Shown: positions 1 through 64,000 of the stretch, piece after piece
How positions within the stretch are numbered: position 1 is the stretch's first letter
How the letters are laid out: each line of letters begins with the position of its first letter
Assembly: GCA_034044135.1 (NCBI GenBank)
Contig: CP139021.1
Coordinates: 7,540,001 to 7,604,000 of the forward strand
Direction: 5' to 3'
From: Flammeovirgaceae bacterium SG7u.111
Lineage (GTDB): Bacteria > Bacteroidota > Bacteroidia > Cytophagales > Flammeovirgaceae
Length of the DNA stretch: 64,000 nt
Translations under genes and position numbers: made by a program
Notes under the pieces: generated by a model
The model's database searches: none
Told to the model about the DNA's origin: nothing
What the model saw: the letters and a program-made list of their open reading frames with translations, nothing else

Positions 1-3000
1 GGGTTAAAACGCTTATTTCTCAACTAAGCAAAGAGAAGGAGTATGTCCAAATGCATACAGATTTGCTTTTGGAGGCTCTAAAATGGAAAACGCATCATAA
101 GAGTTCACAGTTTTTGCCCGTAGGGAAGGAGCGGCAAGTTGCTGTAGAATGGTTTGAAAGGACTTTTAATGAAAAAGTGCCTTGTTTGCCTTCGGAGTTG
201 CATTGCGAATATATTTGTGAGGCAAGGAAGAATGCGGAAAATATGATGACCGATGTGTTCATTACCTACGATACTTCTGATAGTATTTATAGGGAAGCGA
301 TTAACCGCATTTTAATACGCAAAGGGATTACTACGTGGGTAGATTTTTATGATATAAAAGCTGGCACCACTTACGAAGATGCCATAGCACAAGGAGTGGA
401 GCAGGCGGATAATTACCTTTTCTTGATTTCTCCTCGCTCAATTGTTTCAGAGTATTGCCTTAGGGAGTTTCAGAGAGCCAAGGAACTGAATAAGTACATT
501 GTCCCGGTGATGGTGGAAGAAACGCCTGAGGCTGACATTCCCTTAGGGATTCGTCAAATCCAATATATAGATTTTAGTAATGCCTTAAAAAAAGGCAAAG
601 GGCCGGGGTTTAAAAATGCTGAAACAGCCCTTCTCAACCGAATTCACGAAGAGCATGATTATTTTCAGAAGCACAAACAGTTTTTAGTGTCTGCCTTGAA
701 ATGGGAAAAGCTTGACAAAAATGACAGTATCCTTTTGCGTGGATTTAACTTGGAAGAGGCTGAAAGTTGGCTTAAAAATGGATTGACCAGAAAATCGAAT
801 CCACCAACAGCTCTCCACATTGAGTTTATAGAAGCAAGTAAGTCTAAGGTAGGGCAGTTAAAAACCGAGGTGTTTATTTCCTATTCAAGAAAAGATGGGG
901 ATTTTGCCCGAAGGCTTAATAACAAACTTCAGGTTTATGGAAAAACAACTTGGTTTGATCAGGAAAGCATTGCCGATGGAAGTGATTTTGAAAAAGAGAT
1001 TTTCAAGGGGATAGATAGTTCCGATAACTTTTTGTTCATAATCAGTCCAGACTCAGTGGGTTCAGAATTTTGTGAGAGAGAAGTTGTATATGCAGCCGAA
1101 CATGGTAAAAGACTGGTTCCTGTAATTTGTAGGACGACCGATGAACAAACCGTACCTGAAGACCTATCCAAGGTACAATGGCTGAATTTTGTGGGAAAAG
1201 ACTTCGAAACAACGTTCGGCAAGCTGGTTTTTATGCTCGATACTGATCGGGAATATGTGCAGGAGCACACTCGCTGGTCGCAAAGAAGCCAAGATTGGAT
1301 AGCCAAAGGGAAATCAGAGGATCTATTGTTGAGGGGAAAGGAACTGGAACAAGCTAGAGACTGGCTTGACACGGCACTCACAGAAGAAAAAAAACCAGGA
1401 CCTACTGAAAGACACCATTTGTTCATCACGGCCAGCTATGAAGCGTTTATTGCATTACAGCAGGCTGAAGAACAGCGGAAAATGGAGGTAGAGCGTATAA
1501 AAAGGGAAAAGAGAGAGGAGGAGCTTAAGGTGATAATGGAGCGAAAAAGTGCTCGAAAGCAGCGTAGACTTCTCATTTTACTTATTATCTTTTTATTGGC
1601 GTCGTTGGGCTTGCTAATTTATGCAAGGCTAGAGAGGAAGAAAGCTATAGCTGCTGCTGAAAAAGCAGAAGAAGCGGCTAGCGTAGCAAGACTAGCTGAA
1701 AAAAAGGCTACTGATGAAAAAAGGAGGGCGGATTATCAAAGAGATTTGGCAAATAAAAGAAGGGACGAGGCGAACGAAAAAAGAAAAGAAGCGGAAGATG
1801 CAAGGCTGGCCGAGGCGAAAAAAACAAAACTGCTTGAGTTGGAGACTATAAGGACTGATTCTTTAAGAAAAGTAGCTGAGGTTGAAAAAAAATATGCAGT
1901 TGCACAAGCGAAGCAAGCTAAGTTAGCAGCAATTGAAGCGAAAGCAAGTAAAGAAAGAGCTGATCAAAAAGCTCAGGAAGCAGAAGACAACGCTAAGAAA
2001 GTAAAACAGGTTGCAGAAGTATCTTCATTGGTGAGGTATATGGCAAATCGGTCTAGAGAAATAGATGACCCTGATTTGCAGGCTCTGGTAGCAATGCATG
2101 CTCGTGAAATTCATAAAGATTATCAAGGTTATGAATACGAGCCTGAAATTTACGGATCGTTGTACGAAGCTCTTAAAGGTCTAAAAGGAGATAGTTACAA
2201 CCTAAAAGTATTAGGGAGTAGAGAGAATATAACAGGGCTTACCGTTACCGAAGAATATGTGTATGCTGCTACGGATGATGGTTCTGTTAAAAGCTTTAAG
2301 TGGGACCCGAACAAAGGGGTTATAGGTGTTGAACATAAAAAATGGTCAACTCTTAGGAGGAAAACAGTTTTCGTAAAAACAGAATTTTTCAATACGGAAG
2401 TATTGGTTACTCCCGACGAAGAATGGATAGCAGTTGGAAATGAGAATTTTAATACGTTTTATTTTGCTACACAAAGCCCTAAAGAATATCATTTTGAAGG
2501 GCATACGGGAAAAATATTGTCCTTAGCAATTTCCCCCGACCAAAAGACACTTTATACGTCTGGTCAAGACAATAAAATATTTGCTTGTAACTTGGATACT
2601 TATGAAAGTACTCTTTTTGCAGAAAATAAAAGGGATGCAAATGCTCTTGCTATCAGTCCTGAGGGGACACTCTACGGAATTTTGGAGAATGGGGATATAA
2701 TGATGTGGAACGGTGCAAAAGAAGCCTCAGTGTTTAAGAAAAACAACCGCTTTTTTGGAAAAGGGACGGAAATAGCAATCAGTAAAGATGGGAAATGGCT
2801 TGCTGTAGGGTATAGTCATGGAGAAATCGATATTTTAAATATCAATCACCCAGGAGCCTTTGCTAAAAAGTTTTATGGTCACAAGGGCATAGTCGAAGAT
2901 ATCAAGTTTTCTGATGACGGTAGGTTTTTGGCTTCGCTTAGTATAGATGGACGGGTCTATCTGCGGGACATGATCAACTTTGAAGAAAAACCTCGCATTT

Positions 3001-3227
3001 TGGAAGGAGGGTTGACTTTCGGAAAGTCTATTTCTTTTAGTAGGGATAGTAAATATCTAATGGTGGGGAATGGAAACAGCATTATGGCCCACCCCATAGA
3101 TATGGATATGATGGCAAACCAGCTTTGCGAGAGTATAAGTAGAAGTAAGAAAATGTCAAAAGAGGAGTGGGATAGGTACGGTATCCAAATGATTAATGAT
3201 GTTAAAAAGTTAAATGTTTGTGAGTAA
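1..3227 (+). CDS. Multi-TIR, transmembrane, WD40-repeat protein (5' truncated by window edge)
   Basis: The frame is open to base 1, so the Met at 51 is probably internal. Residues just before and after it (EYVQ, ALKW) match the linker that follows each later TIR domain, so at least one more TIR lies outside the window. Counting from the Met at 51: linker about 1-60, TIR at 65-175, linker 205-265, TIR at 272-385, linker 395-460. These are followed by a charged coiled coil, one membrane segment near 506-525, a long Ala/Lys/Glu coiled coil to about 660, and WD40-like blades about 715-1030. Both TIRs keep the glutamate after the Ser-Glu-x-Cys motif (CLREF, CEREV), the position of the NADase catalytic Glu in active TIRs. 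A role in NAD-cleaving defence or in signalling scaffolding is inference. The stop overlaps the next start by one base (TAATG). Confidence 0.85.
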   Translation, partial: VKTLISQLSKEKEYVQMHTDLLLEALKWKTHHKSSQFLPVGKERQVAVEWFERTFNEKVPCLPSELHCEYICEARKNAENMMTDVFITYDTSDSIYREAINRILIRKGITTWVDFYDIKAGTTYEDAIAQGVEQADNYLFLISPRSIVSEYCLREFQRAKELNKYIVPVMVEETPEADIPLGIRQIQYIDFSNALKKGKGPGFKNAETALLNRIHEEHDYFQKHKQFLVSALKWEKLDKNDSILLRGFNLEEAESWLKNGLTRKSNPPTALHIEFIEASKSKVGQLKTEVFISYSRKDGDFARRLNNKLQVYGKTTWFDQESIADGSDFEKEIFKGIDSSDNFLFIISPDSVGSEFCEREVVYAAEHGKRLVPVICRTTDEQTVPEDLSKVQWLNFVGKDFETTFGKLVFMLDTDREYVQEHTRWSQRSQDWIAKGKSEDLLLRGKELEQARDWLDTALTEEKKPGPTERHHLFITASYEAFIALQQAEEQRKMEVERIKREKREEELKVIMERKSARKQRRLLILLIIFLLASLGLLIYARLERKKAIAAAEKAEEAASVARLAEKKATDEKRRADYQRDLANKRRDEANEKRKEAEDARLAEAKKTKLLELETIRTDSLRKVAEVEKKYAVAQAKQAKLAAIEAKASKERADQKAQEAEDNAKKVKQVAEVSSLVRYMANRSREIDDPDLQALVAMHAREIHKDYQGYEYEPEIYGSLYEALKGLKGDSYNLKVLGSRENITGLTVTEEYVYAATDDGSVKSFKWDPNKGVIGVEHKKWSTLRRKTVFVKTEFFNTEVLVTPDEEWIAVGNENFNTFYFATQSPKEYHFEGHTGKILSLAISPDQKTLYTSGQDNKIFACNLDTYESTLFAENKRDANALAISPEGTLYGILENGDIMMWNGAKEASVFKKNNRFFGKGTEIAISKDGKWLAVGYSHGEIDILNINHPGAFAKKFYGHKGIVEDIKFSDDGRFLASLSIDGRVYLRDMINFEEKPRILEGGLTFGKSISFSRDSKYLMVGNGNSIMAHPIDMDMMANQLCESISRSKKMSKEEWDRYGIQMINDVKKLNVCE

Positions 3228-4267
3228 TGAGGTCTGTGTATAAAAAAATAATCATAGCAGTATTTTTGGGGATGGGCTTTTTACAAGTGCGGGCACAAGG
3301 GGAGGATTCTTGTCAGGTTTCTATTAGAAACGCAGAAACAAATTACAAAAATGGAAGGCTATATCAAATTATAAACCTGAAAGACTGCATCAATTACCTT
3401 TCTTCCAGAGAGCAAAAAGCTAGAGCTTATTACCTTTTGTTTAAGGCGTATGCCCATACGGACCAAGATTCATTGGCCGATTTGGCCATGTCCGATTTTC
3501 TAAGGCACGATCCTAATTATAATGCTTCGGGCGAAGACAATAAGTTCAGGTATTTCTCCCAAAAGTTCATTAACCGTCCTTATGAAATAGCCTTTTTTGG
3601 AGGGGTGAATTTCAATGTGGTAAGCAATGGAAACAGAGGGACGAGCTACCTTTTTGGGGTGAGCCATAGCAATGAGTTTTACCCAGAGCTTTTTTTTACA
3701 AAAAGTTTAAAAATAACTCAACGTATTAATGATCAGTATTCGGCGAAAGGTAAAGAACGGTGGTTGGTCGATAATGGAAATGAAAAAGGTTTTATTGATG
3801 AGTTTACCGCACCTGTATATGGTGAATTATCTTTAGGGTTAAAGCATTTTCCTTTCCACCGAACCAACAAATGGAACTTCTTTTATGAGGGAGGAATAGC
3901 TTTCAACCTGATTATAGGTAATAGGTTCAATGAAGCTATTTTTCATATTTTTGAGACAGAAGAGGGTGATACAAGCGATCCAGCCTTGATTTATGAAGAG
4001 CGAGAGCCTCAAAATGACGTGGAGATAGAGCCTGTCTTTAATGTAGCGCCTTATGTAGGAGCAGGTTTTAGGAGAGAACTAGAGACTGGTAAGTTAGAAC
4101 TAGGCTTAAGGGTACAGAGCAATTTAATTCGTCAAGAGTATTCCTATGATATGCGTCCTCTTTTGATGATGACGGGTTATGAGCATGAGGAGTTCAGGTC
4201 GGTTACAACAGAACTAGTCATTGGTTATGTCATCAATCGATATCGCATAAAAAAATTCCAGAAATAG
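3227..4267 (+). CDS. Secreted outer-membrane-type beta-barrel protein, coupled to the TIR gene
   Basis: This 346-residue protein has an N-terminal signal peptide ending near VRAQG. An alpha-helical, TPR-like region follows (about 25-115, with a Cys pair at about 28 and 53). The C-terminal half is rich in alternating hydrophobic/aromatic strands (FFGGVNFN, GELSLGLKHF, YVGAGFRRELE, TTELVIGYVI), as in outer-membrane beta-barrels. Its ATG uses the last A of the preceding stop codon, so the two genes are probably translationally coupled and act together at the envelope. I do not recognise a named family, and the barrel assignment is inference from the strand pattern. Confidence 0.7.
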   Translation: MRSVYKKIIIAVFLGMGFLQVRAQGEDSCQVSIRNAETNYKNGRLYQIINLKDCINYLSSREQKARAYYLLFKAYAHTDQDSLADLAMSDFLRHDPNYNASGEDNKFRYFSQKFINRPYEIAFFGGVNFNVVSNGNRGTSYLFGVSHSNEFYPELFFTKSLKITQRINDQYSAKGKERWLVDNGNEKGFIDEFTAPVYGELSLGLKHFPFHRTNKWNFFYEGGIAFNLIIGNRFNEAIFHIFETEEGDTSDPALIYEEREPQNDVEIEPVFNVAPYVGAGFRRELETGKLELGLRVQSNLIRQEYSYDMRPLLMMTGYEHEEFRSVTTELVIGYVINRYRIKKFQK

Positions 4268-4329
4268 CAGAGCCTTCATTATAATGACCTTCCTTTTTTA
4301 TTTATAGTATATGGTGTTGTTTGCCATTA

Positions 4330-4345
4330 ACTGTTTGCAAACAGT
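4330..4345. promoter_or_regulatory. Perfect 16-bp palindrome upstream of the TonB receptor gene
   Basis: The sequence ACTGTTTGCAAACAGT is a perfect palindrome about 200 bases before the receptor start and 63 bases after the preceding stop. It could be an operator. It could also be a weak terminator, since a short T-run follows within about 10 bases. No regulator can be assigned from the window. Confidence 0.3.
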
Positions 4346-4545
4346 GGTTAACTTTTTACTTACCTCAATAATAAGCCTGCTGATTTCCTGTTTTATTACA
4401 AATTTATGTGATAGAGGTATCATCGTTTCTCCTGCACAATAAAGTATACAAGCCAAATATTCTTTTGATTAACATTTTTGCCGATACAGTTAAGTCTATC
4501 GGTACATATTCATTTGAATTAAATAGACAAAATTTTGCTCAAATT

Positions 4546-6852
4546 ATGAGAGGATTAATAATCTGTATAGTTATACTTTTTAATTTATCTGACACATTAC
4601 TCTTTGCCCAAGAAAGAGAGGATATCCCAGATACTTATGTGCTAAAGGTCGATGAGTTGATGAATCTTGAAAGGAAAAGTAGTTATGATAAAGAGATAGT
4701 ATCGGCTTCTAAAAAGGCTGAATCTTTATTTGAAGCTCCTGTATCGGCATCTGTTCTAACGCGCGAAGAGATCAAAGCTTCTGGAGCCACTTCTATTCCC
4801 GAAGCCCTTCGGTTAGTTCCTGGTGTAATCGTTAGGCAACTGACCAATGGGAACTATAATGTACATATCAGAGGTATGGATTGGCTTCCATATCAAGGTG
4901 AGGAGGAATTGCTAACGGGGCTGAACAAGCTTTCTTTGGTAATGATAGATGGACGTCCCGTGTTCAACTACTTGATGGGCAGTACTTTTTGGCAGACTTT
5001 ACCTGTAGATCTCAATGATGTAGAAAGGATAGAGGTGATCAGAGGGCCTGCATCGTCTCTTTACGGTCCAAATGCCGTTACTGGTGTGATAAACATTATT
5101 ACTGCAAGGGCACAAAGAAATGGAGTGTTTGCAATGGCCAATGCCCAAACAGGCTCTTATAACACAAGTATAATGAATGCTTCTGTTGGTTACCGCTTTA
5201 ATGAAAAATTCAGTGTTATAGCCTCTGCTAACAAACAGTATAGAGAAAGAACCACAGAAATGCATTACAGCAAGGCTGACTCTGCTTATATGCCAATAGA
5301 AGAAATTCCTCTATTCGGAGGGCTGGTGTCCCAAGAAACCATATTGGAAACAATGTATCAAGATAACCATGTGTCTTATGATAAATCAGGGTTTAATTTA
5401 CTTTTAGAGCATAAGCCAATGCCTAATATTTCATATTATCTAAGAGGCGGTGCTGAAAACTCATTTACAAATGATGCCTTATTTCCTGACTATGAGGCTG
5501 TACTTCACAAAGGTAAATCGAATACAAAGTATATAGAAGCTGCTGGGAATGTCCATAACCTCAATTTTAAGGCCTCTTATATGTTTGGAGATCAGGATAT
5601 AGCTATTGGTTTGTATCATAAACAAGAAACAGAGTTTATAGATGCTGATATATCTTATAATTTGCAATTAGGAAAACTATCTATATTGCCTTCAGTGAGT
5701 TACAGGAAGTCCACCTATTGGCATCCATTAGATCCCGAATTACTTATCTCAAATTCGGATGAAATGTTTGATAATATAGTGTCAGGAATAGACCCTTCAT
5801 TGCCTCTAGATCAAGCATTAGGACTGGCGTTTGCTAATGCTTTTGCCCCTCCTTATACCATGATGGATGGGAAATCTGTTATTGAAAACCCTGGAGCATC
5901 TTTCAAACTAGAATACAGGGCATTAGCAGACAAGCTCAGGTTTGTCGCTTCGGTTCGTGCTGATCAATATGTGAACTTATCAGATGATATAGATTTGTCG
6001 TATCAGTTTTCGACCACTTTTAAGCTTAAAGAAGGTCACTTGATAAGGGCAGAATATGCTAAGTCCTATACAAGCCAGTTTCTGATCAATACCCAAGTGA
6101 CGTTTATGGTGCCGCAGACATTTGATCTTGGTTTACCATTTGGAATACCTGGTTTGTCGATAACAAATGGTAATAAAAGCCTTACTCCTACAAGTCAAAG
6201 TTTGGTAGAAATTGGTTATAGAGGGAAACTTGCAAAAAACTTTTCAGTAGATGTGGAAGCTTTTAGGGGTGAAGTGAATGATATGATATCTGTAGTAAAG
6301 GGAGAAACTGAAATTGATTTGGCAGCTCAACCAATTCCTAAAGTGATTTTAAACCAACCTATGGCGAATATTCCATCAAAAGCTGTTCAAACAGGTGTTA
6401 CTTTGTCTATGAATTATACTTCTAAAAACTTTTGGGTTAGGCCTTATTTGACTTTACAACAATCCAAAGTGCTGGATCATGCAAGGTATTTTGATCTCAT
6501 AGACCTAGGGGATGAGTTAGAAATCAAACCTGAAGTAGACCATGAAGCTACACCAAGCTTATATGGAGGTGTCTATTTTAACTATCAGCTTTTTAATAAA
6601 CTAAATTTTAACATTACAACATACTACATGTCTGACCAGATTTATTATAGAGGTCAGCCTAATGAAGTCAGTGCAGCATTTTCTACTGGGGATAGGATTG
6701 TTACTAATCTGAAATTTGCATTGGACCTGAATAAGCAAACATCCTTTTTTATTAGTGTAAGAGATTTATCAAATAGCGAAGAGTCAGAGTATTATTATAC
6801 CGATCCTGTCAAAACAATGTACTTGGCAGGAATTAATTTTGAACTCAAGTAA
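4546..6852 (+). CDS. TonB-dependent outer membrane receptor
   Basis: I chose the ATG at 4546 because it opens a clean signal peptide (MRGLIICIVILF...LLFAQ). The open frame reaches back to 4408, but the residues before it do not look like a signal sequence. From this start the protein has 768 residues. A plug domain follows the signal: VSASVLTREEIKASGA, IPEALRLVPGV, then RIEVIRGPASSLYGPNAV, a typical plug motif of TonB-dependent siderophore/colicin-type receptors. The rest is a beta-barrel ending in an aromatic-rich strand (MYLAGINFELK). It should import a large ligand across the outer membrane using TonB energy. The ligand is not identifiable and no SusD partner is adjacent. The gene is followed after 35 bases by a TPR/SpoIIE gene on the same strand, perhaps co-transcribed. 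Confidence 0.88.
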   Translation: MRGLIICIVILFNLSDTLLFAQEREDIPDTYVLKVDELMNLERKSSYDKEIVSASKKAESLFEAPVSASVLTREEIKASGATSIPEALRLVPGVIVRQLTNGNYNVHIRGMDWLPYQGEEELLTGLNKLSLVMIDGRPVFNYLMGSTFWQTLPVDLNDVERIEVIRGPASSLYGPNAVTGVINIITARAQRNGVFAMANAQTGSYNTSIMNASVGYRFNEKFSVIASANKQYRERTTEMHYSKADSAYMPIEEIPLFGGLVSQETILETMYQDNHVSYDKSGFNLLLEHKPMPNISYYLRGGAENSFTNDALFPDYEAVLHKGKSNTKYIEAAGNVHNLNFKASYMFGDQDIAIGLYHKQETEFIDADISYNLQLGKLSILPSVSYRKSTYWHPLDPELLISNSDEMFDNIVSGIDPSLPLDQALGLAFANAFAPPYTMMDGKSVIENPGASFKLEYRALADKLRFVASVRADQYVNLSDDIDLSYQFSTTFKLKEGHLIRAEYAKSYTSQFLINTQVTFMVPQTFDLGLPFGIPGLSITNGNKSLTPTSQSLVEIGYRGKLAKNFSVDVEAFRGEVNDMISVVKGETEIDLAAQPIPKVILNQPMANIPSKAVQTGVTLSMNYTSKNFWVRPYLTLQQSKVLDHARYFDLIDLGDELEIKPEVDHEATPSLYGGVYFNYQLFNKLNFNITTYYMSDQIYYRGQPNEVSAAFSTGDRIVTNLKFALDLNKQTSFFISVRDLSNSEESEYYYTDPVKTMYLAGINFELK

Positions 6853-6887
6853 CTTCTGCCACTGACTAACTTAAGAAATTCAATAAT

Positions 6888-9296
6888 ATGAAACTCAATA
6901 AGTTTTTAACTACAATATTTTTGGCTTTGGGCTCTATGTATATGGTTCAAGCGCAAGATGCCAATCAGGATCAGTTGTTAACATTACTCGAAGCCTATGA
7001 GGATGCCGGGTCTAATGCTAAAAAAGCGAGCGTAATGTATGAAGTGGCGCAGATGTACGAAATACAAGGGGTTTACAGACAAAGCTTTGAAGCATATGAA
7101 AAGACATTAGAGCTTGAAGAAAATGGTGATGTTGACATAAGAAGTAATGTACTGACAAAACTTTCCCAACTTGCCATTTCCATTCAAAAATATAATAAAG
7201 CGATAGCTTATAGAAAGCAGCTGATCACTCTTCAGGAATCCCAAGGAAATGATAAGGCAATTGTTTCTTCCAAAAAACATATTGCCAACGTAGCGATCTT
7301 ATCTGAAAATTATGAGGAAGCTTTGGGTATTTATGATGGACTGATAAGAGATTTGTCCAGCGGAGATAGTCCTAAAGAACTAGCCCAAGCTTATAATAAC
7401 CAAGGTTATGTTCTTAAAAAAATGGGAAAAGATGCTGATGCTACAGAATGTTTCAAGCAAGCGCTTGGGGTGTATCAAACCCAAGAAAAGCTTAAGGGAG
7501 AGGTAGATATTGATATTTTTACAAATATTGGTATTTCATATTCTTATCTAGGCGACTTCTATAAGGCAATTGATTATTTTGAGAAATCGAAAAAAGCATA
7601 TAGCAATAAAGGAGATGAGCTTAATGAAGCTAGAAGCAACAACTATATAGGTGCCACGCAGTATGTAAGAGGGGATAATTTGCAAGCGCAGATGGCACTG
7701 GAAGATGCGATAAAGCTTGGTGAAAAAGTTGGAAATAAAGAGGTTCTGAGTGAAAGTTATAAGATTTTGGCGGAGGTTTTTGCCGCAGAAAAAGATTTTG
7801 AAGCATCCCAAAATGCTTTGAAAAAGCATTTAGATCTTAAAGGACAACTGGAGGAGGAGGCTGAAGCCAAAAGGAAAGAGGCGCTTCAAAGGCAGTTAGA
7901 GGCAGAAAGAAATGAAAATGCTTTGAAGCAAGCTTTAGCTCAGCGTCGTGAACAAGAGCTGGCATTGAAACAGGCAAAGCTTGAAGCAGATCAGCGTGAG
8001 AATGAATTGAAAATTCAGCAGCAGCAGTTCGATTTGCTTTCAAGGGAAAAGGAATTACAAGAAACGCAGTTGGCTAACCAAAAGTTAGAAAAACAGCGAG
8101 TACAACAAGCTTTACAGTTGGCAAAAGAACAGCTAGACAAACAGCAAAGTGCGCAAGAAATAGCCGCTTTGCAGCAAGAAAGAGAACGCCAGATAGCAGA
8201 GCTTAAGCAAAAGGAATTGGAAGAAAGTGAAAGGCAAAAAGCGATGGAGCTTTTGCAAGCAGAAAAGAAAATTCAAGAGCAAGAGCTCGCCCAAGAAAGT
8301 GCAAATAAGAAATTTTACCTAGGTGGTTTTGTCCTTATCGGAGCATTCCTAGCTTTTGCCTTATATAGCCTTATCCAAAGGAGTAAGGCAAATAAGGTAT
8401 TGAAGTTCCAACAAGAGGAAATCCAAGAGAAAAATGAAGAGCTTTCGGCAAGTGAAGAAGAATTGAGGCAAAATATGGAAGAGCTTAAAGCTACTCAAGA
8501 GGTTTTGTCAGAACAAAAAGAAACATTGCAGAGTCATTTCCAGAAAATCACGCATAGTATTACTTATGCAGAAACAATTCAAAATGCCATTTTGCCGCCT
8601 GTTTCGCTCCAGCAAAAACTTTTCCCTGAAAGTTTCTTGATCTACAAACCTAAGGATATTGTATCAGGTGATTTTTATTGGTGTTCTACCAATGGTAAAA
8701 AAAGAGTAGCATCAGTAATTGACTGTACGGGGCACGGTGTGCCGGGCGCTTTCATGTCGGTAATTGGTAATAATCTGTTAAGTGAAATTATTGAACGTCA
8801 GGAAATTTACGATCCGGCAAAAATACTTGAGTTGCTGCACGATCAGATTAGGGAAAAGCTAAACCAAGATGAAGGTGCTAACAACGATGGCATGGATATG
8901 GGTATTTGCGTGTTTGAAGACCAACCCGATGGTACCATAAAAATGGAATATGCCGGCGCTAAGCATAAGTTGTTCTTAGCAGGTGCAGAGGGTTTTAATG
9001 AAGTTGATGGGGACAGGAAATCTATTGGAGGAAAGCATAGCTCAAAGCGTACGTTTACAAATCATTCAATAACTCTTTCCAAGGGGACTAGGGTGTACTT
9101 GACTACTGATGGCTACCTTGACCAAGCAAATGATAATAGGAAACGCTTTTCAACTGGGCGCTTTAGAGAGGTGATTCAAAGAAACCATCAAAAGCCAATG
9201 TATGAGCAAAAAATAGTATTTGACAATGCATTGACGGAGCATCAGCAGGATTCAGATCAGCGAGATGATATTACCGTAATGGGTATTGTGGTTTAA
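6888..9296 (+). CDS. TPR sensor with SpoIIE-type PP2C phosphatase domain
   Basis: This 802-residue protein has a signal peptide ending near MVQAQ and periplasmic tetratricopeptide repeats (about 30-320). A Gln/Glu/Lys-rich coiled coil runs from 325 to 470, followed by one membrane helix at about 475-497 (GGFVLIGAFLAFALYSLI). A second coiled coil leads to a cytoplasmic SpoIIE phosphatase domain (about 565-802). Phosphatase motifs include SGDFYW, DCTGHGVPGAFMS, DMGICVFE and QRDDITVMGI, which carry the metal-binding Asp residues. Such proteins dephosphorylate anti-anti-sigma or similar STAS proteins after sensing a signal. A STAS/anti-sigma pair is encoded at 35571-36321, but that pair has its own phosphatase next door. 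A terminator follows at 9323. Confidence 0.85.
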   Translation: MKLNKFLTTIFLALGSMYMVQAQDANQDQLLTLLEAYEDAGSNAKKASVMYEVAQMYEIQGVYRQSFEAYEKTLELEENGDVDIRSNVLTKLSQLAISIQKYNKAIAYRKQLITLQESQGNDKAIVSSKKHIANVAILSENYEEALGIYDGLIRDLSSGDSPKELAQAYNNQGYVLKKMGKDADATECFKQALGVYQTQEKLKGEVDIDIFTNIGISYSYLGDFYKAIDYFEKSKKAYSNKGDELNEARSNNYIGATQYVRGDNLQAQMALEDAIKLGEKVGNKEVLSESYKILAEVFAAEKDFEASQNALKKHLDLKGQLEEEAEAKRKEALQRQLEAERNENALKQALAQRREQELALKQAKLEADQRENELKIQQQQFDLLSREKELQETQLANQKLEKQRVQQALQLAKEQLDKQQSAQEIAALQQERERQIAELKQKELEESERQKAMELLQAEKKIQEQELAQESANKKFYLGGFVLIGAFLAFALYSLIQRSKANKVLKFQQEEIQEKNEELSASEEELRQNMEELKATQEVLSEQKETLQSHFQKITHSITYAETIQNAILPPVSLQQKLFPESFLIYKPKDIVSGDFYWCSTNGKKRVASVIDCTGHGVPGAFMSVIGNNLLSEIIERQEIYDPAKILELLHDQIREKLNQDEGANNDGMDMGICVFEDQPDGTIKMEYAGAKHKLFLAGAEGFNEVDGDRKSIGGKHSSKRTFTNHSITLSKGTRVYLTTDGYLDQANDNRKRFSTGRFREVIQRNHQKPMYEQKIVFDNALTEHQQDSDQRDDITVMGIVV

Positions 9297-9322
9297 GAAT
9301 ACTTAAAAAGTTGGATCATAGG

Positions 9323-9357
9323 GGAGCGTTGTATAAAGTACAATTCTCCTTTTTTTG
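9323..9357 (+). terminator. Intrinsic terminator after the TPR/SpoIIE gene
   Basis: GGAG and TTGTA pair with TACAA and CTCC across a small internal loop, and a run of eight T follows. It lies 27 bases after the stop codon. Confidence 0.6.
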
Positions 9358-9411
9358 TTTCTCTGCATGAGAGATAGGTGAGGTGAATAATAAATTTTTA
9401 CTTGTAATTTT

Positions 9412-9425
9412 TGGTAACGATAACA
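9412..9425. promoter_or_regulatory. Candidate LacI-type operator before the lacI-family gene
   Basis: TGGTAACGATAACA is an imperfect palindrome (5 of 7 pairs) with a central CG, the usual form of LacI-family operators. It lies 62 bases before the regulator's start. Autoregulation is an inference from position and form only. Confidence 0.3.
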
Positions 9426-9486
9426 GAATGTTTAGTTTTCCACTAATTATCTTTTGACCAATATTACAAGAAAATAAAGCTGAAAG

Positions 9487-10494
9487 ATGTCGAATATTAA
9501 AGAAATTGCTCAACAAGCAGGGGTATCTACCATGACTGTGTCTAGGTATTTTAACAACCCCGAAAAGCTTAGTGAAAAGGCAAAAGAAAAAATAAAGAAA
9601 GTAATAAATGAAATAGATTACCAGCCCAACGAGATTGCTCGGTCGATGCGGGCAAAAAAAACGTTGCTGGTAGGTGTGGTTATTCCCGATATACGCAATC
9701 CATTTTTTAACCATTGCTATTATGCCATAGAAGAATATTTCAATAAACTAGGGTACAGTATTTTGCTGTGTAACTCAAAAGAAGACCCTGTGGAAGAGCT
9801 TAAGTACATAAAGCTGCTATCCGCCAGGCAAGTTGATGGAATAATATTGATGCCTGTATCCGAAGAGTCGATAGAGGTATTGGTAAGAAAAAAGAAAAGC
9901 TATGTATTAGTCGACCGTGTTTTTGAAGGAGTAAAAGGAAACTATATTATTGGCGACCATTATAAAGGAGCTTTTGATGCTGTAAGCCATCTTACTGCAC
10001 TTGGGCACAAAAAGGTGGGGATAATAAAGGGGGGGAATCACCTTTTTCCCTATGCAGAACGGTACAGAGGGTATGTTGCTGCTCTTGAAGTGTGTGGTAT
10101 TCCACTTACTGCTGACTTGGTAAAAGAGGCATTGCCTGAGCAAACAACTGCTTATGAATGTATGAATGAATTGCTGAGTTTGCCAAAAGGGTCTCGACCA
10201 ACAGCCATATTTGCTTGTAATAATCTCATGTGCCAAGGAGCTATCAAGTCTATTTACGAACATGGCTTAAAAATACCTGATGATATTTCCATAATATCCT
10301 TTGACCCATTACCTGCGCACGAAATATTGAAGCCAGCTATCACCTGTGTAGCCCAGCCTGTATATGAATTAGGCGAAAAAGCTGCCGAATTGCTTTATCA
10401 AAAGCTAATAGGAGAGGGAGAAGAGGATAAGCACCTTGTAATAAAACCTGAGCTGATACATGGAGATTCGTGTAGTAGCCCAAAAGAAGATTGA
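9487..10494 (+). CDS. LacI-family transcriptional regulator
   Basis: This 335-residue protein has the length of the family. The N-terminal helix-turn-helix is clear (IKEIAQQAGVSTMTVSRYFN), as is the hinge (YQPNEIARSMRAKKT) that inserts in the operator minor groove. A periplasmic-binding-protein-like sensor domain follows (GVVIPDIRNPFF, DGIILMPVSEES, ISIISFDPLPAHE). The effector is probably a sugar or related small molecule, but no sugar-use operon is adjacent. The next genes are convergent, so the target may be elsewhere or only its own promoter. Confidence 0.9.
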   Translation: MSNIKEIAQQAGVSTMTVSRYFNNPEKLSEKAKEKIKKVINEIDYQPNEIARSMRAKKTLLVGVVIPDIRNPFFNHCYYAIEEYFNKLGYSILLCNSKEDPVEELKYIKLLSARQVDGIILMPVSEESIEVLVRKKKSYVLVDRVFEGVKGNYIIGDHYKGAFDAVSHLTALGHKKVGIIKGGNHLFPYAERYRGYVAALEVCGIPLTADLVKEALPEQTTAYECMNELLSLPKGSRPTAIFACNNLMCQGAIKSIYEHGLKIPDDISIISFDPLPAHEILKPAITCVAQPVYELGEKAAELLYQKLIGEGEEDKHLVIKPELIHGDSCSSPKED

Positions 10495-10513
10495 TTTTGA
10501 TAAAGATTGGAGT

Positions 10514-10897
10514 TTAGGTAATGATATTTCCCAAGTTTTTTTTCCTGGCTTGAAGGAAATGGTAACCAATGGCCAAGAAAGCGATGATAAGACCAAAGCA
10601 TTCTCTGGCAGTTTCTATGAACACCTTGTCGGGGGACATGCTGTGGAAAATTTCTTCCGAATCGTGGTGTATGAACCAGTCAAACACACCTGGAGAAAGG
10701 TACAATGCCCAAACAAGTGTAACCGCCATCAACGTTACTAGCAAAAACTTGTTATATTTCCCCATAATGGCAAATGCTGAAATCCCCGAAACTAAGCCAT
10801 AAACTCCTACCCATATCCAAGGATCTGGATCGTTGAATTGTACTGCCGCAAAAAGCGCAAATAGGATAGTTAAAATGATGTTGATGAATTTTTTCAT
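10514..10897 (-). CDS. TMEM220-like small membrane protein
   Basis: This 127-residue protein has about four hydrophobic helices (IILTILFALFAAVQF, WIWVGVYGLVSGISAFAIM, FLLVTLMAVTLVWALYL, FGLIIAFLAIGYHFL). The early QFNDPDP motif is characteristic of the TMEM220 family. Its function is unknown. It lies 7 bases after the oxidoreductase gene on the same strand, so the two are likely co-transcribed. It converges with the LacI gene. Confidence 0.7.
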   Translation of the reverse strand: MKKFINIILTILFALFAAVQFNDPDPWIWVGVYGLVSGISAFAIMGKYNKFLLVTLMAVTLVWALYLSPGVFDWFIHHDSEEIFHSMSPDKVFIETARECFGLIIAFLAIGYHFLQARKKNLGNIIT

Positions 10898-10904
10898 GGC
10901 AATA

Positions 10905-11951
10905 TTAAATATTGATTGTTTTCTTCAAATTATCACTTTCTATGGCAAGCTCTATGAGTTTGATCACATCTCTCGACTGCTCAGGCTTCACCTTTAGCTC
11001 AGCTCCTTCTCGTATTGCCTCATAAATATTTTTATAATACTCCCCGTAGCATCCCGCTTCGGTTTCCACAGTGCCGTCCACATGCAAGCCATTTATACTC
11101 GTGTTTATAAAGCCCCAATCTTGCTCAGGCTCTGTGCCCCAATCATTTCCTATGGGTAGAAAGCCAGCTTTCAGCATTTCTTCTTGGGGGTCTATTCCAT
11201 ATTTGGTGAAAGAGCCCTCAGTCCCATGTAGCTGGTACCTTGGCCCTGGTTCTCTTGCCAAATAGCTGCATTTAAGTACTACTTTTAGTTCAGGGTAGTC
11301 CAGCCGAAGGTCATAGGCATCTGTCACCTTCCCGCCAGTCCGTTGGATGCGGAGATCTGCGGTAATGGCTTTTGGCATTCCAAAAAGGTCAACCACTTGG
11401 TCTATCATATGAGAACCTAGGTTATAAAGCACGCCTGTGCCTGCGCCACTTTCTTCTTTCCAAGTGCCTTCTTGTATAAAATTCCTGTACCTATCGTAGT
11501 GTGATTCAAACTCGACCAGTCTACCTAGCATTTTTCCTTCCACTACTTTTTTTACGGTAAGGTAATCGCCATCCCAGCGCCTATTTTGAAATACGCTGAG
11601 TATTATCCCTTTTGCCTTTGCCAAGGAAATCAACTCGTTTGCTTCTTCCGTTTTCAGGGTGATGGGTTTTTCAACTACTACGTGTTTGCCTTTTCCAATA
11701 GCTTGTTTTACCATGTCAAAGTGGAGGTAGTCGGGAGTGTTGATGATGACGAGCTCAATTTCTTCATCGTATAGTATCGCCTCAAAATCTCTTACAATCT
11801 CTGCTGCAGGGTGCTTGTCTTTCGAAATGTTCTTCGTTCTTTCCAGTATTTTTTTTATTTCGAAACCAGAATTAGCCAGTAAGAGTGGGCCGTGGAAAAC
11901 AAGTCCTGACATTCCGTAGGCAGCCAAAGCTGTTATAATGGGTTTGGTCAT
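10905..11951 (-). CDS. Gfo/Idh/MocA-family NAD(P)-dependent oxidoreductase
   Basis: I chose the start at 11951 (MTKPIITALAAYGMSG) because it begins the Rossmann fold directly; the frame stays open to 12014 but adds an atypical leader. From this start there are 348 residues. The nucleotide-binding stretch ends in FHGPLL, as in the YdgJ/YhhX/IolW branch. The catalytic-domain EKP motif is present (VVEKPITL), followed by the C-terminal beta-sheet domain (GTGVLYNLGSHMIDQ). These enzymes oxidise or reduce cyclic polyols and sugars; the substrate here is unknown. It is transcribed together with the small membrane protein downstream and divergently from gatB. Confidence 0.85.
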   Translation of the reverse strand: MTKPIITALAAYGMSGLVFHGPLLLANSGFEIKKILERTKNISKDKHPAAEIVRDFEAILYDEEIELVIINTPDYLHFDMVKQAIGKGKHVVVEKPITLKTEEANELISLAKAKGIILSVFQNRRWDGDYLTVKKVVEGKMLGRLVEFESHYDRYRNFIQEGTWKEESGAGTGVLYNLGSHMIDQVVDLFGMPKAITADLRIQRTGGKVTDAYDLRLDYPELKVVLKCSYLAREPGPRYQLHGTEGSFTKYGIDPQEEMLKAGFLPIGNDWGTEPEQDWGFINTSINGLHVDGTVETEAGCYGEYYKNIYEAIREGAELKVKPEQSRDVIKLIELAIESDNLKKTINI

Positions 11952-12052
11952 TTTGGTAAAAGTCTTTTGGTGTGAAATGGTAAATAGCCATTGCCAAATT
12001 ATCGAAAAATTCATTATTCCTGCTTAGTAATTCGAATTTTCTAAGCCCTCAA

Positions 12053-12082
12053 TTGCAGTATCTATTAATCAAGGTATATTTG
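12053..12082 (+). promoter_or_regulatory. Bacteroidota-type promoter upstream of gatB
   Basis: TTG at 12053 and TATATTTG at 12075 are separated by 19 bases. This fits the -33/-7 consensus of Bacteroidota housekeeping promoters (TTTG, TAnnTTTG). The implied 5' leader is about 80 bases. Confidence 0.55.
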
Positions 12083-12166
12083 TATGCAAATTTGAAAAAG
12101 CTTTGTAAGAGAAGCTTTTGACTTTTTAAGGTAGGGTGGGAGCTTATTTCACCAAAATAAGTAAAA

Positions 12167-13627
12167 ATGGATCAAGCAATTTTAGATAAGTATGAGTTGG
12201 TGGTCGGGCTGGAAGTACACGCCCAACTTGCAACGGAAAGTAAGATTTTTTCAGGAGATTCGACGGCTTTTGGTCAGCCACCTAACACCAATATCAGTGT
12301 GATTACTTTGGCACATCCTGGTATTTTACCAAAGGTGAATAAGAAAGTAATTGAATATGCCATAAAAATGGGCTTGGCTTGCCATTGTGAAATCAGCCGA
12401 TACAATATCTTTGATCGCAAAAATTACTTCTATCCAGATTTGCCGAAGGGCTTTCAAACCACGCAAGAGAAGCATCCTGTGTGTATAGGAGGCTATTTAG
12501 AAGTAACTCCAAAAGATGGGAAAAAGGTAAAGATCAGCCTCAACCGAATCCACATGGAAGAAGATGCTGGTAAATCCATACACATGGATAGCGCACCTGA
12601 AACCCAAGTGGACCTAAACAGAGCAGGAGTCCCTCTTATAGAAATAGTAACCGAGCCAGATATCCGCACTGCGGAGCAAGCGTATTTGTATGTGAATGAA
12701 GTGAGGAGGTTGGTGCGCTACCTTGAGGTGTGCGATGGGAATATGGAAGAGGGTTCTGTACGTTGCGATGCCAATATTTCTGTTCGCCTTAAAGGTCAAA
12801 CAAAGCTAGGGAGCAAAGTAGAAGTAAAGAATATGAACTCGGCTAGGAACGTGCAGCGCGCCATAGATTATGAGTTTGCGAGGCAGGTAAAAATGGCTGA
12901 AGCTGATGAAGAGATTATTTCGGAAACTAGGACTTTCAATGCAAATAATGGAAAAACATTCAGTATGCGTTCTAAGGAGCAATTGAACGATTACCGCTAT
13001 TTCCCCGAGCCAGATCTTCCTCCGATAATTATTGAAGAAGAGTATCTGAAAGAATTGGAAGCTTCTTTACCCGCCTTGCCGTGGGAGTTGTTCGAGAAAT
13101 TCATTACTGAATATGGATTGCCAGAATACGATGCCAACTTCTTGGTAGAGACGAAAGAAATGGCTGCTTATTTTGACAGTGTCTGCTCCCATACCAAAAA
13201 TTATAAAGCAGCTTCCAACTGGATTATGGGGCCCGTAAAGTCATATTTAAATGATAATTCAATAGAAATTACTAGTTTCCCAGTTGCTCCCGAGCAAGTG
13301 GCTAGTCTCATCGCTTTGGTCGATACAGACAAGGTGAGCTATACCGTAGCTGCTCAAAAGTTGTTCCCTGCTCTGATAGAAAATCCTTCCGAACTAGTAG
13401 AAAAACTAGCTGAAAAGCTTGGTTTGGTGCAAGAAGATGATGATAATGCGCTGAGGGAAATTGTAGTGGCAGCTCTTGCCAAGTTTCCAGATAAAGCCGA
13501 GGCGCTTAAAAAAGGGAAAAAGAACTTGCTTGGTTTATTTATGGGTGAGATAATGAAGCAAGGAAAAGGAAAGATAAATCCTAAAAAAGCAAACCAAATG
13601 ATCATGCAAGTGCTTGCAGAGAAGTAA
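12167..13627 (+). CDS. gatB: Aspartyl/glutamyl-tRNA amidotransferase subunit B
   Basis: This 486-residue protein is full length for GatB. It opens with the family signature (YELVVGLEVHAQLAT), has the conserved RKNYFYPDLPKGFQ and DLNRAGVPLIEIVTEPD motifs, and ends with the YqeY/GatB C-terminal tRNA-recognition domain (NPKKANQMIMQVLAEK). With GatA and GatC it converts misacylated Glu-tRNA-Gln or Asp-tRNA-Asn to the amidated form. gatA and gatC are not in the window, which is usual for scattered gat genes. A good promoter lies upstream. Confidence 0.97.
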   Translation: MDQAILDKYELVVGLEVHAQLATESKIFSGDSTAFGQPPNTNISVITLAHPGILPKVNKKVIEYAIKMGLACHCEISRYNIFDRKNYFYPDLPKGFQTTQEKHPVCIGGYLEVTPKDGKKVKISLNRIHMEEDAGKSIHMDSAPETQVDLNRAGVPLIEIVTEPDIRTAEQAYLYVNEVRRLVRYLEVCDGNMEEGSVRCDANISVRLKGQTKLGSKVEVKNMNSARNVQRAIDYEFARQVKMAEADEEIISETRTFNANNGKTFSMRSKEQLNDYRYFPEPDLPPIIIEEEYLKELEASLPALPWELFEKFITEYGLPEYDANFLVETKEMAAYFDSVCSHTKNYKAASNWIMGPVKSYLNDNSIEITSFPVAPEQVASLIALVDTDKVSYTVAAQKLFPALIENPSELVEKLAEKLGLVQEDDDNALREIVVAALAKFPDKAEALKKGKKNLLGLFMGEIMKQGKGKINPKKANQMIMQVLAEK

Positions 13628-13714
13628 ATGCGATGAAAATAAGGTTTTGGAACTTTCATCCTAGTTCCATACTTATACAAAGAAATAAACATATATTCAT
13701 ATAACAGTAGAATA

Positions 13715-14830
13715 ATGAAAACCTTAACATCAACATATGTAAAAATTCTGCTTGCTTTAAGCATAGTAGGATTGTTGTTCACTTCTTGCGAAGAGAAGAA
13801 AGTAGAAGATGGAGAAATAACTTTGAGTGGAGAAGTGTTGAATGCTGGAGAGGGTGGAGAAGTAACGCTTTCCAAAATAGTAGATATGGCTCCTTTGGAA
13901 GTGAGCAAAGTGAAGTTGGAGGGGGGTAAGTTTTCTATTCCTATTCAAGCTGGACCAAATGACTTTTATGTTCTCAATATTGATAATAAGCAAGAGCGCA
14001 TGATGATACTTGGGGAAAAGGATGTGACGCTTGTAGCCGATGGTGGTGAAAATGATGGGAAGTTTGAAGTGAAAGGGTCGGCTGATACAGAAGTGTTGTT
14101 AGCATACAATAAACTGCAAGAAGAGCTAGAGAGCGAAGTGCAAGGTTTGCAAACAAGGTATCAAAATGCATCTTTAGATGAAAGAACAGCTATTGAAGCT
14201 GAGTATGATTCTTTCCAGGCTAGCTCAATTGCAAGAATAAAAGGGTTTATAGAGCATAATTCAAGTTCTTTAGCGACAGTTATTCCTGCTATGAGCCTAA
14301 GTATAGACGATGACAGCGAATTCTTAGGTTTACTAGCCGATAGGTTATTTGAAAGCTACCCAGAAAATGCCTTGGTGATAAAGCTAAAAAATGATATCAG
14401 TGCAGCGGCAAACACTGCTATCGGAAAAGAAGCTCCTGAAATCAAGCTTGAAAATCCTAATGGAGAAATGGTAGCACTTAGCTCATTAAGAGGGAAATAT
14501 GTGCTAATCGATTTTTGGGCAGCTTGGTGTGGTCCTTGTCGCCACGAAAACCCTAATGTGGTAAAGTTATATGCAGAATACAAAGACAAAGGCTTCGAAA
14601 TTTTTGGAGTGTCTCTTGACAAAACAAAAGAAGATTGGGTAAAAGCGATAGAGGATGATAACTTAGGTTGGGTGCATGTTTCAGACCTTAAGTTTTGGAA
14701 TTCATCTGTTGTGCCTAAGTACAATATTACGGGTATTCCTATGACTTACTTGCTCGATAAAGAAGGTAAGATTATAGCCAAAGGGCTGAGAGGGAAACAA
14801 TTGGAAGATAAGTTAGCAGAATTAATGTAA
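13715..14830 (+). CDS. TlpA-like thioredoxin lipoprotein with N-terminal DUF4369-like domain
   Basis: This 371-residue protein has a lipoprotein signal (LLFTSCEE). An N-terminal beta domain resembling DUF4369 (about 35-130) and a helical linker come next, then an AhpC/TSA-TlpA thioredoxin fold (about 235-371) with the redox motif WCGPC near residue 272. It should act as a membrane-anchored periplasmic disulfide reductase or cytochrome-maturation-type thioredoxin. Its partners are unknown. It lies between gatB and purE on the same strand, 12 bases before purE, but the functions look unrelated. Confidence 0.85.
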   Translation: MKTLTSTYVKILLALSIVGLLFTSCEEKKVEDGEITLSGEVLNAGEGGEVTLSKIVDMAPLEVSKVKLEGGKFSIPIQAGPNDFYVLNIDNKQERMMILGEKDVTLVADGGENDGKFEVKGSADTEVLLAYNKLQEELESEVQGLQTRYQNASLDERTAIEAEYDSFQASSIARIKGFIEHNSSSLATVIPAMSLSIDDDSEFLGLLADRLFESYPENALVIKLKNDISAAANTAIGKEAPEIKLENPNGEMVALSSLRGKYVLIDFWAAWCGPCRHENPNVVKLYAEYKDKGFEIFGVSLDKTKEDWVKAIEDDNLGWVHVSDLKFWNSSVVPKYNITGIPMTYLLDKEGKIIAKGLRGKQLEDKLAELM

Positions 14831-14842
14831 AAAATAATACTC

Positions 14843-15337
14843 ATGGATGTAGGAATAATCATGGGCAGCAAGTCGGACCTGAAAATCATGTCGCAAGCTG
14901 CAGAAGTATTAGAGGAGCTAGGTGTCGCTTTTGAGCTAACAGTAGTTTCGGCTCACAGGACTCCCGAAAGGATGTTCGAATATGCACAAAAAGCGAAAGA
15001 CAAAGGCTTGAAGGTGATCATAGCTGGAGCAGGAGGGGCAGCCCATTTGCCAGGCATGGTTGCCTCGCTCACCACTTTGCCGGTAATAGGTGTTCCCGTA
15101 AAATCAAGCAATTCAATCGATGGTTGGGATTCGGTACTGTCTATTTTGCAGATGCCAGGTGGTGTCCCTGTTGCAACTGTTGCGCTAGATGGCGCAAAAA
15201 ATGCGGGTATTTTGGCTGCTCAAATAGTAGGTACGTCCAATGAGGTTGTTGCCCAAAAACTTGAGGAGTACAAAGAAACATTGAAGAAAAAAGTGCTTGA
15301 CTCAGTAGATGATATAGAGAAATACGGCTGGAAATAA
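14843..15337 (+). CDS. purE: N5-carboxyaminoimidazole ribonucleotide mutase
   Basis: This 164-residue protein is the usual length for class I PurE. The motifs [21 protein letters not shown] (catalytic His) and [12 protein letters not shown] are all present. It interconverts N5-CAIR and CAIR in purine synthesis. purK is not adjacent. A strong terminator follows. Confidence 0.97.
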
Positions 15338-15361
15338 ACTCTAGCGCCTAGCATAAAAATC

Positions 15362-15401
15362 AAAAAAAGGTCGCTTTAGCTAAGCTAAAGCGACCTTTTT
15401 T
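15362..15401. terminator. Bidirectional intrinsic terminator between purE and the lipoprotein gene
   Basis: A perfect 12-bp stem (GGTCGCTTTAGC with GCTAAAGCGACC) has a 3-base loop. An A-run stands on the left and a T-run on the right, so it can terminate transcription from both convergent genes. Confidence 0.9.
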
Positions 15402-15423
15402 ATAAGTTCAAATACAGGCAGGA

Positions 15424-16185
15424 TTACTTTCCCCCTCTCGACATTGACCTTGATTTGGTAGAGCTTCCAGAGCTGTAGCGAGAACTGCTTCTGCTTACCC
15501 TACTTGCGGTAGATGGGCTTCTCGATACTTTATTGTTCACCGTACTTTTAAGTGCGCTATTTGTTTGTGCCCTATTATAAAAAGTTGGGTTTTGCTTTCT
15601 TGCGGCTGTTGATGCTGTTCCGTAAGACGATACTCCTCCAATGGTTCTGCCATAATATGGACGGGAAGAAGTTCGGTAGTTACTGTTCCAGTCCGAGTAC
15701 GAATTGCGGTAAACAGGGCCGGATACCAAGCCCATCATAGAACTCATAAAAGCATATTTTCCATAGAATGACCAAAAAGAGTTTCCGCTATTGTCTGACC
15801 TCCATTGGCCATAGCGGCTATTGCCTACATAATTAGAATAGCCGGGAGGCGCTACGTTTTTAGATAGAACTCCATCTTTTTTGGAGGCTACCTCCATGCC
15901 CAAATCATTTACATGAATGTCAAATTCATTTTCACTTACCTTGTACCATTCCGTAATTTCTTCCTTAGGTAAATCTTCTTCCCCTTTTCCTTCTTTCACT
16001 ATTTTGTATTTGTGGAAATAGTCTTTAGATAGAGAACCTTCCACGTTCATATCAAAAAGTATGATGGTGAAGTTCTTTTCTTGGTCGAGCCCTTGGATGA
16101 TAACATCTAGTGCGGATTTTTGGTAGCTAGAGCCTCCGCATGAGGCCAAAGTAAGCAGTAAAGTTGCTACTAGTAATTTCTTCAT
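15424..16185 (-). CDS. Hypothetical lipoprotein with Ser/Arg-rich tail
   Basis: This 253-residue protein has a lipobox signal (LLLTLASCGG). The N-terminal half is an ordinary folded-looking domain (about 25-110). The middle is rich in Gly/Tyr/Ser/Asn, and the last 60 residues are mostly Ser, Arg, Thr and Lys, so they are basic and probably disordered. I do not recognise a family. The SR-rich tail is not proof of function. It ends at the shared terminator. Confidence 0.7.
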   Translation of the reverse strand: MKKLLVATLLLTLASCGGSSYQKSALDVIIQGLDQEKNFTIILFDMNVEGSLSKDYFHKYKIVKEGKGEEDLPKEEITEWYKVSENEFDIHVNDLGMEVASKKDGVLSKNVAPPGYSNYVGNSRYGQWRSDNSGNSFWSFYGKYAFMSSMMGLVSGPVYRNSYSDWNSNYRTSSRPYYGRTIGGVSSYGTASTAARKQNPTFYNRAQTNSALKSTVNNKVSRSPSTASRVSRSSSRYSSGSSTKSRSMSRGGK

Positions 16186-16268
16186 TGTTAAGTTGATCGT
16201 TATAAAAAGAGTTTCTTATTTGTTCACGAGTTTGGAACTGAATTGTTTTAGAGATACCAGAATATTTC

Positions 16269-16823
16269 CTACATATCTACTGGTAGGATGTTGCTAAATT
16301 CTCTTTCCTCCACATATTTTCCCAAAGAAGCTTCAAACACATTGTCTTCCCACTGCTCTACGTTCAGTACATATTTTTCCGACTCGTCTATGTATTCCCA
16401 AGAAATAAACTCTTCTGACTCTGCATCGGAATGCACATTTTTGAAAAAACCAGGTCTTTCTCCCTCTCGGTAATAGGTCTTTCCGTCCAGTTCAATAGAC
16501 TTTGGAGGTTTTTGCTTTTGGAGAATGCCTTCCTCAACTGTTTCGTCTAGCTTTCCCCAAGGAATTTTTTTGGAAACAGTCAGTACCACCTCATCATCAA
16601 TTTCTATATATAAGAAAATAGTTTCATCGGCAGCTTCAAGCTTGTACTCGTAGGTAAAGTATTCGTTTCCCCAGTCGTACTCAAACTCTTCTTTCACTTC
16701 CCAAGACTTCATATCATAGTCTAGCAAAAAACCTTTTCTAATATCCCAAACCTTGATGTTAAGAGGGTCGTAATGTGGCCCCTCTTCCTCTTTCTTTTTT
16801 TTCTTAAAAAACCCAAAAGCCAT
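16269..16823 (-). CDS. DUF4178-like protein
   Basis: This 184-residue soluble protein opens with a Lys-rich stretch (FGFFKKKKKEEE). It has a strand-rich pattern with motifs such as IRKGFLLDYDMKSWEV, LDGKTYYREGE and ISWEYIDE that resemble DUF4178. DUF4178 genes are often near polyamine-type or envelope-stress genes in other bacteria, but that is not visible here. No signal peptide. The family call is from memory of motif patterns. Confidence 0.6.
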   Translation of the reverse strand: MAFGFFKKKKKEEEGPHYDPLNIKVWDIRKGFLLDYDMKSWEVKEEFEYDWGNEYFTYEYKLEAADETIFLYIEIDDEVVLTVSKKIPWGKLDETVEEGILQKQKPPKSIELDGKTYYREGERPGFFKNVHSDAESEEFISWEYIDESEKYVLNVEQWEDNVFEASLGKYVEEREFSNILPVDM

Positions 16824-16926
16824 AATCTCTTGATTTTATGTGAAAGAGCCATGATTGGCTCAAATCAGTTATTTAAACTAAAAATAGTCAGAAATAGGGA
16901 GAGGGGAAGTTTCCTTCTTAGCTTTT

Positions 16927-17496
16927 TTAAAAATTAAATTGAGCTTTCACTAGTTTCACGGCTATGGCAAGAAGAATTATACCAAATATTTTTCGCAAAA
17001 TATCGGTACCGCCCACCCCTAGTTTTCTTTCTATCCACGCAGATGACTTAAGAACAAGATAAACAAAAAAGAGGTTTACTAAAATTCCGATTAGAATATT
17101 GGCTATTTCATATTCTGCTCTAAGTGAGAGGATGGTGGTCATGGTGCCGGCTCCTGCTATGAGCGGGAAAGCTAAGGGTACTATAGAACTAGAGCTGCTT
17201 TGCGAATCCCCCTTAAATATTTTTATGCCCAATATCATTTCCAGACCGATGAGAAAAATAACGATAGCACCTGCCACTGAGAAAGATTCTATATCCAACC
17301 CAAAAAGTTTCAGGATAGATTTTCCTAAAAAAAGGAAAACGACCATGATAATTCCTGCCACTATCGTCGCCTTTTCCGACTGGATTTTTCCCGCCTTTTG
17401 GCGTAAGTCTATTATGATAGGTACAGAACCTACAATATCGATTACCGAAAATAAAATCAAGGTAACGGAGATGATTTCACTAAAACTAAAGTTCAT
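16927..17496 (-). CDS. MarC-family membrane protein
   Basis: This 189-residue protein has six hydrophobic helices. The MarC/NAAT family features are ISVTLILFSVIDIVGSVPI near the start and PLAFPLIAGAGTMTT in the fourth helix. It is an inner-membrane protein whose substrate is uncertain; the family's early link to antibiotic resistance has not held. A promoter-like site lies at 17592-17621. Confidence 0.88.
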   Translation of the reverse strand: MNFSFSEIISVTLILFSVIDIVGSVPIIIDLRQKAGKIQSEKATIVAGIIMVVFLFLGKSILKLFGLDIESFSVAGAIVIFLIGLEMILGIKIFKGDSQSSSSSIVPLAFPLIAGAGTMTTILSLRAEYEIANILIGILVNLFFVYLVLKSSAWIERKLGVGGTDILRKIFGIILLAIAVKLVKAQFNF

Positions 17497-17591
17497 TTTT
17501 TTAATTATGTTATTGGTTGTTATTTATGTTTGTAACTTGTTCATTTAAAGGGTTTTGTCTTGTTAAATGTTTGCCCTCTTTTTTGAGCCTG

Positions 17592-17621
17592 CAAATGTAT
17601 TTTAATTTATTTCCAAACAAA
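17592..17621 (-). promoter_or_regulatory. Bacteroidota-type promoter upstream of the marC-like gene
   Basis: Read on the minus strand, TTTG (17621-17618) and TACATTTG (17599-17592) are separated by 18 bases, close to the phylum consensus spacing. The implied leader is about 90 bases. Confidence 0.4.
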
Positions 17622-17644
17622 ACCATTTTTAAAGAATTGGGCAT

Positions 17645-17676
17645 AAAAAAAGGCATGCTCTTAAGGAAGCATGCCT
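17645..17676 (-). terminator. Intrinsic terminator at the end of the cysteine operon
   Basis: A 9-bp stem (AGGCATGCT with AGCATGCCT) ends in a T-run on the minus strand. It lies about 30 bases after the peroxiredoxin stop and is the first terminator seen after the cysM attenuator. Confidence 0.85.
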
Positions 17677-17706
17677 TTTCAATAAATATTGTCTTATAAC
17701 CTAAAT

Positions 17707-18342
17707 TTATTTGTTAGGCTGAGGGGTCATCCTTAGGTAAGGTTTTATCTCGGTAAAGCCTTTTGGAAATTTGGCTGGTATTTCTGACGTGGGGATAGAT
17801 GGAACTACCACGCAGTCATCGCCATCGTTCCAGTTAGCTGGCGTGGCCACTTGGTGGTAAGCCGTCAACTGAAGTGAGTCGATTACCCTCAAAAGCTCAT
17901 CGAAGTTCCTGCCCGTAGAAGCTGGATAAGTGATGGTCAGTTTGATTTTTTTATCTGCCCCTATCACAAATACAGAGCGAACGGTAAGGTTACTGCTCGC
18001 GTTTGGATGGATCATGTCATAAAGGTTAGATACCTTTTTGTCCTCATCTGCAATGATCGGGAAGTTCATTGAGGTTTTTTGGGTCTCGTTGATGTCGCCA
18101 ATCCAGCCTTTATGCGATTCTAAGCCATCTACGCTAAGTGCCATTACCTTCACATTTCTTTTTTCAAACTCAGCTTTGAGCTTGGCCACTGTACCTAATT
18201 CAGTAGTACAAACTGGTGTATAATCGGCAGGGTGAGAAAAAAGAACCCCCCAGCTATCGCCTAGCCACTCGTGAAAATTGATAGTGCCTTCGGTAGTTTC
18301 GGCGGTGAAATTTGGAGCTTCATCTCCTAATCTTAAACTCAT
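17707..18342 (-). CDS. 1-Cys (Prx6-type) peroxiredoxin
   Basis: This 211-residue protein fits the Prx6 group by length. The peroxidatic motif PADYTPVCTTE is near residue 45, and an Arg follows in the usual region (LTVRSVFVI). It reduces hydrogen peroxide and organic peroxides. A second Cys occurs at about 176 (DDCVVV), but it is not a typical resolving position. It lies 57 bases after the moeZ-like gene and before the operon's terminator, so it is probably read with the cysteine genes. That makes sense for sulfur or redox supply, though co-regulation is inferred. Confidence 0.92.
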   Translation of the reverse strand: MSLRLGDEAPNFTAETTEGTINFHEWLGDSWGVLFSHPADYTPVCTTELGTVAKLKAEFEKRNVKVMALSVDGLESHKGWIGDINETQKTSMNFPIIADEDKKVSNLYDMIHPNASSNLTVRSVFVIGADKKIKLTITYPASTGRNFDELLRVIDSLQLTAYHQVATPANWNDGDDCVVVPSIPTSEIPAKFPKGFTEIKPYLRMTPQPNK

Positions 18343-18399
18343 GTCTTTATTATTTTAGTTATAATAAGTCGTTAATTCTTATCCCAATTTAGGCATAAG

Positions 18400-19563
18400 T
18401 TAATACTTCGCCAAAGAAGTGTCTACTTCATCAGCATAGGCTAAAATGCCGCCTTTGAGATTGTAAAGATTTTTGAAGCCAAATTTCTTTTCCAATACCT
18501 CAATTGCATCGGCACTTCGCTTGCCACTTCGGCAGTGGACAACTACTTTCTTGTCAGATGAAATCTTATTGAACTGGTTTTCTATAGAATCTAGCGGAAT
18601 AAGTTCGCCACCAATGTTGGCAATATCATATTCGTACGGCTCTCTTACGTCAATCAGTTGGAAGTCCGCCTGTTGGCTTTGCATTTCTGCCAGCTCTTTC
18701 ACGGTTACTTCTTTTACATCTTTGTCCTTGTCCCCATCTGGGTTAATTCCGCAGAACTGCTGGTAATCTATCAGCTCTTTCAATGTTGGATTATCGCCAG
18801 TCAATGGGTTTTCAGGATCTTTGTAAACCTTCAGCGTTCGGGTGGTAAAAGTAGCAGCATCGAACAAGAAGAGCCTGCCAGAAAGCGGATCGCCTACACC
18901 TGAAATAACCTTGATTACTTCGTTTGCTTGTAAGCTACCTACTATGCCCGGAAGTACGCCTATTACGCCACCTTCGGCGCAGCTTGGTACCAAGCCCGGA
19001 GGCGGTGGCTCTGGGAACAAATCGCGGTAGTTCGGCCCAGTTGCCCCTGTCTCGTCCGTATAGTTAAATACCGAAACTTGCCCTTCAAAGCGGTAAATAG
19101 AGGCATATACGTTGGTTTTCCCCAACAGTACACAGGCATCATTTACCAAGTAGCGGGTAGGGAAGTTATCTGTTCCGTCGGCTACCAAATCGTAATCTTT
19201 AATGATGTCGAGCGCATTTGCAGAAGTAAGCATCGTATTGTGAACAATGATTTCTACATGAGGATTTAGTCCTTTTATGCGTTCTTTAGCAGCCTCAACT
19301 TTAGGTTTTCCTACATCATCTACTGTAAAGAGAACTTGCCTTTGCAAGTTGCTATCATCTACCACATCGAAGTCAACTACCCCGATGGTGCCGACCCCTG
19401 CTGCTGCTAAATAGAGCAAAAGAGGGCTTCCAAGGCCACCTGTTCCCACTACCAATACTTTAGCAGCTTTGAGCTTGCGCTGCCCTTCTATGTTGAAGTC
19501 TGGTATGATAAGGTGTCGGCTATATCTTTCTAGCTCAGCTTTGCTGAATTGGATATTTTCCAT
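18400..19563 (-). CDS. moeZ: MoeZ-like adenylyltransferase/sulfurtransferase (ThiF-rhodanese fusion)
   Basis: This 387-residue protein joins an E1-like ThiF/MoeB domain (about 1-250, with GTGGLGSPLLLYLAAAGVG binding ATP) to a C-terminal rhodanese domain (about 285-387) with active-site Cys in HCRSGKRS. The MoeB zinc-site motif is replaced by NYRDLFPEPPPPG, and LIDYQQFCG follows, both as in mycobacterial MoeZ. It should adenylate the C-terminus of the neighbouring CysO and replace AMP with sulfur to give a thiocarboxylate. Fourth gene of the leader-controlled operon, between cysO and the peroxiredoxin. Confidence 0.9.
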   Translation of the reverse strand: MENIQFSKAELERYSRHLIIPDFNIEGQRKLKAAKVLVVGTGGLGSPLLLYLAAAGVGTIGVVDFDVVDDSNLQRQVLFTVDDVGKPKVEAAKERIKGLNPHVEIIVHNTMLTSANALDIIKDYDLVADGTDNFPTRYLVNDACVLLGKTNVYASIYRFEGQVSVFNYTDETGATGPNYRDLFPEPPPPGLVPSCAEGGVIGVLPGIVGSLQANEVIKVISGVGDPLSGRLFLFDAATFTTRTLKVYKDPENPLTGDNPTLKELIDYQQFCGINPDGDKDKDVKEVTVKELAEMQSQQADFQLIDVREPYEYDIANIGGELIPLDSIENQFNKISSDKKVVVHCRSGKRSADAIEVLEKKFGFKNLYNLKGGILAYADEVDTSLAKY

Positions 19564-19599
19564 AATAAATGAAAAGTGTTAATTAATTGGCTAATTATA

Positions 19600-19878
19600 T
19601 TACCTAATACCCCCAGCTATGGCTGGAATGATACTTACCGTAGCCGATTCAGCCACTGCAGTATGCTCGTTGTCTAGGGCTTTGATGTCCTCGTCACCTA
19701 CATAGATTCTCAAGAACTTCCTGATATTTCCCTCTCCGTCGTAGATGTGCTGGCGAATGCCTGGGAACTGCGCAGCCAAATCTTCCACTATTGCAGAAAT
19801 ATTTTCACCCGATACCTCAATTGTTCCCTGATTTTCGGTGTATTTCCTTAGGGGAGTGGGAATGATGATTTTTGCCAT
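19600..19878 (-). CDS. cysO: CysO-like ubiquitin-fold sulfur carrier protein with extra C-terminal dipeptide
   Basis: This 92-residue MoaD/ThiS-fold protein contains motifs matching mycobacterial CysO (ISAIVEDLAAQFPGIR, IYVGDEDI, VSIIPAIAGG). CysO as remembered ends in Gly-Gly. Here Ile-Arg follows the Gly-Gly, so a protease must remove two residues before the carrier can be activated. The JAMM protease encoded next door is the obvious candidate, as for other sulfur carriers with tails after Gly-Gly. After activation it should carry sulfide as a thiocarboxylate to O-phosphoserine or O-acetylserine on CysM. Confidence 0.9.
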   Translation of the reverse strand: MAKIIIPTPLRKYTENQGTIEVSGENISAIVEDLAAQFPGIRQHIYDGEGNIRKFLRIYVGDEDIKALDNEHTAVAESATVSIIPAIAGGIR

Positions 19879-19928
19879 GATTAAAAATTAAGATTGATTT
19901 AAAATTAATAAGTATAAGTGTCTGAAAT

Positions 19929-20345
19929 TTATTCTTCAATGCTTTCTTCGGCGAATTTCTCTGTTTCGTCCAGTGCCCATGAGCGTGTGTCGGCTACTTC
20001 CCCTTTCATTACTGAGATGATAATGTACGAGAAAAATGGCTGGGCAAACTTTAGGTCATGCTCCGAAGGAATAGCTGGATGGTCGGGGTGCGAATGATAA
20101 ATACCCAACAAGCCCAAATTGTTTTCGGCAGCGTACCTTTCTGCTTTCATATAGTCCATTGGGCTCACTTCAAATCTCCTTCGCTGGTCGCCGTCTTTGC
20201 TATTGGTCACCTCTTTTGCTACGTCAATTATCCTTACCTCCCCTTCATCGTTTCCATAAAAAAAACCAACACATTCGTAGGGATAGGTGCTTTCAGCATG
20301 AGCTTGCATTTGCTGCAAAGCTTCTTTATTTATCTGTAAGTTCAT
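19929..20345 (-). CDS. mec: Mec-like JAMM metalloprotease for CysO
   Basis: This 138-residue MPN/JAB-domain protein carries the full zinc protease motif: Glu in YPYECVGFFYG and then HSHPDHPAIPSEHD (H-x-H-x7-S-x2-D). In the actinobacterial pathway Mec releases cysteine from the CysO-cysteine adduct. Here it may also trim the Ile-Arg tail from CysO. It sits between cysM and cysO, 20 bases after cysM. Confidence 0.9.
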   Translation of the reverse strand: MNLQINKEALQQMQAHAESTYPYECVGFFYGNDEGEVRIIDVAKEVTNSKDGDQRRRFEVSPMDYMKAERYAAENNLGLLGIYHSHPDHPAIPSEHDLKFAQPFFSYIIISVMKGEVADTRSWALDETEKFAEESIEE

Positions 20346-20365
20346 TCTTTTTCTGCTGTCCTTAA

Positions 20366-21298
20366 TTAAAAAATACTGTTGATCACCTCGCTGTACTTTG
20401 CCGCATTGTCGGGGAACATAGTCACCACCACCCCGTTTTCAATAGAGTTCGCTACTTTGATAGCCCCTGCCAAGTTAGCCGCAGCCGAAGGGCTCAGCAA
20501 AATACCTTCTTCCCTTGCCGTCGCTTTTATAAGGTCGTAAGCGTCCATGGTGTCTATTCCAAGGTTATCATCTGCAAGATCCTTGTCATAAATTTTTGGG
20601 ACAATAGCTGTTTCCAAATGCTTCCATCCTTCCATGCCGTGCATAGGCGAATCGGGCTGAAACGAAATCAATGTGATATCAGGGTTCAATTCTTTGAGCC
20701 TTCTGCCTGTCCCGGTAAAAGTACCCGTAGTTCCCAAGCCTGTTACAAAATGGGTGATTTGTCCGTTGGTCTGGCGGAATATTTCAGGTCCAGTGGTATG
20801 GTAATGCGCTTGCCAGTTGCTGTTGTTAGCATATTGGTCAGCGTAAAAATACTTGTCGGGCTCTTGGGTAAAAAGCTGCTTTGCATAAGTTTGTGAGCCA
20901 TCTGTGCCTTCATAAGGCGAGGTATAAATAATTTTTGCCCCGTAAGCTTTCAAAATAGTTTTCCTTTCTTCCGAAGCATTTTCAGGAAGGCAAAGTGTTA
21001 CAGGAATTCCCAACGAAGCGCCGATAGAAGCATAAGCAATTCCAGTGTTTCCGCTGGTAGCGTCAAGGAGTTCCTTGCCAGGAGTGAGCAGTCCGTTGTT
21101 CACCGCATCTTTAATGATGTTGTAAGCGGGGCGGGCTTTTACGCTCTCACCTATTTGTTGCCATTCAAGTTTGGCAAATAGCTGTACGCCAGGCTTGTTG
21201 AACACTTTGGTGATGGGGAGTAAAGGAGTGTTGCCTATAAACTGACCTAGCTCCCCTATTCTTTTTTTGTAATCTACTTTTTCTTGTTCGGCAATCAT
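20366..21298 (-). CDS. cysM: CysM-type cysteine synthase
   Basis: This 310-residue PLP enzyme is of fold type II. The PLP lysine is in GESVKARPA, the phosphate-binding loop is TSGNTGIAYA, and GLGTTGTFTGTGRRLKE is also typical. Its neighbours (mec, cysO, moeZ) mark it as the CysO-dependent form, which uses thiocarboxylated CysO as sulfur donor and usually O-phosphoserine as acceptor; the acceptor here is not proven. It is the first structural gene after the leader peptide and attenuator. Confidence 0.93.
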   Translation of the reverse strand: MIAEQEKVDYKKRIGELGQFIGNTPLLPITKVFNKPGVQLFAKLEWQQIGESVKARPAYNIIKDAVNNGLLTPGKELLDATSGNTGIAYASIGASLGIPVTLCLPENASEERKTILKAYGAKIIYTSPYEGTDGSQTYAKQLFTQEPDKYFYADQYANNSNWQAHYHTTGPEIFRQTNGQITHFVTGLGTTGTFTGTGRRLKELNPDITLISFQPDSPMHGMEGWKHLETAIVPKIYDKDLADDNLGIDTMDAYDLIKATAREEGILLSPSAAANLAGAIKVANSIENGVVVTMFPDNAAKYSEVINSIF

Positions 21299-21340
21299 TA
21301 TTTATGTTTTTTTAAGGTAATCCTTTGGTTAAAAAGCAAT

Positions 21341-21370
21341 AAAAAAGGCCTTTCCAGTTACGGAAAGACC
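21341..21370 (-). terminator. Attenuator terminator in the cysM leader
   Basis: On the minus strand GGTCTTTCC pairs with GGAAAGGCC (9 pairs, one U-G) over a 6-base loop, followed by six U. It lies 39 bases after the leader ORF's stop and 42 bases before the cysM start. A terminator between a leader ORF and its operon is the hallmark of attenuation. Confidence 0.85.
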
Positions 21371-21439
21371 CTATATATGCTTTTGCTAAATTTGTAGCTC
21401 TTTGTATGGTTAAGCACAATGGATGGGAATCTCTTTCCG
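21362..21439 (-). promoter_or_regulatory. Candidate antiterminator pairing of the Cys leader
   Basis: The leader segment CGGAAAGA (21439-21432, codons 30-32) is the exact complement of TCTTTCCG at 21368-21361, the 5' arm and first loop base of the terminator. The two structures exclude each other. A second pairing, ATGGGAA (21502-21496) with TTCCCAT (21429-21423), could compete. Pairing is read from sequence; the switch is inference. Confidence 0.6.
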
Positions 21440-21526
21440 GTATGGAGAGGGCGCACTGCAACAGCAACAACAACATGCGGCGGCTGCTTTGGCATTTCCC
21501 ATAAGATTCATCACTGATTTTACCAT
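21410..21526 (-). CDS. Cys-rich leader peptide (38 residues, six consecutive Cys)
   Basis: ATG at 21526 opens 38 codons ending in TAA at 21412-21410. Codons 18-23 are all Cys (three TGT, TGC, TGT, TGC), preceded by Ala-rich codons 14-17. Codon 37 is Cys again. The ORF is far too short and skewed to be an enzyme and sits directly before a terminator and the cysM operon. Ribosome pausing at the Cys run when charged tRNA-Cys is scarce would free the antiterminator arm. An A-rich stretch precedes the ATG, as is usual for Bacteroidota initiation. I could not find a good promoter match upstream. Confidence 0.8.
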   Translation of the reverse strand: MVKSVMNLMGNAKAAAACCCCCCSAPSPYRKEIPIHCA

Positions 21527-21724
21527 TGCTTTTGTATCTTGAACCAAATTCAGTTACATAAACCGAAGTAGTCCTCTTTGAGTTCTCAAAAAGAATACTT
21601 TTTTCATAAATATAAAAATTAACCCAAGTTTTTAATGATTTATTATCATTGAAGGCGGATTATTAGAGTATTTGCTAGCAAATTGGTTTTCGATTTAGAC
21701 TTTTTTAAAGTACGCATATTATAA

Positions 21725-22147
21725 ATGAAAATAATACAAGAATCGGTTCGGCTGCCAGCCTTCCCACGAGGCTTCCATTTGGTCACTTCTGCCATAGAGC
21801 AGCGGCTTTCCCAAATGAAGCACATAAAGGCGGGGATAGCTCAAATATTTATCCAACATACCTCGGCGAGCCTTACGCTCAACGAAAATGCTGACCCCAC
21901 GGTGAGAGATGATTTTGAGAGCCATTTTAATGCAATGGTTCCTGAAAATGCCCCTTATTACAGGCATACCTACGAAGGCCCTGACGACATGCCCGCCCAT
22001 ATCAAATCATCTTTGCTGGGTAGCTCGGTTTCTGTACCCATAACCAATGGTCGCTTTAACCTAGGCACTTGGCAAGGGATCTACCTCTGCGAGCACCGTG
22101 ATTATGCTTCTTCGCGCAAGCTAATTATTACAGTGATGGGGGAGTGA
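21725..22147 (+). CDS. YjbQ-family (UPF0047) protein
   Basis: This 140-residue protein carries the family motifs: GIAQIFIQHTSASLTLNEN, YRHTYEGPDDMPAHIKSSL and GTWQGIYLCEHRD. YjbQ proteins have a weak thiamine-phosphate synthase activity and a conserved metal/phosphate pocket, and their real role is unclear. It is divergent from the cysteine leader transcript, with about 200 bases between them. Confidence 0.93.
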   Translation: MKIIQESVRLPAFPRGFHLVTSAIEQRLSQMKHIKAGIAQIFIQHTSASLTLNENADPTVRDDFESHFNAMVPENAPYYRHTYEGPDDMPAHIKSSLLGSSVSVPITNGRFNLGTWQGIYLCEHRDYASSRKLIITVMGE

Positions 22148-22158
22148 GGTGCTAAAGT

Positions 22159-22349
22159 TTAAGCTCGACTTTAGCCATTTGCCAACGGTCAAAAAGCTTT
22201 GTTTAAAGCAAAATAAGACATGTTTTATAATTATCAACTTCGTTTTTTCCACTCTTTTAAGAACGAAGTTGATAATTAAATGTGAAAATCCAGTCAATTT
22301 GCTTTCTAGGCAATAGTTGGGTTTTCAAAAAGGCTAAAGTCGAGTTAAG
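22159..22349. mobile_element. MITE-like palindromic element with 13-bp inverted ends
   Basis: CTCGACTTTAGCC (22164-22176) is perfectly inverted at 22332-22344. The ends are flanked by TTAAG on both sides (22159-22163 and 22345-22349), though the last base of the right copy belongs to the next element. Inside, 17-bp arms (22228-22244 and 22262-22278) form a second hairpin. There is no coding capacity. The pattern fits a non-autonomous transposon; no second copy was found in the window. Confidence 0.6.
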
Positions 22350-22509
22350 AGCATGTTTAAAATTTAGGTTTTCAAGCGAAAACACTCAGTTTTGGGTTCT
22401 CACGAAAGAAGAAAATTTTTGAATAGCAGCGCTATTGTAAAATTTTATTTTGAAGTGAGGTTCCATAAATGAGCGTTTGCAGCGAAATAGATAAAATTTA
22501 AACATGCTC
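22349..22509. mobile_element. Palindromic MITE, family A, copy 1
   Basis: This 161-bp element begins GAGCATGTTTAAA and ends TTTAAACATGCTC. Direct repeats of TAA flank it (22346-22348, 22510-22512). It is nearly identical to the copy at 61039 and has the same length. Most of its length is self-complementary around GAATAGCAGCGCTATT, so it would form one long hairpin. It stands beside another palindromic element. With that element it fills most of the gene-free stretch 22148-22764; the remaining 250 bases show only short CCAG/CTAG-like degenerate repeats near 22600. Confidence 0.75.
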
Positions 22510-22764
22510 TAATGATTATGCCAAGGTAAAAACATCTTGTACGGATATTAAGAGGTTTTTTTGAGGGTTACAGGTTTCTTGTTACATGTTTTCTTTAGAA
22601 CCAGAAACTAGTACCTAGCAACCAGCAACAGGTAAAAGGAGCGTAAATATGTGTTTAGGGTCAATAAGAAAAAGATGTTTGTTCAGCCTATCCGTGCGAA
22701 TAACTTCTTTTTTTACACAAGCGGAAAAACTTGCAGGTCTATTTGTAGTTTGGATAAGAAGGCA

Positions 22765-23121
22765 ATGAAAAATCAAAAGCTAGGAGATAAAGGAGAAAAC
22801 TTGGCGGCCAAGTACTTGGCAGAGAAGGGGTATGAAGTTTTATACCGAAACTACCGATATAAAAAGGCTGAAATTGATATCATTGCAACAAATGGGACGC
22901 TATTGGTTTTTGTGGAGGTAAAAACAAGGTCTGGAACAGGTTTTGGTTTCCCCGAGGCGGCCATCACCCCAAAAAAAGTGGAGATGATGCAGCTTGCAGC
23001 CGAGTATTTTATGGAAGAGGAACAGCTTCCCGAAAACTTTTTGCTGAGGTTCGATGTAGTGTCCATTGTGGTGAGAGGGGAAAAATACGAGATAGAGCAT
23101 ATTGAAGATGCTATTGGTTAA
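22765..23121 (+). CDS. YraN-family protein (UPF0102, nuclease-like fold)
   Basis: I chose the start at 22765 (MKNQKLGDKGENLAAKYLAE), which matches where the family begins; the frame stays open to 22651. From this start there are 118 residues. The restriction-enzyme-like core is present: GEN near the start, AEIDIIA and FVEVKTRS, with the D-x(n)-E-x-K metal-binding arrangement. The function of YraN remains unsettled. It is followed after 31 bases by a rhomboid gene on the same strand. Confidence 0.9.
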   Translation: MKNQKLGDKGENLAAKYLAEKGYEVLYRNYRYKKAEIDIIATNGTLLVFVEVKTRSGTGFGFPEAAITPKKVEMMQLAAEYFMEEEQLPENFLLRFDVVSIVVRGEKYEIEHIEDAIG

Positions 23122-23152
23122 TTTTTTTGAATCGACTTTAAGAGGATATAGA

Positions 23153-23944
23153 ATGTTTGGAAGAATCACTCCCGTAGTTAAGAATTTACTGATTGTCAAT
23201 GTCGTCATATTGATTGTTCAGCAGTTTATGCAGATTGATATGTCAGGAATGTTTGGGTATCGATACCCCTTTGCCGATACGTTTCAGCCTTTCCAAATAT
23301 TCACCTACATGTTCGTGCATGCCGATTTTTGGCATTTGTTTTCCAACATGTTTGCCTTGTTCATATTTGGCCCTATGCTAGAGCAAACATTTGGCTCTAA
23401 CCGCTTTTTAGTGTTTTACCTCATTACGGGCTTAGGCGGGGGGCTTATTTTCGGTATTGTGAATTTCATTGAAATCCAGCAAATGGAAAGCGCAATTGTT
23501 TCATTTTCCCAAGTTCCTTCTTCAGATACATTGCTTTCATTTGCACTGGACTACGCACCAAGGCTCACAGAGGAGGGCTATACATTTGTGTATGAAACTT
23601 TTCCTTCCAATCCTGACAATGCTATGTATATTGAAAGGGCGGAGAATTTTATGAGCCAAATTTATCAGAGAGCGGCAAATATGCCTATGGTAGGTGCTTC
23701 GGGTGCGGTATTTGGCATTTTGATGGCGTTTGGAATGCTTTTCCCCAACCTCCAGCTGATGTTGCTGTTTCCTCCTATACCGATCAAAGCAAAATATTTG
23801 GTGACTTTTTATGGGCTATACGAAGTATATAATACTATAAAGGTAAGTCCCGATGATAATGTGGCGCATATTGCCCACTTAGGAGGGATGGCTTTTGCTT
23901 TTCTTCTCCTTAAGATATGGAAAATTCAAAGCCCATACAGGTAG
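23153..23944 (+). CDS. Rhomboid-family intramembrane serine protease
   Basis: I chose the start at 23153 (MFGRITPVVKNLL), preceded by AGAGGA, over the open frame from 23102. This gives 263 residues. Rhomboid motifs are HADFWHLFSNMFALF (loop 1 and TM2), the Ser in VGASGAVFGI and the His in VAHIAHLGGMAF, together making the catalytic Ser-His pair. A soluble insert of about 60 residues between TM3 and TM4 (MESAIVSF... to AANMP) is unusual in length. It is one of two adjacent rhomboids. Confidence 0.9.
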   Translation: MFGRITPVVKNLLIVNVVILIVQQFMQIDMSGMFGYRYPFADTFQPFQIFTYMFVHADFWHLFSNMFALFIFGPMLEQTFGSNRFLVFYLITGLGGGLIFGIVNFIEIQQMESAIVSFSQVPSSDTLLSFALDYAPRLTEEGYTFVYETFPSNPDNAMYIERAENFMSQIYQRAANMPMVGASGAVFGILMAFGMLFPNLQLMLLFPPIPIKAKYLVTFYGLYEVYNTIKVSPDDNVAHIAHLGGMAFAFLLLKIWKIQSPYR

Positions 23945-24087
23945 GTAAGTAAGATTGTCCTAAGTTCTCCGTTTTCAAGCCATACTTTGTATCTTTGAAA
24001 AGGATAGAAACCTACGGGTACTTCAATTTGTTGCCTATCTATACATGAGTACCTACAACCTTAAAAACCAATATAGATTTTTCGCAG

Positions 24088-25002
24088 ATGAATAGTTTTG
24101 TAGAAGATTTTAAATATGCGTGGAACAGGCCCAATAATGCGTTGATCAAACTCATTATCCTCAATGTCTGTGTGTTTGTTTTGATTAATTTGGTTTGGTT
24201 TATTTCTACCATCGCTAAAGATCTGGCTATTTATGAGTTTGCGAAAGATAATTTGGCAATCCCATCGGCTATTAATCAGTTTGTGTTCAAACCTTGGACG
24301 CTCATAACTTATTTCTTCACTCACCAAGATTTTTTCCATATTCTGTTCAATATGCTCATTATGTATTGGTTTGGGCTGATTATCCAAGAGTTTTTGGGTA
24401 GTAAGAAGCTTGTAGCCTTGTATATTTTAGGAGGAATGGCAGGCGGTGTGGCTTTTCTTTTAATGTATAACCTTATCCCTTTTTTTATTGAAAGAGGTCC
24501 CGTGCCTATGTTAGGTGCTTCAGCTGCGGTTTATGCCATAGTGATTGGGGCGGCTGCTTTTATGCCTGAATACCGAATGAGCTTGATATTATTAGGCCCG
24601 GTAAAAATTAAATACATCGCTGCTGTTTATATATTTCTTTCGTTTATAGGAACTACTGGTGCTAATGCAGGAGGAAATATAGCCCACTTAGGCGGGGCGC
24701 TTATTGGTTTTGTGTTCATTAAACAGCTCCAAAAAGGAGATGACTGGAGCAAGCCCATTAGCAATATTTTGGATTCGATAGCAGGGCTTTTCAAGGGAAG
24801 GTCAAAAATGAAAGTTACTTACAAAAAGGGCGCTTCGGTAAAAACGAGTAATGCAAAAGCCAGCCAGCCAGTGAAACCAAACGGTGAGCCTGACCAAGCG
24901 ATAGTAGATGCGATTTTGGATAAAATTTCTGAATCGGGTTACGAAAAACTAACCACCGAAGAAAAGCAGATTCTTTTTAAGGCAAGCCAAAAAAAGAGCT
25001 AA
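24088..25002 (+). CDS. Rhomboid-family protease with C-terminal cytoplasmic extension
   Basis: This 304-residue protein keeps the same motifs as its neighbour: HQDFFHILFNMLIMYWFG, GASAAVYAIV (Ser) and NIAHLGGALIGF (His). After the last helix a hydrophilic tail of about 85 residues ends in a helical motif (AIVDAILDKISESGYEKLT) seen in other Bacteroidota rhomboids. A -7-like TATCTTTG lies at 23990-23997, but I see no matching -33. The pair probably arose by duplication and divergence. Confidence 0.9.
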   Translation: MNSFVEDFKYAWNRPNNALIKLIILNVCVFVLINLVWFISTIAKDLAIYEFAKDNLAIPSAINQFVFKPWTLITYFFTHQDFFHILFNMLIMYWFGLIIQEFLGSKKLVALYILGGMAGGVAFLLMYNLIPFFIERGPVPMLGASAAVYAIVIGAAAFMPEYRMSLILLGPVKIKYIAAVYIFLSFIGTTGANAGGNIAHLGGALIGFVFIKQLQKGDDWSKPISNILDSIAGLFKGRSKMKVTYKKGASVKTSNAKASQPVKPNGEPDQAIVDAILDKISESGYEKLTTEEKQILFKASQKKS

Positions 25003-25026
25003 GTTCCACTTATAAAATTTAGTAAA

Positions 25027-25443
25027 ATGGAAACGGTAGAAATCCTAAATAGTTCGAGTTTGCGGGTTACGGGCAATCGATTAGATATTTTGGAGATATT
25101 TAAAGAGAACTCTTTTGCCCTAGCCGAGAGCTTTCTCGAAGAAAAGCTTTCTGGGAAATGTGACCGGGTTACCATCTACCGAACTCTCAAGACCTTTGAA
25201 GACAGTGGGATTATCCATCGCGTGTTGGATGAGAACAATATTGTAAAATATGCTCTCTGTGGCCATGGTTGCCACGATAGCTCCGAACATTCTCACGACC
25301 ACGTGCATTTTAAATGCAAAACCTGTGGGCAAACGACTTGCATAGACAGTGTACCCATCCAAAAAATAAAGCTCCCCGAGGGATACGCCCAAGAGGAGAC
25401 TTTTCTGTTGATAGTAGGAGAATGCAAAACCTGTAAGCAGTAG
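25027..25443 (+). CDS. Fur-family metal-dependent regulator
   Basis: This 138-residue protein has the Fur layout: a winged helix (VTIYRTLKTFEDSGIIHRV) and a dimerisation domain with paired Cys motifs (CKTC and ECKTCKQ) for structural zinc. A His-rich segment (HDSSEHSHDHVHF) supplies sensing ligands. Which metal or redox signal it senses (iron, zinc, peroxide) cannot be decided. It is 24 bases after the rhomboid gene. Confidence 0.93.
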   Translation: METVEILNSSSLRVTGNRLDILEIFKENSFALAESFLEEKLSGKCDRVTIYRTLKTFEDSGIIHRVLDENNIVKYALCGHGCHDSSEHSHDHVHFKCKTCGQTTCIDSVPIQKIKLPEGYAQEETFLLIVGECKTCKQ

Positions 25444-25468
25444 AAACACAAAATTTCACACCCCTTTT

Positions 25469-26224
25469 TTATACATCCCTATTTACCACGGTGGCACTTG
25501 CCTGAGCGGTAGGTAAAACCGTAAGGTCGCTGATGTTTACATGCGCTGGCCTAGATACGGCAAAATAAATTAGCTCCGCAATATCTTCGCCCAACAGCGG
25601 GTCCATTCCTTTGTACACATTCTCAGCTTTCGATTCATCTCCTTTAAATCGTACCTCAGAAAATTCGGTATTTACCAAGCCAGGATTAATAGCGGTAACC
25701 TTTATTCCATAAGGATTTAAGTCCAATAGCATTCCCTTATTTATGGCATCCACCGCATGCTTAGAGGCGCAATAGACATTGCCGTTGGGGTACACCTCTT
25801 TACCCGCTATCGAGCCAATATTTATAATATGCCCGCTTTTTCTATCTACCATTCCCGGCATCACCGCTTTCGATACATAGAGCAACCCTTTTACGTTGAT
25901 GTCAATCATTGCATCCCAATCATCCAAATCGCCATTTTGAATGGAGTCTAGCCCGTGGGCATTGCCCGCATTGTTCACCAAAATATCTATTTTGCTCATG
26001 GATTCAGGAATGCTTTCAATAGCTTCTAGCACTTTCTCCTTATTTTTCACATCAAAAGCGAGGTACATCACATTTACCTTCTCACCAAACTCCTCCGCCA
26101 GTTTTTTGAGCCTGTCTTCCCTTCTTCCGCAGATGATCAAATCAATTCCATTTTCGGCAAATATACGTGCCGTTGCTTCCCCTATTCCTGAGGTAGCACC
26201 CGTTACCAAAGCAATTTTAGCCAT
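25469..26224 (-). CDS. SDR-family oxidoreductase (YdfG-like)
   Basis: This 251-residue short-chain dehydrogenase carries the NADP motif TGATSGIGEATA, NNAGNAHG, catalytic Ser in INIGSIAGKEVYP and YCASKHAVDAI (Tyr and Lys). The C-terminal part (DISDLTVLPTAQAS-like) fits the YdfG branch that oxidises serine-like hydroxy acids. The actual substrate is unproven. It converges with the fur gene, 25 bases between stops. Confidence 0.9.
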   Translation of the reverse strand: MAKIALVTGATSGIGEATARIFAENGIDLIICGRREDRLKKLAEEFGEKVNVMYLAFDVKNKEKVLEAIESIPESMSKIDILVNNAGNAHGLDSIQNGDLDDWDAMIDINVKGLLYVSKAVMPGMVDRKSGHIINIGSIAGKEVYPNGNVYCASKHAVDAINKGMLLDLNPYGIKVTAINPGLVNTEFSEVRFKGDESKAENVYKGMDPLLGEDIAELIYFAVSRPAHVNISDLTVLPTAQASATVVNRDV

Positions 26225-26467
26225 GATCTAATTTCGTTTTTAGATAAGAAAATTTTCTGATCCCATATTACAAAGCCCCATACATTTCGCCAATTTTTCC
26301 AAGGCTTTTTTGAAGGGATAATGGAATAAATTCCTGTTCAGGGGAAATAATTCCCACTTACCGGTTTAAACTCTTTTGGTTGAACTATGCAGGGTAATAT
26401 TGTATCAACCTTTAGCGCTAGAAGGAAATAATTCAATGAATACGAGAACCCTATAAACAATGAAAAT

Positions 26468-26596
26468 ATGACAAGCTTTCAATTCCAAAACTCAAATAAG
26501 ACCCCAATAGCAGCAGCGGCAAATTTTTTTAGTAAGAAAGGGTATTTCAATCCCCCCAAAGAAAAAGACGATAAAAAGGACCTTGGAAAGAAGTAA
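26468..26596 (+). CDS. Small basic hypothetical protein (42 residues)
   Basis: ATG at 26468 gives 42 codons and a TAA at 26594. The peptide has a Gln/Asn-rich start, an Ala run at 15-18, FFSKKGYF at 20-27 and a Lys/Asp-rich tail. A clear intrinsic terminator follows 16 bases later, which supports a transcribed gene. Composition and the lack of any other gene in 26225-26769 also support it. I do not recognise the family. Confidence 0.5.
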   Translation: MTSFQFQNSNKTPIAAAANFFSKKGYFNPPKEKDDKKDLGKK

Positions 26597-26612
26597 CCAT
26601 TCCCAATTTTAC

Positions 26613-26645
26613 AGCTCCGAATCTCTATAGGTCGGGGCTTTTTTG
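26613..26645 (+). terminator. Intrinsic terminator after the 42-residue ORF
   Basis: AGCTCCGA pairs with TCGGGGCT (one T-G) around an 11-base loop, followed by six T. Confidence 0.75.
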
Positions 26646-26769
26646 TGCCTAGAAAAGAAGGGTATGTAATGCAATTGTAACAAAGAGTTGATTAGTGTTG
26701 TTTGGCTTTTGAATGTGGTATGTCCATTTTAGTAAAGAGCTAAATGTGTTTTATAATCAACTCCAACTT

Positions 26770-27657
26770 ATGTTTTTGTTAAAGCGCTTTCTGATATCTA
26801 GCCACTACTTTTTTCTTTTTTCAATACTATTTCAAAGCTATTATGGTAATGTACAAGCTTTAGAAGCTCAATTTGGTAATAAAGGCAAGCAAAAAAACGC
26901 ACATAAAATTGAGCTTAAGAATATTATCCTTCATAAAGGGAAAACTATTTATAGCGAGTACTTTGAAAAAACGGATGGGCTCATGGGTTTTCAAGCAGAT
27001 AAAAGGCAAAACTCACCTATAAAATATACTCCACACATTGGCTTCAAAAATTACGACCAACCTCCTCAAGGTCGTAATTTGGGTGAGATCAAAGTAGGAG
27101 AGTTGTTAATGGAATATGATAGTGCTTTTATGCACTATATGCCTGTGTTAGATAAAGTATCAACCCAAGCTGAAATTAAGAACATGTTTGGGAGGGATGT
27201 GAAATTTGTGCTTCCAGCCGATCAGTTTCGCAAAGTACAAATAGATGATAGGGTGAGAACCCTATATATCCCAAAAGCATTGGATACTATATCTATAGAA
27301 CCTAGTGTTCGTGATAGTTCTTATTTATTAAAAGTGACTAATCCATTTAAAGTAAAGTGGAATGCGGATAAGAATAATAAAAATGGTGTTGCCGTGCTAT
27401 TGGATTGGTCTGGTGAAATTAATCTTCCAAATAACGGTAGGGCGCGTCAAAAAAAATGGCATACCATTATTGATATTTTCGAAGATAATGGAGAAGCAAT
27501 CATCGACGAAAGGTATTTAAAAGAGCTGCCAGAGGGAGCTCTTTTTATGGTTTGGCTTATTCGCGGAAATATTGACATCGAAGAATATCAAAAGGGGAAA
27601 ACCTTAAAGGGCGCTAGTGAAATTAGAAGTCAATATATGTTTGTCTCAATTGATTAA
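26770..27657 (+). CDS. Secreted hypothetical protein
   Basis: I chose ATG at 26770 because it begins a plausible signal peptide (MFLLKRFLISSHYFFLFSI... to about NVQA); the open frame from 26713 adds 19 unlikely residues. This gives 295 residues. The rest is hydrophilic with beta-rich stretches and few Cys. I recognise no domain. It stands alone between the small ORF's terminator and a convergent nuclease gene. Confidence 0.7.
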   Translation: MFLLKRFLISSHYFFLFSILFQSYYGNVQALEAQFGNKGKQKNAHKIELKNIILHKGKTIYSEYFEKTDGLMGFQADKRQNSPIKYTPHIGFKNYDQPPQGRNLGEIKVGELLMEYDSAFMHYMPVLDKVSTQAEIKNMFGRDVKFVLPADQFRKVQIDDRVRTLYIPKALDTISIEPSVRDSSYLLKVTNPFKVKWNADKNNKNGVAVLLDWSGEINLPNNGRARQKKWHTIIDIFEDNGEAIIDERYLKELPEGALFMVWLIRGNIDIEEYQKGKTLKGASEIRSQYMFVSID

Positions 27658-27676
27658 TAAATTTTTAGCCTCGAAC

Positions 27677-28489
27677 TTACCACAAGTCAGGAGTTGATTT
27701 TTCCTCCAATTTGTCTTCCAAGCTATCGGGGAGAGCTGGGAAAAAATCGATTCCAGTAAGCTCTTCTAACCTATCTACGCTTACAATGTAGTACTCCAAT
27801 TCTTCATCGCTAGCCATGTTGGGCATCAGGTAAGCAATGGACTTTATATCCGATCCACTTACATCAAACACTATTTTGTAAAAATACTTGGGAACTGCCA
27901 CTTCATTTTCCCCTATGGTGGGTAATCCCTCTTCCAAAATCCCTCCTGTTATCACATATAGCGTATCGTATTCCGAAGCCCAACTGCGGACTTGCCCCTC
28001 TAGTTTTTTCCAAATCCCTCGGTTAAAAGCAGGTGTTTGTGGCGAGATATTGCTAAAGTAAAAGCTTTCGTACATGGCTTCTTCGGTGAAGCGGAGGTCA
28101 GCGGCCGGGGCAAGATGCCCACGGTCGTAGCCTGAGCCTTTGTAGTCGCTGTCGTGTGCTGTTTCGGTTTCCACCAGCTCATCCATGCGAAAGCTGCCCT
28201 TTCTTTCGTACTCACCGGCGGCTTCAGTGCTGGTGATTTCATAGGCGACCCACTCGGCTTGCTCGAACTTTTCACTAAAAGAAAGTGTATAGTTTTTATG
28301 CTTTACAATTATCCCAGTGGTGGAAGTGGGCAGGTAATTGAAGTCACTTTCTTGGAAAGTGGTGGAAATAGCAGCTTGTGGGGAGGAAGTCTGAACTACA
28401 GCTACTGAATCTTCTTTTTGCAAGCCTTGGTTATGCTGGGTTTCTTGTGTACAAGAAATTAAAGTGAGCATTACTAGTATATATCGCAT
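27677..28489 (-). CDS. NUC1-type DNA/RNA non-specific endonuclease, lipoprotein
   Basis: This 270-residue protein has a lipobox-like signal (MLTLISCTQ). The His-Me finger nuclease signature is GYDRGHLAPAADLRF, with the catalytic His and Asn in NISPQTPAFNRGIWKKLE. It should cut extracellular or periplasmic nucleic acids with Mg2+, either for nutrient use or defence. The anchor would hold it at the cell envelope. No inhibitor gene is adjacent. Confidence 0.9.
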   Translation of the reverse strand: MRYILVMLTLISCTQETQHNQGLQKEDSVAVVQTSSPQAAISTTFQESDFNYLPTSTTGIIVKHKNYTLSFSEKFEQAEWVAYEITSTEAAGEYERKGSFRMDELVETETAHDSDYKGSGYDRGHLAPAADLRFTEEAMYESFYFSNISPQTPAFNRGIWKKLEGQVRSWASEYDTLYVITGGILEEGLPTIGENEVAVPKYFYKIVFDVSGSDIKSIAYLMPNMASDEELEYYIVSVDRLEELTGIDFFPALPDSLEDKLEEKSTPDLW

Positions 28490-28511
28490 AGTTGCTTAAG
28501 TTAGTTAATTG

Positions 28512-28682
28512 ATGATTGAGATGAATACTCCTAGAAAAGAAGCAATACCTGATAATAAGGATGAGATAAAGCCCATCGAAGAAGCAAATTATGAAGATTT
28601 GCCTGAGTTGGATTGGGAAAATGAGGAGGACGACGATGACGAACTCCCCAATTTTAACCGCTTGTTGGGATGTGGAGGGTAG
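28512..28682 (+). CDS. Small acidic hypothetical protein with C-terminal Cys-Gly-Gly
   Basis: ATG at 28512 (or 28521) gives up to 56 residues. It is strongly acidic in the middle (a four-Asp run at 40-43) and ends NFNRLLGCGG. Its stop codon lies inside a terminator hairpin at 28679-28703, and no other gene fills this interval between divergent nuclease and cca genes. The ending looks like a processed or modified tail, but that is speculation. No family recognised. Confidence 0.5.
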   Translation: MIEMNTPRKEAIPDNKDEIKPIEEANYEDLPELDWENEEDDDDELPNFNRLLGCGG

Positions 28683-28703
28683 CTTATAAAAAGCTACTTT
28701 TTT
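28679..28703. terminator. Hairpin terminator shared by the small acidic ORF and cca
   Basis: GTAGCTT pairs with AAGCTAC over a 4-base loop, with seven T following on the plus strand. It overlaps the stop of the small plus-strand ORF and the last codons of cca on the other strand. Confidence 0.65.
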
Positions 28704-30124
28704 TGCTCCAGCCCAAGTTTTTTGCCTAGTTTGAGCATTAGAGAAAATGCTTGGTCGTATTCATTTTGGATTTCCCCTTCTAATATAGCATCTTTTAGCT
28801 TGTCTTTAAGCGCCCCCACTTCTCTCGAAGGTTTTATCCCAAAAGTTTCCATAATAATTTCTCCAGTAATTACCGGCTGGAGGTTTCTAATATGGTCTTT
28901 TTCTTCTATCTCGCCAATCCTTTTTTCCAAATAAGCGAAGTTGCTGAGGTAGCGTTTTACCTTCGTATCATTTTTGGAAGTGATATCCGCTCGGCAAAGC
29001 ATCATCAAGGCTTCCACATCGTCTCCCGTATCAAAAATCAACCTGCGAATAGCCGAATCGGTAATGTCTTTTTTTACCAGAGCTATTGGTCGCAAGTGAA
29101 GTTTTACCAGCTTTTGCACAAACTTCATTTTCTCGTTGAGCGGAAGTTTTAGCCTCAAGAAAATTGGCTTAACCATACGTGCTCCTTTGTCCTCGTGCCC
29201 GTGGAAAGTCCATCCCGCTTTGGGGTGGAAGCGTTTGGTAGGAGGCTTGGCAATGTCGTGCAAAATAGCAGCCCACCTCAGCCAAAGATCGTCCGAGACT
29301 TTGCACACATTTTCCAATACTTGCAATGTATGGTTGAAGTTGTCCTTGTGGGTTTTCCCATCCCTTTTTTCCACGCCTCGGAGGGCGACAAACTCTGGAA
29401 AGAAAGTTTCCAAAAGCCCTGCATGGAAAAGCAGTCGGAAGCCATAAGAAGGGCTTGGGGCTAAAATTATTTTGTTGAACTCGTCGGTAACCCGCTCCAT
29501 CGAAACTATCTCTATACGGTCTTTTTGTTTTTTGATAGCATCAAAAGCATCGGCATCTATATCAAAATTGAGCTGGGTGGCAAACCTGATGGCACGCATC
29601 ATGCGCAGTGGATCGTCCGAAAAAGTGACCTCGGGCTCAAGTGGTGTTCTCAATATTTTTGCCTTCATATCCTTTAGCCCATCAAATGGGTCAATCAGGT
29701 CTCCGTACGTAGCTACATTGAGGCTAATAGCCAAGGCATTTATGGTAAAATCTCTTCTGTTCTGATCGTCTTCCAGCGTGCCGTCTTCCACTATTGGTTT
29801 GCGGCTTTCCCTTCGGTACGATTCTTTTCGTGCCCCCACAAACTCTACCTCCAAGTCCCTTAGTTTGACCTGGGCTGTCCCAAAACTCTTGAATACATTG
29901 AGCGAAGTGCCTTTGCCAAGGCTATCTGCCACGCACTGGGCAAGGGCAATTCCACTTCCCACACATACTACATCTATATCTTTAGACCCTCTTTCGAGAA
30001 TCAGATCACGCACATATCCTCCAATCACATACGCTTCTACGCCAATATTTTTGGCGCATTCGGCTATGGTGCTAAATATTTCTATGCTATCGAGGTGTTC
30101 CTTAAAATTTGTCTTGTTCTGCAT
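28694..30124 (-). CDS. cca: CCA tRNA nucleotidyltransferase with HD domain
   Basis: I prefer the start at 30124 (MQNKTNF...), since the 11 residues before it look like noise; the frame opens at 30157. About 476 residues. The nucleotidyltransferase core is VIGGYVRDLILERGSKDIDVVC (GG-x-VRD and DxD), followed by the RRDFTINALA motif. The HD domain has LHDIAKPPTKRF and HGHEDKGARM. It adds or repairs the CCA end of tRNAs. Some members of this HD type also have phosphatase activity. A -7-like TATTTTTG lies at 30162-30155. Confidence 0.95.
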   Translation of the reverse strand: MQNKTNFKEHLDSIEIFSTIAECAKNIGVEAYVIGGYVRDLILERGSKDIDVVCVGSGIALAQCVADSLGKGTSLNVFKSFGTAQVKLRDLEVEFVGARKESYRRESRKPIVEDGTLEDDQNRRDFTINALAISLNVATYGDLIDPFDGLKDMKAKILRTPLEPEVTFSDDPLRMMRAIRFATQLNFDIDADAFDAIKKQKDRIEIVSMERVTDEFNKIILAPSPSYGFRLLFHAGLLETFFPEFVALRGVEKRDGKTHKDNFNHTLQVLENVCKVSDDLWLRWAAILHDIAKPPTKRFHPKAGWTFHGHEDKGARMVKPIFLRLKLPLNEKMKFVQKLVKLHLRPIALVKKDITDSAIRRLIFDTGDDVEALMMLCRADITSKNDTKVKRYLSNFAYLEKRIGEIEEKDHIRNLQPVITGEIIMETFGIKPSREVGALKDKLKDAILEGEIQNEYDQAFSLMLKLGKKLGLEQKK

Positions 30125-30226
30125 CTGCTTTTCCCGTCTTCCGTTCGTATCCTGCAAAAATACATATTCCGAGGGAATTGGTAGGGGAGATACGATGCTT
30201 TGCGCTTAATCTTCCTTTTTGCAGGT

Positions 30227-30961
30227 TCAATTCTTTAAAACATACTTTCCTTCACTATCTACCGAAAAGCGAAAAAGCTGGCAGTTTTTCTCAAAGTACT
30301 CAAAGCCTGGCTGGAGGTTTTTCCAAAAGTTTTTCAGTTCGGAAGGGTAGTTTCTTTTGAGCAAAGAATCAAAATCTCTGGAGGGAAAAATATGGACTTG
30401 TGTTTTATGTCCAGCATTTTTCGCTTCCGTAGCCAATATGTATAGTTCTTTTATGATAGGATCGGTGAGGGGCACGCAGCCAATGGTTACGCAATCTCCA
30501 TGGATAAAAATATCACCACCTAGCGAGCCTTTCTTGCCCAAAATCCGGTCGCTTTGGTTGGGGTAATTGATGCCTAGCGAGAGGTAAAAGTTGCTGTGCG
30601 GATTGAACCGGTCGATGAAGTAAAAACCTTCGGGAACTTGCCGGTCGCCTTGTTTTCTTTTTGGGCCAAGGCTGCCCGAAGAGGAGCAAATGCGGTAAGT
30701 AGTGAGCAATTGGAAAGCCTTGTTTTGCTGACCTTTTACCCAAACTTCCGTCTCTTTTTCCTTTTTGAACACTCGGATAAAAAGTTCGTATTCGCCCATA
30801 GCCAGACCATGTTGTTGGAGCTTTTCTTCCAAATTGGCTTCTTTTTCAGCATAAGCAGTTCGCACCCGTTGGTAGCGGAGTTGGTCTTGCTTAAAAGAGC
30901 TTTGGCAAAAACTCAGTTGGGTGATAAAAAGAGGGAGGAAAAGCAGCAAAGAGCGGTTCAT
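30227..30961 (-). CDS. L,D-transpeptidase (YkuD-fold), secreted
   Basis: I chose the start at 30961 (MNRSLLLFLPLF...), which begins the signal peptide, over 30994. This gives 244 residues. The YkuD catalytic motif is IHGDCVTIGCVPL (His and the nucleophilic Cys). A cell-wall cross-linking or Braun-lipoprotein-type role in the periplasm is expected. It is the third gene of a minus-strand run that starts with polX, 30 bases after the membrane-protein gene. Confidence 0.88.
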   Translation of the reverse strand: MNRSLLLFLPLFITQLSFCQSSFKQDQLRYQRVRTAYAEKEANLEEKLQQHGLAMGEYELFIRVFKKEKETEVWVKGQQNKAFQLLTTYRICSSSGSLGPKRKQGDRQVPEGFYFIDRFNPHSNFYLSLGINYPNQSDRILGKKGSLGGDIFIHGDCVTIGCVPLTDPIIKELYILATEAKNAGHKTQVHIFPSRDFDSLLKRNYPSELKNFWKNLQPGFEYFEKNCQLFRFSVDSEGKYVLKN

Positions 30962-30990
30962 TTGGAAAGTGGTTTTTTCAAAATGAAAGG

Positions 30991-31665
30991 TCAAGAATTG
31001 AGCCTTTTAGATATTTTGCTAGATAAAACAGCAAGCAGATATAGGCAAATAGAGCTACCAAAAATGTTGATTATTAGGTAAGTCCATTTTGCATCAGGGG
31101 AAAAAATTACTCCACAGTCATAAAATCCAGGATAGAAGTAAAGGCTAAAGAAACCATAATGAAAAAGTGCAATGAAAGCTTTAAATTTTAAGGTGTGAGT
31201 GTCCAATAAAAACCTTAATTCACCATCCCAGTTATAATCGAGATTTGATATAAATATGAATAGCCCAATTCCTAAGATAGTAAGGCCATAAATGAATTCA
31301 GTACGAGTGCTAAATTGTATATTAAGTTGGGATAAAGCTTTGATTATAAAAAATAATAAGGTGAGCCCTGTTGAATAGAGAACAGGGCGAGGGAATTCCA
31401 TAAAAGAATAATAACCATTTAAAGTATAGTAGGTAAAATCCCCCAAGAGGATAAAAATAAGGTTAATCACAAAGAAAACTCTGATTTCTCTTCTTTGAAC
31501 TTTAAAACTTGTGGATTTGTGAATAAAGAACAGAATCCATCCTAGCGAAAAAAGAATAATCAACTCCCATGCAAAATCGTGGTAAATGAGAGGGTAGAAT
31601 TCCTCTGGTAAATCATCTGCAATAGGAAATACTTCTTCGTCTTGGATGAAATTCATTAATCTCAT
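30991..31665 (-). CDS. Unrecognised integral membrane protein
   Basis: This 224-residue protein has about six hydrophobic helices (LIILFSLGWILFFI, VFFVINLIFILLGDF, TGLTLLFFIIKAL, FIYGLTILGIGLFIF and two more). A short acidic N-terminus precedes them. I know no family. Its start overlaps the polX stop by 4 bases (ATGA), so translation is coupled to polX. Confidence 0.7.
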   Translation of the reverse strand: MRLMNFIQDEEVFPIADDLPEEFYPLIYHDFAWELIILFSLGWILFFIHKSTSFKVQRREIRVFFVINLIFILLGDFTYYTLNGYYSFMEFPRPVLYSTGLTLLFFIIKALSQLNIQFSTRTEFIYGLTILGIGLFIFISNLDYNWDGELRFLLDTHTLKFKAFIALFHYGFFSLYFYPGFYDCGVIFSPDAKWTYLIINIFGSSICLYLLAVLSSKISKRLNS

Positions 31666-33359
31666 TTCCCTTCCCTTTTCTTCCTAAACACTTCCTCCAA
31701 TTCTTCTGCACTCATTGCATTCAACGTCATTTCCTTGGTCAGTCCCGCTTTTCTACCTACTAGCACGCCGTAGCGCATATCGTGGTAGCCAGCGGTTTCA
31801 TGGGCATCGGGGTTGATGCTTATCATTACGTTTTGGTCGAGGGCGTAGCGTACCCATCGCCAGTCGAGGTCGAGGCGTAGCGGATTGGCATTTATTTCAA
31901 TGCTCACATTTGCCGCAGCGCAGGCATCTATCACCGCTTTGTGGTCTATGGGGTAACCTTCTCGTTTGAGCAACAACCGTCCAGTGGGATGCCCTAGCGT
32001 AGTGGTGTAGGGGTTTGCAATGGCTTTTAGCAACCTGTCTGTCGCTTTTTGCTTGTCCATTTTGAGGTTAGAATGGATGGAGGCAACTATGAAATCGAAA
32101 GAAGCCAAAACTTCATTGTCGTAGTCGAGGTTGCCATCGTTCAAAATATCCGATTCTATTCCCTTAAAAATCTTGAATGGAGCTAGTTTTTCATTGAGCT
32201 CGTCAATTTCCTTGTGTTGGGCAATGATGCGGCTTTCGTCCAAGCCGTTGGCATAAAAAGCCGATTTGGAGTGGTCGGAAATACCCAAATATTCGTAGCC
32301 CATGTCTCGGCAATAAGTTGCCATTTCCTCTAGTGTATTTTTCCCATCGCTGTAGTTGGAGTGGTTGTGGAGCGAGCCTTTTAAGTCTTCCAAAGTGAGC
32401 AGTTCGGGAAGTTTGTTTTCCTTGGCAAGGTCCAGTTCGAAATCTCCTTCTCGCATTTCGGGCTGCACGTAGCCCAAGCCTGCTTTTTTATAAATTGCTT
32501 CCTCCGTTTCAAAGCTGTTTTCGATAGCGATGCTTCGCAAGGACTTTCCTTCGGCGGTGATAAATGCCAAGTGGAATGGGTCAGAAGAGTCGATAAAAAG
32601 TTGGCTAGCAGCTTTTTCGGGTTGGATTACTTTCACCTCAACTTTCAGCTTATTTTCTTCAATTTCCCCCCGCCAAGTAAACGGACTGGACTCGGCTTCG
32701 TGGTAAACTATTTCAGGTACATCCGCCATAGCTTCCCAAACAGCATCGGTATTTTCGGTTGAAACCAAAAGCTCAAGCTTATCTATGATTTCCATCGCCC
32801 TACGGAGTTGCCCCGAAATGAACACGGGCGTGTTGGGTAACTTTTCTTTCAAATATTTTTCCAGTTCCAGTGCAAAAGGCTCTGCTTTGGCAAAGAGCAG
32901 TTTGCCCACATTGCTGTCTATAAACTCAATTTGTTCGATTATCAACTCCTGCGTTTTTTTTCCAAAACCTTTCAGTGCAGAAATTTGGTCATTTTTACAG
33001 GCTTCAATAAGCGCTTCCAAGCTTTCCACTCCCAGCTCTTTCCAAATCGTTTTTATCTTTTTCGCCCCAATTCCCTTAATATCGAGCATTTTTATGACCC
33101 CAGCAGGAGTGGTTTCCAGCAGTTCGTCGAGTTCCTTAAAACTTCCCGTTTCCCTGATTTCTTCAATTTTTACCAACATTCCCTTCGATACACCAGCTTC
33201 TTTGAGCTTTTCGGTGTCATCGGAATAGAGGCTCAACGTGGTTTTTTCCATATTGAAAACAAAACCAGTGTAGCCCCTCACTTTGAAAGGGTTGGCATCG
33301 TGCAATTCGAGAAGGGAAGCGGTCAGCTTAAAAAGCTTGATGATTTCTTTGTTGCTCAA
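31662..33359 (-). CDS. polX: PolX-like protein with intact PHP domain and degenerate polymerase site
   Basis: This 565-residue protein has the PolX order: HhH motif region (about 50-140), a pol-beta palm (about 150-310), then a PHP domain (about 335-565). The PHP metal residues are present (HNHSNYSDG, ISDHS, GIESDI, IHSN, GHPTGR, PDAH). The palm is unusual: the RRxxE-xxx-DxD site reads RRAMEIIDKLELLV, so the first Asp is Lys and the second Glu; the third Asp position reads VEVKV. The polymerase is probably dead while the PHP 3'-5' exonuclease or phosphatase activity may remain. First gene of a minus-strand operon. Confidence 0.88.
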   Translation of the reverse strand: MSNKEIIKLFKLTASLLELHDANPFKVRGYTGFVFNMEKTTLSLYSDDTEKLKEAGVSKGMLVKIEEIRETGSFKELDELLETTPAGVIKMLDIKGIGAKKIKTIWKELGVESLEALIEACKNDQISALKGFGKKTQELIIEQIEFIDSNVGKLLFAKAEPFALELEKYLKEKLPNTPVFISGQLRRAMEIIDKLELLVSTENTDAVWEAMADVPEIVYHEAESSPFTWRGEIEENKLKVEVKVIQPEKAASQLFIDSSDPFHLAFITAEGKSLRSIAIENSFETEEAIYKKAGLGYVQPEMREGDFELDLAKENKLPELLTLEDLKGSLHNHSNYSDGKNTLEEMATYCRDMGYEYLGISDHSKSAFYANGLDESRIIAQHKEIDELNEKLAPFKIFKGIESDILNDGNLDYDNEVLASFDFIVASIHSNLKMDKQKATDRLLKAIANPYTTTLGHPTGRLLLKREGYPIDHKAVIDACAAANVSIEINANPLRLDLDWRWVRYALDQNVMISINPDAHETAGYHDMRYGVLVGRKAGLTKEMTLNAMSAEELEEVFRKKREGK

Positions 33360-33420
33360 GGTATTGGCTTTTGGTGTAAATAATAGGACGGCAAATGACT
33401 TGCTCGCAAATTAGAGTAAA

Positions 33421-33452
33421 CAAAAGTAGTTTGGTAATTTTTACCAGCCAAA
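33421..33452 (-). promoter_or_regulatory. Bacteroidota-type promoter upstream of polX
   Basis: On the minus strand TTTG (33452-33449) and TACTTTTG (33428-33421) stand 20 bases apart. This is a near-perfect match to the phylum's consensus, about 60 bases before the polX start. Confidence 0.5.
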
Positions 33453-33606
33453 CTCTTTCCCTTTGGAGGGATAAACTAAATTTGTAACTTGGCTTGCTTT
33501 CCTTTGCTAGCGCGAACCCTTGGTTCGTATCTTGAGGCGGAAGGTTTCACTTAATTAAATGAGACTACTTTAAAAGGTTCGTTTTAATATAAAATCTACA
33601 AATTCG

Positions 33607-34095
33607 ATGATTTCTGATTTTGGATACATCTTATTGTTTATCATAGGCTCTGTCGCATTTTTGTGTGTAGCCTACCTTACTTCTTTTTTGGTGCGGCCAG
33701 ACCGGCCAAACTACGAAAAGCTGACGACCTACGAATGTGGGGAAGAACCCGTGGGGAATGCGTGGGCACGATTTAATATCCGTTTTTATATCATCGCGTT
33801 GGTTTTTGTATTGTTCGATGTGGAAATAGTGTTTCTTTTCCCTTGGGCGGTGGTGTTTGGCAACGAAAACCTCATAGCCGAAACCAATGGGCTTTGGGGC
33901 TGGTTTTCCGTAGCGGAAATGCTGATTTTTATTGGGGTTTTGGCACTTGGGCTAGCATATGTGTGGAGAAAAGGCTTTTTGGATTGGGTGAAACCTGAGG
34001 TGAAGCCTAAAGACATTCAGAGTAAAATCCCTGCTTCGGCTTACGATAAAATCAATAAAAAATACGCAGGTAAAAAGGTCCTATTAGAAGATTAA
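33607..34095 (+). CDS. nuoA: NADH-quinone oxidoreductase subunit A
   Basis: This 162-residue protein has three membrane helices and the NuoA motifs YECGEEPVGNAWARFNIRFY and VLFDVEIVFLFPWA. It is a membrane subunit of complex I. nuoB and the rest are not next to it; the following gene is an unrelated lipoprotein, so it is separated from the nuo cluster. Confidence 0.95.
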   Translation: MISDFGYILLFIIGSVAFLCVAYLTSFLVRPDRPNYEKLTTYECGEEPVGNAWARFNIRFYIIALVFVLFDVEIVFLFPWAVVFGNENLIAETNGLWGWFSVAEMLIFIGVLALGLAYVWRKGFLDWVKPEVKPKDIQSKIPASAYDKINKKYAGKKVLLED

Positions 34096-34107
34096 GTTAT
34101 CTGAATA

Positions 34108-35529
34108 ATGAATAAAAATTTTCGCCTATTACCTTCCTTTTTTCTCATAAGCTTAGTTGGCGTGTTCACTGCGGCGGGAATTTTTTCCTCTTGTCAGCCT
34201 GTGGAGGAAATTGTCACAACCGACCCTTCTGCCAAGCTCGAATTTTCCGAGGATACCATTTTTTTCGATACGGTTTTTACTTCCCTTGGCAGCGTAACGA
34301 AGCGTTTGCAAGTTCTCAATCCTTCTGAAAATGCGGTGAATATTTCCTCCATTCGTTTGGGGAATACGGCCAATTCTGCCTATTCATTGGTGATCAATGG
34401 CATAGAAATGCCAGAGGTGAGGGATATGAAGTTGCTGGGAGGAGATAGCTTGTTAGTGCTGGTAGAAGTAGAAATAGATCCGCAAGACGAGGACTTGCCT
34501 TTTGTGGTGAACGATTCGGTTATTTTTGAGGTGAATAGCAATGTCCAAGATGTGAATTTGGTGTCGTGGGGGCAAGATGCTGTTTTTTTTAGGGGAGGAT
34601 TGCAGGCGGTAGAATGTGATGCGATCTGGACAAGTAACCGCCCTTATGTAATTTATGATTCCCTAGTGATTTTGGAAGATTGCGAGCTAACAATGGAGCC
34701 CGGTACAAAGGTCTATTTAGCAGATAATGCATCACTTTTTGTGGGAGGAACAATCAATATTCTTGGTAGTGCGGAAGAGCCCGTACAGATTCAGAGCGTA
34801 AGGCTAGACGGGGAATATGCCACGCAATATGGGCAATGGAACGGGATTTACTTTTTGCGAAACAGCAGAGATAATTTTATAGATTGGGCAGAAATAAGAA
34901 ATGGGACGATTGGGCTGTATTTGGGTACGCCAGATGCTGACGATACGCCTGATTTGGTGCTTCAAAACACAAAGATTGAGAACATGGCACTCCACGGTAT
35001 CCAATGTATTACTTCAGATTTGTTGATGACTAACTCACTTATCAACAATTGTGTGGTGAATACGCTGCGCTGCACTGCTGGGGGGAATTATAGCCTTTTC
35101 CACAACACATTTGCCAGTGTGAGCACCAACTTTTTTAGGGACGAACCTTCGTTTGCAATGGCTACGTTCCAAGACCTCGGCAACGGTACGGTACTTTCGG
35201 AGGACTTGCAGTTGACAATGGCAAATAATATAGTGTGGGGAAGGTTGGAGGAAGAGTTGATTTTGGCTTCCGACGAACAGTCGAGCTTGGTAGTGGGTGC
35301 TTCTCAAAATATTTTCAAGACTATAATCGAGGACTTGGAGAATGGGAATATTCTCAATGAAGACCCTATATTCAATAACCCCTTTGAACAAGATTTTTCT
35401 TTAGATACGATTGGGGAAAGCCCTGCAATAGATGTTGGATTGGAACTAGGAGTGGAAACCGATTTGGCGGGTAATCAGAGAGATAGCTTGCCCGACATTG
35501 GGGCATATGAGTTTGTAAAGGAAGAGTAA
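34108..35529 (+). CDS. Lipoprotein with right-handed beta-helix region
   Basis: This 473-residue protein has a lipobox (GIFSSCQP). An N-terminal Ig-like/abnormal-spindle-type beta domain (about 45-160: SLGSVTKRLQVLNPSENAV) is followed by parallel beta-helix repeats (about 175-430). The end resembles the ends of many secreted beta-helix proteins (PAIDVG, DIGAYEF). Probably a surface or periplasmic carbohydrate- or adhesion-related protein. It starts 12 bases after nuoA, which may just be chance read-through. Confidence 0.75.
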   Translation: MNKNFRLLPSFFLISLVGVFTAAGIFSSCQPVEEIVTTDPSAKLEFSEDTIFFDTVFTSLGSVTKRLQVLNPSENAVNISSIRLGNTANSAYSLVINGIEMPEVRDMKLLGGDSLLVLVEVEIDPQDEDLPFVVNDSVIFEVNSNVQDVNLVSWGQDAVFFRGGLQAVECDAIWTSNRPYVIYDSLVILEDCELTMEPGTKVYLADNASLFVGGTINILGSAEEPVQIQSVRLDGEYATQYGQWNGIYFLRNSRDNFIDWAEIRNGTIGLYLGTPDADDTPDLVLQNTKIENMALHGIQCITSDLLMTNSLINNCVVNTLRCTAGGNYSLFHNTFASVSTNFFRDEPSFAMATFQDLGNGTVLSEDLQLTMANNIVWGRLEEELILASDEQSSLVVGASQNIFKTIIEDLENGNILNEDPIFNNPFEQDFSLDTIGESPAIDVGLELGVETDLAGNQRDSLPDIGAYEFVKEE

Positions 35530-35570
35530 GAAGAGAGGTATAGTAATCTGCGAATCTATTTAGTTGTTAT

Positions 35571-35990
35571 TCAAACGGCTTTCCCAAGTGTTTTAAAAAG
35601 CCGGCAAACATTGGCACTACCATTTTTTTCAATTTGAATTTCATCCATTATTTTTTTTACGAGAATCAAGCCTATTCCCCCAGAGCGTTTATCTTTTATG
35701 ATTTTATCGAGTGTGGGGGCGTCGTAGTTTGGAATATCAAAAATTTCGTCTGTATCAATTATTTCAAACACGAAAGAATCCCCATTGTTGAGGACTCTTA
35801 CTTCTATGGATTCGTCGTTGTTGCAGCTGTGCGAATGTATCATTAGGTTGGAGCATACCTCGTCGATGGCTACTACCACCAAGTTGATATCCACATCTGG
35901 GATGCGGTAATTATCCAATACGCCTGATACAAAATCCCTTACATTTTTTAGATTGGATTTATCGCAACTAATTTTTGTTGTGTAAACCAT
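35571..35990 (-). CDS. RsbW-like anti-sigma factor (GHKL ATPase/kinase)
   Basis: This 139-residue protein has the HATPase_c_2 fold: VVAIDEVCSNLMIHSH (N-box), EIIDTDEIFDIP and SGGIGLILVKKIMDEI (G-box). Such kinases phosphorylate a STAS antagonist and bind a sigma factor or other target. It overlaps the STAS gene by 23 bases, a classic partner pair. The target sigma factor is not obvious in this window. Confidence 0.88.
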   Translation of the reverse strand: MVYTTKISCDKSNLKNVRDFVSGVLDNYRIPDVDINLVVVAIDEVCSNLMIHSHSCNNDESIEVRVLNNGDSFVFEIIDTDEIFDIPNYDAPTLDKIIKDKRSGGIGLILVKKIMDEIQIEKNGSANVCRLFKTLGKAV

Positions 35991-36321
35991 TAATAGTTGT
36001 TTTTGCTTCTTCTTTAGTATTAGTTATTGGCAGAAGCTTGTGTAAGCCCAAAAGCTTGAACACATTATATACTTTTTCGCTCATGCCAAATAGAACCATC
36101 TTTAGCTTTCCGCTGTCATAATCGTCAATTCTTGAGGTAAAAACGCCTATTCCCGGAGAGGAAATATAATTGAGGTTTTTACAATCAAATAAGAACAAGG
36201 ATTTACCCTCCTCCATTGCTGTTTCAATAGCATCATCTAGCTGAATTGATGATGTGGCATCCAGATCACCATGAATGCTGATGATATGAAAATGACCTTC
36301 GTCTGTTATTTCAAGTTCCAT
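35968..36321 (-). CDS. STAS-domain anti-anti-sigma factor
   Basis: This 117-residue single STAS domain (IISIHGDLDATSSIQLDDAI, DCKNLNYISSPGIGVFTS) has Ser-Ser-Pro at the loop where the phosphorylated Ser/Thr lies. It should be phosphorylated by the overlapping RsbW-like kinase and dephosphorylated by the SpoIIE-type phosphatase upstream. These form a full partner-switch set. Confidence 0.9.
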   Translation of the reverse strand: MELEITDEGHFHIISIHGDLDATSSIQLDDAIETAMEEGKSLFLFDCKNLNYISSPGIGVFTSRIDDYDSGKLKMVLFGMSEKVYNVFKLLGLHKLLPITNTKEEAKTTINGLHNKN

Positions 36322-36481
36322 GTGAATATTGATACGTTATTTTCGGTATTAAGTTTAGTATTGTTGCACAAAAAGCTTTGTGTTTGGCGATATACTAGTA
36401 TAAACGAGTTCCAAAGTAAGATAATTTTGTGATTTATTTTAATCACCAAAGGAATAGTAGGCAAAAATAACTTTGCTAGAA

Positions 36482-38521
36482 CTAAAATTTTATGATCAAT
36501 ACAGTAAAATCATCGTCGATAAATGTGGTTTTTGCAAACGTAAAAATATCGCTTACAAGTGTATCATAAATCTCGTTGAGTGCTTGGTCATGATGCTGTT
36601 TTAAATGCTCCTTGAGTCTATCAAAACCATATAACTCCCTGTTTTGTTCACTGTGCGCCTCAGTCACACCATCGGTATAAAGCAACATGATGTCGTCCTT
36701 TTTGTAGTCAAAATGGCTCGTTTTTACAAAGTTCGAATAGGTGTCGTTTCGGACGATGCCTAGCCCAAGCCCATCTGATTCTAAGAAATCAACTTTGTCG
36801 GTATCTTTTCTATATACCAAAGTTGGGCAGTGCCCAGCTCGGGCAAAAGTAACGATCTGTTTTTCAGTGTTGATGAGGTAATAACTTGCCGTAATGAATG
36901 CGGAGCGTTCCAAGCAAGCTGAAAGAGCCGAATTTGCCTTTATCAAGAAATCCTTGGGGCTTAGGTTGAGCCTTACCAACGATTGGAAAATCCCCTTCAT
37001 CTGAGCCATATTAAAGGCTGCGGAAATGCCTTTTCCTGCCACATCGGCTATAATCACCACATGCTCGGTTTCAGAGACTTTATACACATCGTAATAATCT
37101 CCACCAACTTCCGTGGCTGCCTCTGACCTGGCAAAAAGCTCGAACGTACCATTTGCCTCTAGTTTTACAGGAAGTAACCTAGACTGCACATTTTTAGCGA
37201 TTTCCAATTCGCCTTTATAGCGTTCATTTTCAACGGCTTGCGATACTAACTTGAAATTGTGGAGGGCTACACTTGCCTGAGCTACGAAGGTATTCACCAT
37301 TTTGATCATGGTGTTGTCAAAAGAATTCCTCAGCTTTTTGAGGAGTACTAAATCCCCAAGATTTTCCTTTCCAGAAATGATGGGGATGGCCAAAATTGAG
37401 CTATAGACCGTATCTTCATTTACTGTAAAAGCTCCAGGTTTGCTTATTTTTTTTGAGTGTTGCCCATCGTACCCCACTTGGAAAATATAGCGTTTGGATG
37501 ACCTTGCCATTTTTTTATCGATCCCAACAGCCCATAAGTTGGAGGTATTGTGGATTTCGAGCCAGCCAGCATCAGCATTGGTAGAGCTCATGGCACTTTC
37601 CAACAATAATTTGTAGATCTGGTCCTCATTTTCTCCCTCAATTATCGAATCGCTGAGTTTTTGAAAAACGGATAACTCCTTTGTTTTTCTTTCAAAAACA
37701 GAAGAAGTGGGCAGGTTGAAAATGATAACCAGTAATGCTGCCAAGGTGTAGAACGATACAAAAATGAACAAGGCAGAAAGGAAAATATTTTTTGAGATAT
37801 CGTCTATTAATAAAATATTATTATTGTGGTACGCCGAAATACTTGCGAAGAAATAAGAAAGGCAAAATAAAATAATGATTAACTGGAAAATACTCAATAG
37901 CTTTTGGTTAAACAGTAACTGAGGAATCCATTTTAAGTTCACGCTTAGGACGAGGGACCAAAGCACAAAAAATGCTATGACAATATTGAAATGCACACTG
38001 AAAGGTGCTAAAGCAAAGAAGTGTACTGCCGTAGTTGCAAAAAGAGCATATTCAAATCCATACCAACTCAGGTGTGCAAACCGGTTTCTCTCATAAAGTA
38101 CCATTCTTTTCCACTTAGCAAGGGTGGACATGAGCAGTAAGAAAATCAAACCGATATCTACATAGTAGAAAAAAGCAGAAATGAGGGAATTATAAAGGTA
38201 GGAATCGGTTTCCAGAACAATTGACATGATGGAAAGCACTCCAGAAATAAGGGTGCAGACCAAGGCTGTCAAAAATATTTTCCAAATAAGATCATGCAGG
38301 TCAGAAGTTTCTTGTTCCTTGGTACGAACCCAATTGTAGAGATAAAGACTTAAGATAAAACAGTTGAGTAGCAGTCCTTTGAGGAAAAAAGGAACAGGTA
38401 CATCGGGGGCAACTTCTTGTGCTTTTTGGTAATGCTCAACCAAGCCTGTTACCAGTAAGAGGAACCAACTGGCAAAGGAAAATATAAGTGCGAGCTTCTT
38501 AATATTTTGGTTATTGAGCAT
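36482..38521 (-). CDS. RsbU-like membrane protein with GAF and SpoIIE phosphatase domains
   Basis: This 679-residue protein has about eight N-terminal membrane helices (10-275), a GAF domain (about 290-430) and a C-terminal SpoIIE PP2C domain (about 460-679). Phosphatase motifs are EVGGDYYDVY, IADVAGKGISAAFNMA and DIMLLYTDGVTEA. It should sense a membrane or intracellular signal and dephosphorylate the STAS protein encoded next. Gap to the STAS gene is 160 bases, so the set may be one operon or two. Confidence 0.9.
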   Translation of the reverse strand: MLNNQNIKKLALIFSFASWFLLLVTGLVEHYQKAQEVAPDVPVPFFLKGLLLNCFILSLYLYNWVRTKEQETSDLHDLIWKIFLTALVCTLISGVLSIMSIVLETDSYLYNSLISAFFYYVDIGLIFLLLMSTLAKWKRMVLYERNRFAHLSWYGFEYALFATTAVHFFALAPFSVHFNIVIAFFVLWSLVLSVNLKWIPQLLFNQKLLSIFQLIIILFCLSYFFASISAYHNNNILLIDDISKNIFLSALFIFVSFYTLAALLVIIFNLPTSSVFERKTKELSVFQKLSDSIIEGENEDQIYKLLLESAMSSTNADAGWLEIHNTSNLWAVGIDKKMARSSKRYIFQVGYDGQHSKKISKPGAFTVNEDTVYSSILAIPIISGKENLGDLVLLKKLRNSFDNTMIKMVNTFVAQASVALHNFKLVSQAVENERYKGELEIAKNVQSRLLPVKLEANGTFELFARSEAATEVGGDYYDVYKVSETEHVVIIADVAGKGISAAFNMAQMKGIFQSLVRLNLSPKDFLIKANSALSACLERSAFITASYYLINTEKQIVTFARAGHCPTLVYRKDTDKVDFLESDGLGLGIVRNDTYSNFVKTSHFDYKKDDIMLLYTDGVTEAHSEQNRELYGFDRLKEHLKQHHDQALNEIYDTLVSDIFTFAKTTFIDDDFTVLIIKF

Positions 38522-38712
38522 TCAAATAGATTAATGAAAAAATATTACCTTCTTCTAAGATTCAGACTAAAACTATCTTTATTGACTTTGTTAACGGAAA
38601 ATTGCTATCGCTTTCGCTAATATAAATAGTCCATTAAAAAAACAGAGACATAAGTTGGATAAATCTTAATTTGTAGAAGATTATTTGGGTGTACTAAGCT
38701 TTGTGAGCCGTA

Positions 38713-39285
38713 TTAATGATATAGGTTTTTGCTGTTGATGTAGTCGATTGCCTCCTCATGGACAAGGTAGCGAATAGATTTATTTTGCTTGATGGCATTT
38801 CTGATGAAAGTGGCTGAGATGTCTACCTTAGGTGCATCAATCATTTTCACTTGAGGGAGTGAAGACACTTCTGTCTTTTCCGATCCAGGTCTGGGATATA
38901 CCAGTAAACCGTAATTGTCTAGGATGACCTGATGATTTTTCCATTTGGGGAAATTCTTCAGGTTATCTTCTCCCAAAATCAAATTGAACTTATGTTTAGG
39001 GTATTTTTCCGAAAGATAAGTGAGCGTATCGACTGTATAGCTTGGGCGAGGCATTCTGAACTCGATATCCGTAGCGTGGAACTTGGCATTATCGCTTATA
39101 GCCAGCCGTACCATTTGCATCCTGTCAAACTCGTGTAGTAGGCTATTGCTTTTTTTGTGAGGGTTTTGAGGAGAGACCACAAACCAGACTTGGTCGAGAT
39201 CGGCGTATTCTGCCATAGTGTTGGCAATGATCAGATGTCCAATATGTATGGGGTTGAACGAACCAAAAAATAGACCTATGTCCAT
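38713..39285 (-). CDS. nadD: Nicotinate-nucleotide adenylyltransferase
   Basis: This 190-residue protein opens with the nucleotidyltransferase signature (GLFFGSFNPIHIGHLIIAN). The later motif KVDISATFIRNAIK carries the ISxTxIR signature. It makes deamido-NAD. It is the last gene in a minus-strand run sigma - small Cys protein - gmk - nadD. Confidence 0.95.
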   Translation of the reverse strand: MDIGLFFGSFNPIHIGHLIIANTMAEYADLDQVWFVVSPQNPHKKSNSLLHEFDRMQMVRLAISDNAKFHATDIEFRMPRPSYTVDTLTYLSEKYPKHKFNLILGEDNLKNFPKWKNHQVILDNYGLLVYPRPGSEKTEVSSLPQVKMIDAPKVDISATFIRNAIKQNKSIRYLVHEEAIDYINSKNLYH

Positions 39286-39377
39286 GGAGAGCGGTGGCAG
39301 GTTAAAGTAAAGAAGTGTATAAAAGTCCCCTATGAATTGTCTGGAGGCTTATAAATATATTTTTTGTGATTAGAATG

Positions 39378-39944
39378 CTATTTTAAAAAAGTATCAATAT
39401 GGTTTTGAGCTTCTATTATTGCTTGGTCGAGTTTGTCATTCAATATCGATAGATCGAATTTTTGCTCAAAAGAAAGCTCGTGTTTTGCTTTTTTTATCCT
39501 TTTTTCCAATGCTTTGGGAGTTTCTGTTTTGCGGTTGGTTAAGCGTTCTATCAACACATCCACGTTGGGAGGTTTTATGAAAATAGCGAGAGCCTTGTCT
39601 CCAAAATATTTTTTGAGGTTCAGCGCACCTACTACATCCACATCTACTATTACGTGATTTCCCGAGTCCCAGATCCTCTCTATTTCAGATTTGAGCGTAC
39701 CATACATTAGTCCTTCATACACTTGCTCGTATTCCACAAACTCACCCGCTTTTATTTTGGTATTAAAATCTTCGAGTGAAAGGAAATGATAGTGTATTCC
39801 ATTTGCCTCGTTTGGACGAGGTTTCCGAGTAGTGGCGGAGATGGAAAATTGGAGGTGGGGATTTACTCTTACTAAATGGCTAACGATAGTTGTTTTGCCT
39901 GCGCCAGACGGCGCGGAAAAAATAATGATTTTACCCTCTGACAT
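39378..39944 (-). CDS. gmk: Guanylate kinase
   Basis: This 188-residue protein has the P-loop (IIFSAPSGAGKTTIVSHL), the GMP-binding TTRKPRPNEANGIHYHF and the standard length. It converts GMP to GDP. It starts 3 bases after the small Cys protein gene, so it is surely co-transcribed. Confidence 0.97.
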   Translation of the reverse strand: MSEGKIIIFSAPSGAGKTTIVSHLVRVNPHLQFSISATTRKPRPNEANGIHYHFLSLEDFNTKIKAGEFVEYEQVYEGLMYGTLKSEIERIWDSGNHVIVDVDVVGALNLKKYFGDKALAIFIKPPNVDVLIERLTNRKTETPKALEKRIKKAKHELSFEQKFDLSILNDKLDQAIIEAQNHIDTFLK

Positions 39945-39947
39945 GAT

Positions 39948-40217
39948 TTATTGGACTGAATATTTGATTTTAGAGCGAATTTCTGAAGCTAAATCTTCTG
40001 GAACTGCCAGTTTGTTTTGTTGAATGTGGTTTTTCAACAATTCAATGGTAGAAGATTCTAGGTTGTAATATGACATGCAAGTCGTGCACTTCATATAGTA
40101 GTCATTAAATTTTTGCTTGTCGGACTCAGATGCTTCGTTATCCAAAATCAACTGTACTATTTCAACAAATTCATTGCAAAAGCGTGAACTGCCATTCTTA
40201 GTAAAGGTATTTCCCAT
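39948..40217 (-). CDS. Small anti-sigma-like protein with CxxC motif
   Basis: This 89-residue soluble protein has a Cys near residue 14 (RFCNEF) and a CTTC motif near 45-48, then YYNLESS. It resembles zinc-binding anti-sigma factors (ZAS), but the usual His in H-x3-C-x2-C is Tyr here (YYMKCTTC). It sits 31 bases after the ECF sigma gene, the normal place for an anti-sigma partner. The role is inferred from position and pattern. Confidence 0.65.
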   Translation of the reverse strand: MGNTFTKNGSSRFCNEFVEIVQLILDNEASESDKQKFNDYYMKCTTCMSYYNLESSTIELLKNHIQQNKLAVPEDLASEIRSKIKYSVQ

Positions 40218-40248
40218 GAGATCAACTCGTTAAACTAAAAGGTGATAA

Positions 40249-40854
40249 TTATTTATAGCCCATCGATTGGGCATATTTTTTTAATTTTTCTTTCAATAAG
40301 TTTCTGGCTCTGTGTAACCTCGAACGCACCGTTCCTATAGGTATATCGAGTATTTTCGCCATTTCCTCGTAAGTAAAACCTTCAAGGTCACATAATATTA
40401 TGACTATTCTGAAGTCCACAGCTAGAGAGTTAAGCGCATTGGTCACTTCGTCACCAATACGGTTTTGCATGGTCTCAGAGCGCAAATCTATAGTTATATC
40501 ATGATCTGCATTTTCCGAATTGTAATAGGTTTCAACTTCTTGATAATCTACTTTAGAAGGTTGTTTGCTCTTCTTCCGATAATCATTGATGAAGCTGTTT
40601 TTTAAAATCCTAAACAGCCAAGCCTTCGCATTCGTTCCTTTTTCGAAAGAAGTTATGAATCTAAATGCCTTAAGGTAGGTATCTTGCACCAAGTCCTTTG
40701 CCTCTTCTTCATCCAATGTCAACTTATATGCAAAGTTGTACATGGAGTCGATGTGAGGCATAAACTCTTCGTCAAAGATTTTAGTCTTTTCTTTTTCAGA
40801 ATAATCTTTCTTGGATTGCTCTGCCATATTGATGGATGGTGTAGGTGTGTTCAA
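40249..40854 (-). CDS. ECF-type RNA polymerase sigma factor
   Basis: This 201-residue sigma has region 2 (FDEEFMPHIDSMYNFAYKLT, DLVQDTYLKAFR, AWLFRILKNSFINDYRKK) and region 4 (LCDLEGFTYEEMAKILDIP, GTVRSRLHRARNLLKEKL). Likely released from its anti-sigma partner by a redox or envelope signal. The start at 40854 and one at 40827 (MAEQSKK) are both possible. Confidence 0.92.
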   Translation of the reverse strand: MNTPTPSINMAEQSKKDYSEKEKTKIFDEEFMPHIDSMYNFAYKLTLDEEEAKDLVQDTYLKAFRFITSFEKGTNAKAWLFRILKNSFINDYRKKSKQPSKVDYQEVETYYNSENADHDITIDLRSETMQNRIGDEVTNALNSLAVDFRIVIILCDLEGFTYEEMAKILDIPIGTVRSRLHRARNLLKEKLKKYAQSMGYK

Positions 40855-41107
40855 AAATCTTAAAATAATTTGGGATAATAAAATAATTCAAGCCCGCATC
40901 TCGGCATAGATTCAAATTATTGCTAATTGATGCCCCTTTTTATGAGCACCATTCCTAATTTCGTGCTCATTTTGTTTGATGACCTTTACAAAAAGAAGCT
41001 TGGTTTTGTTTGTGATCTCGCTGGAATTTAGTTCTGTTGAACCCTTTTTGTGATTGTAAGCATACAGTAAGTATAAATATCAATATACGGTTTAGCAATT
41101 TTTTCGG

Positions 41108-42088
41108 ATGTTAAAAAAAGTTATAATAAGCAGGACGGATAGTTTGGGAGATGTCATTCTTACCCTACCGCTAACAGGTTATCTCAAAAAAGTTTTTCCT
41201 GATATAAGTATTTCATTTGTTGGACAAGCTTATTCTCAGTCAGTTATAAATTCTTGCCAGTATGTAGATACCTTTTACGACAAGAAAAAGCTGCTGAACG
41301 GGGAGCAAAAACTAGAAGGTGATGTAATAATTTTTGCTTTCCCAGATAAAGAGCTTTGTAAGCTTGCCAAAAAAAGCAAAATTCCGGTTAGGGTAGGAAC
41401 TAGCCACCGTATATTCCACTGGGGCACTTGCAACAAATTGGTGAACTTTAGTAGAAAGAAATCGGAGTTGCACGAATCTCAACTCAATTTTAAGCTTTTG
41501 AAGCCTTTGGGGGTAGAAGAAGCTCCTAGCCTCAGCGAAATGCCCGAGTTGGTAGGAATGCGGGCTATGGCCGAACTTCCTGAGGTGCAAAAGGAAAGGT
41601 TGGATACGGGGAAGTTTAATCTGATCCTCCACCCAAAATCGAAAGGAAGTGCAAGAGAATGGCCATTGAGCCATTATGAAAAATTGGTTGAGATCCTGCC
41701 GTCAGAGAAGTTTCATTTTTTTGTGTCGGGCACACAAGCCGAAGGCGATTTGATAAAAAATGAAGGTACATCCCTGTTTGATTTTCCGAATGTGACCGAT
41801 GTAAGTGGGCAGTTTTCCCTCGAAGAATTTATTTCCTTTATAGCCCAAGCGGATGGGTTGGTGGCTTGCAGCACAGGGCCTTTGCACATAGCTGCCATGC
41901 TAGGTAAAAATGCACTCGGGTTTTACCCCTCTATGCGGCCTATGCACCCCGGCAGGTGGAAAGCTTTGGGAGCGAAGGTCGGTATTATGGAAGTTGACGA
42001 TGTGTTGGGCAAAGGCTCAGGCTCCGAAGCTGTGGAAGAGATTAGTCCCCAGATGGCTGCGGACTATATTCTTTCACATTTTAGCTAA
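41108..42088 (+). CDS. Glycosyltransferase family 9 (heptosyltransferase-like)
   Basis: This 326-residue protein opens with IISRTDSLGDVILTLPL, the GT9 start. It contains NLILHPKSKGSAREWPLSHY and a C-terminal nucleotide-binding segment GLVACSTGPLHIAAMLG. It should add a sugar, often heptose or Kdo-linked, to lipopolysaccharide core at the inner membrane. No other LPS gene is adjacent. Confidence 0.9.
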   Translation: MLKKVIISRTDSLGDVILTLPLTGYLKKVFPDISISFVGQAYSQSVINSCQYVDTFYDKKKLLNGEQKLEGDVIIFAFPDKELCKLAKKSKIPVRVGTSHRIFHWGTCNKLVNFSRKKSELHESQLNFKLLKPLGVEEAPSLSEMPELVGMRAMAELPEVQKERLDTGKFNLILHPKSKGSAREWPLSHYEKLVEILPSEKFHFFVSGTQAEGDLIKNEGTSLFDFPNVTDVSGQFSLEEFISFIAQADGLVACSTGPLHIAAMLGKNALGFYPSMRPMHPGRWKALGAKVGIMEVDDVLGKGSGSEAVEEISPQMAADYILSHFS

Positions 42089-42099
42089 TACTCTTTTCC

Positions 42100-43410
42100 C
42101 TAGTTTGCCATGAACTTTGGCAGCCAAGTTACGAAGTCGGGGAACAGGATGATGAGTACCAACATGACTAGTTGGATGAGGATAAAAGGAATGATTCCTC
42201 GATAGATCTGGGTGGTTTTTATTTCGGGCGGAGCCACGCCTTTGAGGTAGAAAAGCGAAAATCCAAAGGGTGGAGTGAGGAAAGAAGTTTGAAGGTTCAT
42301 GGAGACCAGTACGGCAACCCAAAGCAATTCCATGTTGTAAGCGGCAAAAACAGGGGTGACCACGGGCATAAAAATGAAGATGATTTCAATAAAATCGATG
42401 AAAAATCCTGCGATGAAAATAGCCACCATCACAAAAGCTAGGAAGGCATAAGGGCTCAGGTTGGAGCTTTGGATAAAGTAAATAAGTGCATCATCGCCTT
42501 CCACGCCTCGGAAAACCAACCCAAAAGCAGTAGCTCCCACCAAAATGATGAACACCATACACGTGAGAAATGTGGTTTCCCTCATCACCTCTTGCAGCAC
42601 TTTCCAAGAAAGCTTTTTCTCAAAAAAAGTTAGGATAGTTGCCATAAGCGCACCTACTGCCGCAGCCTCGGTGGGCGAAGCTATTCCAGCGAAAATAGAT
42701 CCAAGCACAGAAAGTACGAGCAACATGGGAAGTACAAATGCTCTTATAATCTTAGAAACAGCATTTGTTGCCATAAACTTTTTTACCTCGGCAGCAGGAA
42801 CTGGAGGAGCTGATTGAGGGCTTACAATGGCTACTATAAACACGTAAAGAATATAAACGATTACCAAGGTGAGCCCTGGGATAACCGCCCCCACAAACAA
42901 ATCTCCTACAGAAATATTCATTACACTGCCAAGCAAAACCAACACGATGCTAGGCGGGATAATCTGCCCTAGCGTGCCCGATGCGGCGATAGTACCCGTT
43001 GCCAATTCGGGCTTGTAGCCTCTTTTGAGCATGGTAGGCAAGCTGAGCAAGCCCATGGTCACCACTGTTGCGCCAACTATTCCCGTGGAGGCGGCGAGCA
43101 TTGCCCCTACCAAGATTACGGCAATAGCCAAACCGCCTTTCAGCCTGCCAAAAAGCATCGCCATGGTGTCGAGTAGGCGTTCGGCAATGCCCGATTTTTC
43201 GAGCATCACGCCCATGTACACAAAGAGTGGGACGGCCAAGAGGACGTAGTTACCCATAGTGCCATAGATGCGAAGGGGCAGTAGGTTGAAAAATTCTAAC
43301 CCAAAAACATAAAACCCGAAAATGATGGAAACTCCTGCCAAGGTAAATGCAACGGGATAGCCAAGAAGTAAAAGGACAATCAAGCAGAGAAAAAGTGCTA
43401 ATGCAATCAT
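42100..43410 (-). CDS. dctM: TRAP transporter large permease (DctM-like)
   Basis: This 436-residue protein has at least 11 hydrophobic helices typical of DctM (VPLFVYMGVMLEKSGIAERL, ASTGIVGATVVTMGLLSLP, GQIIPPSIVLVLLGSV). It is the sodium-coupled permease of a TRAP carboxylate or related uptake system. dctQ is upstream. The periplasmic binding protein is not here. Confidence 0.95.
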   Translation of the reverse strand: MIALALFLCLIVLLLLGYPVAFTLAGVSIIFGFYVFGLEFFNLLPLRIYGTMGNYVLLAVPLFVYMGVMLEKSGIAERLLDTMAMLFGRLKGGLAIAVILVGAMLAASTGIVGATVVTMGLLSLPTMLKRGYKPELATGTIAASGTLGQIIPPSIVLVLLGSVMNISVGDLFVGAVIPGLTLVIVYILYVFIVAIVSPQSAPPVPAAEVKKFMATNAVSKIIRAFVLPMLLVLSVLGSIFAGIASPTEAAAVGALMATILTFFEKKLSWKVLQEVMRETTFLTCMVFIILVGATAFGLVFRGVEGDDALIYFIQSSNLSPYAFLAFVMVAIFIAGFFIDFIEIIFIFMPVVTPVFAAYNMELLWVAVLVSMNLQTSFLTPPFGFSLFYLKGVAPPEIKTTQIYRGIIPFILIQLVMLVLIILFPDFVTWLPKFMAN

Positions 43411-43453
43411 TGTAAAGAGAGGTAGTAGTTCTGAAATGTGAGGTATTTAAAAC

Positions 43454-43978
43454 TTAAGCTACTTGTCCGTTTTTTCCTGTGAGCTTAAAAAAAGAAGTAA
43501 TAATCAGAGACGTTCCCTGGAGCAAAAGCAGGGAAAAACCGACGATGATACTCCCTTTTATGATGTAGCGAGCGGGTAGCCCACCAGGATCGTTGGAGCC
43601 TTCCGAAAGTTTTAGAGATGTTTCTAGGTAAGGGATTCCCCCGTTGATAACTACAAGGCAAAAAGGGACAAGGAAAAAGATAGTACCAAATAGATTGACC
43701 AGGGCTTTTCCCTTTTCGGAAAACCTGCTGTAAAAAATATCTACTCGCACGTGTTTGTCGTGCTTTAGCGTGTAGGCTGCGCCCAAAATAAAAATGAGGG
43801 CAAAAATGTGCCATTCCAATTCGAAAATGGCGACGTGGGTTACGCTGAACAAGTAGCGGGTGATTACATCGTAGCAAATGAGTAAAACCAAGGCACTGGT
43901 CAGAAAAGAGACGCTGATGCCTACGTATTCATTAAGTTGGTCAACAAACCGAACATATCTATTTAAAAACTTTACCAT
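43454..43978 (-). CDS. dctQ: TRAP transporter small permease (DctQ-like)
   Basis: This 174-residue protein has four membrane helices and the DctQ pattern (LEWHIFALIFILGAAYTLKHDKHVRVDIFYSRF). It pairs with the large permease 43 bases downstream. No dctP is seen, so the binding protein must be elsewhere. Confidence 0.9.
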   Translation of the reverse strand: MVKFLNRYVRFVDQLNEYVGISVSFLTSALVLLICYDVITRYLFSVTHVAIFELEWHIFALIFILGAAYTLKHDKHVRVDIFYSRFSEKGKALVNLFGTIFFLVPFCLVVINGGIPYLETSLKLSEGSNDPGGLPARYIIKGSIIVGFSLLLLQGTSLIITSFFKLTGKNGQVA

Positions 43979-44447
43979 AGCAAGTTATCATTTCCATATG
44001 GGTGAAAAAATATTGGGCAATTTTAGCTTTCTGCCTAAAAATATAACTTTTAGAGAGAATGAGGGAAGGGAATGTTCAGTAAGTGCTACCCGTCAAATTT
44101 TTTTAGGTTACCAAATTTTTGAAAACCTCTGCCTTCTCTTGGCTTATAGTTACTCGTTCCTGATTGCTTGTTACGAGTTTTTTGTTGTTTAATATGTTTG
44201 TAATCAATAGTATAGGTGATTGAGTAGATGGCGCCTGATCTTTATTAAGTGCTTTTTTATAACCAGTAACTAGAAACCGCAGCGGCGGACCGTCAGCAAC
44301 GAGTAACCGTCAAAAAGCCTTAATTAAACCAAGGTTAAGAAATCATACTAGAAATAAATTTTGTTACACGGCAGTAAGCTTTTATTAAGTCAAAAATTTC
44401 CTCAGCTTTACGCCAAATTTTTGTCTCGAACTAATCCTTTTTCACAT
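43979..44447. other. Gene-free interval of 469 bases
   Basis: No convincing gene is seen. GTTACTCGTT (about 44148-44157) recurs inverted as AACGAGTAAC (about 44299-44308), and a degenerate CCAGTAACTAG-like stretch lies near 44265. These may be remnants of dispersed repeats, but they are too short to name. Confidence 0.35.
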
Positions 44448-45275
44448 ATGTCATTCATTTCACTCAAAGTAGTTGCGCCAGAAGAATTACAAGATATGCT
44501 AATATCAGAATTAGCCGAATTGGGCTTCGATTCCTTTTTAAGTTCCGATACGGGATTTGATTGCTCGGTGGAGAAAGAGGCTTTTGATGAAGATGCTGTA
44601 GATGAAGTATTTGGGTTTTATTCCAAGCAAGGAAGCTTGAGCTACACCTCGGAAGAGGTGGTGAAGCAGAACTGGAATAAGCTTTGGGAAACGAATTACG
44701 ACATGGTGGAAATTACGTCAGAATGCTTGATAAGGGCAGAATTTCACAAACCAGAGAAAGAATATCCTTACGAAATTATCATCACACCCAAAATGTCTTT
44801 CGGAACAGGCCATCATGGTACTACTACCGTGATGGTTCAGCACCAGCTGGAAATTGACCACAAAGGGAAAAAAGTGTTTGATGCGGGGTCTGGAACTGGG
44901 ATTTTGGCAATAATGGCTTCTAAACTTGGAGCAGCTGAAGTAACTGCTTGCGATATTGAAGACTGGGCTGTATTGAATGGGAAAGAAAATGCGGAGAAAA
45001 ACGGAGCTGAGCTCGAGTACCTTCAGGGAACGGCGGTGGAGCATGGCAAAAAAGGGGAATATGATATAGTACTGGCAAACATCAACCGCAATATTATTTT
45101 GGAAGAACTGCCAACGTATTACGAAATGCTCAAGCCAAAGGGGCATTTGTTGGTAAGCGGTTTTTATGTGGAAGACATTCCGCTAGTAGTCAACAAGGCA
45201 CAAGGTGTTGGTTTTTCTTTTACAAACAGTAAATCCAAAACAAACTGGGCTGGTTTGGTTTTAGAAAAAGGTTAG
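44448..45275 (+). CDS. prmA: Ribosomal protein L11 methyltransferase
   Basis: I chose ATG at 44448 (MSFISLKVVAPEELQD), which fits the family start; the frame is open from 44361. This gives 275 residues. The SAM-binding motif is FDAGSGTGILAIMASKLGA, and ANINRNIILEELPTY is the PrmA-type NxxR/NPPY-like region. It trimethylates L11. Isolated gene. Confidence 0.93.
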   Translation: MSFISLKVVAPEELQDMLISELAELGFDSFLSSDTGFDCSVEKEAFDEDAVDEVFGFYSKQGSLSYTSEEVVKQNWNKLWETNYDMVEITSECLIRAEFHKPEKEYPYEIIITPKMSFGTGHHGTTTVMVQHQLEIDHKGKKVFDAGSGTGILAIMASKLGAAEVTACDIEDWAVLNGKENAEKNGAELEYLQGTAVEHGKKGEYDIVLANINRNIILEELPTYYEMLKPKGHLLVSGFYVEDIPLVVNKAQGVGFSFTNSKSKTNWAGLVLEKG

Positions 45276-45418
45276 ATTTTTGCAGCATTACTTATCGGAA
45301 CTTATACATGCCCAAATTAGGTTTTTATGAGTAAATAGGTACTTGGGAAGAGTACCGAATTATCACTATCTTCTGTAAAAATCTGGCAATTTTTTTACTT
45401 ACTAAAGGTTTTAGCTTA

Positions 45419-45593
45419 GGGCTTGTTTTAACTTTAGGTTTTCAAGCAAAAATGCTCAGTTTATGCTTCTTGCGAAAGAATAAAATTTTTGAATAGCAGC
45501 CATCGTGGCGTGGTACTATGGAAAAATTTTCTTTTGATGCAAGGTTCATGAAATGTGCTTTTGCAGCGAAATAGGTGAAACTTAAACAAGCTC
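45419..45593. mobile_element. Palindromic MITE, family A, copy 2 (diverged)
   Basis: This 175-bp copy begins GGGCTTGTTTTAAC and ends TTAAACAAGCTC. It is flanked by TTA on both sides (45416-45418, 45594-45596). It keeps family blocks such as TTTAGGTTTTCAAGC, TTTTTGAATAGCAGC and TTTGCAGCGAAATAG, but the centre is longer and altered. It fills the upstream region of the giant gene, ending 63 bases before its start. Confidence 0.65.
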
Positions 45594-45656
45594 TTACGAT
45601 AAAGAACTTTGGGCAAAGTTCGAGGGACAATTGTTTGTAAAAAGGATACCTATACC

Positions 45657-48600
45657 ATGAAAAAATATTTGAGTTCTATCCTGTTCTGCCTTTTGGTGGT
45701 AGGAAAAACTTTCGGCCAATTTAAGGATGTGCCATTTACACATAAGGATAGCCTTAGTGTTGACATCAATAACTTGATGGGACAATCATCAAGCGCTACG
45801 GCAGATACCGTACTTGGGGCTTTTAATGGAATTTACGAAGGTCTTTCCGAAGACCAGCTAAATTTGGTGTTTGAAGTATCTAAAACAATGTACGGAAAGG
45901 GTTATAGAGCTAATCCACATATGGAGAATTTTTATGCCTGCATAGCTTTTGGTATAGACAATCGCAATTTGCCGTCTTCACAGCTCACTCGTTTTCTCGA
46001 GATAGCTGACACCACTGCTAGGCTTTATAAAGGAAATCTTTTCAGAAACTTCCTTTCCCTCACTCGAGATTTTTGCGAAACAGATACTATTTATTCCTCT
46101 AAATACAATCGCCTAATAGTGGAAGGGGACGACTTTACCTTCGAGCATGTATTTGATGAGAGTTTGGTGGATCCAAAAGCTTTGGTTGCAATGAATTCGG
46201 CTGTTCCTGAAGCTGTGCTAGAAGAGGAAATTGAGGAAGAGCTACCAGATGAAGAAGAAATAAAAAAAGAAGAATGGTTTGAGCATTTGGAAGAAGAAGA
46301 GGAGGAGGAAGACGGGGAAGAGCTTTCTTGGGGTGATGATGGAGGCTGGGAGGTATATGAAGAAGGGGACGAGGAAAGTTGGGAAGAAGGGGATGAGTCT
46401 ACCGATTTTGAAGAAGGGGAAGGAAGTCCTGGAGATGCAATTTTCGAAAGTTTTGCTCCTCCAGCAGCGGATTTGCCTGATGTGCTCGGCCCTATGCTCA
46501 GCATAAAAAATGCAAATTTCCACATGCATTCTATTTACGATACGGTAAAAATGGAGAACGTGAGTGGGGATTTATTGCTGATGAACTACGAGTTTGTTGG
46601 TACTGACGGAAAATTGGGCTGGGATAATACAGGCTTGGACTCTGGAAATGTATTTTGTGATTTGGCTGACTATTCTTTTAATATAAAAAGTACAAGAATT
46701 TCTGCTGAAGATGCGGAGCTTCACTATGGATCCAAGTTGAAAGAACCTGTGAAAGGGAGTTTTATATACGATAGCCATATTCACAACTTGAGACCAAAAC
46801 AAGCTAAATTCCCTCAATTTCAATCTTACCAAAGTAATATAGAAATAGAAGATTTGGCTGATAGCATTAGGTATAGAGGAGGTTTTTCTTTGCAAGGGAA
46901 AAAGTTTTTGAGTAATTCGGCCGAAGGCGTAGAAGCTACTCTAGATTTTATGGGGAGTAATGGTAACTCGAAATTCACCGCTATTTCCAAAAAAGGGTTT
47001 GTTTTTGACGATTCGTTGATTTACAGCCCAGAAGCAGCGATTAAAGTCCATTACGATGACTCCACAAGTATTTCCCATCCAGCTACTATTTTTAAATACG
47101 ATACCAAATTAGATATCTTGAGGGCAAGAAGGGGCAAAGATGAAAACAAAACATCTCCATTTATAGACGAGCGCCAGTCTGTGTATATTTCTGCCGAAAT
47201 GCTGGAATGGGACATGAAGAAAGATAGTATTGATCTATTTATCCTCAATGCTCGCGAGCGCATTCCTTTGGTGGTTGAATCCACTGATTATTTTGATAAA
47301 TATAGGTTCATTGCCTTGCAAGGGCTGTACAAGTTCCATCCGCTTCAAATGGTGGTTGGTTATGCAAACCGAATAAAGTCCAATACATTCACCAGCTACG
47401 AAATGGCAACCGACCTGAAGCAGCAACCTAATGTGGTGAAAGGTGCAATGCAAGAGCTTGGAAGGAGAGGGTACATCGAATATAATGACGAAACGGATGA
47501 GATCACTGTAAAAAGAAAGGCAAAGCTGTACGTATATGCCAATATGGGCAAAAAAGGGGTCGATTTTGATAATATGATCATGCATTCGCGAGTGAACAAC
47601 GGTCCTAACCTAAGTATTTCGGTGAATGGAAAAGGTTTTGAAGTAAGTGGGGTAAAGCGTTTCAATTTAAGCGACCAGATGGGAATTGTAGCTACTCCTG
47701 AAGATGGAAAAGTAAATTTGGAAGATGGTAGAAATACCTCTTTTGCAGGAAGGATGCAAGCAGGGAATTTTGTATTTAGGGGAAAAGAGTTCATGTTCAA
47801 TTATGATAGCTTTAAAGTAGACTTGGATGTGGTAGACTCCATTAGTATTATGGTGAAGCAGAAAAATGGACAGTTCAAAGAAATGCAAAACAACATCGTG
47901 AATACCGGAGGTGTGTTATACATTTCCCACCCAAGAAACAAGTCTGGTAAAAATAAATTGCCGCAGTATCCTATTCTCGATGCGCTTAAAGGAGGTACAA
48001 TCTATTTTGATGGTCCTGAAATTTTGGGCGGAGCTTATGATTCCACTATTCTTTTTGATATTCCTCCATTTGAAATCGACAGTTTGAATAGTAGCAACAC
48101 AAGTATTATTTCCTTCAATGGTACTTTTAAGTCAGGTGGGATTTTTGAGGATTTCGAGCAAGTACTCATTGTAGATAGTACTGATAATTCTTTTGGTTTC
48201 AAACGTGATATGCCAGATGCAGGCGAGCCTGTTTACGGAGGGAAAGGTACTTTTTTCAATAAAATAAGGCTGAATAATAAAGGAATAAGAGGCGATGGTC
48301 GGATTAATTATTTGACTGCTGACTTTAATTCTAAAGATTTTATTTTTTATCCAGATTCGGTATTGACAAAAGGAGAAAAGGGTGAGATAGCTTTTGGTGA
48401 ACATAATGGGGTTGAGTTCCCAAGCGTCCAAATGGATGGCTATAAAATGAAATGGCTGGTAAATAGTGATAGTATGCTTTTGACCAACCCAAAATCCAAG
48501 CCTTTTCATGTGTACGATCCAAATACGAACTTTGAAGGTACGCTTGCACTTACTCCAGAAGAGCTGAAAGGCGATGGGCGAATAGAAACAGAAAATTCGA

Positions 48601-50576
48601 TAAATTCATCAGAACAATTTCAGCTAGAGGGGACGTCTTATGTAAGCCATTATTCTAAGTTCTTGATTAAGTCGGACGATCCTGATGTTCCTGCCATGTT
48701 GGGAGACCCGGTAAAGGTGGAATATGATTTGAAAGACCGAATGGCTTTGATCAAAAGTGAAGAAGAAGGCTCAAGTGTTTTCGCCTTCCCATTCGTACAA
48801 TACCAGTCAAATATTAGTCAGGTATCATGGAACTTAGATAAGAATGTCTTGGTGATGAGTGTGAATACCGAAAATGAATCAGGTTTGGGCAAGTTTACCT
48901 CGGGTAATAGCAAACACGATTCCTTATCTGTCTTTGCCACCGATGCAATGTATGACCTTTCGGGTCACGTATTGGGTTTGGCCGGAGTTCCTTATTTGGT
49001 TGTGGCAAATATCAAAATCATACCCGATAGTGGTAAAGTAAATATTAGGGAACATGCCGAAATGGACGAGTTGAACGGGGCTACCCTCGAATTCAACGCA
49101 CTTCAAAAAAGACATGTACTTACTGATGCGAAAATCAAAGTGCATTCGAGCAATGAGTTTGAAGGAACGGCGAATTATGCATACACCTATGGAGTGAAAG
49201 ATACCTTTAATGTTGTTTTTGATAGGTTTGAAACAGAAAAAACAGAGGTAAAAGGAGCGAAAGGAGGTATTTCTTATACTACTACTGGTTTTTCAAAAAT
49301 CATTGAGGATGATCAATTTGCATTTGCCCCAGGGCTTTATTTCCAAGGAGACCTTGAAATCCATGATACTGAAGAATACCTCGATTTTAAAGGGCAAGCC
49401 AGCCTAGCCCTTGATAGAGATGAAAACGACTGGTTCGATTATACATCCAACGATGCCAATACCCATGGGGTCATCAATATTGATGAAAACCTTCAGGTTT
49501 CAGGTTACCCTACCAAGCTGAAAACAGGTTTGTTCTTTTCTAAAATAGACCGTGAACCCTATATTGCTATGGTGCAGTTTAAGCGTGAGTGGGCTGCTGA
49601 CCGCTCTTTGTTTCAAGCTAGAGGAGAGCTTTCTTATAGCGATTCATCCAACACTTATAGGATAGCACCTCAACAGCTCAGAGATGAAGAGACCCAAAAG
49701 GGGCATGATTTTGTCTATGAGCACAAGCCTGAAACGGCAACTTTCTCGGGCGAATTGCAATTTGTACTTCCCGTGGAAGACCAATACACGGTAAAAGCAG
49801 CGGGTACTGGTTTTGCTAAAACAGAGGAAAAAGATTTTCAAATAAATGCGAGTGTACTGATTGAGTTTAATGGCGATGGACCAGTGATGGAAACCATGGC
49901 CGAAGACCTAGCTGACAATACCTCTAGCACTGAAGGAGCTATTGAAAACGAAGAAAAATTTGCCAATAAAATAGCCCAAATGCTTCCCGAAAAAAGTGTG
50001 TTTGAGTTTTTGGATAGGTTTGCCGATGGAAGTGCGACCATTAGCGATTATTTTAATACCGGTATTTTCTTGACCAATGTCGATTTCAAATGGTCTGATG
50101 AAATGAAGGCTTTTTACAATGAAGGCACAGTTGGGCTTGGAGGTGTATTCAAGAAAGAAATCGACACGCAAATAGATGCGTATATTGAAATTCCGAAAGC
50201 TGAATCAGATAATGCGTTTAATGTCTTTTTAATGGACAGCGAGGAAATGTGGTACTATTTTAACTTTGACAAAACAGGTATCCGTGCAGTTTCATCTAAC
50301 GATATTTTCAACCTTGATCTCTCTAAAAACTCAAACGGCTTAGTCAAATTGGCCGAGATAGATGAGATGTTAGGGTATGTGAGTAGTTTTCGAATGAACT
50401 ATTTAGGAATTGAGGAGATGCTCGACTTGGTTATACCTACTGGAGATATAGACCCGTATGCCAATACTGGAGGAGATTTTGGTGACGATCCATTTGGTGA
50501 TATTTCTGAAGAAGGAGATGTAGCGCCAGTTGAAGAAGAAGAAGCCGAAGAAGAGGAAGATGATGATGGGTTTTAG
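45657..50576 (+). CDS. Giant secreted hypothetical protein (1639 residues)
   Basis: I chose ATG at 45657, which begins a signal peptide (MKKYLSSILFCLLVVGKTFG). The 16 residues before it in the open frame are not signal-like. A Glu-rich segment lies near 190-265. The rest is long, beta-rich and uniform, with repeated patterns such as FxGxANYAYTYG and GDGRI-type turns. A helix-turn-like stretch occurs around 595-630 (TSYEMATDLKQQPNVVKGAM). The C-terminus is again acidic. I recognise no domain. Beta-helix or AsmA/OstA-like surface folding is inference. A YwqK-like protein and prfA follow on the same strand. Confidence 0.8.
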   Translation: MKKYLSSILFCLLVVGKTFGQFKDVPFTHKDSLSVDINNLMGQSSSATADTVLGAFNGIYEGLSEDQLNLVFEVSKTMYGKGYRANPHMENFYACIAFGIDNRNLPSSQLTRFLEIADTTARLYKGNLFRNFLSLTRDFCETDTIYSSKYNRLIVEGDDFTFEHVFDESLVDPKALVAMNSAVPEAVLEEEIEEELPDEEEIKKEEWFEHLEEEEEEEDGEELSWGDDGGWEVYEEGDEESWEEGDESTDFEEGEGSPGDAIFESFAPPAADLPDVLGPMLSIKNANFHMHSIYDTVKMENVSGDLLLMNYEFVGTDGKLGWDNTGLDSGNVFCDLADYSFNIKSTRISAEDAELHYGSKLKEPVKGSFIYDSHIHNLRPKQAKFPQFQSYQSNIEIEDLADSIRYRGGFSLQGKKFLSNSAEGVEATLDFMGSNGNSKFTAISKKGFVFDDSLIYSPEAAIKVHYDDSTSISHPATIFKYDTKLDILRARRGKDENKTSPFIDERQSVYISAEMLEWDMKKDSIDLFILNARERIPLVVESTDYFDKYRFIALQGLYKFHPLQMVVGYANRIKSNTFTSYEMATDLKQQPNVVKGAMQELGRRGYIEYNDETDEITVKRKAKLYVYANMGKKGVDFDNMIMHSRVNNGPNLSISVNGKGFEVSGVKRFNLSDQMGIVATPEDGKVNLEDGRNTSFAGRMQAGNFVFRGKEFMFNYDSFKVDLDVVDSISIMVKQKNGQFKEMQNNIVNTGGVLYISHPRNKSGKNKLPQYPILDALKGGTIYFDGPEILGGAYDSTILFDIPPFEIDSLNSSNTSIISFNGTFKSGGIFEDFEQVLIVDSTDNSFGFKRDMPDAGEPVYGGKGTFFNKIRLNNKGIRGDGRINYLTADFNSKDFIFYPDSVLTKGEKGEIAFGEHNGVEFPSVQMDGYKMKWLVNSDSMLLTNPKSKPFHVYDPNTNFEGTLALTPEELKGDGRIETENSINSSEQFQLEGTSYVSHYSKFLIKSDDPDVPAMLGDPVKVEYDLKDRMALIKSEEEGSSVFAFPFVQYQSNISQVSWNLDKNVLVMSVNTENESGLGKFTSGNSKHDSLSVFATDAMYDLSGHVLGLAGVPYLVVANIKIIPDSGKVNIREHAEMDELNGATLEFNALQKRHVLTDAKIKVHSSNEFEGTANYAYTYGVKDTFNVVFDRFETEKTEVKGAKGGISYTTTGFSKIIEDDQFAFAPGLYFQGDLEIHDTEEYLDFKGQASLALDRDENDWFDYTSNDANTHGVINIDENLQVSGYPTKLKTGLFFSKIDREPYIAMVQFKREWAADRSLFQARGELSYSDSSNTYRIAPQQLRDEETQKGHDFVYEHKPETATFSGELQFVLPVEDQYTVKAAGTGFAKTEEKDFQINASVLIEFNGDGPVMETMAEDLADNTSSTEGAIENEEKFANKIAQMLPEKSVFEFLDRFADGSATISDYFNTGIFLTNVDFKWSDEMKAFYNEGTVGLGGVFKKEIDTQIDAYIEIPKAESDNAFNVFLMDSEEMWYYFNFDKTGIRAVSSNDIFNLDLSKNSNGLVKLAEIDEMLGYVSSFRMNYLGIEEMLDLVIPTGDIDPYANTGGDFGDDPFGDISEEGDVAPVEEEEAEEEEDDDGF

Positions 50577-50667
50577 GCTTTCTCAATAAATCTTGTTAAG
50601 TTTCATCTTGGCAATAACCTACAAAGTTTTATAAAAAAGATAGAATTTTAAATAAATTGACTGAACA

Positions 50668-51576
50668 ATGGTACCAGTAAAAAAAACAGCTTTGTTTTTT
50701 ATGCTAGTGTGTTGCTTCGCCTTTGTTGCAACGGATGCATTTTCCCAAAAAAAGGACAGAAAAAAGAAGAAAGCCGAGCGCAAGGAAGAACTTACCGCTT
50801 CAGATACAGTAACTTTTACAACTTCGGATGATTTTAAGCCAACTCTTGAAATTAACCCTGGTGCTATTGAAGAGGAGAAAAAGCCCAAAAAGAAAAGGCG
50901 GAAAAAAAAGGTTTTCTATGGGCTGAAAACCAAGGTGAGATACTTTAAAGAGATAAGAAATAATTCTACAATAGTTATCAAAGTACATGTACTCAAGGAG
51001 TATGTAGCTCCAAACCCTTACATGCGTACGGTTTCTTACTATAGTGAAGATAAAAGGCGTCCGGCAAGCACAACTAAGTATAAACCCGAATACGGCATGC
51101 CCTTGCACGGTACTTATGAAAGAAGGGTGAATGGTGTGCTTACTGAAAAAGGGATTTACTACGTAGGGGGCAGACACGGGAGATGGGAAACATACGGTAG
51201 GGACCAGCTCCTCAGAGATAAAAAGAAGTATTACAGAGGTTTTCCAAAAGATTCAAAAATCACATATTACGATATAGAGAGCACTAAAATAAAAGAAGTT
51301 ATTCCTATTCAGTATGGCAAAAAAGAAGGGTGGTACTTAAAGTATTATGAAAATGGAAAACTGGCTGTAGTTGGTCAGTATGTAGATGATATAAAAGTGG
51401 GTACTTGGCTTGAGTATTACAATAAAGAAGGCGACAGGGGGCGTGAGAAAAAGGAAACTGTTTATGTAAATCGAAATCGCCCTTATGATGAAGAGTTTGA
51501 GCCCTATGTATCGAGAGAATGGGACGAAAAGGGAAAAAAAATTGTTGACAACAGGAAAAAGAAGCGTGGACGTTAG
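50668..51576 (+). CDS. Secreted YwqK/MORN-like repeat protein
   Basis: This 302-residue protein has a signal peptide (KKTALFFMLVCCFAFVATDAF) and a Lys-rich basic segment at about 30-95. MORN-like repeats follow (PLHGTYERRVNG, GRHGRWETYG, GKKEGWYLKYYENGKL, KVGTWLEYYNKEGD) as in the YwqK family. MORN strands often mediate membrane or protein contacts; a role is not known here. It follows the giant protein after 91 bases. Confidence 0.75.
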   Translation: MVPVKKTALFFMLVCCFAFVATDAFSQKKDRKKKKAERKEELTASDTVTFTTSDDFKPTLEINPGAIEEEKKPKKKRRKKKVFYGLKTKVRYFKEIRNNSTIVIKVHVLKEYVAPNPYMRTVSYYSEDKRRPASTTKYKPEYGMPLHGTYERRVNGVLTEKGIYYVGGRHGRWETYGRDQLLRDKKKYYRGFPKDSKITYYDIESTKIKEVIPIQYGKKEGWYLKYYENGKLAVVGQYVDDIKVGTWLEYYNKEGDRGREKKETVYVNRNRPYDEEFEPYVSREWDEKGKKIVDNRKKKRGR

Positions 51577-51612
51577 GCAAAGTAGGTGATGTGAATCTCA
51601 GATTAAATTCAC

Positions 51613-51620
51613 TATTTTTG
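51613..51620 (+). promoter_or_regulatory. -7-type promoter element upstream of prfA
   Basis: TATTTTTG matches TAnnTTTG exactly, 61 bases before the prfA start. No -33 TTTG was found at the right distance. Confidence 0.3.
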
Positions 51621-51681
51621 CAAAACGTTTGGAATCAGTGATAAGCACCGGAAATCTGGTGCTTTCTAAATACAGAGAGAT

Positions 51682-52755
51682 ATGTTAGATAAATTAGAAG
51701 AAATAAAAAATCGGTTTGATGAGGTGAGCGAACTTATCGTTCAGCCCGAAGCTATAGCCGATATGAAGCAATATGCCAAGCTTAATAAAGAATATAAAGA
51801 CTTGGATAAAATTGTGAAAGAGTATTTTAAGTACAAAGAAGTACTTGAAAATATTGATAATACCAAAGCGATCATTTCCACCGAAAAAGACGAAGAGTTT
51901 AGGGAAATGGCAAAGGAGGAACTCGACGGGTTTCTTGAGCAGAAAAAAGAGTTAGAAGGGGATATAAAAACCATGCTTATTCCCAAAGATCCTAATGATA
52001 GCAAAGATGTTATTTTGGAAATTAGGGCTGGAGCCGGAGGAGACGAAGCTGCAATTTTTGCAGGTGATATCTATAGGATGTACCAGCGTTTTGCTGAAAG
52101 GATGAACTGGAAAATGAGTCTAATGGACTTTACCGATGGTACGTCTGGCGGCTTTAAAGAGATCATTACTTCTATTTCAGGTGAAGATGTGTACGGAAAG
52201 CTCAAGTTTGAGTCTGGGGTGCACAGGGTGCAACGAGTACCGGCTACAGAAACTCAAGGAAGGGTTCATACTTCTGCAGCGTCGGTTGCGGTTCTGCCCG
52301 AAATGGAAGATGTTGATGTACAAATCAATATGGGAGATGTCAAAAAAGAGATTTTCTGTGCGTCGGGTCCAGGTGGTCAGTCGGTAAATACTACCTACTC
52401 TGCTGTAAGGTTAACCCATATTCCTTCAGGTATAGTGGCTTCTTGCCAAGATCAAAAGTCTCAGATCAAGAATATGGAAAAAGCTTTGAACGTACTTCGT
52501 TCAAGAATTTATGAAATGGAGCTTGAAAAACACAATGCTGAAGTAGGTGCGCAGCGTAAATCAATGGTAGGTAGTGGCGATAGGTCTGACAAGATCAGAA
52601 CCTATAATTATCCACAAAGTAGGGTAACTGACCATCGAATTGGATTTACGGTTTATAACCTGACTGCGGTGGTAGATGGTGATATCGGAGAGTTTATTGA
52701 GAAACTCAGAATCGCTGATAATGCGGAAAAGATGAAAGAAGGTACAATGGCTTAA
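51682..52755 (+). CDS. prfA: Peptide chain release factor 1
   Basis: This 357-residue protein has the RF1 length. The GGQ loop is in [20 protein letters not shown], and the PAT stop-codon recognition motif ([13 protein letters not shown]) marks RF1. It releases peptides at UAA and UAG. A terminator follows. Confidence 0.97.
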
Positions 52756-52779
52756 AAAAGCTTATTCCTAATAAAATAG

Positions 52780-52816
52780 AGGCCACCCTATCATTTTAAA
52801 TAGGCTGGCCTTTTTT
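52780..52816 (+). terminator. Intrinsic terminator after prfA
   Basis: A 12-bp stem with one mismatch (AGGCCACCCTAT with ATAGGCTGGCCT) and an 8-base loop is followed by six T. Confidence 0.85.
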
Positions 52817-52849
52817 AGTTGATTTTGGGTCTAAGGAATTTCTAGTAAA

Positions 52850-52984
52850 CTAGTGAGTAGCTTCGTAAGTAGCTGAAGCTTTATCTGCGGTGCTTGGTGT
52901 TGCCGCTTTTGATTTAAGACCAAGGAATGTAAGTAAGATGAAGGCGAAAGCAAATGCGAGTGAACGTAATTTCATTGATTTCAT
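52850..52984 (-). CDS. Small secreted hypothetical peptide (44 residues)
   Basis: ATG at 52984 (or 52975) gives 44 residues: a basic start (MKSMKLR), a hydrophobic core (LAFAFAFILLTFLGL), then a cleavage-like AxA context (SKAATPS) and a short Ser/Ala/Thr tail. It looks like a signal peptide with a short mature part, a common form in Bacteroidota. No family is recognised. It may be a peptide or a decayed exported protein. Confidence 0.45.
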   Translation of the reverse strand: MKSMKLRSLAFAFAFILLTFLGLKSKAATPSTADKASATYEATH

Positions 52985-53270
52985 GATAGACTTATTTAAA
53001 TGTTTGACTAGAGGTTTTGAACACTTTAATACTAATTATATGCCACTAATTGTTAAGTTATTGATATATAGTCATTTAGTAGTGTTTTAGCATATACCGT
53101 TCACATAAAAAAATGTACGCTTTTACACAGGGGTGTTCATAAACGAACAAATTTTTTGGTGAAATAATTAAATTTTATCATCGTAGAATTATACTAATTT
53201 TGTCATAGTGAAAGCTTACCACGAGGGAGGCTTACAATAGTTGAAAGTAAAAACAGTAAAACTACATCTC

Positions 53271-53855
53271 ATGAAAGTTGCCATCATTAAGTACAATGCA
53301 GGAAATATTCAGTCTGTCATTTATGCTCTGAACCGTTTGGGTATAGAGCCAGTGGTAACTGACAACCATGAGGAAATCAGAAATGCTGATAAAGTAATTT
53401 TCCCAGGTGTAGGAGAAGCTAATTCTGCTATGCGAAGCGTGGAAAGTAAAGGGCTTGATAAACTTATAATTGGTTTAAAGCAGCCTGTGTTTGGCATCTG
53501 TGTAGGGCTTCAGTTGCTATGCAGATATTCCGAAGAGAATGATACCAAATGTTTGGGGGTGTTTGATTTGGATGTGAAGAAGTTTCCTAACCAAAGCCAG
53601 AAAGTGCCTCAAATTGGTTGGAACAATATCAATGATTTCAAATCACCTCTTTTTAAAGGTGTTGAGGAAGACAAATATGTCTATTTTGTACACAGCTACT
53701 ATGCTGAGCTAAGCGAGTACACTGCTGCCCAATCGGAATACGGTGTGAAATTTAGTGCTGCTTTGCAAAAAGATAACTTTTATGCTGCCCAGTTCCACCC
53801 CGAAAAAAGTAGCAGAACAGGAGCGAAGATTATCCAGAATTTTTTAGATATCTAA
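53271..53855 (+). CDS. hisH: Imidazole glycerol phosphate synthase glutaminase subunit
   Basis: I chose ATG at 53271 (MKVAIIKYNAGN), the family start, over the open frame from 53241. 194 residues is the normal HisH length. The glutaminase nucleophile is in FGICVGLQLLC, and His and Glu stand in QFHPEKS. It supplies ammonia to HisF in histidine synthesis. hisF and the other his genes are not adjacent, which is notable but not impossible. A -7-like TAATTTTG is at 53195-53202. Confidence 0.93.
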   Translation: MKVAIIKYNAGNIQSVIYALNRLGIEPVVTDNHEEIRNADKVIFPGVGEANSAMRSVESKGLDKLIIGLKQPVFGICVGLQLLCRYSEENDTKCLGVFDLDVKKFPNQSQKVPQIGWNNINDFKSPLFKGVEEDKYVYFVHSYYAELSEYTAAQSEYGVKFSAALQKDNFYAAQFHPEKSSRTGAKIIQNFLDI

Positions 53856-55393
53856 TTGGTGCAATCTGCTCCTGCGTTTATGCAAAGCTTGCTATCTTCT
53901 GTTGAATAGTCGAATTCTACGTCAACAGGGATGGCAGGGCAATTTCCCGTAATACAAGTTTTAGCTTCAGCAGTGATGTTCACTTCAGGAGTTCCATCGG
54001 TGATTTTCATGGTCATGAAATAAGTAACAAAATAGGTTTCTGAGCCTATAAGTACTGCTTGGGTTGTTTTTCCTTCAAGTAAAATATTGCCCTCATTTGA
54101 AATTTCACCAGCAAGTAGCATACTTGGAATAAACTCGAACGGACTTTCATAAAGCCCGGAAAACTCAATTTCATCGAAGGTGGTGCTCAATATTGCTTCC
54201 GTGAAGTTAGCAGTAGTAATACCTTCTAGTTCTAAGTCGGCATTGCTGGAAATACTGTAAACCCAAAGTTGTACATTATTCCCATAGCTACCCTGAATAG
54301 CAACCGAATCGCTTTCTTTGTATTTCAGGTTCTCCAAAATAGGGTGGTCGAGCAATGTTTCTTGGTAAAGGTCAAAGGTATCGGCATAAATACCAGTGAA
54401 ATCAATATGCTGAATTTGATCTTGCTTAGTCCAAACGGAAGTTGAAGTAGCCAAAGTGACTTGCTTACCTTGGCGAAGACTTTTGTCTGCATCGGCATAA
54501 TATCCATGCGTATTTAGAATTGTATCAAGCAGCTCATATCCGTAGGTAAGCGTCCCATTAGTTCCTTGTTGGAATGTCTCACTTGTACCATCAAAGAAAG
54601 CTTGTGCGTCTTCTGAACCTTGTGGAGTAGCATCGATGACAGCAGTTCCCTCATTCAAAAAACTCATGTTTTCCACAGTGAAAGGCAAACTTCCGTCTAC
54701 ATATAAATGCCCCCTGAAGTTTTCAAAGACATCTAGTTGGTTACTTGGCTCAAAGGGGATAAGCCCACTGTAAGAAATGGCAAATTTGCCACCCTCTACT
54801 TCAACATATCTTAGGGAAATATCACCTGAATAAGCAATGAAAGGATCGTCAAAGGCAACGTAATACTCGTCGAAGCGGAAAGTGCCTTCTTCAGTAGTTA
54901 GTGTGGCAAACCCTCCATCAACAACGGCGTGCATATAGCATTGGCTGTCAGAAAGAGGGAGGGAATCAGGGTTGCTGAACATAATTCCTTGGTTCAGTTC
55001 CATATTTGCCCCAGATTCAGTTTCATTTATTATGTTGCTGAAAATACCTGTTTGAGGAAAGTTGGCGATGGCATAGCCCGACATAGAAGAAAAGCTGCTG
55101 TCGCTATCGGTAACTACATCAAAGTCGCCGTTGGTGAAATACACAATATCGCCTTCAGAATCTTTGAAATAAAGGCTGCCTTTTATTTGGGAGCTTCCTT
55201 TCGAAATCGCAATTCTATTCTGATTTACATAAAAGGTGATATCACAATTATTATCTGCATTTAGTGTAAACGGATAGCTTTCCAACTCTTCTCTTTCAAA
55301 GAGATCAAAGGGTTCGAAGTTGCCCAGGTCGCAGCCAGGCAAGGTGAGCCAGAGTAGAAATTGTGTGATTAGAAGAATTTTAAATTTCTTCAT
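53852..55393 (-). CDS. Large hypothetical lipoprotein
   Basis: I chose ATG at 55393 (MKKFKILLITQFLLWLTLPGCD), which has a lipobox, over the open frame from 55480. This gives 513 residues, beta-rich and Ser/Thr/Asp/Glu-rich, with two Cys near the C-terminus. I recognise no domain. It shares its stop with hisH in a 4-base convergent overlap. Confidence 0.75.
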   Translation of the reverse strand: MKKFKILLITQFLLWLTLPGCDLGNFEPFDLFEREELESYPFTLNADNNCDITFYVNQNRIAISKGSSQIKGSLYFKDSEGDIVYFTNGDFDVVTDSDSSFSSMSGYAIANFPQTGIFSNIINETESGANMELNQGIMFSNPDSLPLSDSQCYMHAVVDGGFATLTTEEGTFRFDEYYVAFDDPFIAYSGDISLRYVEVEGGKFAISYSGLIPFEPSNQLDVFENFRGHLYVDGSLPFTVENMSFLNEGTAVIDATPQGSEDAQAFFDGTSETFQQGTNGTLTYGYELLDTILNTHGYYADADKSLRQGKQVTLATSTSVWTKQDQIQHIDFTGIYADTFDLYQETLLDHPILENLKYKESDSVAIQGSYGNNVQLWVYSISSNADLELEGITTANFTEAILSTTFDEIEFSGLYESPFEFIPSMLLAGEISNEGNILLEGKTTQAVLIGSETYFVTYFMTMKITDGTPEVNITAEAKTCITGNCPAIPVDVEFDYSTEDSKLCINAGADCTN

Positions 55394-55493
55394 ATTGATA
55401 TGGCCTAATAAAAGGCTTAAATAGTTGGTGAAAAATTGTTCATCTGCCTGATATGTGCAAACATCAGGCAGAAAGTTCAATTCATCGAAAAAA

Positions 55494-58400
55494 TTACTTT
55501 ATTTTCCACACCCAAGTGCCATTGGCGCTGATATAGCCACTTTTCCCAAGTTTTTCTACGCTTAAAATAGTTGAGCCTTCGTGTTTGATCAGCTCGTTTT
55601 CAGGTTCCAGAAGTAGTTTTCCTTCTTTGTCGGCAAGTCCCGAAAAGTTTTCAAGCATCACGGCAAGTGAGCCATCGGGCAGCTCATAGACTTCGCTGTA
55701 AATAACTTCGCTCATGATGTTGCCACCTTTGTCTATCATCTTCCATTTCCCATCCACTATTTTTTTCCAGCTCACATCTTTCAACACCTGTCCATATTTC
55801 AACTTCTCCGACCTTCGAGCTCCATATTTTTCCAAATAGGCTTCTTTATTACCACGAGTAAAATTCAGCTTCACCTCATTGCCATCTACTTGGCGGGTAA
55901 GCTCCCAAATCTCACCTCTTTTGGCAAAAGCAATGTCACCTACATAGTTTGTGACCTCGTCGAACTTGGTAGGATATGCCGGAAGCCCATCGGGTTTGAT
56001 ATGATAAAAACCTCCTGTGCTTTCCACAATTGCCCGGTCGTTTTTAAAGCCGTCTATTACCTTTCCTTTCAACCCAAAGCTGCCAACTACAGCTCCTTTC
56101 TCATCTATAATTTGCTTGTCGTTTACAAAAGCAAAACCATTGCTAAAAGGGGCAGCTTTTTTAAACGATTGTTTGATGACCGATTTTCCAGTCTTGTCAA
56201 TATAGCCCCAAAGGTTGCGTGAAAGTACCGCCGCTTTTCCGTCGCTAAAGCTCGCTGCAAGTTTGTAGGTGGCAGGAATTACTTCTGCTCCATTTTGATC
56301 TATAAACCCGAATTTTTGCTGGGTTCTATCTTTATTATACGCCTTTACCAAAGCGAGCCCGTCGCTAAATGGATGAATTTCTACATATGCATATTTGGTG
56401 AGCAACTTTCCAGTTTTGTCTGCCAAGGCGAGTTTGTCTGATTTTTTCACGACTGCCAAGCCATTTGCATCAAACTCTGTTTCGTAAACTAGCTTGTCTG
56501 ATTTCGAAAAAGAACCAGCAGGCGCAGGTTCAAGAGAAGGCTTTTCTGAAAGCTCTTTCAGCGTTCCATTTTTTTCTACTAAGAAGTATTTCTCTTCTTT
56601 TTTCAATAGTTCGAAAAGCGTGTTTTCCCCTTCACCTATTGGGCGAATTCCATCGTATTCAAATGGGAGAACTACTTGGTTTTGAAGGTCGATAATTCCC
56701 CATTTTCCACCTTGGTTTGCTACTACGAGGCCATTGGTAATAGGCGAGGCAAAATCATATTTCAGTGGGATGATCGCTTTTCCTGTGTAGTCAATGTAGC
56801 CATATTTGCCTTTTTGGGCGGCTTTCGCCAAGCCTAGGCTATCCCTCCAAACCGTGTTGAAAGCGGTGTCTATGTAAGAATAAGTTGGAGGCAATACCTC
56901 TTGGGCATTGTAATCAATATAACCGATGTTTTTGCCGTCATACACCTTGGCTAAGCCCGCATTTTTACCCCAAATATTTTCAAAGCTATCAATACGTTCG
57001 TAGCTAGGTTCGAGTACGACCACGCCATTGTAGTTCACATAGCCTGTTTTTCCATCCTTCATTATTTTGGCGATACCTCGTTTGTTTTTCCAGATTTCTT
57101 CAAACCCAATAATATCACTGTATTCGGTAGTCAAAAGAACCTCCCCGTTTTCATTGATGTAGCCTTTCTGCTCAAAAAGCACTTTTTTGGCAAATTCACT
57201 TTGAAGCTGCTGCCTGCCTCTGCCCGTAAGCGCAATGCCATTTTCAAAATCTTCCAAGCCGTCAAGCTCTACAGATGCTGGGAACAAAACTTTTCCTTTT
57301 GTGCTTACCGCTCCCCATTTCCTGCCAACTCTCATGCGGGCTATTCCATTTTTGAAAGGGTAAATCATGCTGTATTCGAAGGGTAGCAATTGCTTGTTTT
57401 GCAAGTTTACCAAGCCCCACTTTCCGCTTTTCCCTCGCCCTTTTTTTACGATACATGCCCCCTCGGCTGGGACTTGAATGCCATCAAACATGAAAGGGAG
57501 CACCGCTTTTCCGTTGCCATCTATGCATCCAAACTTGCCGTTTTTGCGGGCAATGGCGTAGCCTTCGCTAAAGTCACTAATCACATCGTATTCAAAAGGA
57601 ACAACAACATTTCCTTTTCCGTCTATTACGCCAAACTTGCCTCCACTTTTTGCCCAAGCCCTTCCTTTCTCAAATGCTCCTATGTTTGAAACAGACGATC
57701 CTCCAATTTCACTTATGATGTTTCCAGCCTTGTCTATCAGCCCGTCCCAAAGTGTATCTACGGTTACCCTTGCCAGCTCAGCTTCCTTAAAATCGGTGAC
57801 CACCATGTCTTTGCAATTGCTTTTGAAAAGGATTTTCCCTTGCTTATGATCGATCAGGTAAGTGTAAATAGTTTCTTTCTCTCCTTTTTTCTCAGGTAAG
57901 AGGATCTCTCTTGCCATGCTCAAGCCTAGTTCATCGTCTATCCCTACATCGAAAAATTCTCTTTTGCCCAACAGGTTTTGCCCTACGCCATTTTCCAAAT
58001 AGGTACGGTAATCGTGTTCCACCCAGCGAGGCTTGCGTGCTTCAGGGTTTGCCTTTAGTATAGCTATTCGCTCTTTTTTCAGCGCATTTTGCGTAGCAAC
58101 ATTTAGCGCTACTTGGTTTGGGTATTCGTTTTTCTCCAAGAGTTTTCCATCTTCCGAAATCTTTACTGCCGTAAGCGCATTGCCTTTTTTTGCCGTAATT
58201 ACTCCTTGTTCTAAAGTGATGGCTTCGTACTGGGCTGAAAGCAAAATCTCTCCAAACTGGTTGTAAAGTCCTTTTTTTCCTCCTTTGGAAAACTCGGCAT
58301 ACACCGCCCCGTTCGGAATGGCTTTTATTTCATCATAATTATTTTCGAGCAAAACCTTTCCCTCAATGGAAGCAAGTCCGAATAGGTTGTTGGTATAGGT

Positions 58401-58793
58401 GCGGAGCAGGGTAGGGCTAAGTGGACTGATCAACTGGTAGTTGAGGGGGAGGACAACTTGGTTTTTTAAATCAACTAAACCACATTTCCCGTCTTCCCAC
58501 ACCACTGCAAACGGAACTTTCAAGAGCTTTACCTGTTCATAATTGGCAGGAATGACTTCCGTGCCCTTTCCATCTACCAAGCCACTTTTTCCATTATTTT
58601 GGAAAATAGCCAACCCGTGGCTGCCAAACGAACCAAGGTGCTCGTATTTGGCGGGAATTACCAACTTGCCCTCTTGGCCAATCGCGCCCCATTTTCCCCC
58701 TTCCCGCACAGGAAATAAGGTTTGCGAGAAGGAAAAGGAAGAAATTAGTAATAAGAAAAAAGTGAAGAATAGATTCTTGTGGATAGGATTCAT
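55494..58793 (-). CDS. Large secreted WG-repeat protein
   Basis: This 1099-residue protein has a signal peptide (FFTFFLLLISSFSFSQ). More than 15 WG-type repeats follow, with units such as GKWGAIGQEGKLVIPAKYE, KFGVIDGKGNVVVPFEYD and KYGYIDYTGKAIIPLKYD. WG proteins are common in Bacteroidota and Spirochaetota, and their function is mostly unknown; a scaffold or ligand-binding role at the surface is likely. The repeats end near residue 1090. Confidence 0.88.
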   Translation of the reverse strand: MNPIHKNLFFTFFLLLISSFSFSQTLFPVREGGKWGAIGQEGKLVIPAKYEHLGSFGSHGLAIFQNNGKSGLVDGKGTEVIPANYEQVKLLKVPFAVVWEDGKCGLVDLKNQVVLPLNYQLISPLSPTLLRTYTNNLFGLASIEGKVLLENNYDEIKAIPNGAVYAEFSKGGKKGLYNQFGEILLSAQYEAITLEQGVITAKKGNALTAVKISEDGKLLEKNEYPNQVALNVATQNALKKERIAILKANPEARKPRWVEHDYRTYLENGVGQNLLGKREFFDVGIDDELGLSMAREILLPEKKGEKETIYTYLIDHKQGKILFKSNCKDMVVTDFKEAELARVTVDTLWDGLIDKAGNIISEIGGSSVSNIGAFEKGRAWAKSGGKFGVIDGKGNVVVPFEYDVISDFSEGYAIARKNGKFGCIDGNGKAVLPFMFDGIQVPAEGACIVKKGRGKSGKWGLVNLQNKQLLPFEYSMIYPFKNGIARMRVGRKWGAVSTKGKVLFPASVELDGLEDFENGIALTGRGRQQLQSEFAKKVLFEQKGYINENGEVLLTTEYSDIIGFEEIWKNKRGIAKIMKDGKTGYVNYNGVVVLEPSYERIDSFENIWGKNAGLAKVYDGKNIGYIDYNAQEVLPPTYSYIDTAFNTVWRDSLGLAKAAQKGKYGYIDYTGKAIIPLKYDFASPITNGLVVANQGGKWGIIDLQNQVVLPFEYDGIRPIGEGENTLFELLKKEEKYFLVEKNGTLKELSEKPSLEPAPAGSFSKSDKLVYETEFDANGLAVVKKSDKLALADKTGKLLTKYAYVEIHPFSDGLALVKAYNKDRTQQKFGFIDQNGAEVIPATYKLAASFSDGKAAVLSRNLWGYIDKTGKSVIKQSFKKAAPFSNGFAFVNDKQIIDEKGAVVGSFGLKGKVIDGFKNDRAIVESTGGFYHIKPDGLPAYPTKFDEVTNYVGDIAFAKRGEIWELTRQVDGNEVKLNFTRGNKEAYLEKYGARRSEKLKYGQVLKDVSWKKIVDGKWKMIDKGGNIMSEVIYSEVYELPDGSLAVMLENFSGLADKEGKLLLEPENELIKHEGSTILSVEKLGKSGYISANGTWVWKIK

Positions 58794-59108
58794 TTTATAT
58801 GAAATATTTTGGTTTCAGTTTTTTAGAAAAGCTAGTGCCTAAATACGTGCCAAAGTGGCGAATTAGGAAGTTTGATGTTGGGAATAGTTCTGTATTTTCT
58901 ACGGTTCTAAAAAGAATTATTGCCTTTTTATGTCCTAAACTGCCAAAATGAATGGCAAAAACTTTTCGAGCGACAATTTTCCTTTGGTTTTCCTAAACAA
59001 AACCCTCCCTTTTCTTTTTTTAAGTTAATGAACTTCTGTAACACGCAACTCGCAACACATACCTTTTCCACTAGCCAATACAAGTAAACACATCAAAATC
59101 GAATTTCA
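58794..59108. other. Gene-free interval of 315 bases between divergent genes
   Basis: No ORF of note. It should hold both promoters, but I see no TAnnTTTG match. Near 58940 the sequence TGCCA/TGGCA makes a short 5-bp hairpin. Confidence 0.35.
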
Positions 59109-60659
59109 ATGAGCAAGGAAGAAAAAATCCAAGAACTTGATGCCTTGGCCGCCAAAGCGTTGCAAGGTGGTGGTGAAAAAAGAATTGATTCTCAGCACAA
59201 AAAAGGGAAACTAACAGCTAGGGAACGAATTGCCTTGCTCCTTGACCAAGGCTCATTTGAAGAGGTCGGTATGTTGGTGAAGCATCGTTGCACCGACTTT
59301 GGAATGGAAGATGAAACCTACTTGGGCGATGGCGTAGTGACGGGCTACGGAGAGGTAAACGGAAGATTGGTCTATGTGTTTTCCCAAGATTTCACCGTAT
59401 TTGGAGGTGCGCTTTCCGAAGCTCATGCCGAGAAAATCTGCAAGATCATGGATTTGGCTCTGAAAAATGGTGCTCCGCTTGTAGGATTGAACGATTCGGG
59501 AGGGGCGCGAATTCAAGAAGGAGTTGCCTCTTTGGGTGGCTATGCCGATATATTTTACAGGAATACCTTGGTTTCTGGCGTAATCCCACAAATTTCTGGA
59601 GTGATGGGCCCTTGCGCTGGCGGTGCTGTTTATTCCCCCGCCATCACCGATTTTATTTGCATGGTGGAAGATACTTCCTACATGTTTGTAACAGGACCAA
59701 ACGTGGTAAAAACCGTTACCCACGAAGAGGTGTCGTTTGAAGATTTGGGCGGGGCTTCGGCGCACAGTACCAAAAGTGGTGTGACGCACCTCACCGCAGC
59801 CAACGACGTGGATTGCATCAATCAGATAAAAACTTTATTAAGCTTTATCCCCCAAAATTGTGAGGATGAAACCCCAAGGTTGCCTTACGAGGCAAAGGGC
59901 AGCGAGCTTCGCCCAGAGCTGACGGACATAATCCCCGAAAACCCCAACCAGCCCTACGATATGCGGGAAGTAATTGCCGGCTTGGTGGACGATAAAGAAT
60001 TCTTCGAAGTGCAAAAAGACTTTGCAGGGAACATTGTAGTCGGTTTTGCCAGAATTGAAGGGCGAAGCATCGGGATAGTGGGCAACCAGCCTGCGGTGTT
60101 GGCAGGTGTGCTAGATATCGACGCCAGCAATAAAGCCGCCCGCTTTGTCCGCTTCTGCGATTCCTTCAATATTCCCCTGCTCGTGTTGGTAGATGTGCCA
60201 GGCTTCTTGCCAGGGACGGATCAAGAATGGAACGGAATCATCAAAAACGGGGCGAAGTTACTTTATGCTTTTTGTGAAGCCACTGTACCGAGGGTAACGG
60301 TCATTACCCGAAAAGCCTACGGCGGGGCATATGATGTGATGAACTCCAAGCATATTGGGGCGGATATGAACTTCGCCTGGCCTACGGCAGAAATAGCCGT
60401 GATGGGGGCAAAAGGCGCAGCCGAAATTATTTTTAAGAAAGAAATAAAAACAGCCGAAAATCCCAAGGAAAAGCTAGAAGAGAAAATAGAAGAATACACC
60501 AAGCTCTTCGCCAACCCCTACAAAGCCGCCAGCCGAGGCTACATAGACGAAGTAATAAAACCAGAAGCTACCCGCCAAAAGCTCATGAAAGTATTCAAAA
60601 TGCTAGAAAATAAAGTAGATAAACTACCCAAGAAAAAGCACGGGAATATTCCGCTGTAA
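59109..60659 (+). CDS. pccB: Acyl-CoA carboxylase beta subunit (propionyl-CoA carboxylase type)
   Basis: This 516-residue protein is a biotin-dependent carboxyltransferase ([51 protein letters not shown]). Length and motifs fit propionyl- or methylmalonyl-CoA type beta subunits. It transfers CO2 from biotin to acyl-CoA. The biotin-carrying alpha subunit is not adjacent. Confidence 0.92.
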
Positions 60660-60675
60660 TAAAATAAACATCTCG

Positions 60676-60721
60676 CTCGGCTCTTGCCGAGTGAGGGTTA
60701 ATTAGTGGGCGTCTCGCCCAC
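60676..60721. repeat. REP-like double hairpin, left of the transposase
   Basis: CTCGG/CCGAG (60676-60691) and GTGGGC/GCCCAC (60705-60721) form two adjacent hairpins joined by GAGGGTTAATTA-type spacing. The same layout recurs to the right of the transposase at 61568-61614 in the same orientation. It may also act as terminator for pccB. Confidence 0.65.
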
Positions 60722-60802
60722 ATGTATCAAGTAAAGAAATGCTAAAGCAAGGGATGTTCCTGAGCCGAGCAATAGAATTTCATATCACCAGACCATCAAA
60801 CC

Positions 60803-61496
60803 ATGTCAGAAACCAGAAAAGCACATACGGACTATGCTTATTTTTGGACGATGACGGTTGTAGGTTGGGCAGATGTATTTACAAGAAAAGAATACTGTGA
60901 GATAGTGTTGGATAGCCTGCAATTCTGCCAAAAAACAAAAGGCTTGGAAGTTTTTGCCTACGTGATAATGCCTAGCCACATCCATGTGGTGGGGAGAAGG
61001 GAAAAAGGAAGGTTGGGCGATTTGATTCGGGATTTTAAGAGCATGTTTAAACTTTAGGTTTTCAAGCGAAAACGTTCAGTTTTGGGTTCTCACGAAATAA
61101 GAAAATTTTTGAATAGCAGCGCTATTGAAAAATTTTCTTATTTCGTGAGGTTCTAAAAATGAGCGTTTGCAGCGAAATAGATAAAATTTAAACATGCTCT
61201 AAAGTTTTACGGCAAAGCAAATTATAGATGAGATTGAAAAAGGAGGATACGAAAGCAGGAAAGATTGGCTGCTCCATTTATTTCGGTTTCATGCAAAATA
61301 CAAGCGGCAAAACGACCTGCATATGTTTTGGCAGAAAACCAATTACCCAATAGAGTTATCGACTCCTTACCTCGTTGACCAAAAAATAGAATATGTGCAC
61401 GAAAACCCAGTAGCTGCGGGCATAGTTCTAGAGCCTGAAATGTATGTGTATAGCAGTGCAAACCCATTGAGTAGGTTGAAGACATTGCAGGCGTAG
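60803..61496 (+). pseudogene. REP-associated tyrosine transposase (RAYT) interrupted by a MITE
   Basis: Residues before the insertion (starting MSETRKAHTDYAYFW and ending DLIRDFK) carry the HUH motif (MPSHIHVV). After the element at 61039-61199 the reading resumes (FTAKQIIDEIEKGG... to QKIEYVHENPVAAG), including the catalytic Tyr region. Together they make one RAYT/Y1 transposase. The remaining parts are in different frames by one base when the element and its 3-bp repeat are removed, so a further small indel may be present. A short stop codon inside the element ends the first part at 61057. REP-like repeats flank it. Confidence 0.8.
61039..61199. mobile_element. Palindromic MITE, family A, copy 3 (inside the RAYT gene)
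   Basis: Same length (161 bp) and near-identical sequence to the copy at 22349. It has GAGCATGTTTAAA and TTTAAACATGCTC ends, and flanking TAA repeats (61036-61038, 61200-61202). The centre has two 27-base arms that differ at one position (CACGAAATAAGAAAA... with ...TTTTCTTATTTCGTG). Confidence 0.8.
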
Positions 61497-61567
61497 CTGG
61501 CTTTTTATAGCGAGACGCTACAGAAATAGTTGCCACTCGACAAGAGTCAAGCGGCATATTTCCTCTC

Positions 61568-61614
61568 GTCGGCTCCAGCCGAGTGAGGATTATGAAGTGA
61601 GCGTCCTCGCTCAC
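61568..61614. repeat. REP-like double hairpin, right of the transposase
   Basis: CGGCT/AGCCG (61570-61581) and GTGAGCG/CGCTCAC (61597-61614) repeat the layout of 60676-60721 in the same orientation. Between the hairpins GCCGAGTGAGG is shared with the left copy. Confidence 0.65.
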
Positions 61615-61620
61615 ATGAAT

Positions 61621-61648
61621 AAAAAAATCCCCGCAATTTTGCGGGGAT
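61621..61648 (-). terminator. Intrinsic terminator after the DUF349 gene
   Basis: ATCCCCGCAA pairs with TTGCGGGGAT, and seven U follow on the minus strand. It lies 24 bases past the DUF349 stop. Confidence 0.85.
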
Positions 61649-61672
61649 TTCATGTTTTCCAAAAAGGAAAGG

Positions 61673-62962
61673 TTAATATCTGCTGCTTGGGTTGAGTTTG
61701 TCTTGCAATTTGCTCAAAATCCTGTGCTTCGTTTTTAGCTTGTTAACGTAGTTGTTGCGCTGCTGAAAAACTGGGTAGTTACCCGGAGTCCTGCTATCTT
61801 GTGCAAGTTCAAACGCATATTTTTTACTATAGTCTTCCAGCTCTTGTTCGTCTTTGTCTATCGAGTCTTGGAGTACTTGCATTTTCAATTTAATCTGCTC
61901 AGAAAATGTCTTTTTAGGAAAATCTGGGTGGAAGTACCTTGTTGATTTTTCCAAGAAGTGCATCTCAAATAGCTCGTTACAAACTATTCTAAACTTAAGG
62001 TTGAGCTGCTTGTCTTCAGGATTAGGAAGTTTACCAAACTGCTTCCACTTTAGCTGAAGTTGCTTCACAAAGTTGATATCGAAGCGAGCTTTGCCTTCCA
62101 GCATATTCTCCACTTCGGTGTATATATCTTGTTTTATCTCGATGCTCGACTTCTCCTTCATGGCAGCATTGTATTTCAAGTTGTTGAAATACGTATCGAT
62201 CTGCTTTTTGAAGCTAGAAAACATTGGGGCGATGATCTTTTTAGGAACCTTACTAAAGGTCCTCCACTCACGCTGATAAGATTTTACCTTGTCTGCCTTA
62301 GCAGGGTCGCTGCCCGCTTGGTTTATTCGCGTAAGGTCGTTGATGATATACTGAGCTCTTCTTTTTGCGTCTTTTATAACTTTGGCTTGTTCCAAGAAGA
62401 ACGATTTCCTTCTTTGGAAGAAGTATTCCAATGCTTCGTTAAATTCTTTAGAAAGCTGCTCTTCCACTTCTTTGTGGGCGCTTCCTGTTTTTATCCACTT
62501 TAGCTTCAGTTCTTTTAGCTTTTCAGCACCAAATTTCCAGTCGGCGCTTCCTTTAAAGCTGTTTGCCTCGTTAAGGAGGGCTGTTTTTATCTCGTAGTTC
62601 TTCTGCCTATTTTTTTCGATATACACACGTATATCGTCCTCCATGTTGTTTATTTCTTCATAGAGTTTGGTGAAATCGCCCAAGCCATTGAACTGGGCAA
62701 GGTAGGTACGCATGTGAATAAGTTTCATGAGGTACGAACCTTTGTTTTCGGCAGTTACTATTGCCTCTTTCACCTCGTTTACCTTCTTCTCCACCATTTC
62801 GAAGCGGTTGAGAAAATAGCGCATACTCTCTTCATCGGATTCTCTTACTACTCCGATTTCCCTATCCTTGAAGCCTAGATAACCTTTGAGATAAACTTTG
62901 TCGTCTTTAATATACCCGAAATCTGAGATTTCAGGATATTCTTTAATACCAGAGTCTGACAT
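61673..62962 (-). CDS. DUF349-domain protein
   Basis: This 429-residue protein is nearly all helical. It has repeated three-helix units with the DUF349 pattern (about 80-residue repeats; e.g. ELKLKWIKTGSAHKEVEEQL, REWRTFSKVPKKI, KWKQFGKLPNPEDKQLN), often with Trp-Lys/Arg near the unit start. DUF349 proteins in Bacteroidota are soluble and of unknown or RNA-linked role. Divergent from ettA. Confidence 0.85.
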   Translation of the reverse strand: MSDSGIKEYPEISDFGYIKDDKVYLKGYLGFKDREIGVVRESDEESMRYFLNRFEMVEKKVNEVKEAIVTAENKGSYLMKLIHMRTYLAQFNGLGDFTKLYEEINNMEDDIRVYIEKNRQKNYEIKTALLNEANSFKGSADWKFGAEKLKELKLKWIKTGSAHKEVEEQLSKEFNEALEYFFQRRKSFFLEQAKVIKDAKRRAQYIINDLTRINQAGSDPAKADKVKSYQREWRTFSKVPKKIIAPMFSSFKKQIDTYFNNLKYNAAMKEKSSIEIKQDIYTEVENMLEGKARFDINFVKQLQLKWKQFGKLPNPEDKQLNLKFRIVCNELFEMHFLEKSTRYFHPDFPKKTFSEQIKLKMQVLQDSIDKDEQELEDYSKKYAFELAQDSRTPGNYPVFQQRNNYVNKLKTKHRILSKLQDKLNPSSRY

Positions 62963-63272
62963 TTTGTTATTAGATGATGGTTTGGTTAAAAGTTTTGATT
63001 TATTAGTTACACTTAAAGATAATTACCAATTTCTACAACTGATAACTATCCACCGAGACTAAAGATCATTCTTATTTAGCAAATATGTATGATTTAATTA
63101 TTATTCCTAAAGTATTTCTCATAAAAGCTACACAATAAATGTAGGGAACTGGTAAAGCCCCACTAATGATAATGAATTAATTTTATGATATTTGTAACGT
63201 AAATGTCATAATTTCGATTCGAGAAACTTTAGTTAAAACTAATATTAATATTTTAATTGACCAACACAAGGC
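62963..63272. other. Gene-free interval of 310 bases between divergent genes
   Basis: AT-rich and without ORFs. It must hold the promoters of the DUF349 gene and ettA, but no TAnnTTTG match was found at a good distance. Confidence 0.35.
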
Positions 63273-64000
63273 ATGAGTAATGAAACTATAATTTTTTCGA
63301 TGGCGGGTGTGAGTAAAATCCATCCACCTAAGAAACAGGTCCTTAAAAACATATATCTATCTTTTTTTTACGGAGCAAAAATCGGGGTTTTGGGCCTCAA
63401 TGGCTCAGGAAAATCTTCCCTGCTCAAGATCATAGCGGGAATAGATAAAGAGATACAAGGCGAGGTGGTTTTTTCACCTGGCTACACCGTAGGGTACTTG
63501 GAGCAAGAGCCGAAGCTCGACCTGTCAAAAACAGTAAGGCAAGTAGTAGAAGAAGGGGTGCAGGAAGTTGTTGACCTTCTCAAAGAATTTGAAGATATCA
63601 ACATGGCTTTTGCCAACCCAATGTCTGACGACGAGATGACCAAGCTGATAGAAAGGCAAGGAGAGGTGCAAGAAAAGCTGGATCACCATAATGCATGGGA
63701 GCTAGATACTAGGCTAGAAAAAGCGATGGATGCGCTCCGTTGCCCACCTGAAGATGCGTCAATTGAGAACCTTTCGGGTGGTGAGAAGAGGCGAGTTGCT
63801 CTTTGCCGCCTATTGCTCCAAGAGCCGGATGTGCTTTTGCTCGATGAGCCTACCAACCACCTCGATGCCGAGTCGGTACATTGGTTGGAGCAGCACCTTC
63901 AGCAATACAAGGGCACTGTAATAGCCGTAACTCACGATAGGTACTTCCTCGATAATGTAGCTGGTTGGATTTTGGAATTGGACAGGGGCGAGGGCATTCC
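63273..64000 (+). CDS. ettA: ABC-F protein EttA, energy-dependent translational throttle (3' truncated by window edge)
   Basis: ATG at 63273 opens a frame that runs off the right edge (242 codons visible). The first ABC domain has Walker [13 protein letters not shown], signature [12 protein letters not shown] and Walker [17 protein letters not shown], followed by the switch His in [13 protein letters not shown]. The start [19 protein letters not shown] and the linker sequence fit EttA, which binds the ribosomal E site and gates translation by ATP/ADP ratio. Confidence 0.93.

Follow-up and report, generated by a model that had tools for sequence, protein, structure and literature searches.

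A poly-cysteine leader with competing RNA arms, a probable cysteine attenuator before a CysO-type operon in Bacteroidota

Attenuators of the trp type, known from the E. coli trp and his operons among others, combine leader codons for the end product, a terminator and an alternative pairing. To our knowledge, little has been described of how Bacteroidota control cysteine synthesis and sulfate assimilation. An RNA of this phylum, Bacteroid-trp, precedes trp genes and encodes Trp codons. It is listed as a cis-regulatory candidate of Bacteroidetes (RF01692; PMC2864571). For Flavobacterium psychrophilum, likewise a member of Bacteroidota, the authors of another study report strong clues of attenuation by leader peptides located before amino-acid operons (PMC9723704).

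Cysteine leaders have been described in other phyla. The motif uORFC-8-2, located before cysS in Rhodobacterales, has been predicted to act as a ribosome-mediated attenuator; it combines an intrinsic terminator with a uORF that holds tandem Cys codons (PMC8632094). Poly-Cys attenuation with a terminator thus has a precedent, which the initial annotation of the present locus had not included. In Actinobacteria, Cys leaders without terminators were reported by Seliverstov et al. (2005; PMC1262725). The poly-Cys ORFs of M. smegmatis (Canestrari et al., 2020) are described in citing papers as responding to cysteine and acting on translation (PMC9031893, PMC13236596).

Here, we analyzed a 64,000-nucleotide stretch of the genome of Flammeovirgaceae bacterium SG7u.111 (the window), in which a poly-Cys leader precedes a CysM-type gene rather than cysS. 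The annotated features are confirmed, and comparison with relatives supports their reading well: as judged from sequence, the leader very probably works by ribosome-mediated attenuation of transcription, with charged tRNA-Cys as the signal sensed. With trp-type attenuators it shares a run of end-product codons, a terminator whose 5' arm has an alternative partner, and biosynthetic genes behind; unlike those, its family lacks a detectable protector helix. uORFC-8-2 belongs to Alphaproteobacteria and cysS and carries two Cys codons in its first stem, whereas the leaders of the relatives studied here carry runs of 3–8 Cys and precede biosynthetic operons. Actinobacterial poly-Cys leaders likewise place a Cys-codon run before cys operons; the mycobacterial ones are described as translational and without a conserved terminator, whereas the present family has an intrinsic terminator and a predicted antiterminator that changes along with it. 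Bacteroid-trp concerns another amino acid, and the window's leader matches no Rfam family. The initial annotation knew of no poly-Cys leader described in Bacteroidota, and a search of openly readable literature, with subscription papers and supplements outside its scope, returned no description of a cysteine attenuator in this phylum.

Leader, terminator and operon in the window

The features of the locus are collected in Table 1. Translation of the minus strand gave the ORF and its Cys codons exactly as initially annotated, with the peptide MVKSVMNLMGNAKAAAACCCCCCSAPSPYRKEIPIHCA followed by the stop codon. Pfam, NCBIfam and Rfam yielded no family for the leader, and the number of Rfam matches at gathering score in the whole window was zero. 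A divergent yjbQ-family gene lies upstream of the leader.

Table 1. Coordinates of the leader, its predicted RNA elements and the genes behind it, in window positions
Feature	Position	Strand	Basis or remark
Weak candidate -7 promoter element, TGAATTTG	21545..21552	-	5 of the 6 fixed letters of TANNTTTG; low confidence, another 5-of-6 site exists
Leader ORF	21410..21526	-	38 codons + stop; same place in relatives; putative, from sequence
Six successive Cys codons (18-23), presumed sensor	21458..21475	-	Recurrent peptide feature in relatives
Antiterminator arm A, CGGAAAGA	21432..21439	-	Within ORF, 18 nt past last Cys codon; predicted
CCC extending arm A against GGG 21371-21369	21425..21427	-	Predicted antiterminator, fold of 21449-21361
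Shared arm B	21361..21371	-	Terminator 5' arm and partner of A
Intrinsic terminator hairpin	21345..21372	-	Fold z -4.8; 3' arm C = 21355-21346
U-run of terminator	21341..21346	-	Read from sequence
CysM-type cysteine synthase (PALP), first structural gene	20366..21298	-	PF00291 cut-off met
JAB/JAMM protease, Mec-like by position, HSHPDHPAIPSEHD motif	19929..20345	-	PF14464 cut-off met
ThiS-family sulfur carrier, CysO-like, C-terminus ...PAIAGGIR	19600..19878	-	PF02597 cut-off met
MoeZ/MoeB-like ThiF adenylyltransferase with rhodanese domain	18400..19563	-	Pfam/NCBIfam
Peroxiredoxin with 1-Cys-type C-terminal domain, last gene of presumed operon	17707..18342	-	Pfam/NCBIfam

The terminator begins about 35 bases beyond the leader's stop codon. 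It had been annotated as a 9-bp hairpin with a U-run (21370-21341) and is present, its stem now refined to 9–11 pairs depending on the stretch folded. The fold of the hairpin (-15.3 kcal/mol) was equalled by none of 200 shuffles. A simple terminator scan of positions 20800-22000 found this site and no other; since the shuffled region averages 1.2 sites, the scan alone proves nothing.

The exact complementarity claimed for arm A was reproduced as well: its CGGAAAGA pairs fully with TCTTTCCG (21368-21361) in the 5' arm of the terminator. When 21449-21361 is folded, i.e., with the terminator's 3' arm still unmade, the A:B helix is predicted to form (-19.3 kcal/mol, z -2.9) and gains a CCC/GGG step. 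Against dinucleotide shuffles, the window's 8-bp match reaches p=0.056 and, taken singly, is therefore only suggestive.

All five proteins of the operon pass Pfam cut-offs, and the gaps within the cluster 3' of cysM measure 20–57 bases. The best NCBIfam match of CysM is cysM itself (TIGR01138, 317 bits, under its cut-off of 394), and the protein scores below the curated NCBIfam cut-offs of all cysteine synthase models matched. The carrier's best solved-structure match is 3dwg_C, from what we take to be the CysM-CysO complex, so the label "CysO-type" given earlier is fair. From its CysM-type, JAB, CysO-like and MoeZ-like genes, the operon is predicted to make the amino acid that the leader would sense. 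As a side observation, among 22 CysO-like homologues, found with a C-terminal pattern in which as many as 4 additional residues were permitted, 1–3 residues follow the GG in 19, and the GG is terminal in 3. QbsD/QbsE provide a precedent for protease trimming of a carrier C-terminus; given the residues past GG, the neighboring JAB protease may need to trim first.

Recurrence and arm complementarity in relatives

A generic search for five successive Cys codons in 99 genomes was abandoned: most of the 28 hits examined looked like TGY repeats due to chance or like alternative frames of genes, and searches based on gene context were therefore used. CysM of the window's type is uncommon at E<=1e-90, occurring in 9/291 genomes of the order and 16/395 of the class, the window's genome included in both counts. 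Its closest named relatives are from Saprospiraceae, Chitinophagaceae and Puia. The set of 28 CysM loci comprises 24 from order and class, including the window's, and four named ones (two Saprospiraceae, one Chitinophagaceae and one Puia); two Salegentibacter hits (L050 and L051, 40–41% identity, no Cys segment) were excluded as another type.

The initial annotation had proposed comparing such upstream regions and would have counted a lack of conservation of the Cys run or of the alternative pairing as refuting. Its idea survived this test: the Cys run, the terminator and an arm pair that is changed yet complementary all recur, and do so before a second kind of gene as well. At 20 of the 28 loci, the 550 nt upstream of CysM contain a poly-Cys leader. 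Another long ORF directly precedes cysM in 7 of the other 8, and at three of the eight (L185, L187 and L191) the leader is found at the operon head, before an earlier gene. This gene encodes a NirA-like reductase in L185 and L187; in L191, two tandem leaders precede a peroxiredoxin-like gene, assigned by eye from its resemblance to the window's. No leader was found in L080, L092 and L094, extended upstream DNA included, and two loci (L082 and L093) are cut off by contig ends. Tandem leaders occur in L008, L075, L079, L086 and the L087/L191 locus.

Reading both strands of the 28 loci, about 118 kb in all, yielded 21 short ORFs that start with ATG and hold at least 4 successive Cys. Every one of them lies upstream and on the sense strand, and a terminator lies 35–95 nt beyond 20 of the 21. 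A control set of 18 further CysK/CysM-like loci from this family, half of which come from one genus, holds no such ORF. The Cys run and terminator at this place are not due to chance. In total, 25 leader-terminator units were defined over 21 loci, with 52–89 nt from the last Cys to the terminator and an ATG start in 22; each unit was assigned the most stable terminator behind its leader, a single choice used throughout.

The pairing test matched the stretch after the Cys run with the terminator's 5' arm and loop, against shuffles. Over the 25 units, A:B pairing exceeds the shuffles (Fisher p=1.9e-10), with p<=0.05 in 11 and the remaining 14 individually non-significant. Six further, hand-picked units gave p<=0.05 in two cases (L191a, 0.016; L016, 0.012); the values for L187, L191b, L185 and the leader before the sulfite reductase of the window's own genome were 0.09, 0.28, 0.38 and 0.56. 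Because units are related, the combined p-values are too small, and arms were therefore also swapped between units. Arms from different lineages share no register, which is why a swap test was used rather than a covariance count on a fixed alignment. Three near-duplicates (L056, L077 and L011) and a unit with a poor terminator (L087) were dropped before the swap and protector tests. In the 21 units left, own arms scored 406 vs 305 +/- 17 for swapped ones, and not one of the 20,000 permutations scored as high. Own arms ranked first in 7 of the 21 units, and the window's own ranked 7 of 21.

Between lineages, the arm pairs differ and are still complementary, for example GGAAAGGC/GCCTTTCC-like, GGTGGAG/CTCCACC, GGCAGGTGG/CCACCTGCC and TTGTATCGG/CCGATACAA. 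Such variation is what compensatory change would look like. In the 14 units at p<0.1, arm A starts 8–23 nt past the last Cys and ends 1–21 nt before the stop codon. The initial annotation had cautioned that ribosome coverage fits only roughly at this locus. That concern is eased, as the window's distances, 18 nt after the Cys run and 19 nt before the stop, fall inside the family range. At 19 nt before the stop, the window's arm A ends at the rim of a terminating ribosome, which counts against the reading.

A protector (1:2) helix is not detectable as a feature of the family (Fisher p=0.07 over 21 units, p<=0.05 in two), and the window's best candidate has 4 bp (p=0.83). A downstream alternative partner of arm A was sought across the units and not found. 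Three arms (A, B and C) are supported by the sequences, and the protector would be the fourth.

Upstream of the leaders, the Bacteroidota -7 promoter element has the consensus TANNTTTG. A perfect copy within 70 nt precedes 11 of 22 leader ATGs, vs 1.3 expected; the distance from its end to the ATG is 5–25 nt in 10 of these and 55 nt in the remaining one. The mycobacterial poly-Cys attenuators, for comparison, are leaderless, with the ATG at the very start of the transcript. Matches with at least 5 of the 6 letters are common by chance (17 of 22 leaders vs 13.6 expected). The window's leader has no perfect element within 70 nt upstream, only 5-of-6 matches.

Proposed mechanism and competing explanations

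If cysteine is low, the ribosome would stall on the Cys run and leave arm A free just past its footprint. Arm A would then pair with B once B is transcribed, the terminator would come too late, and polymerase would read through into the cysM operon. With ample cysteine, the ribosome would cross arm A to the stop codon, B would pair with C, and transcription would end near 21341. Stalling, coupling of ribosome and polymerase, and a kinetic win of A:B over B:C are steps that we infer from the arrangement of the parts. The anatomy of the leader itself recurs, and its complementarity is kept despite sequence change.

Folding agrees with part of this scheme. The footprint sizes used for ribosome coverage are general knowledge. 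For a ribosome on the Cys run with C unmade, at least 4 A:B pairs are predicted in 22 of the 25 units, and one of the three exceptions has A inside the assumed footprint; this test is partly circular, because A:B had been chosen as the best helix. For a ribosome at the stop codon, the terminator folds in 25/25. In the full-length transcript, the terminator is the predicted fold in 24/25 units, even with a stalled ribosome. Since the terminator is the more stable full-length fold, the switch would have to be kinetic, with A:B forming first. The design of classical attenuation, as which the locus had been annotated, therefore holds for the recurring Cys run, terminator and competing arms; it does not extend to a protector helix or to a stalled state in which the full-length RNA avoids the terminator.

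The alternative that fares best, though an improbable one, is that cysteine acts at translation or via Rho, as proposed for mycobacterial poly-Cys ORFs, and that the hairpin is a bystander. The M. smegmatis leaders are cited as cysteine-responsive attenuators of translation (PMC9031893, PMC13236596), and the mycobacterial leaders have no conserved terminator hairpins (PMC1262725). Within the window's own order, too, metY leaders carry a Cys run near their end, and 18 of the 19 with at least 4 successive Cys have no terminator 35–95 nt behind. At cysM, however, a U-tailed terminator follows 20 of the 21 comparable leaders at limited spacing, and its 5' arm retains a partner in or near the ORF while both change, which speaks against this alternative.

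A second alternative is that the ORF encodes a real small protein, e.g., a metal- or redox-binding poly-Cys peptide, and that the terminator merely separates it from cysM. We consider this very unlikely. The ORF is indeed open in many relatives, most of them with an ATG start (22/25 units, as given above), but the peptide drifts outside the Cys run. In three close pairs, nonsynonymous vs synonymous codon changes number 6 vs 2 (L055/L056), 4 vs 4 (L010/L011) and 1 vs 2 (L076/L077), with no change of a Cys-run codon in any. The peptide also has no Pfam or NCBIfam match, and a separate gene would need no arm that matches a terminator.

Finally, it is hardly credible that the Cys runs are TGY repeats arisen by chance, with terminators that serve the genes upstream. 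Although a five-codon TGY run occurs in 92 of the 99 genomes of the generic search, and most of the 28 hits examined there did not look like leaders, at the cysM loci all 21 ORFs lie upstream in sense orientation, with none elsewhere in the roughly 118 kb and none in the 18 control loci.

As transcription attenuators, these leaders would supply a cysteine-responsive switch with readable parts and would connect cysteine starvation with the CysO-type pathway in bacteria other than Actinobacteria. Since control by ribosome position requires ribosome and polymerase to stay in step, they would also offer a direct, simple test of transcription-translation coupling in the phylum.

Leaders before other sulfur genes

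The second gene context is the NirA-like reductase. The best NCBIfam match of the one that heads the L185 operon reaches 238 bits against a cut-off of 523; reduction of sulfite rather than nitrite is inferred because the reductase shares an operon with cysM. NirA-like matches occur in 48/198 genomes of the class, the window's included, and leaders were read at the best 30 loci of these matches. Short ORFs with at least 3 Cys, often together with Met, lie upstream of the reductase in 14 of these 30, although the leader in L196 lies some 1.5 kb away. These loci hold 19 leaders, 18 of them with a terminator. In the 18 units, A:B pairing gave p=5.4e-10, with p<=0.05 in 10; the units are not fully independent, because some locus pairs share a genus and L193, a unit of a CysM operon in the first set, forms the operon head of L081.

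In the window's genome, a leader (MNNNF...CSCCCACCC...) with a terminator precedes a NirA-like reductase (L223, 6955000-6961000), and this leader has no A:B match (p=0.56). Tandem Cys or Cys/Met leaders stand before the reductase in L201, L202, L204, L210 and L213, with a terminator of their own in 9/10. The Met codons in these tandem leaders suggest joint sensing of methionine and cysteine. Short ORFs with (F/Y)EYCCCC at the end or inside were seen in four reductase loci (L204 3613, L206 3619, L207 3619 and L209 3622); they sit away from the reductase start, and no terminator was detected with them.

A third context is O-acetylhomoserine sulfhydrylase (metY), a gene found in 75/118 genomes of the order. 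Among the best 30 metY loci (L125-L154), 29 have a SAM-I riboswitch and 23 a Cys-run leader within 700 nt, the run mostly at the very end. The riboswitch comes first, then the poly-Cys leader, then metY (e.g., L005 1294-1521, L125-L154); the window's genome has one metY leader of this SAM + Cys type (L005). By the rule used for cysM, 1 of 19 metY leaders has a terminator, and a few weak hairpins lie elsewhere; the same mechanism is therefore not claimed for this class. Also in L223 of the window's genome, a SAM riboswitch and a leader reading MKKVKN...CCCMCCCC before its stop codon precede a 393-residue ORF.

On balance, we lean towards a wide cysteine-attenuation regulon in Bacteroidota that would replace a protein regulator or stand beside one and would take in the cysM-cysO, sulfite reductase and SAM-I/metY classes, making a larger regulon around the window's attenuator. 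Its first class would consist of attenuators of the Cys or Cys/Met type with three arms, in some loci arranged in tandem and once before a peroxiredoxin-headed operon, and its second of a SAM-I riboswitch and then a terminal poly-Cys leader before metY. If so, tight coupling of transcription and translation in the phylum would be implied, and in the metY class a single transcript would read the supply of both SAM and cysteine.

Leaders of related appearance were also sampled in other phyla. At ten Chloroflexota-type cysM loci, nested hairpins of very high stability follow short Cys-rich leaders, for example MYHTCVCCCLKRGV, and often a hairpin begins at the Cys codons (L013, L014, L018, L023, L025, L029-L031, L034 and L035). 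In a Gammaproteobacteria bin (L016, listed above among the hand-picked units), the sampled leader has a 12-bp A:B match.
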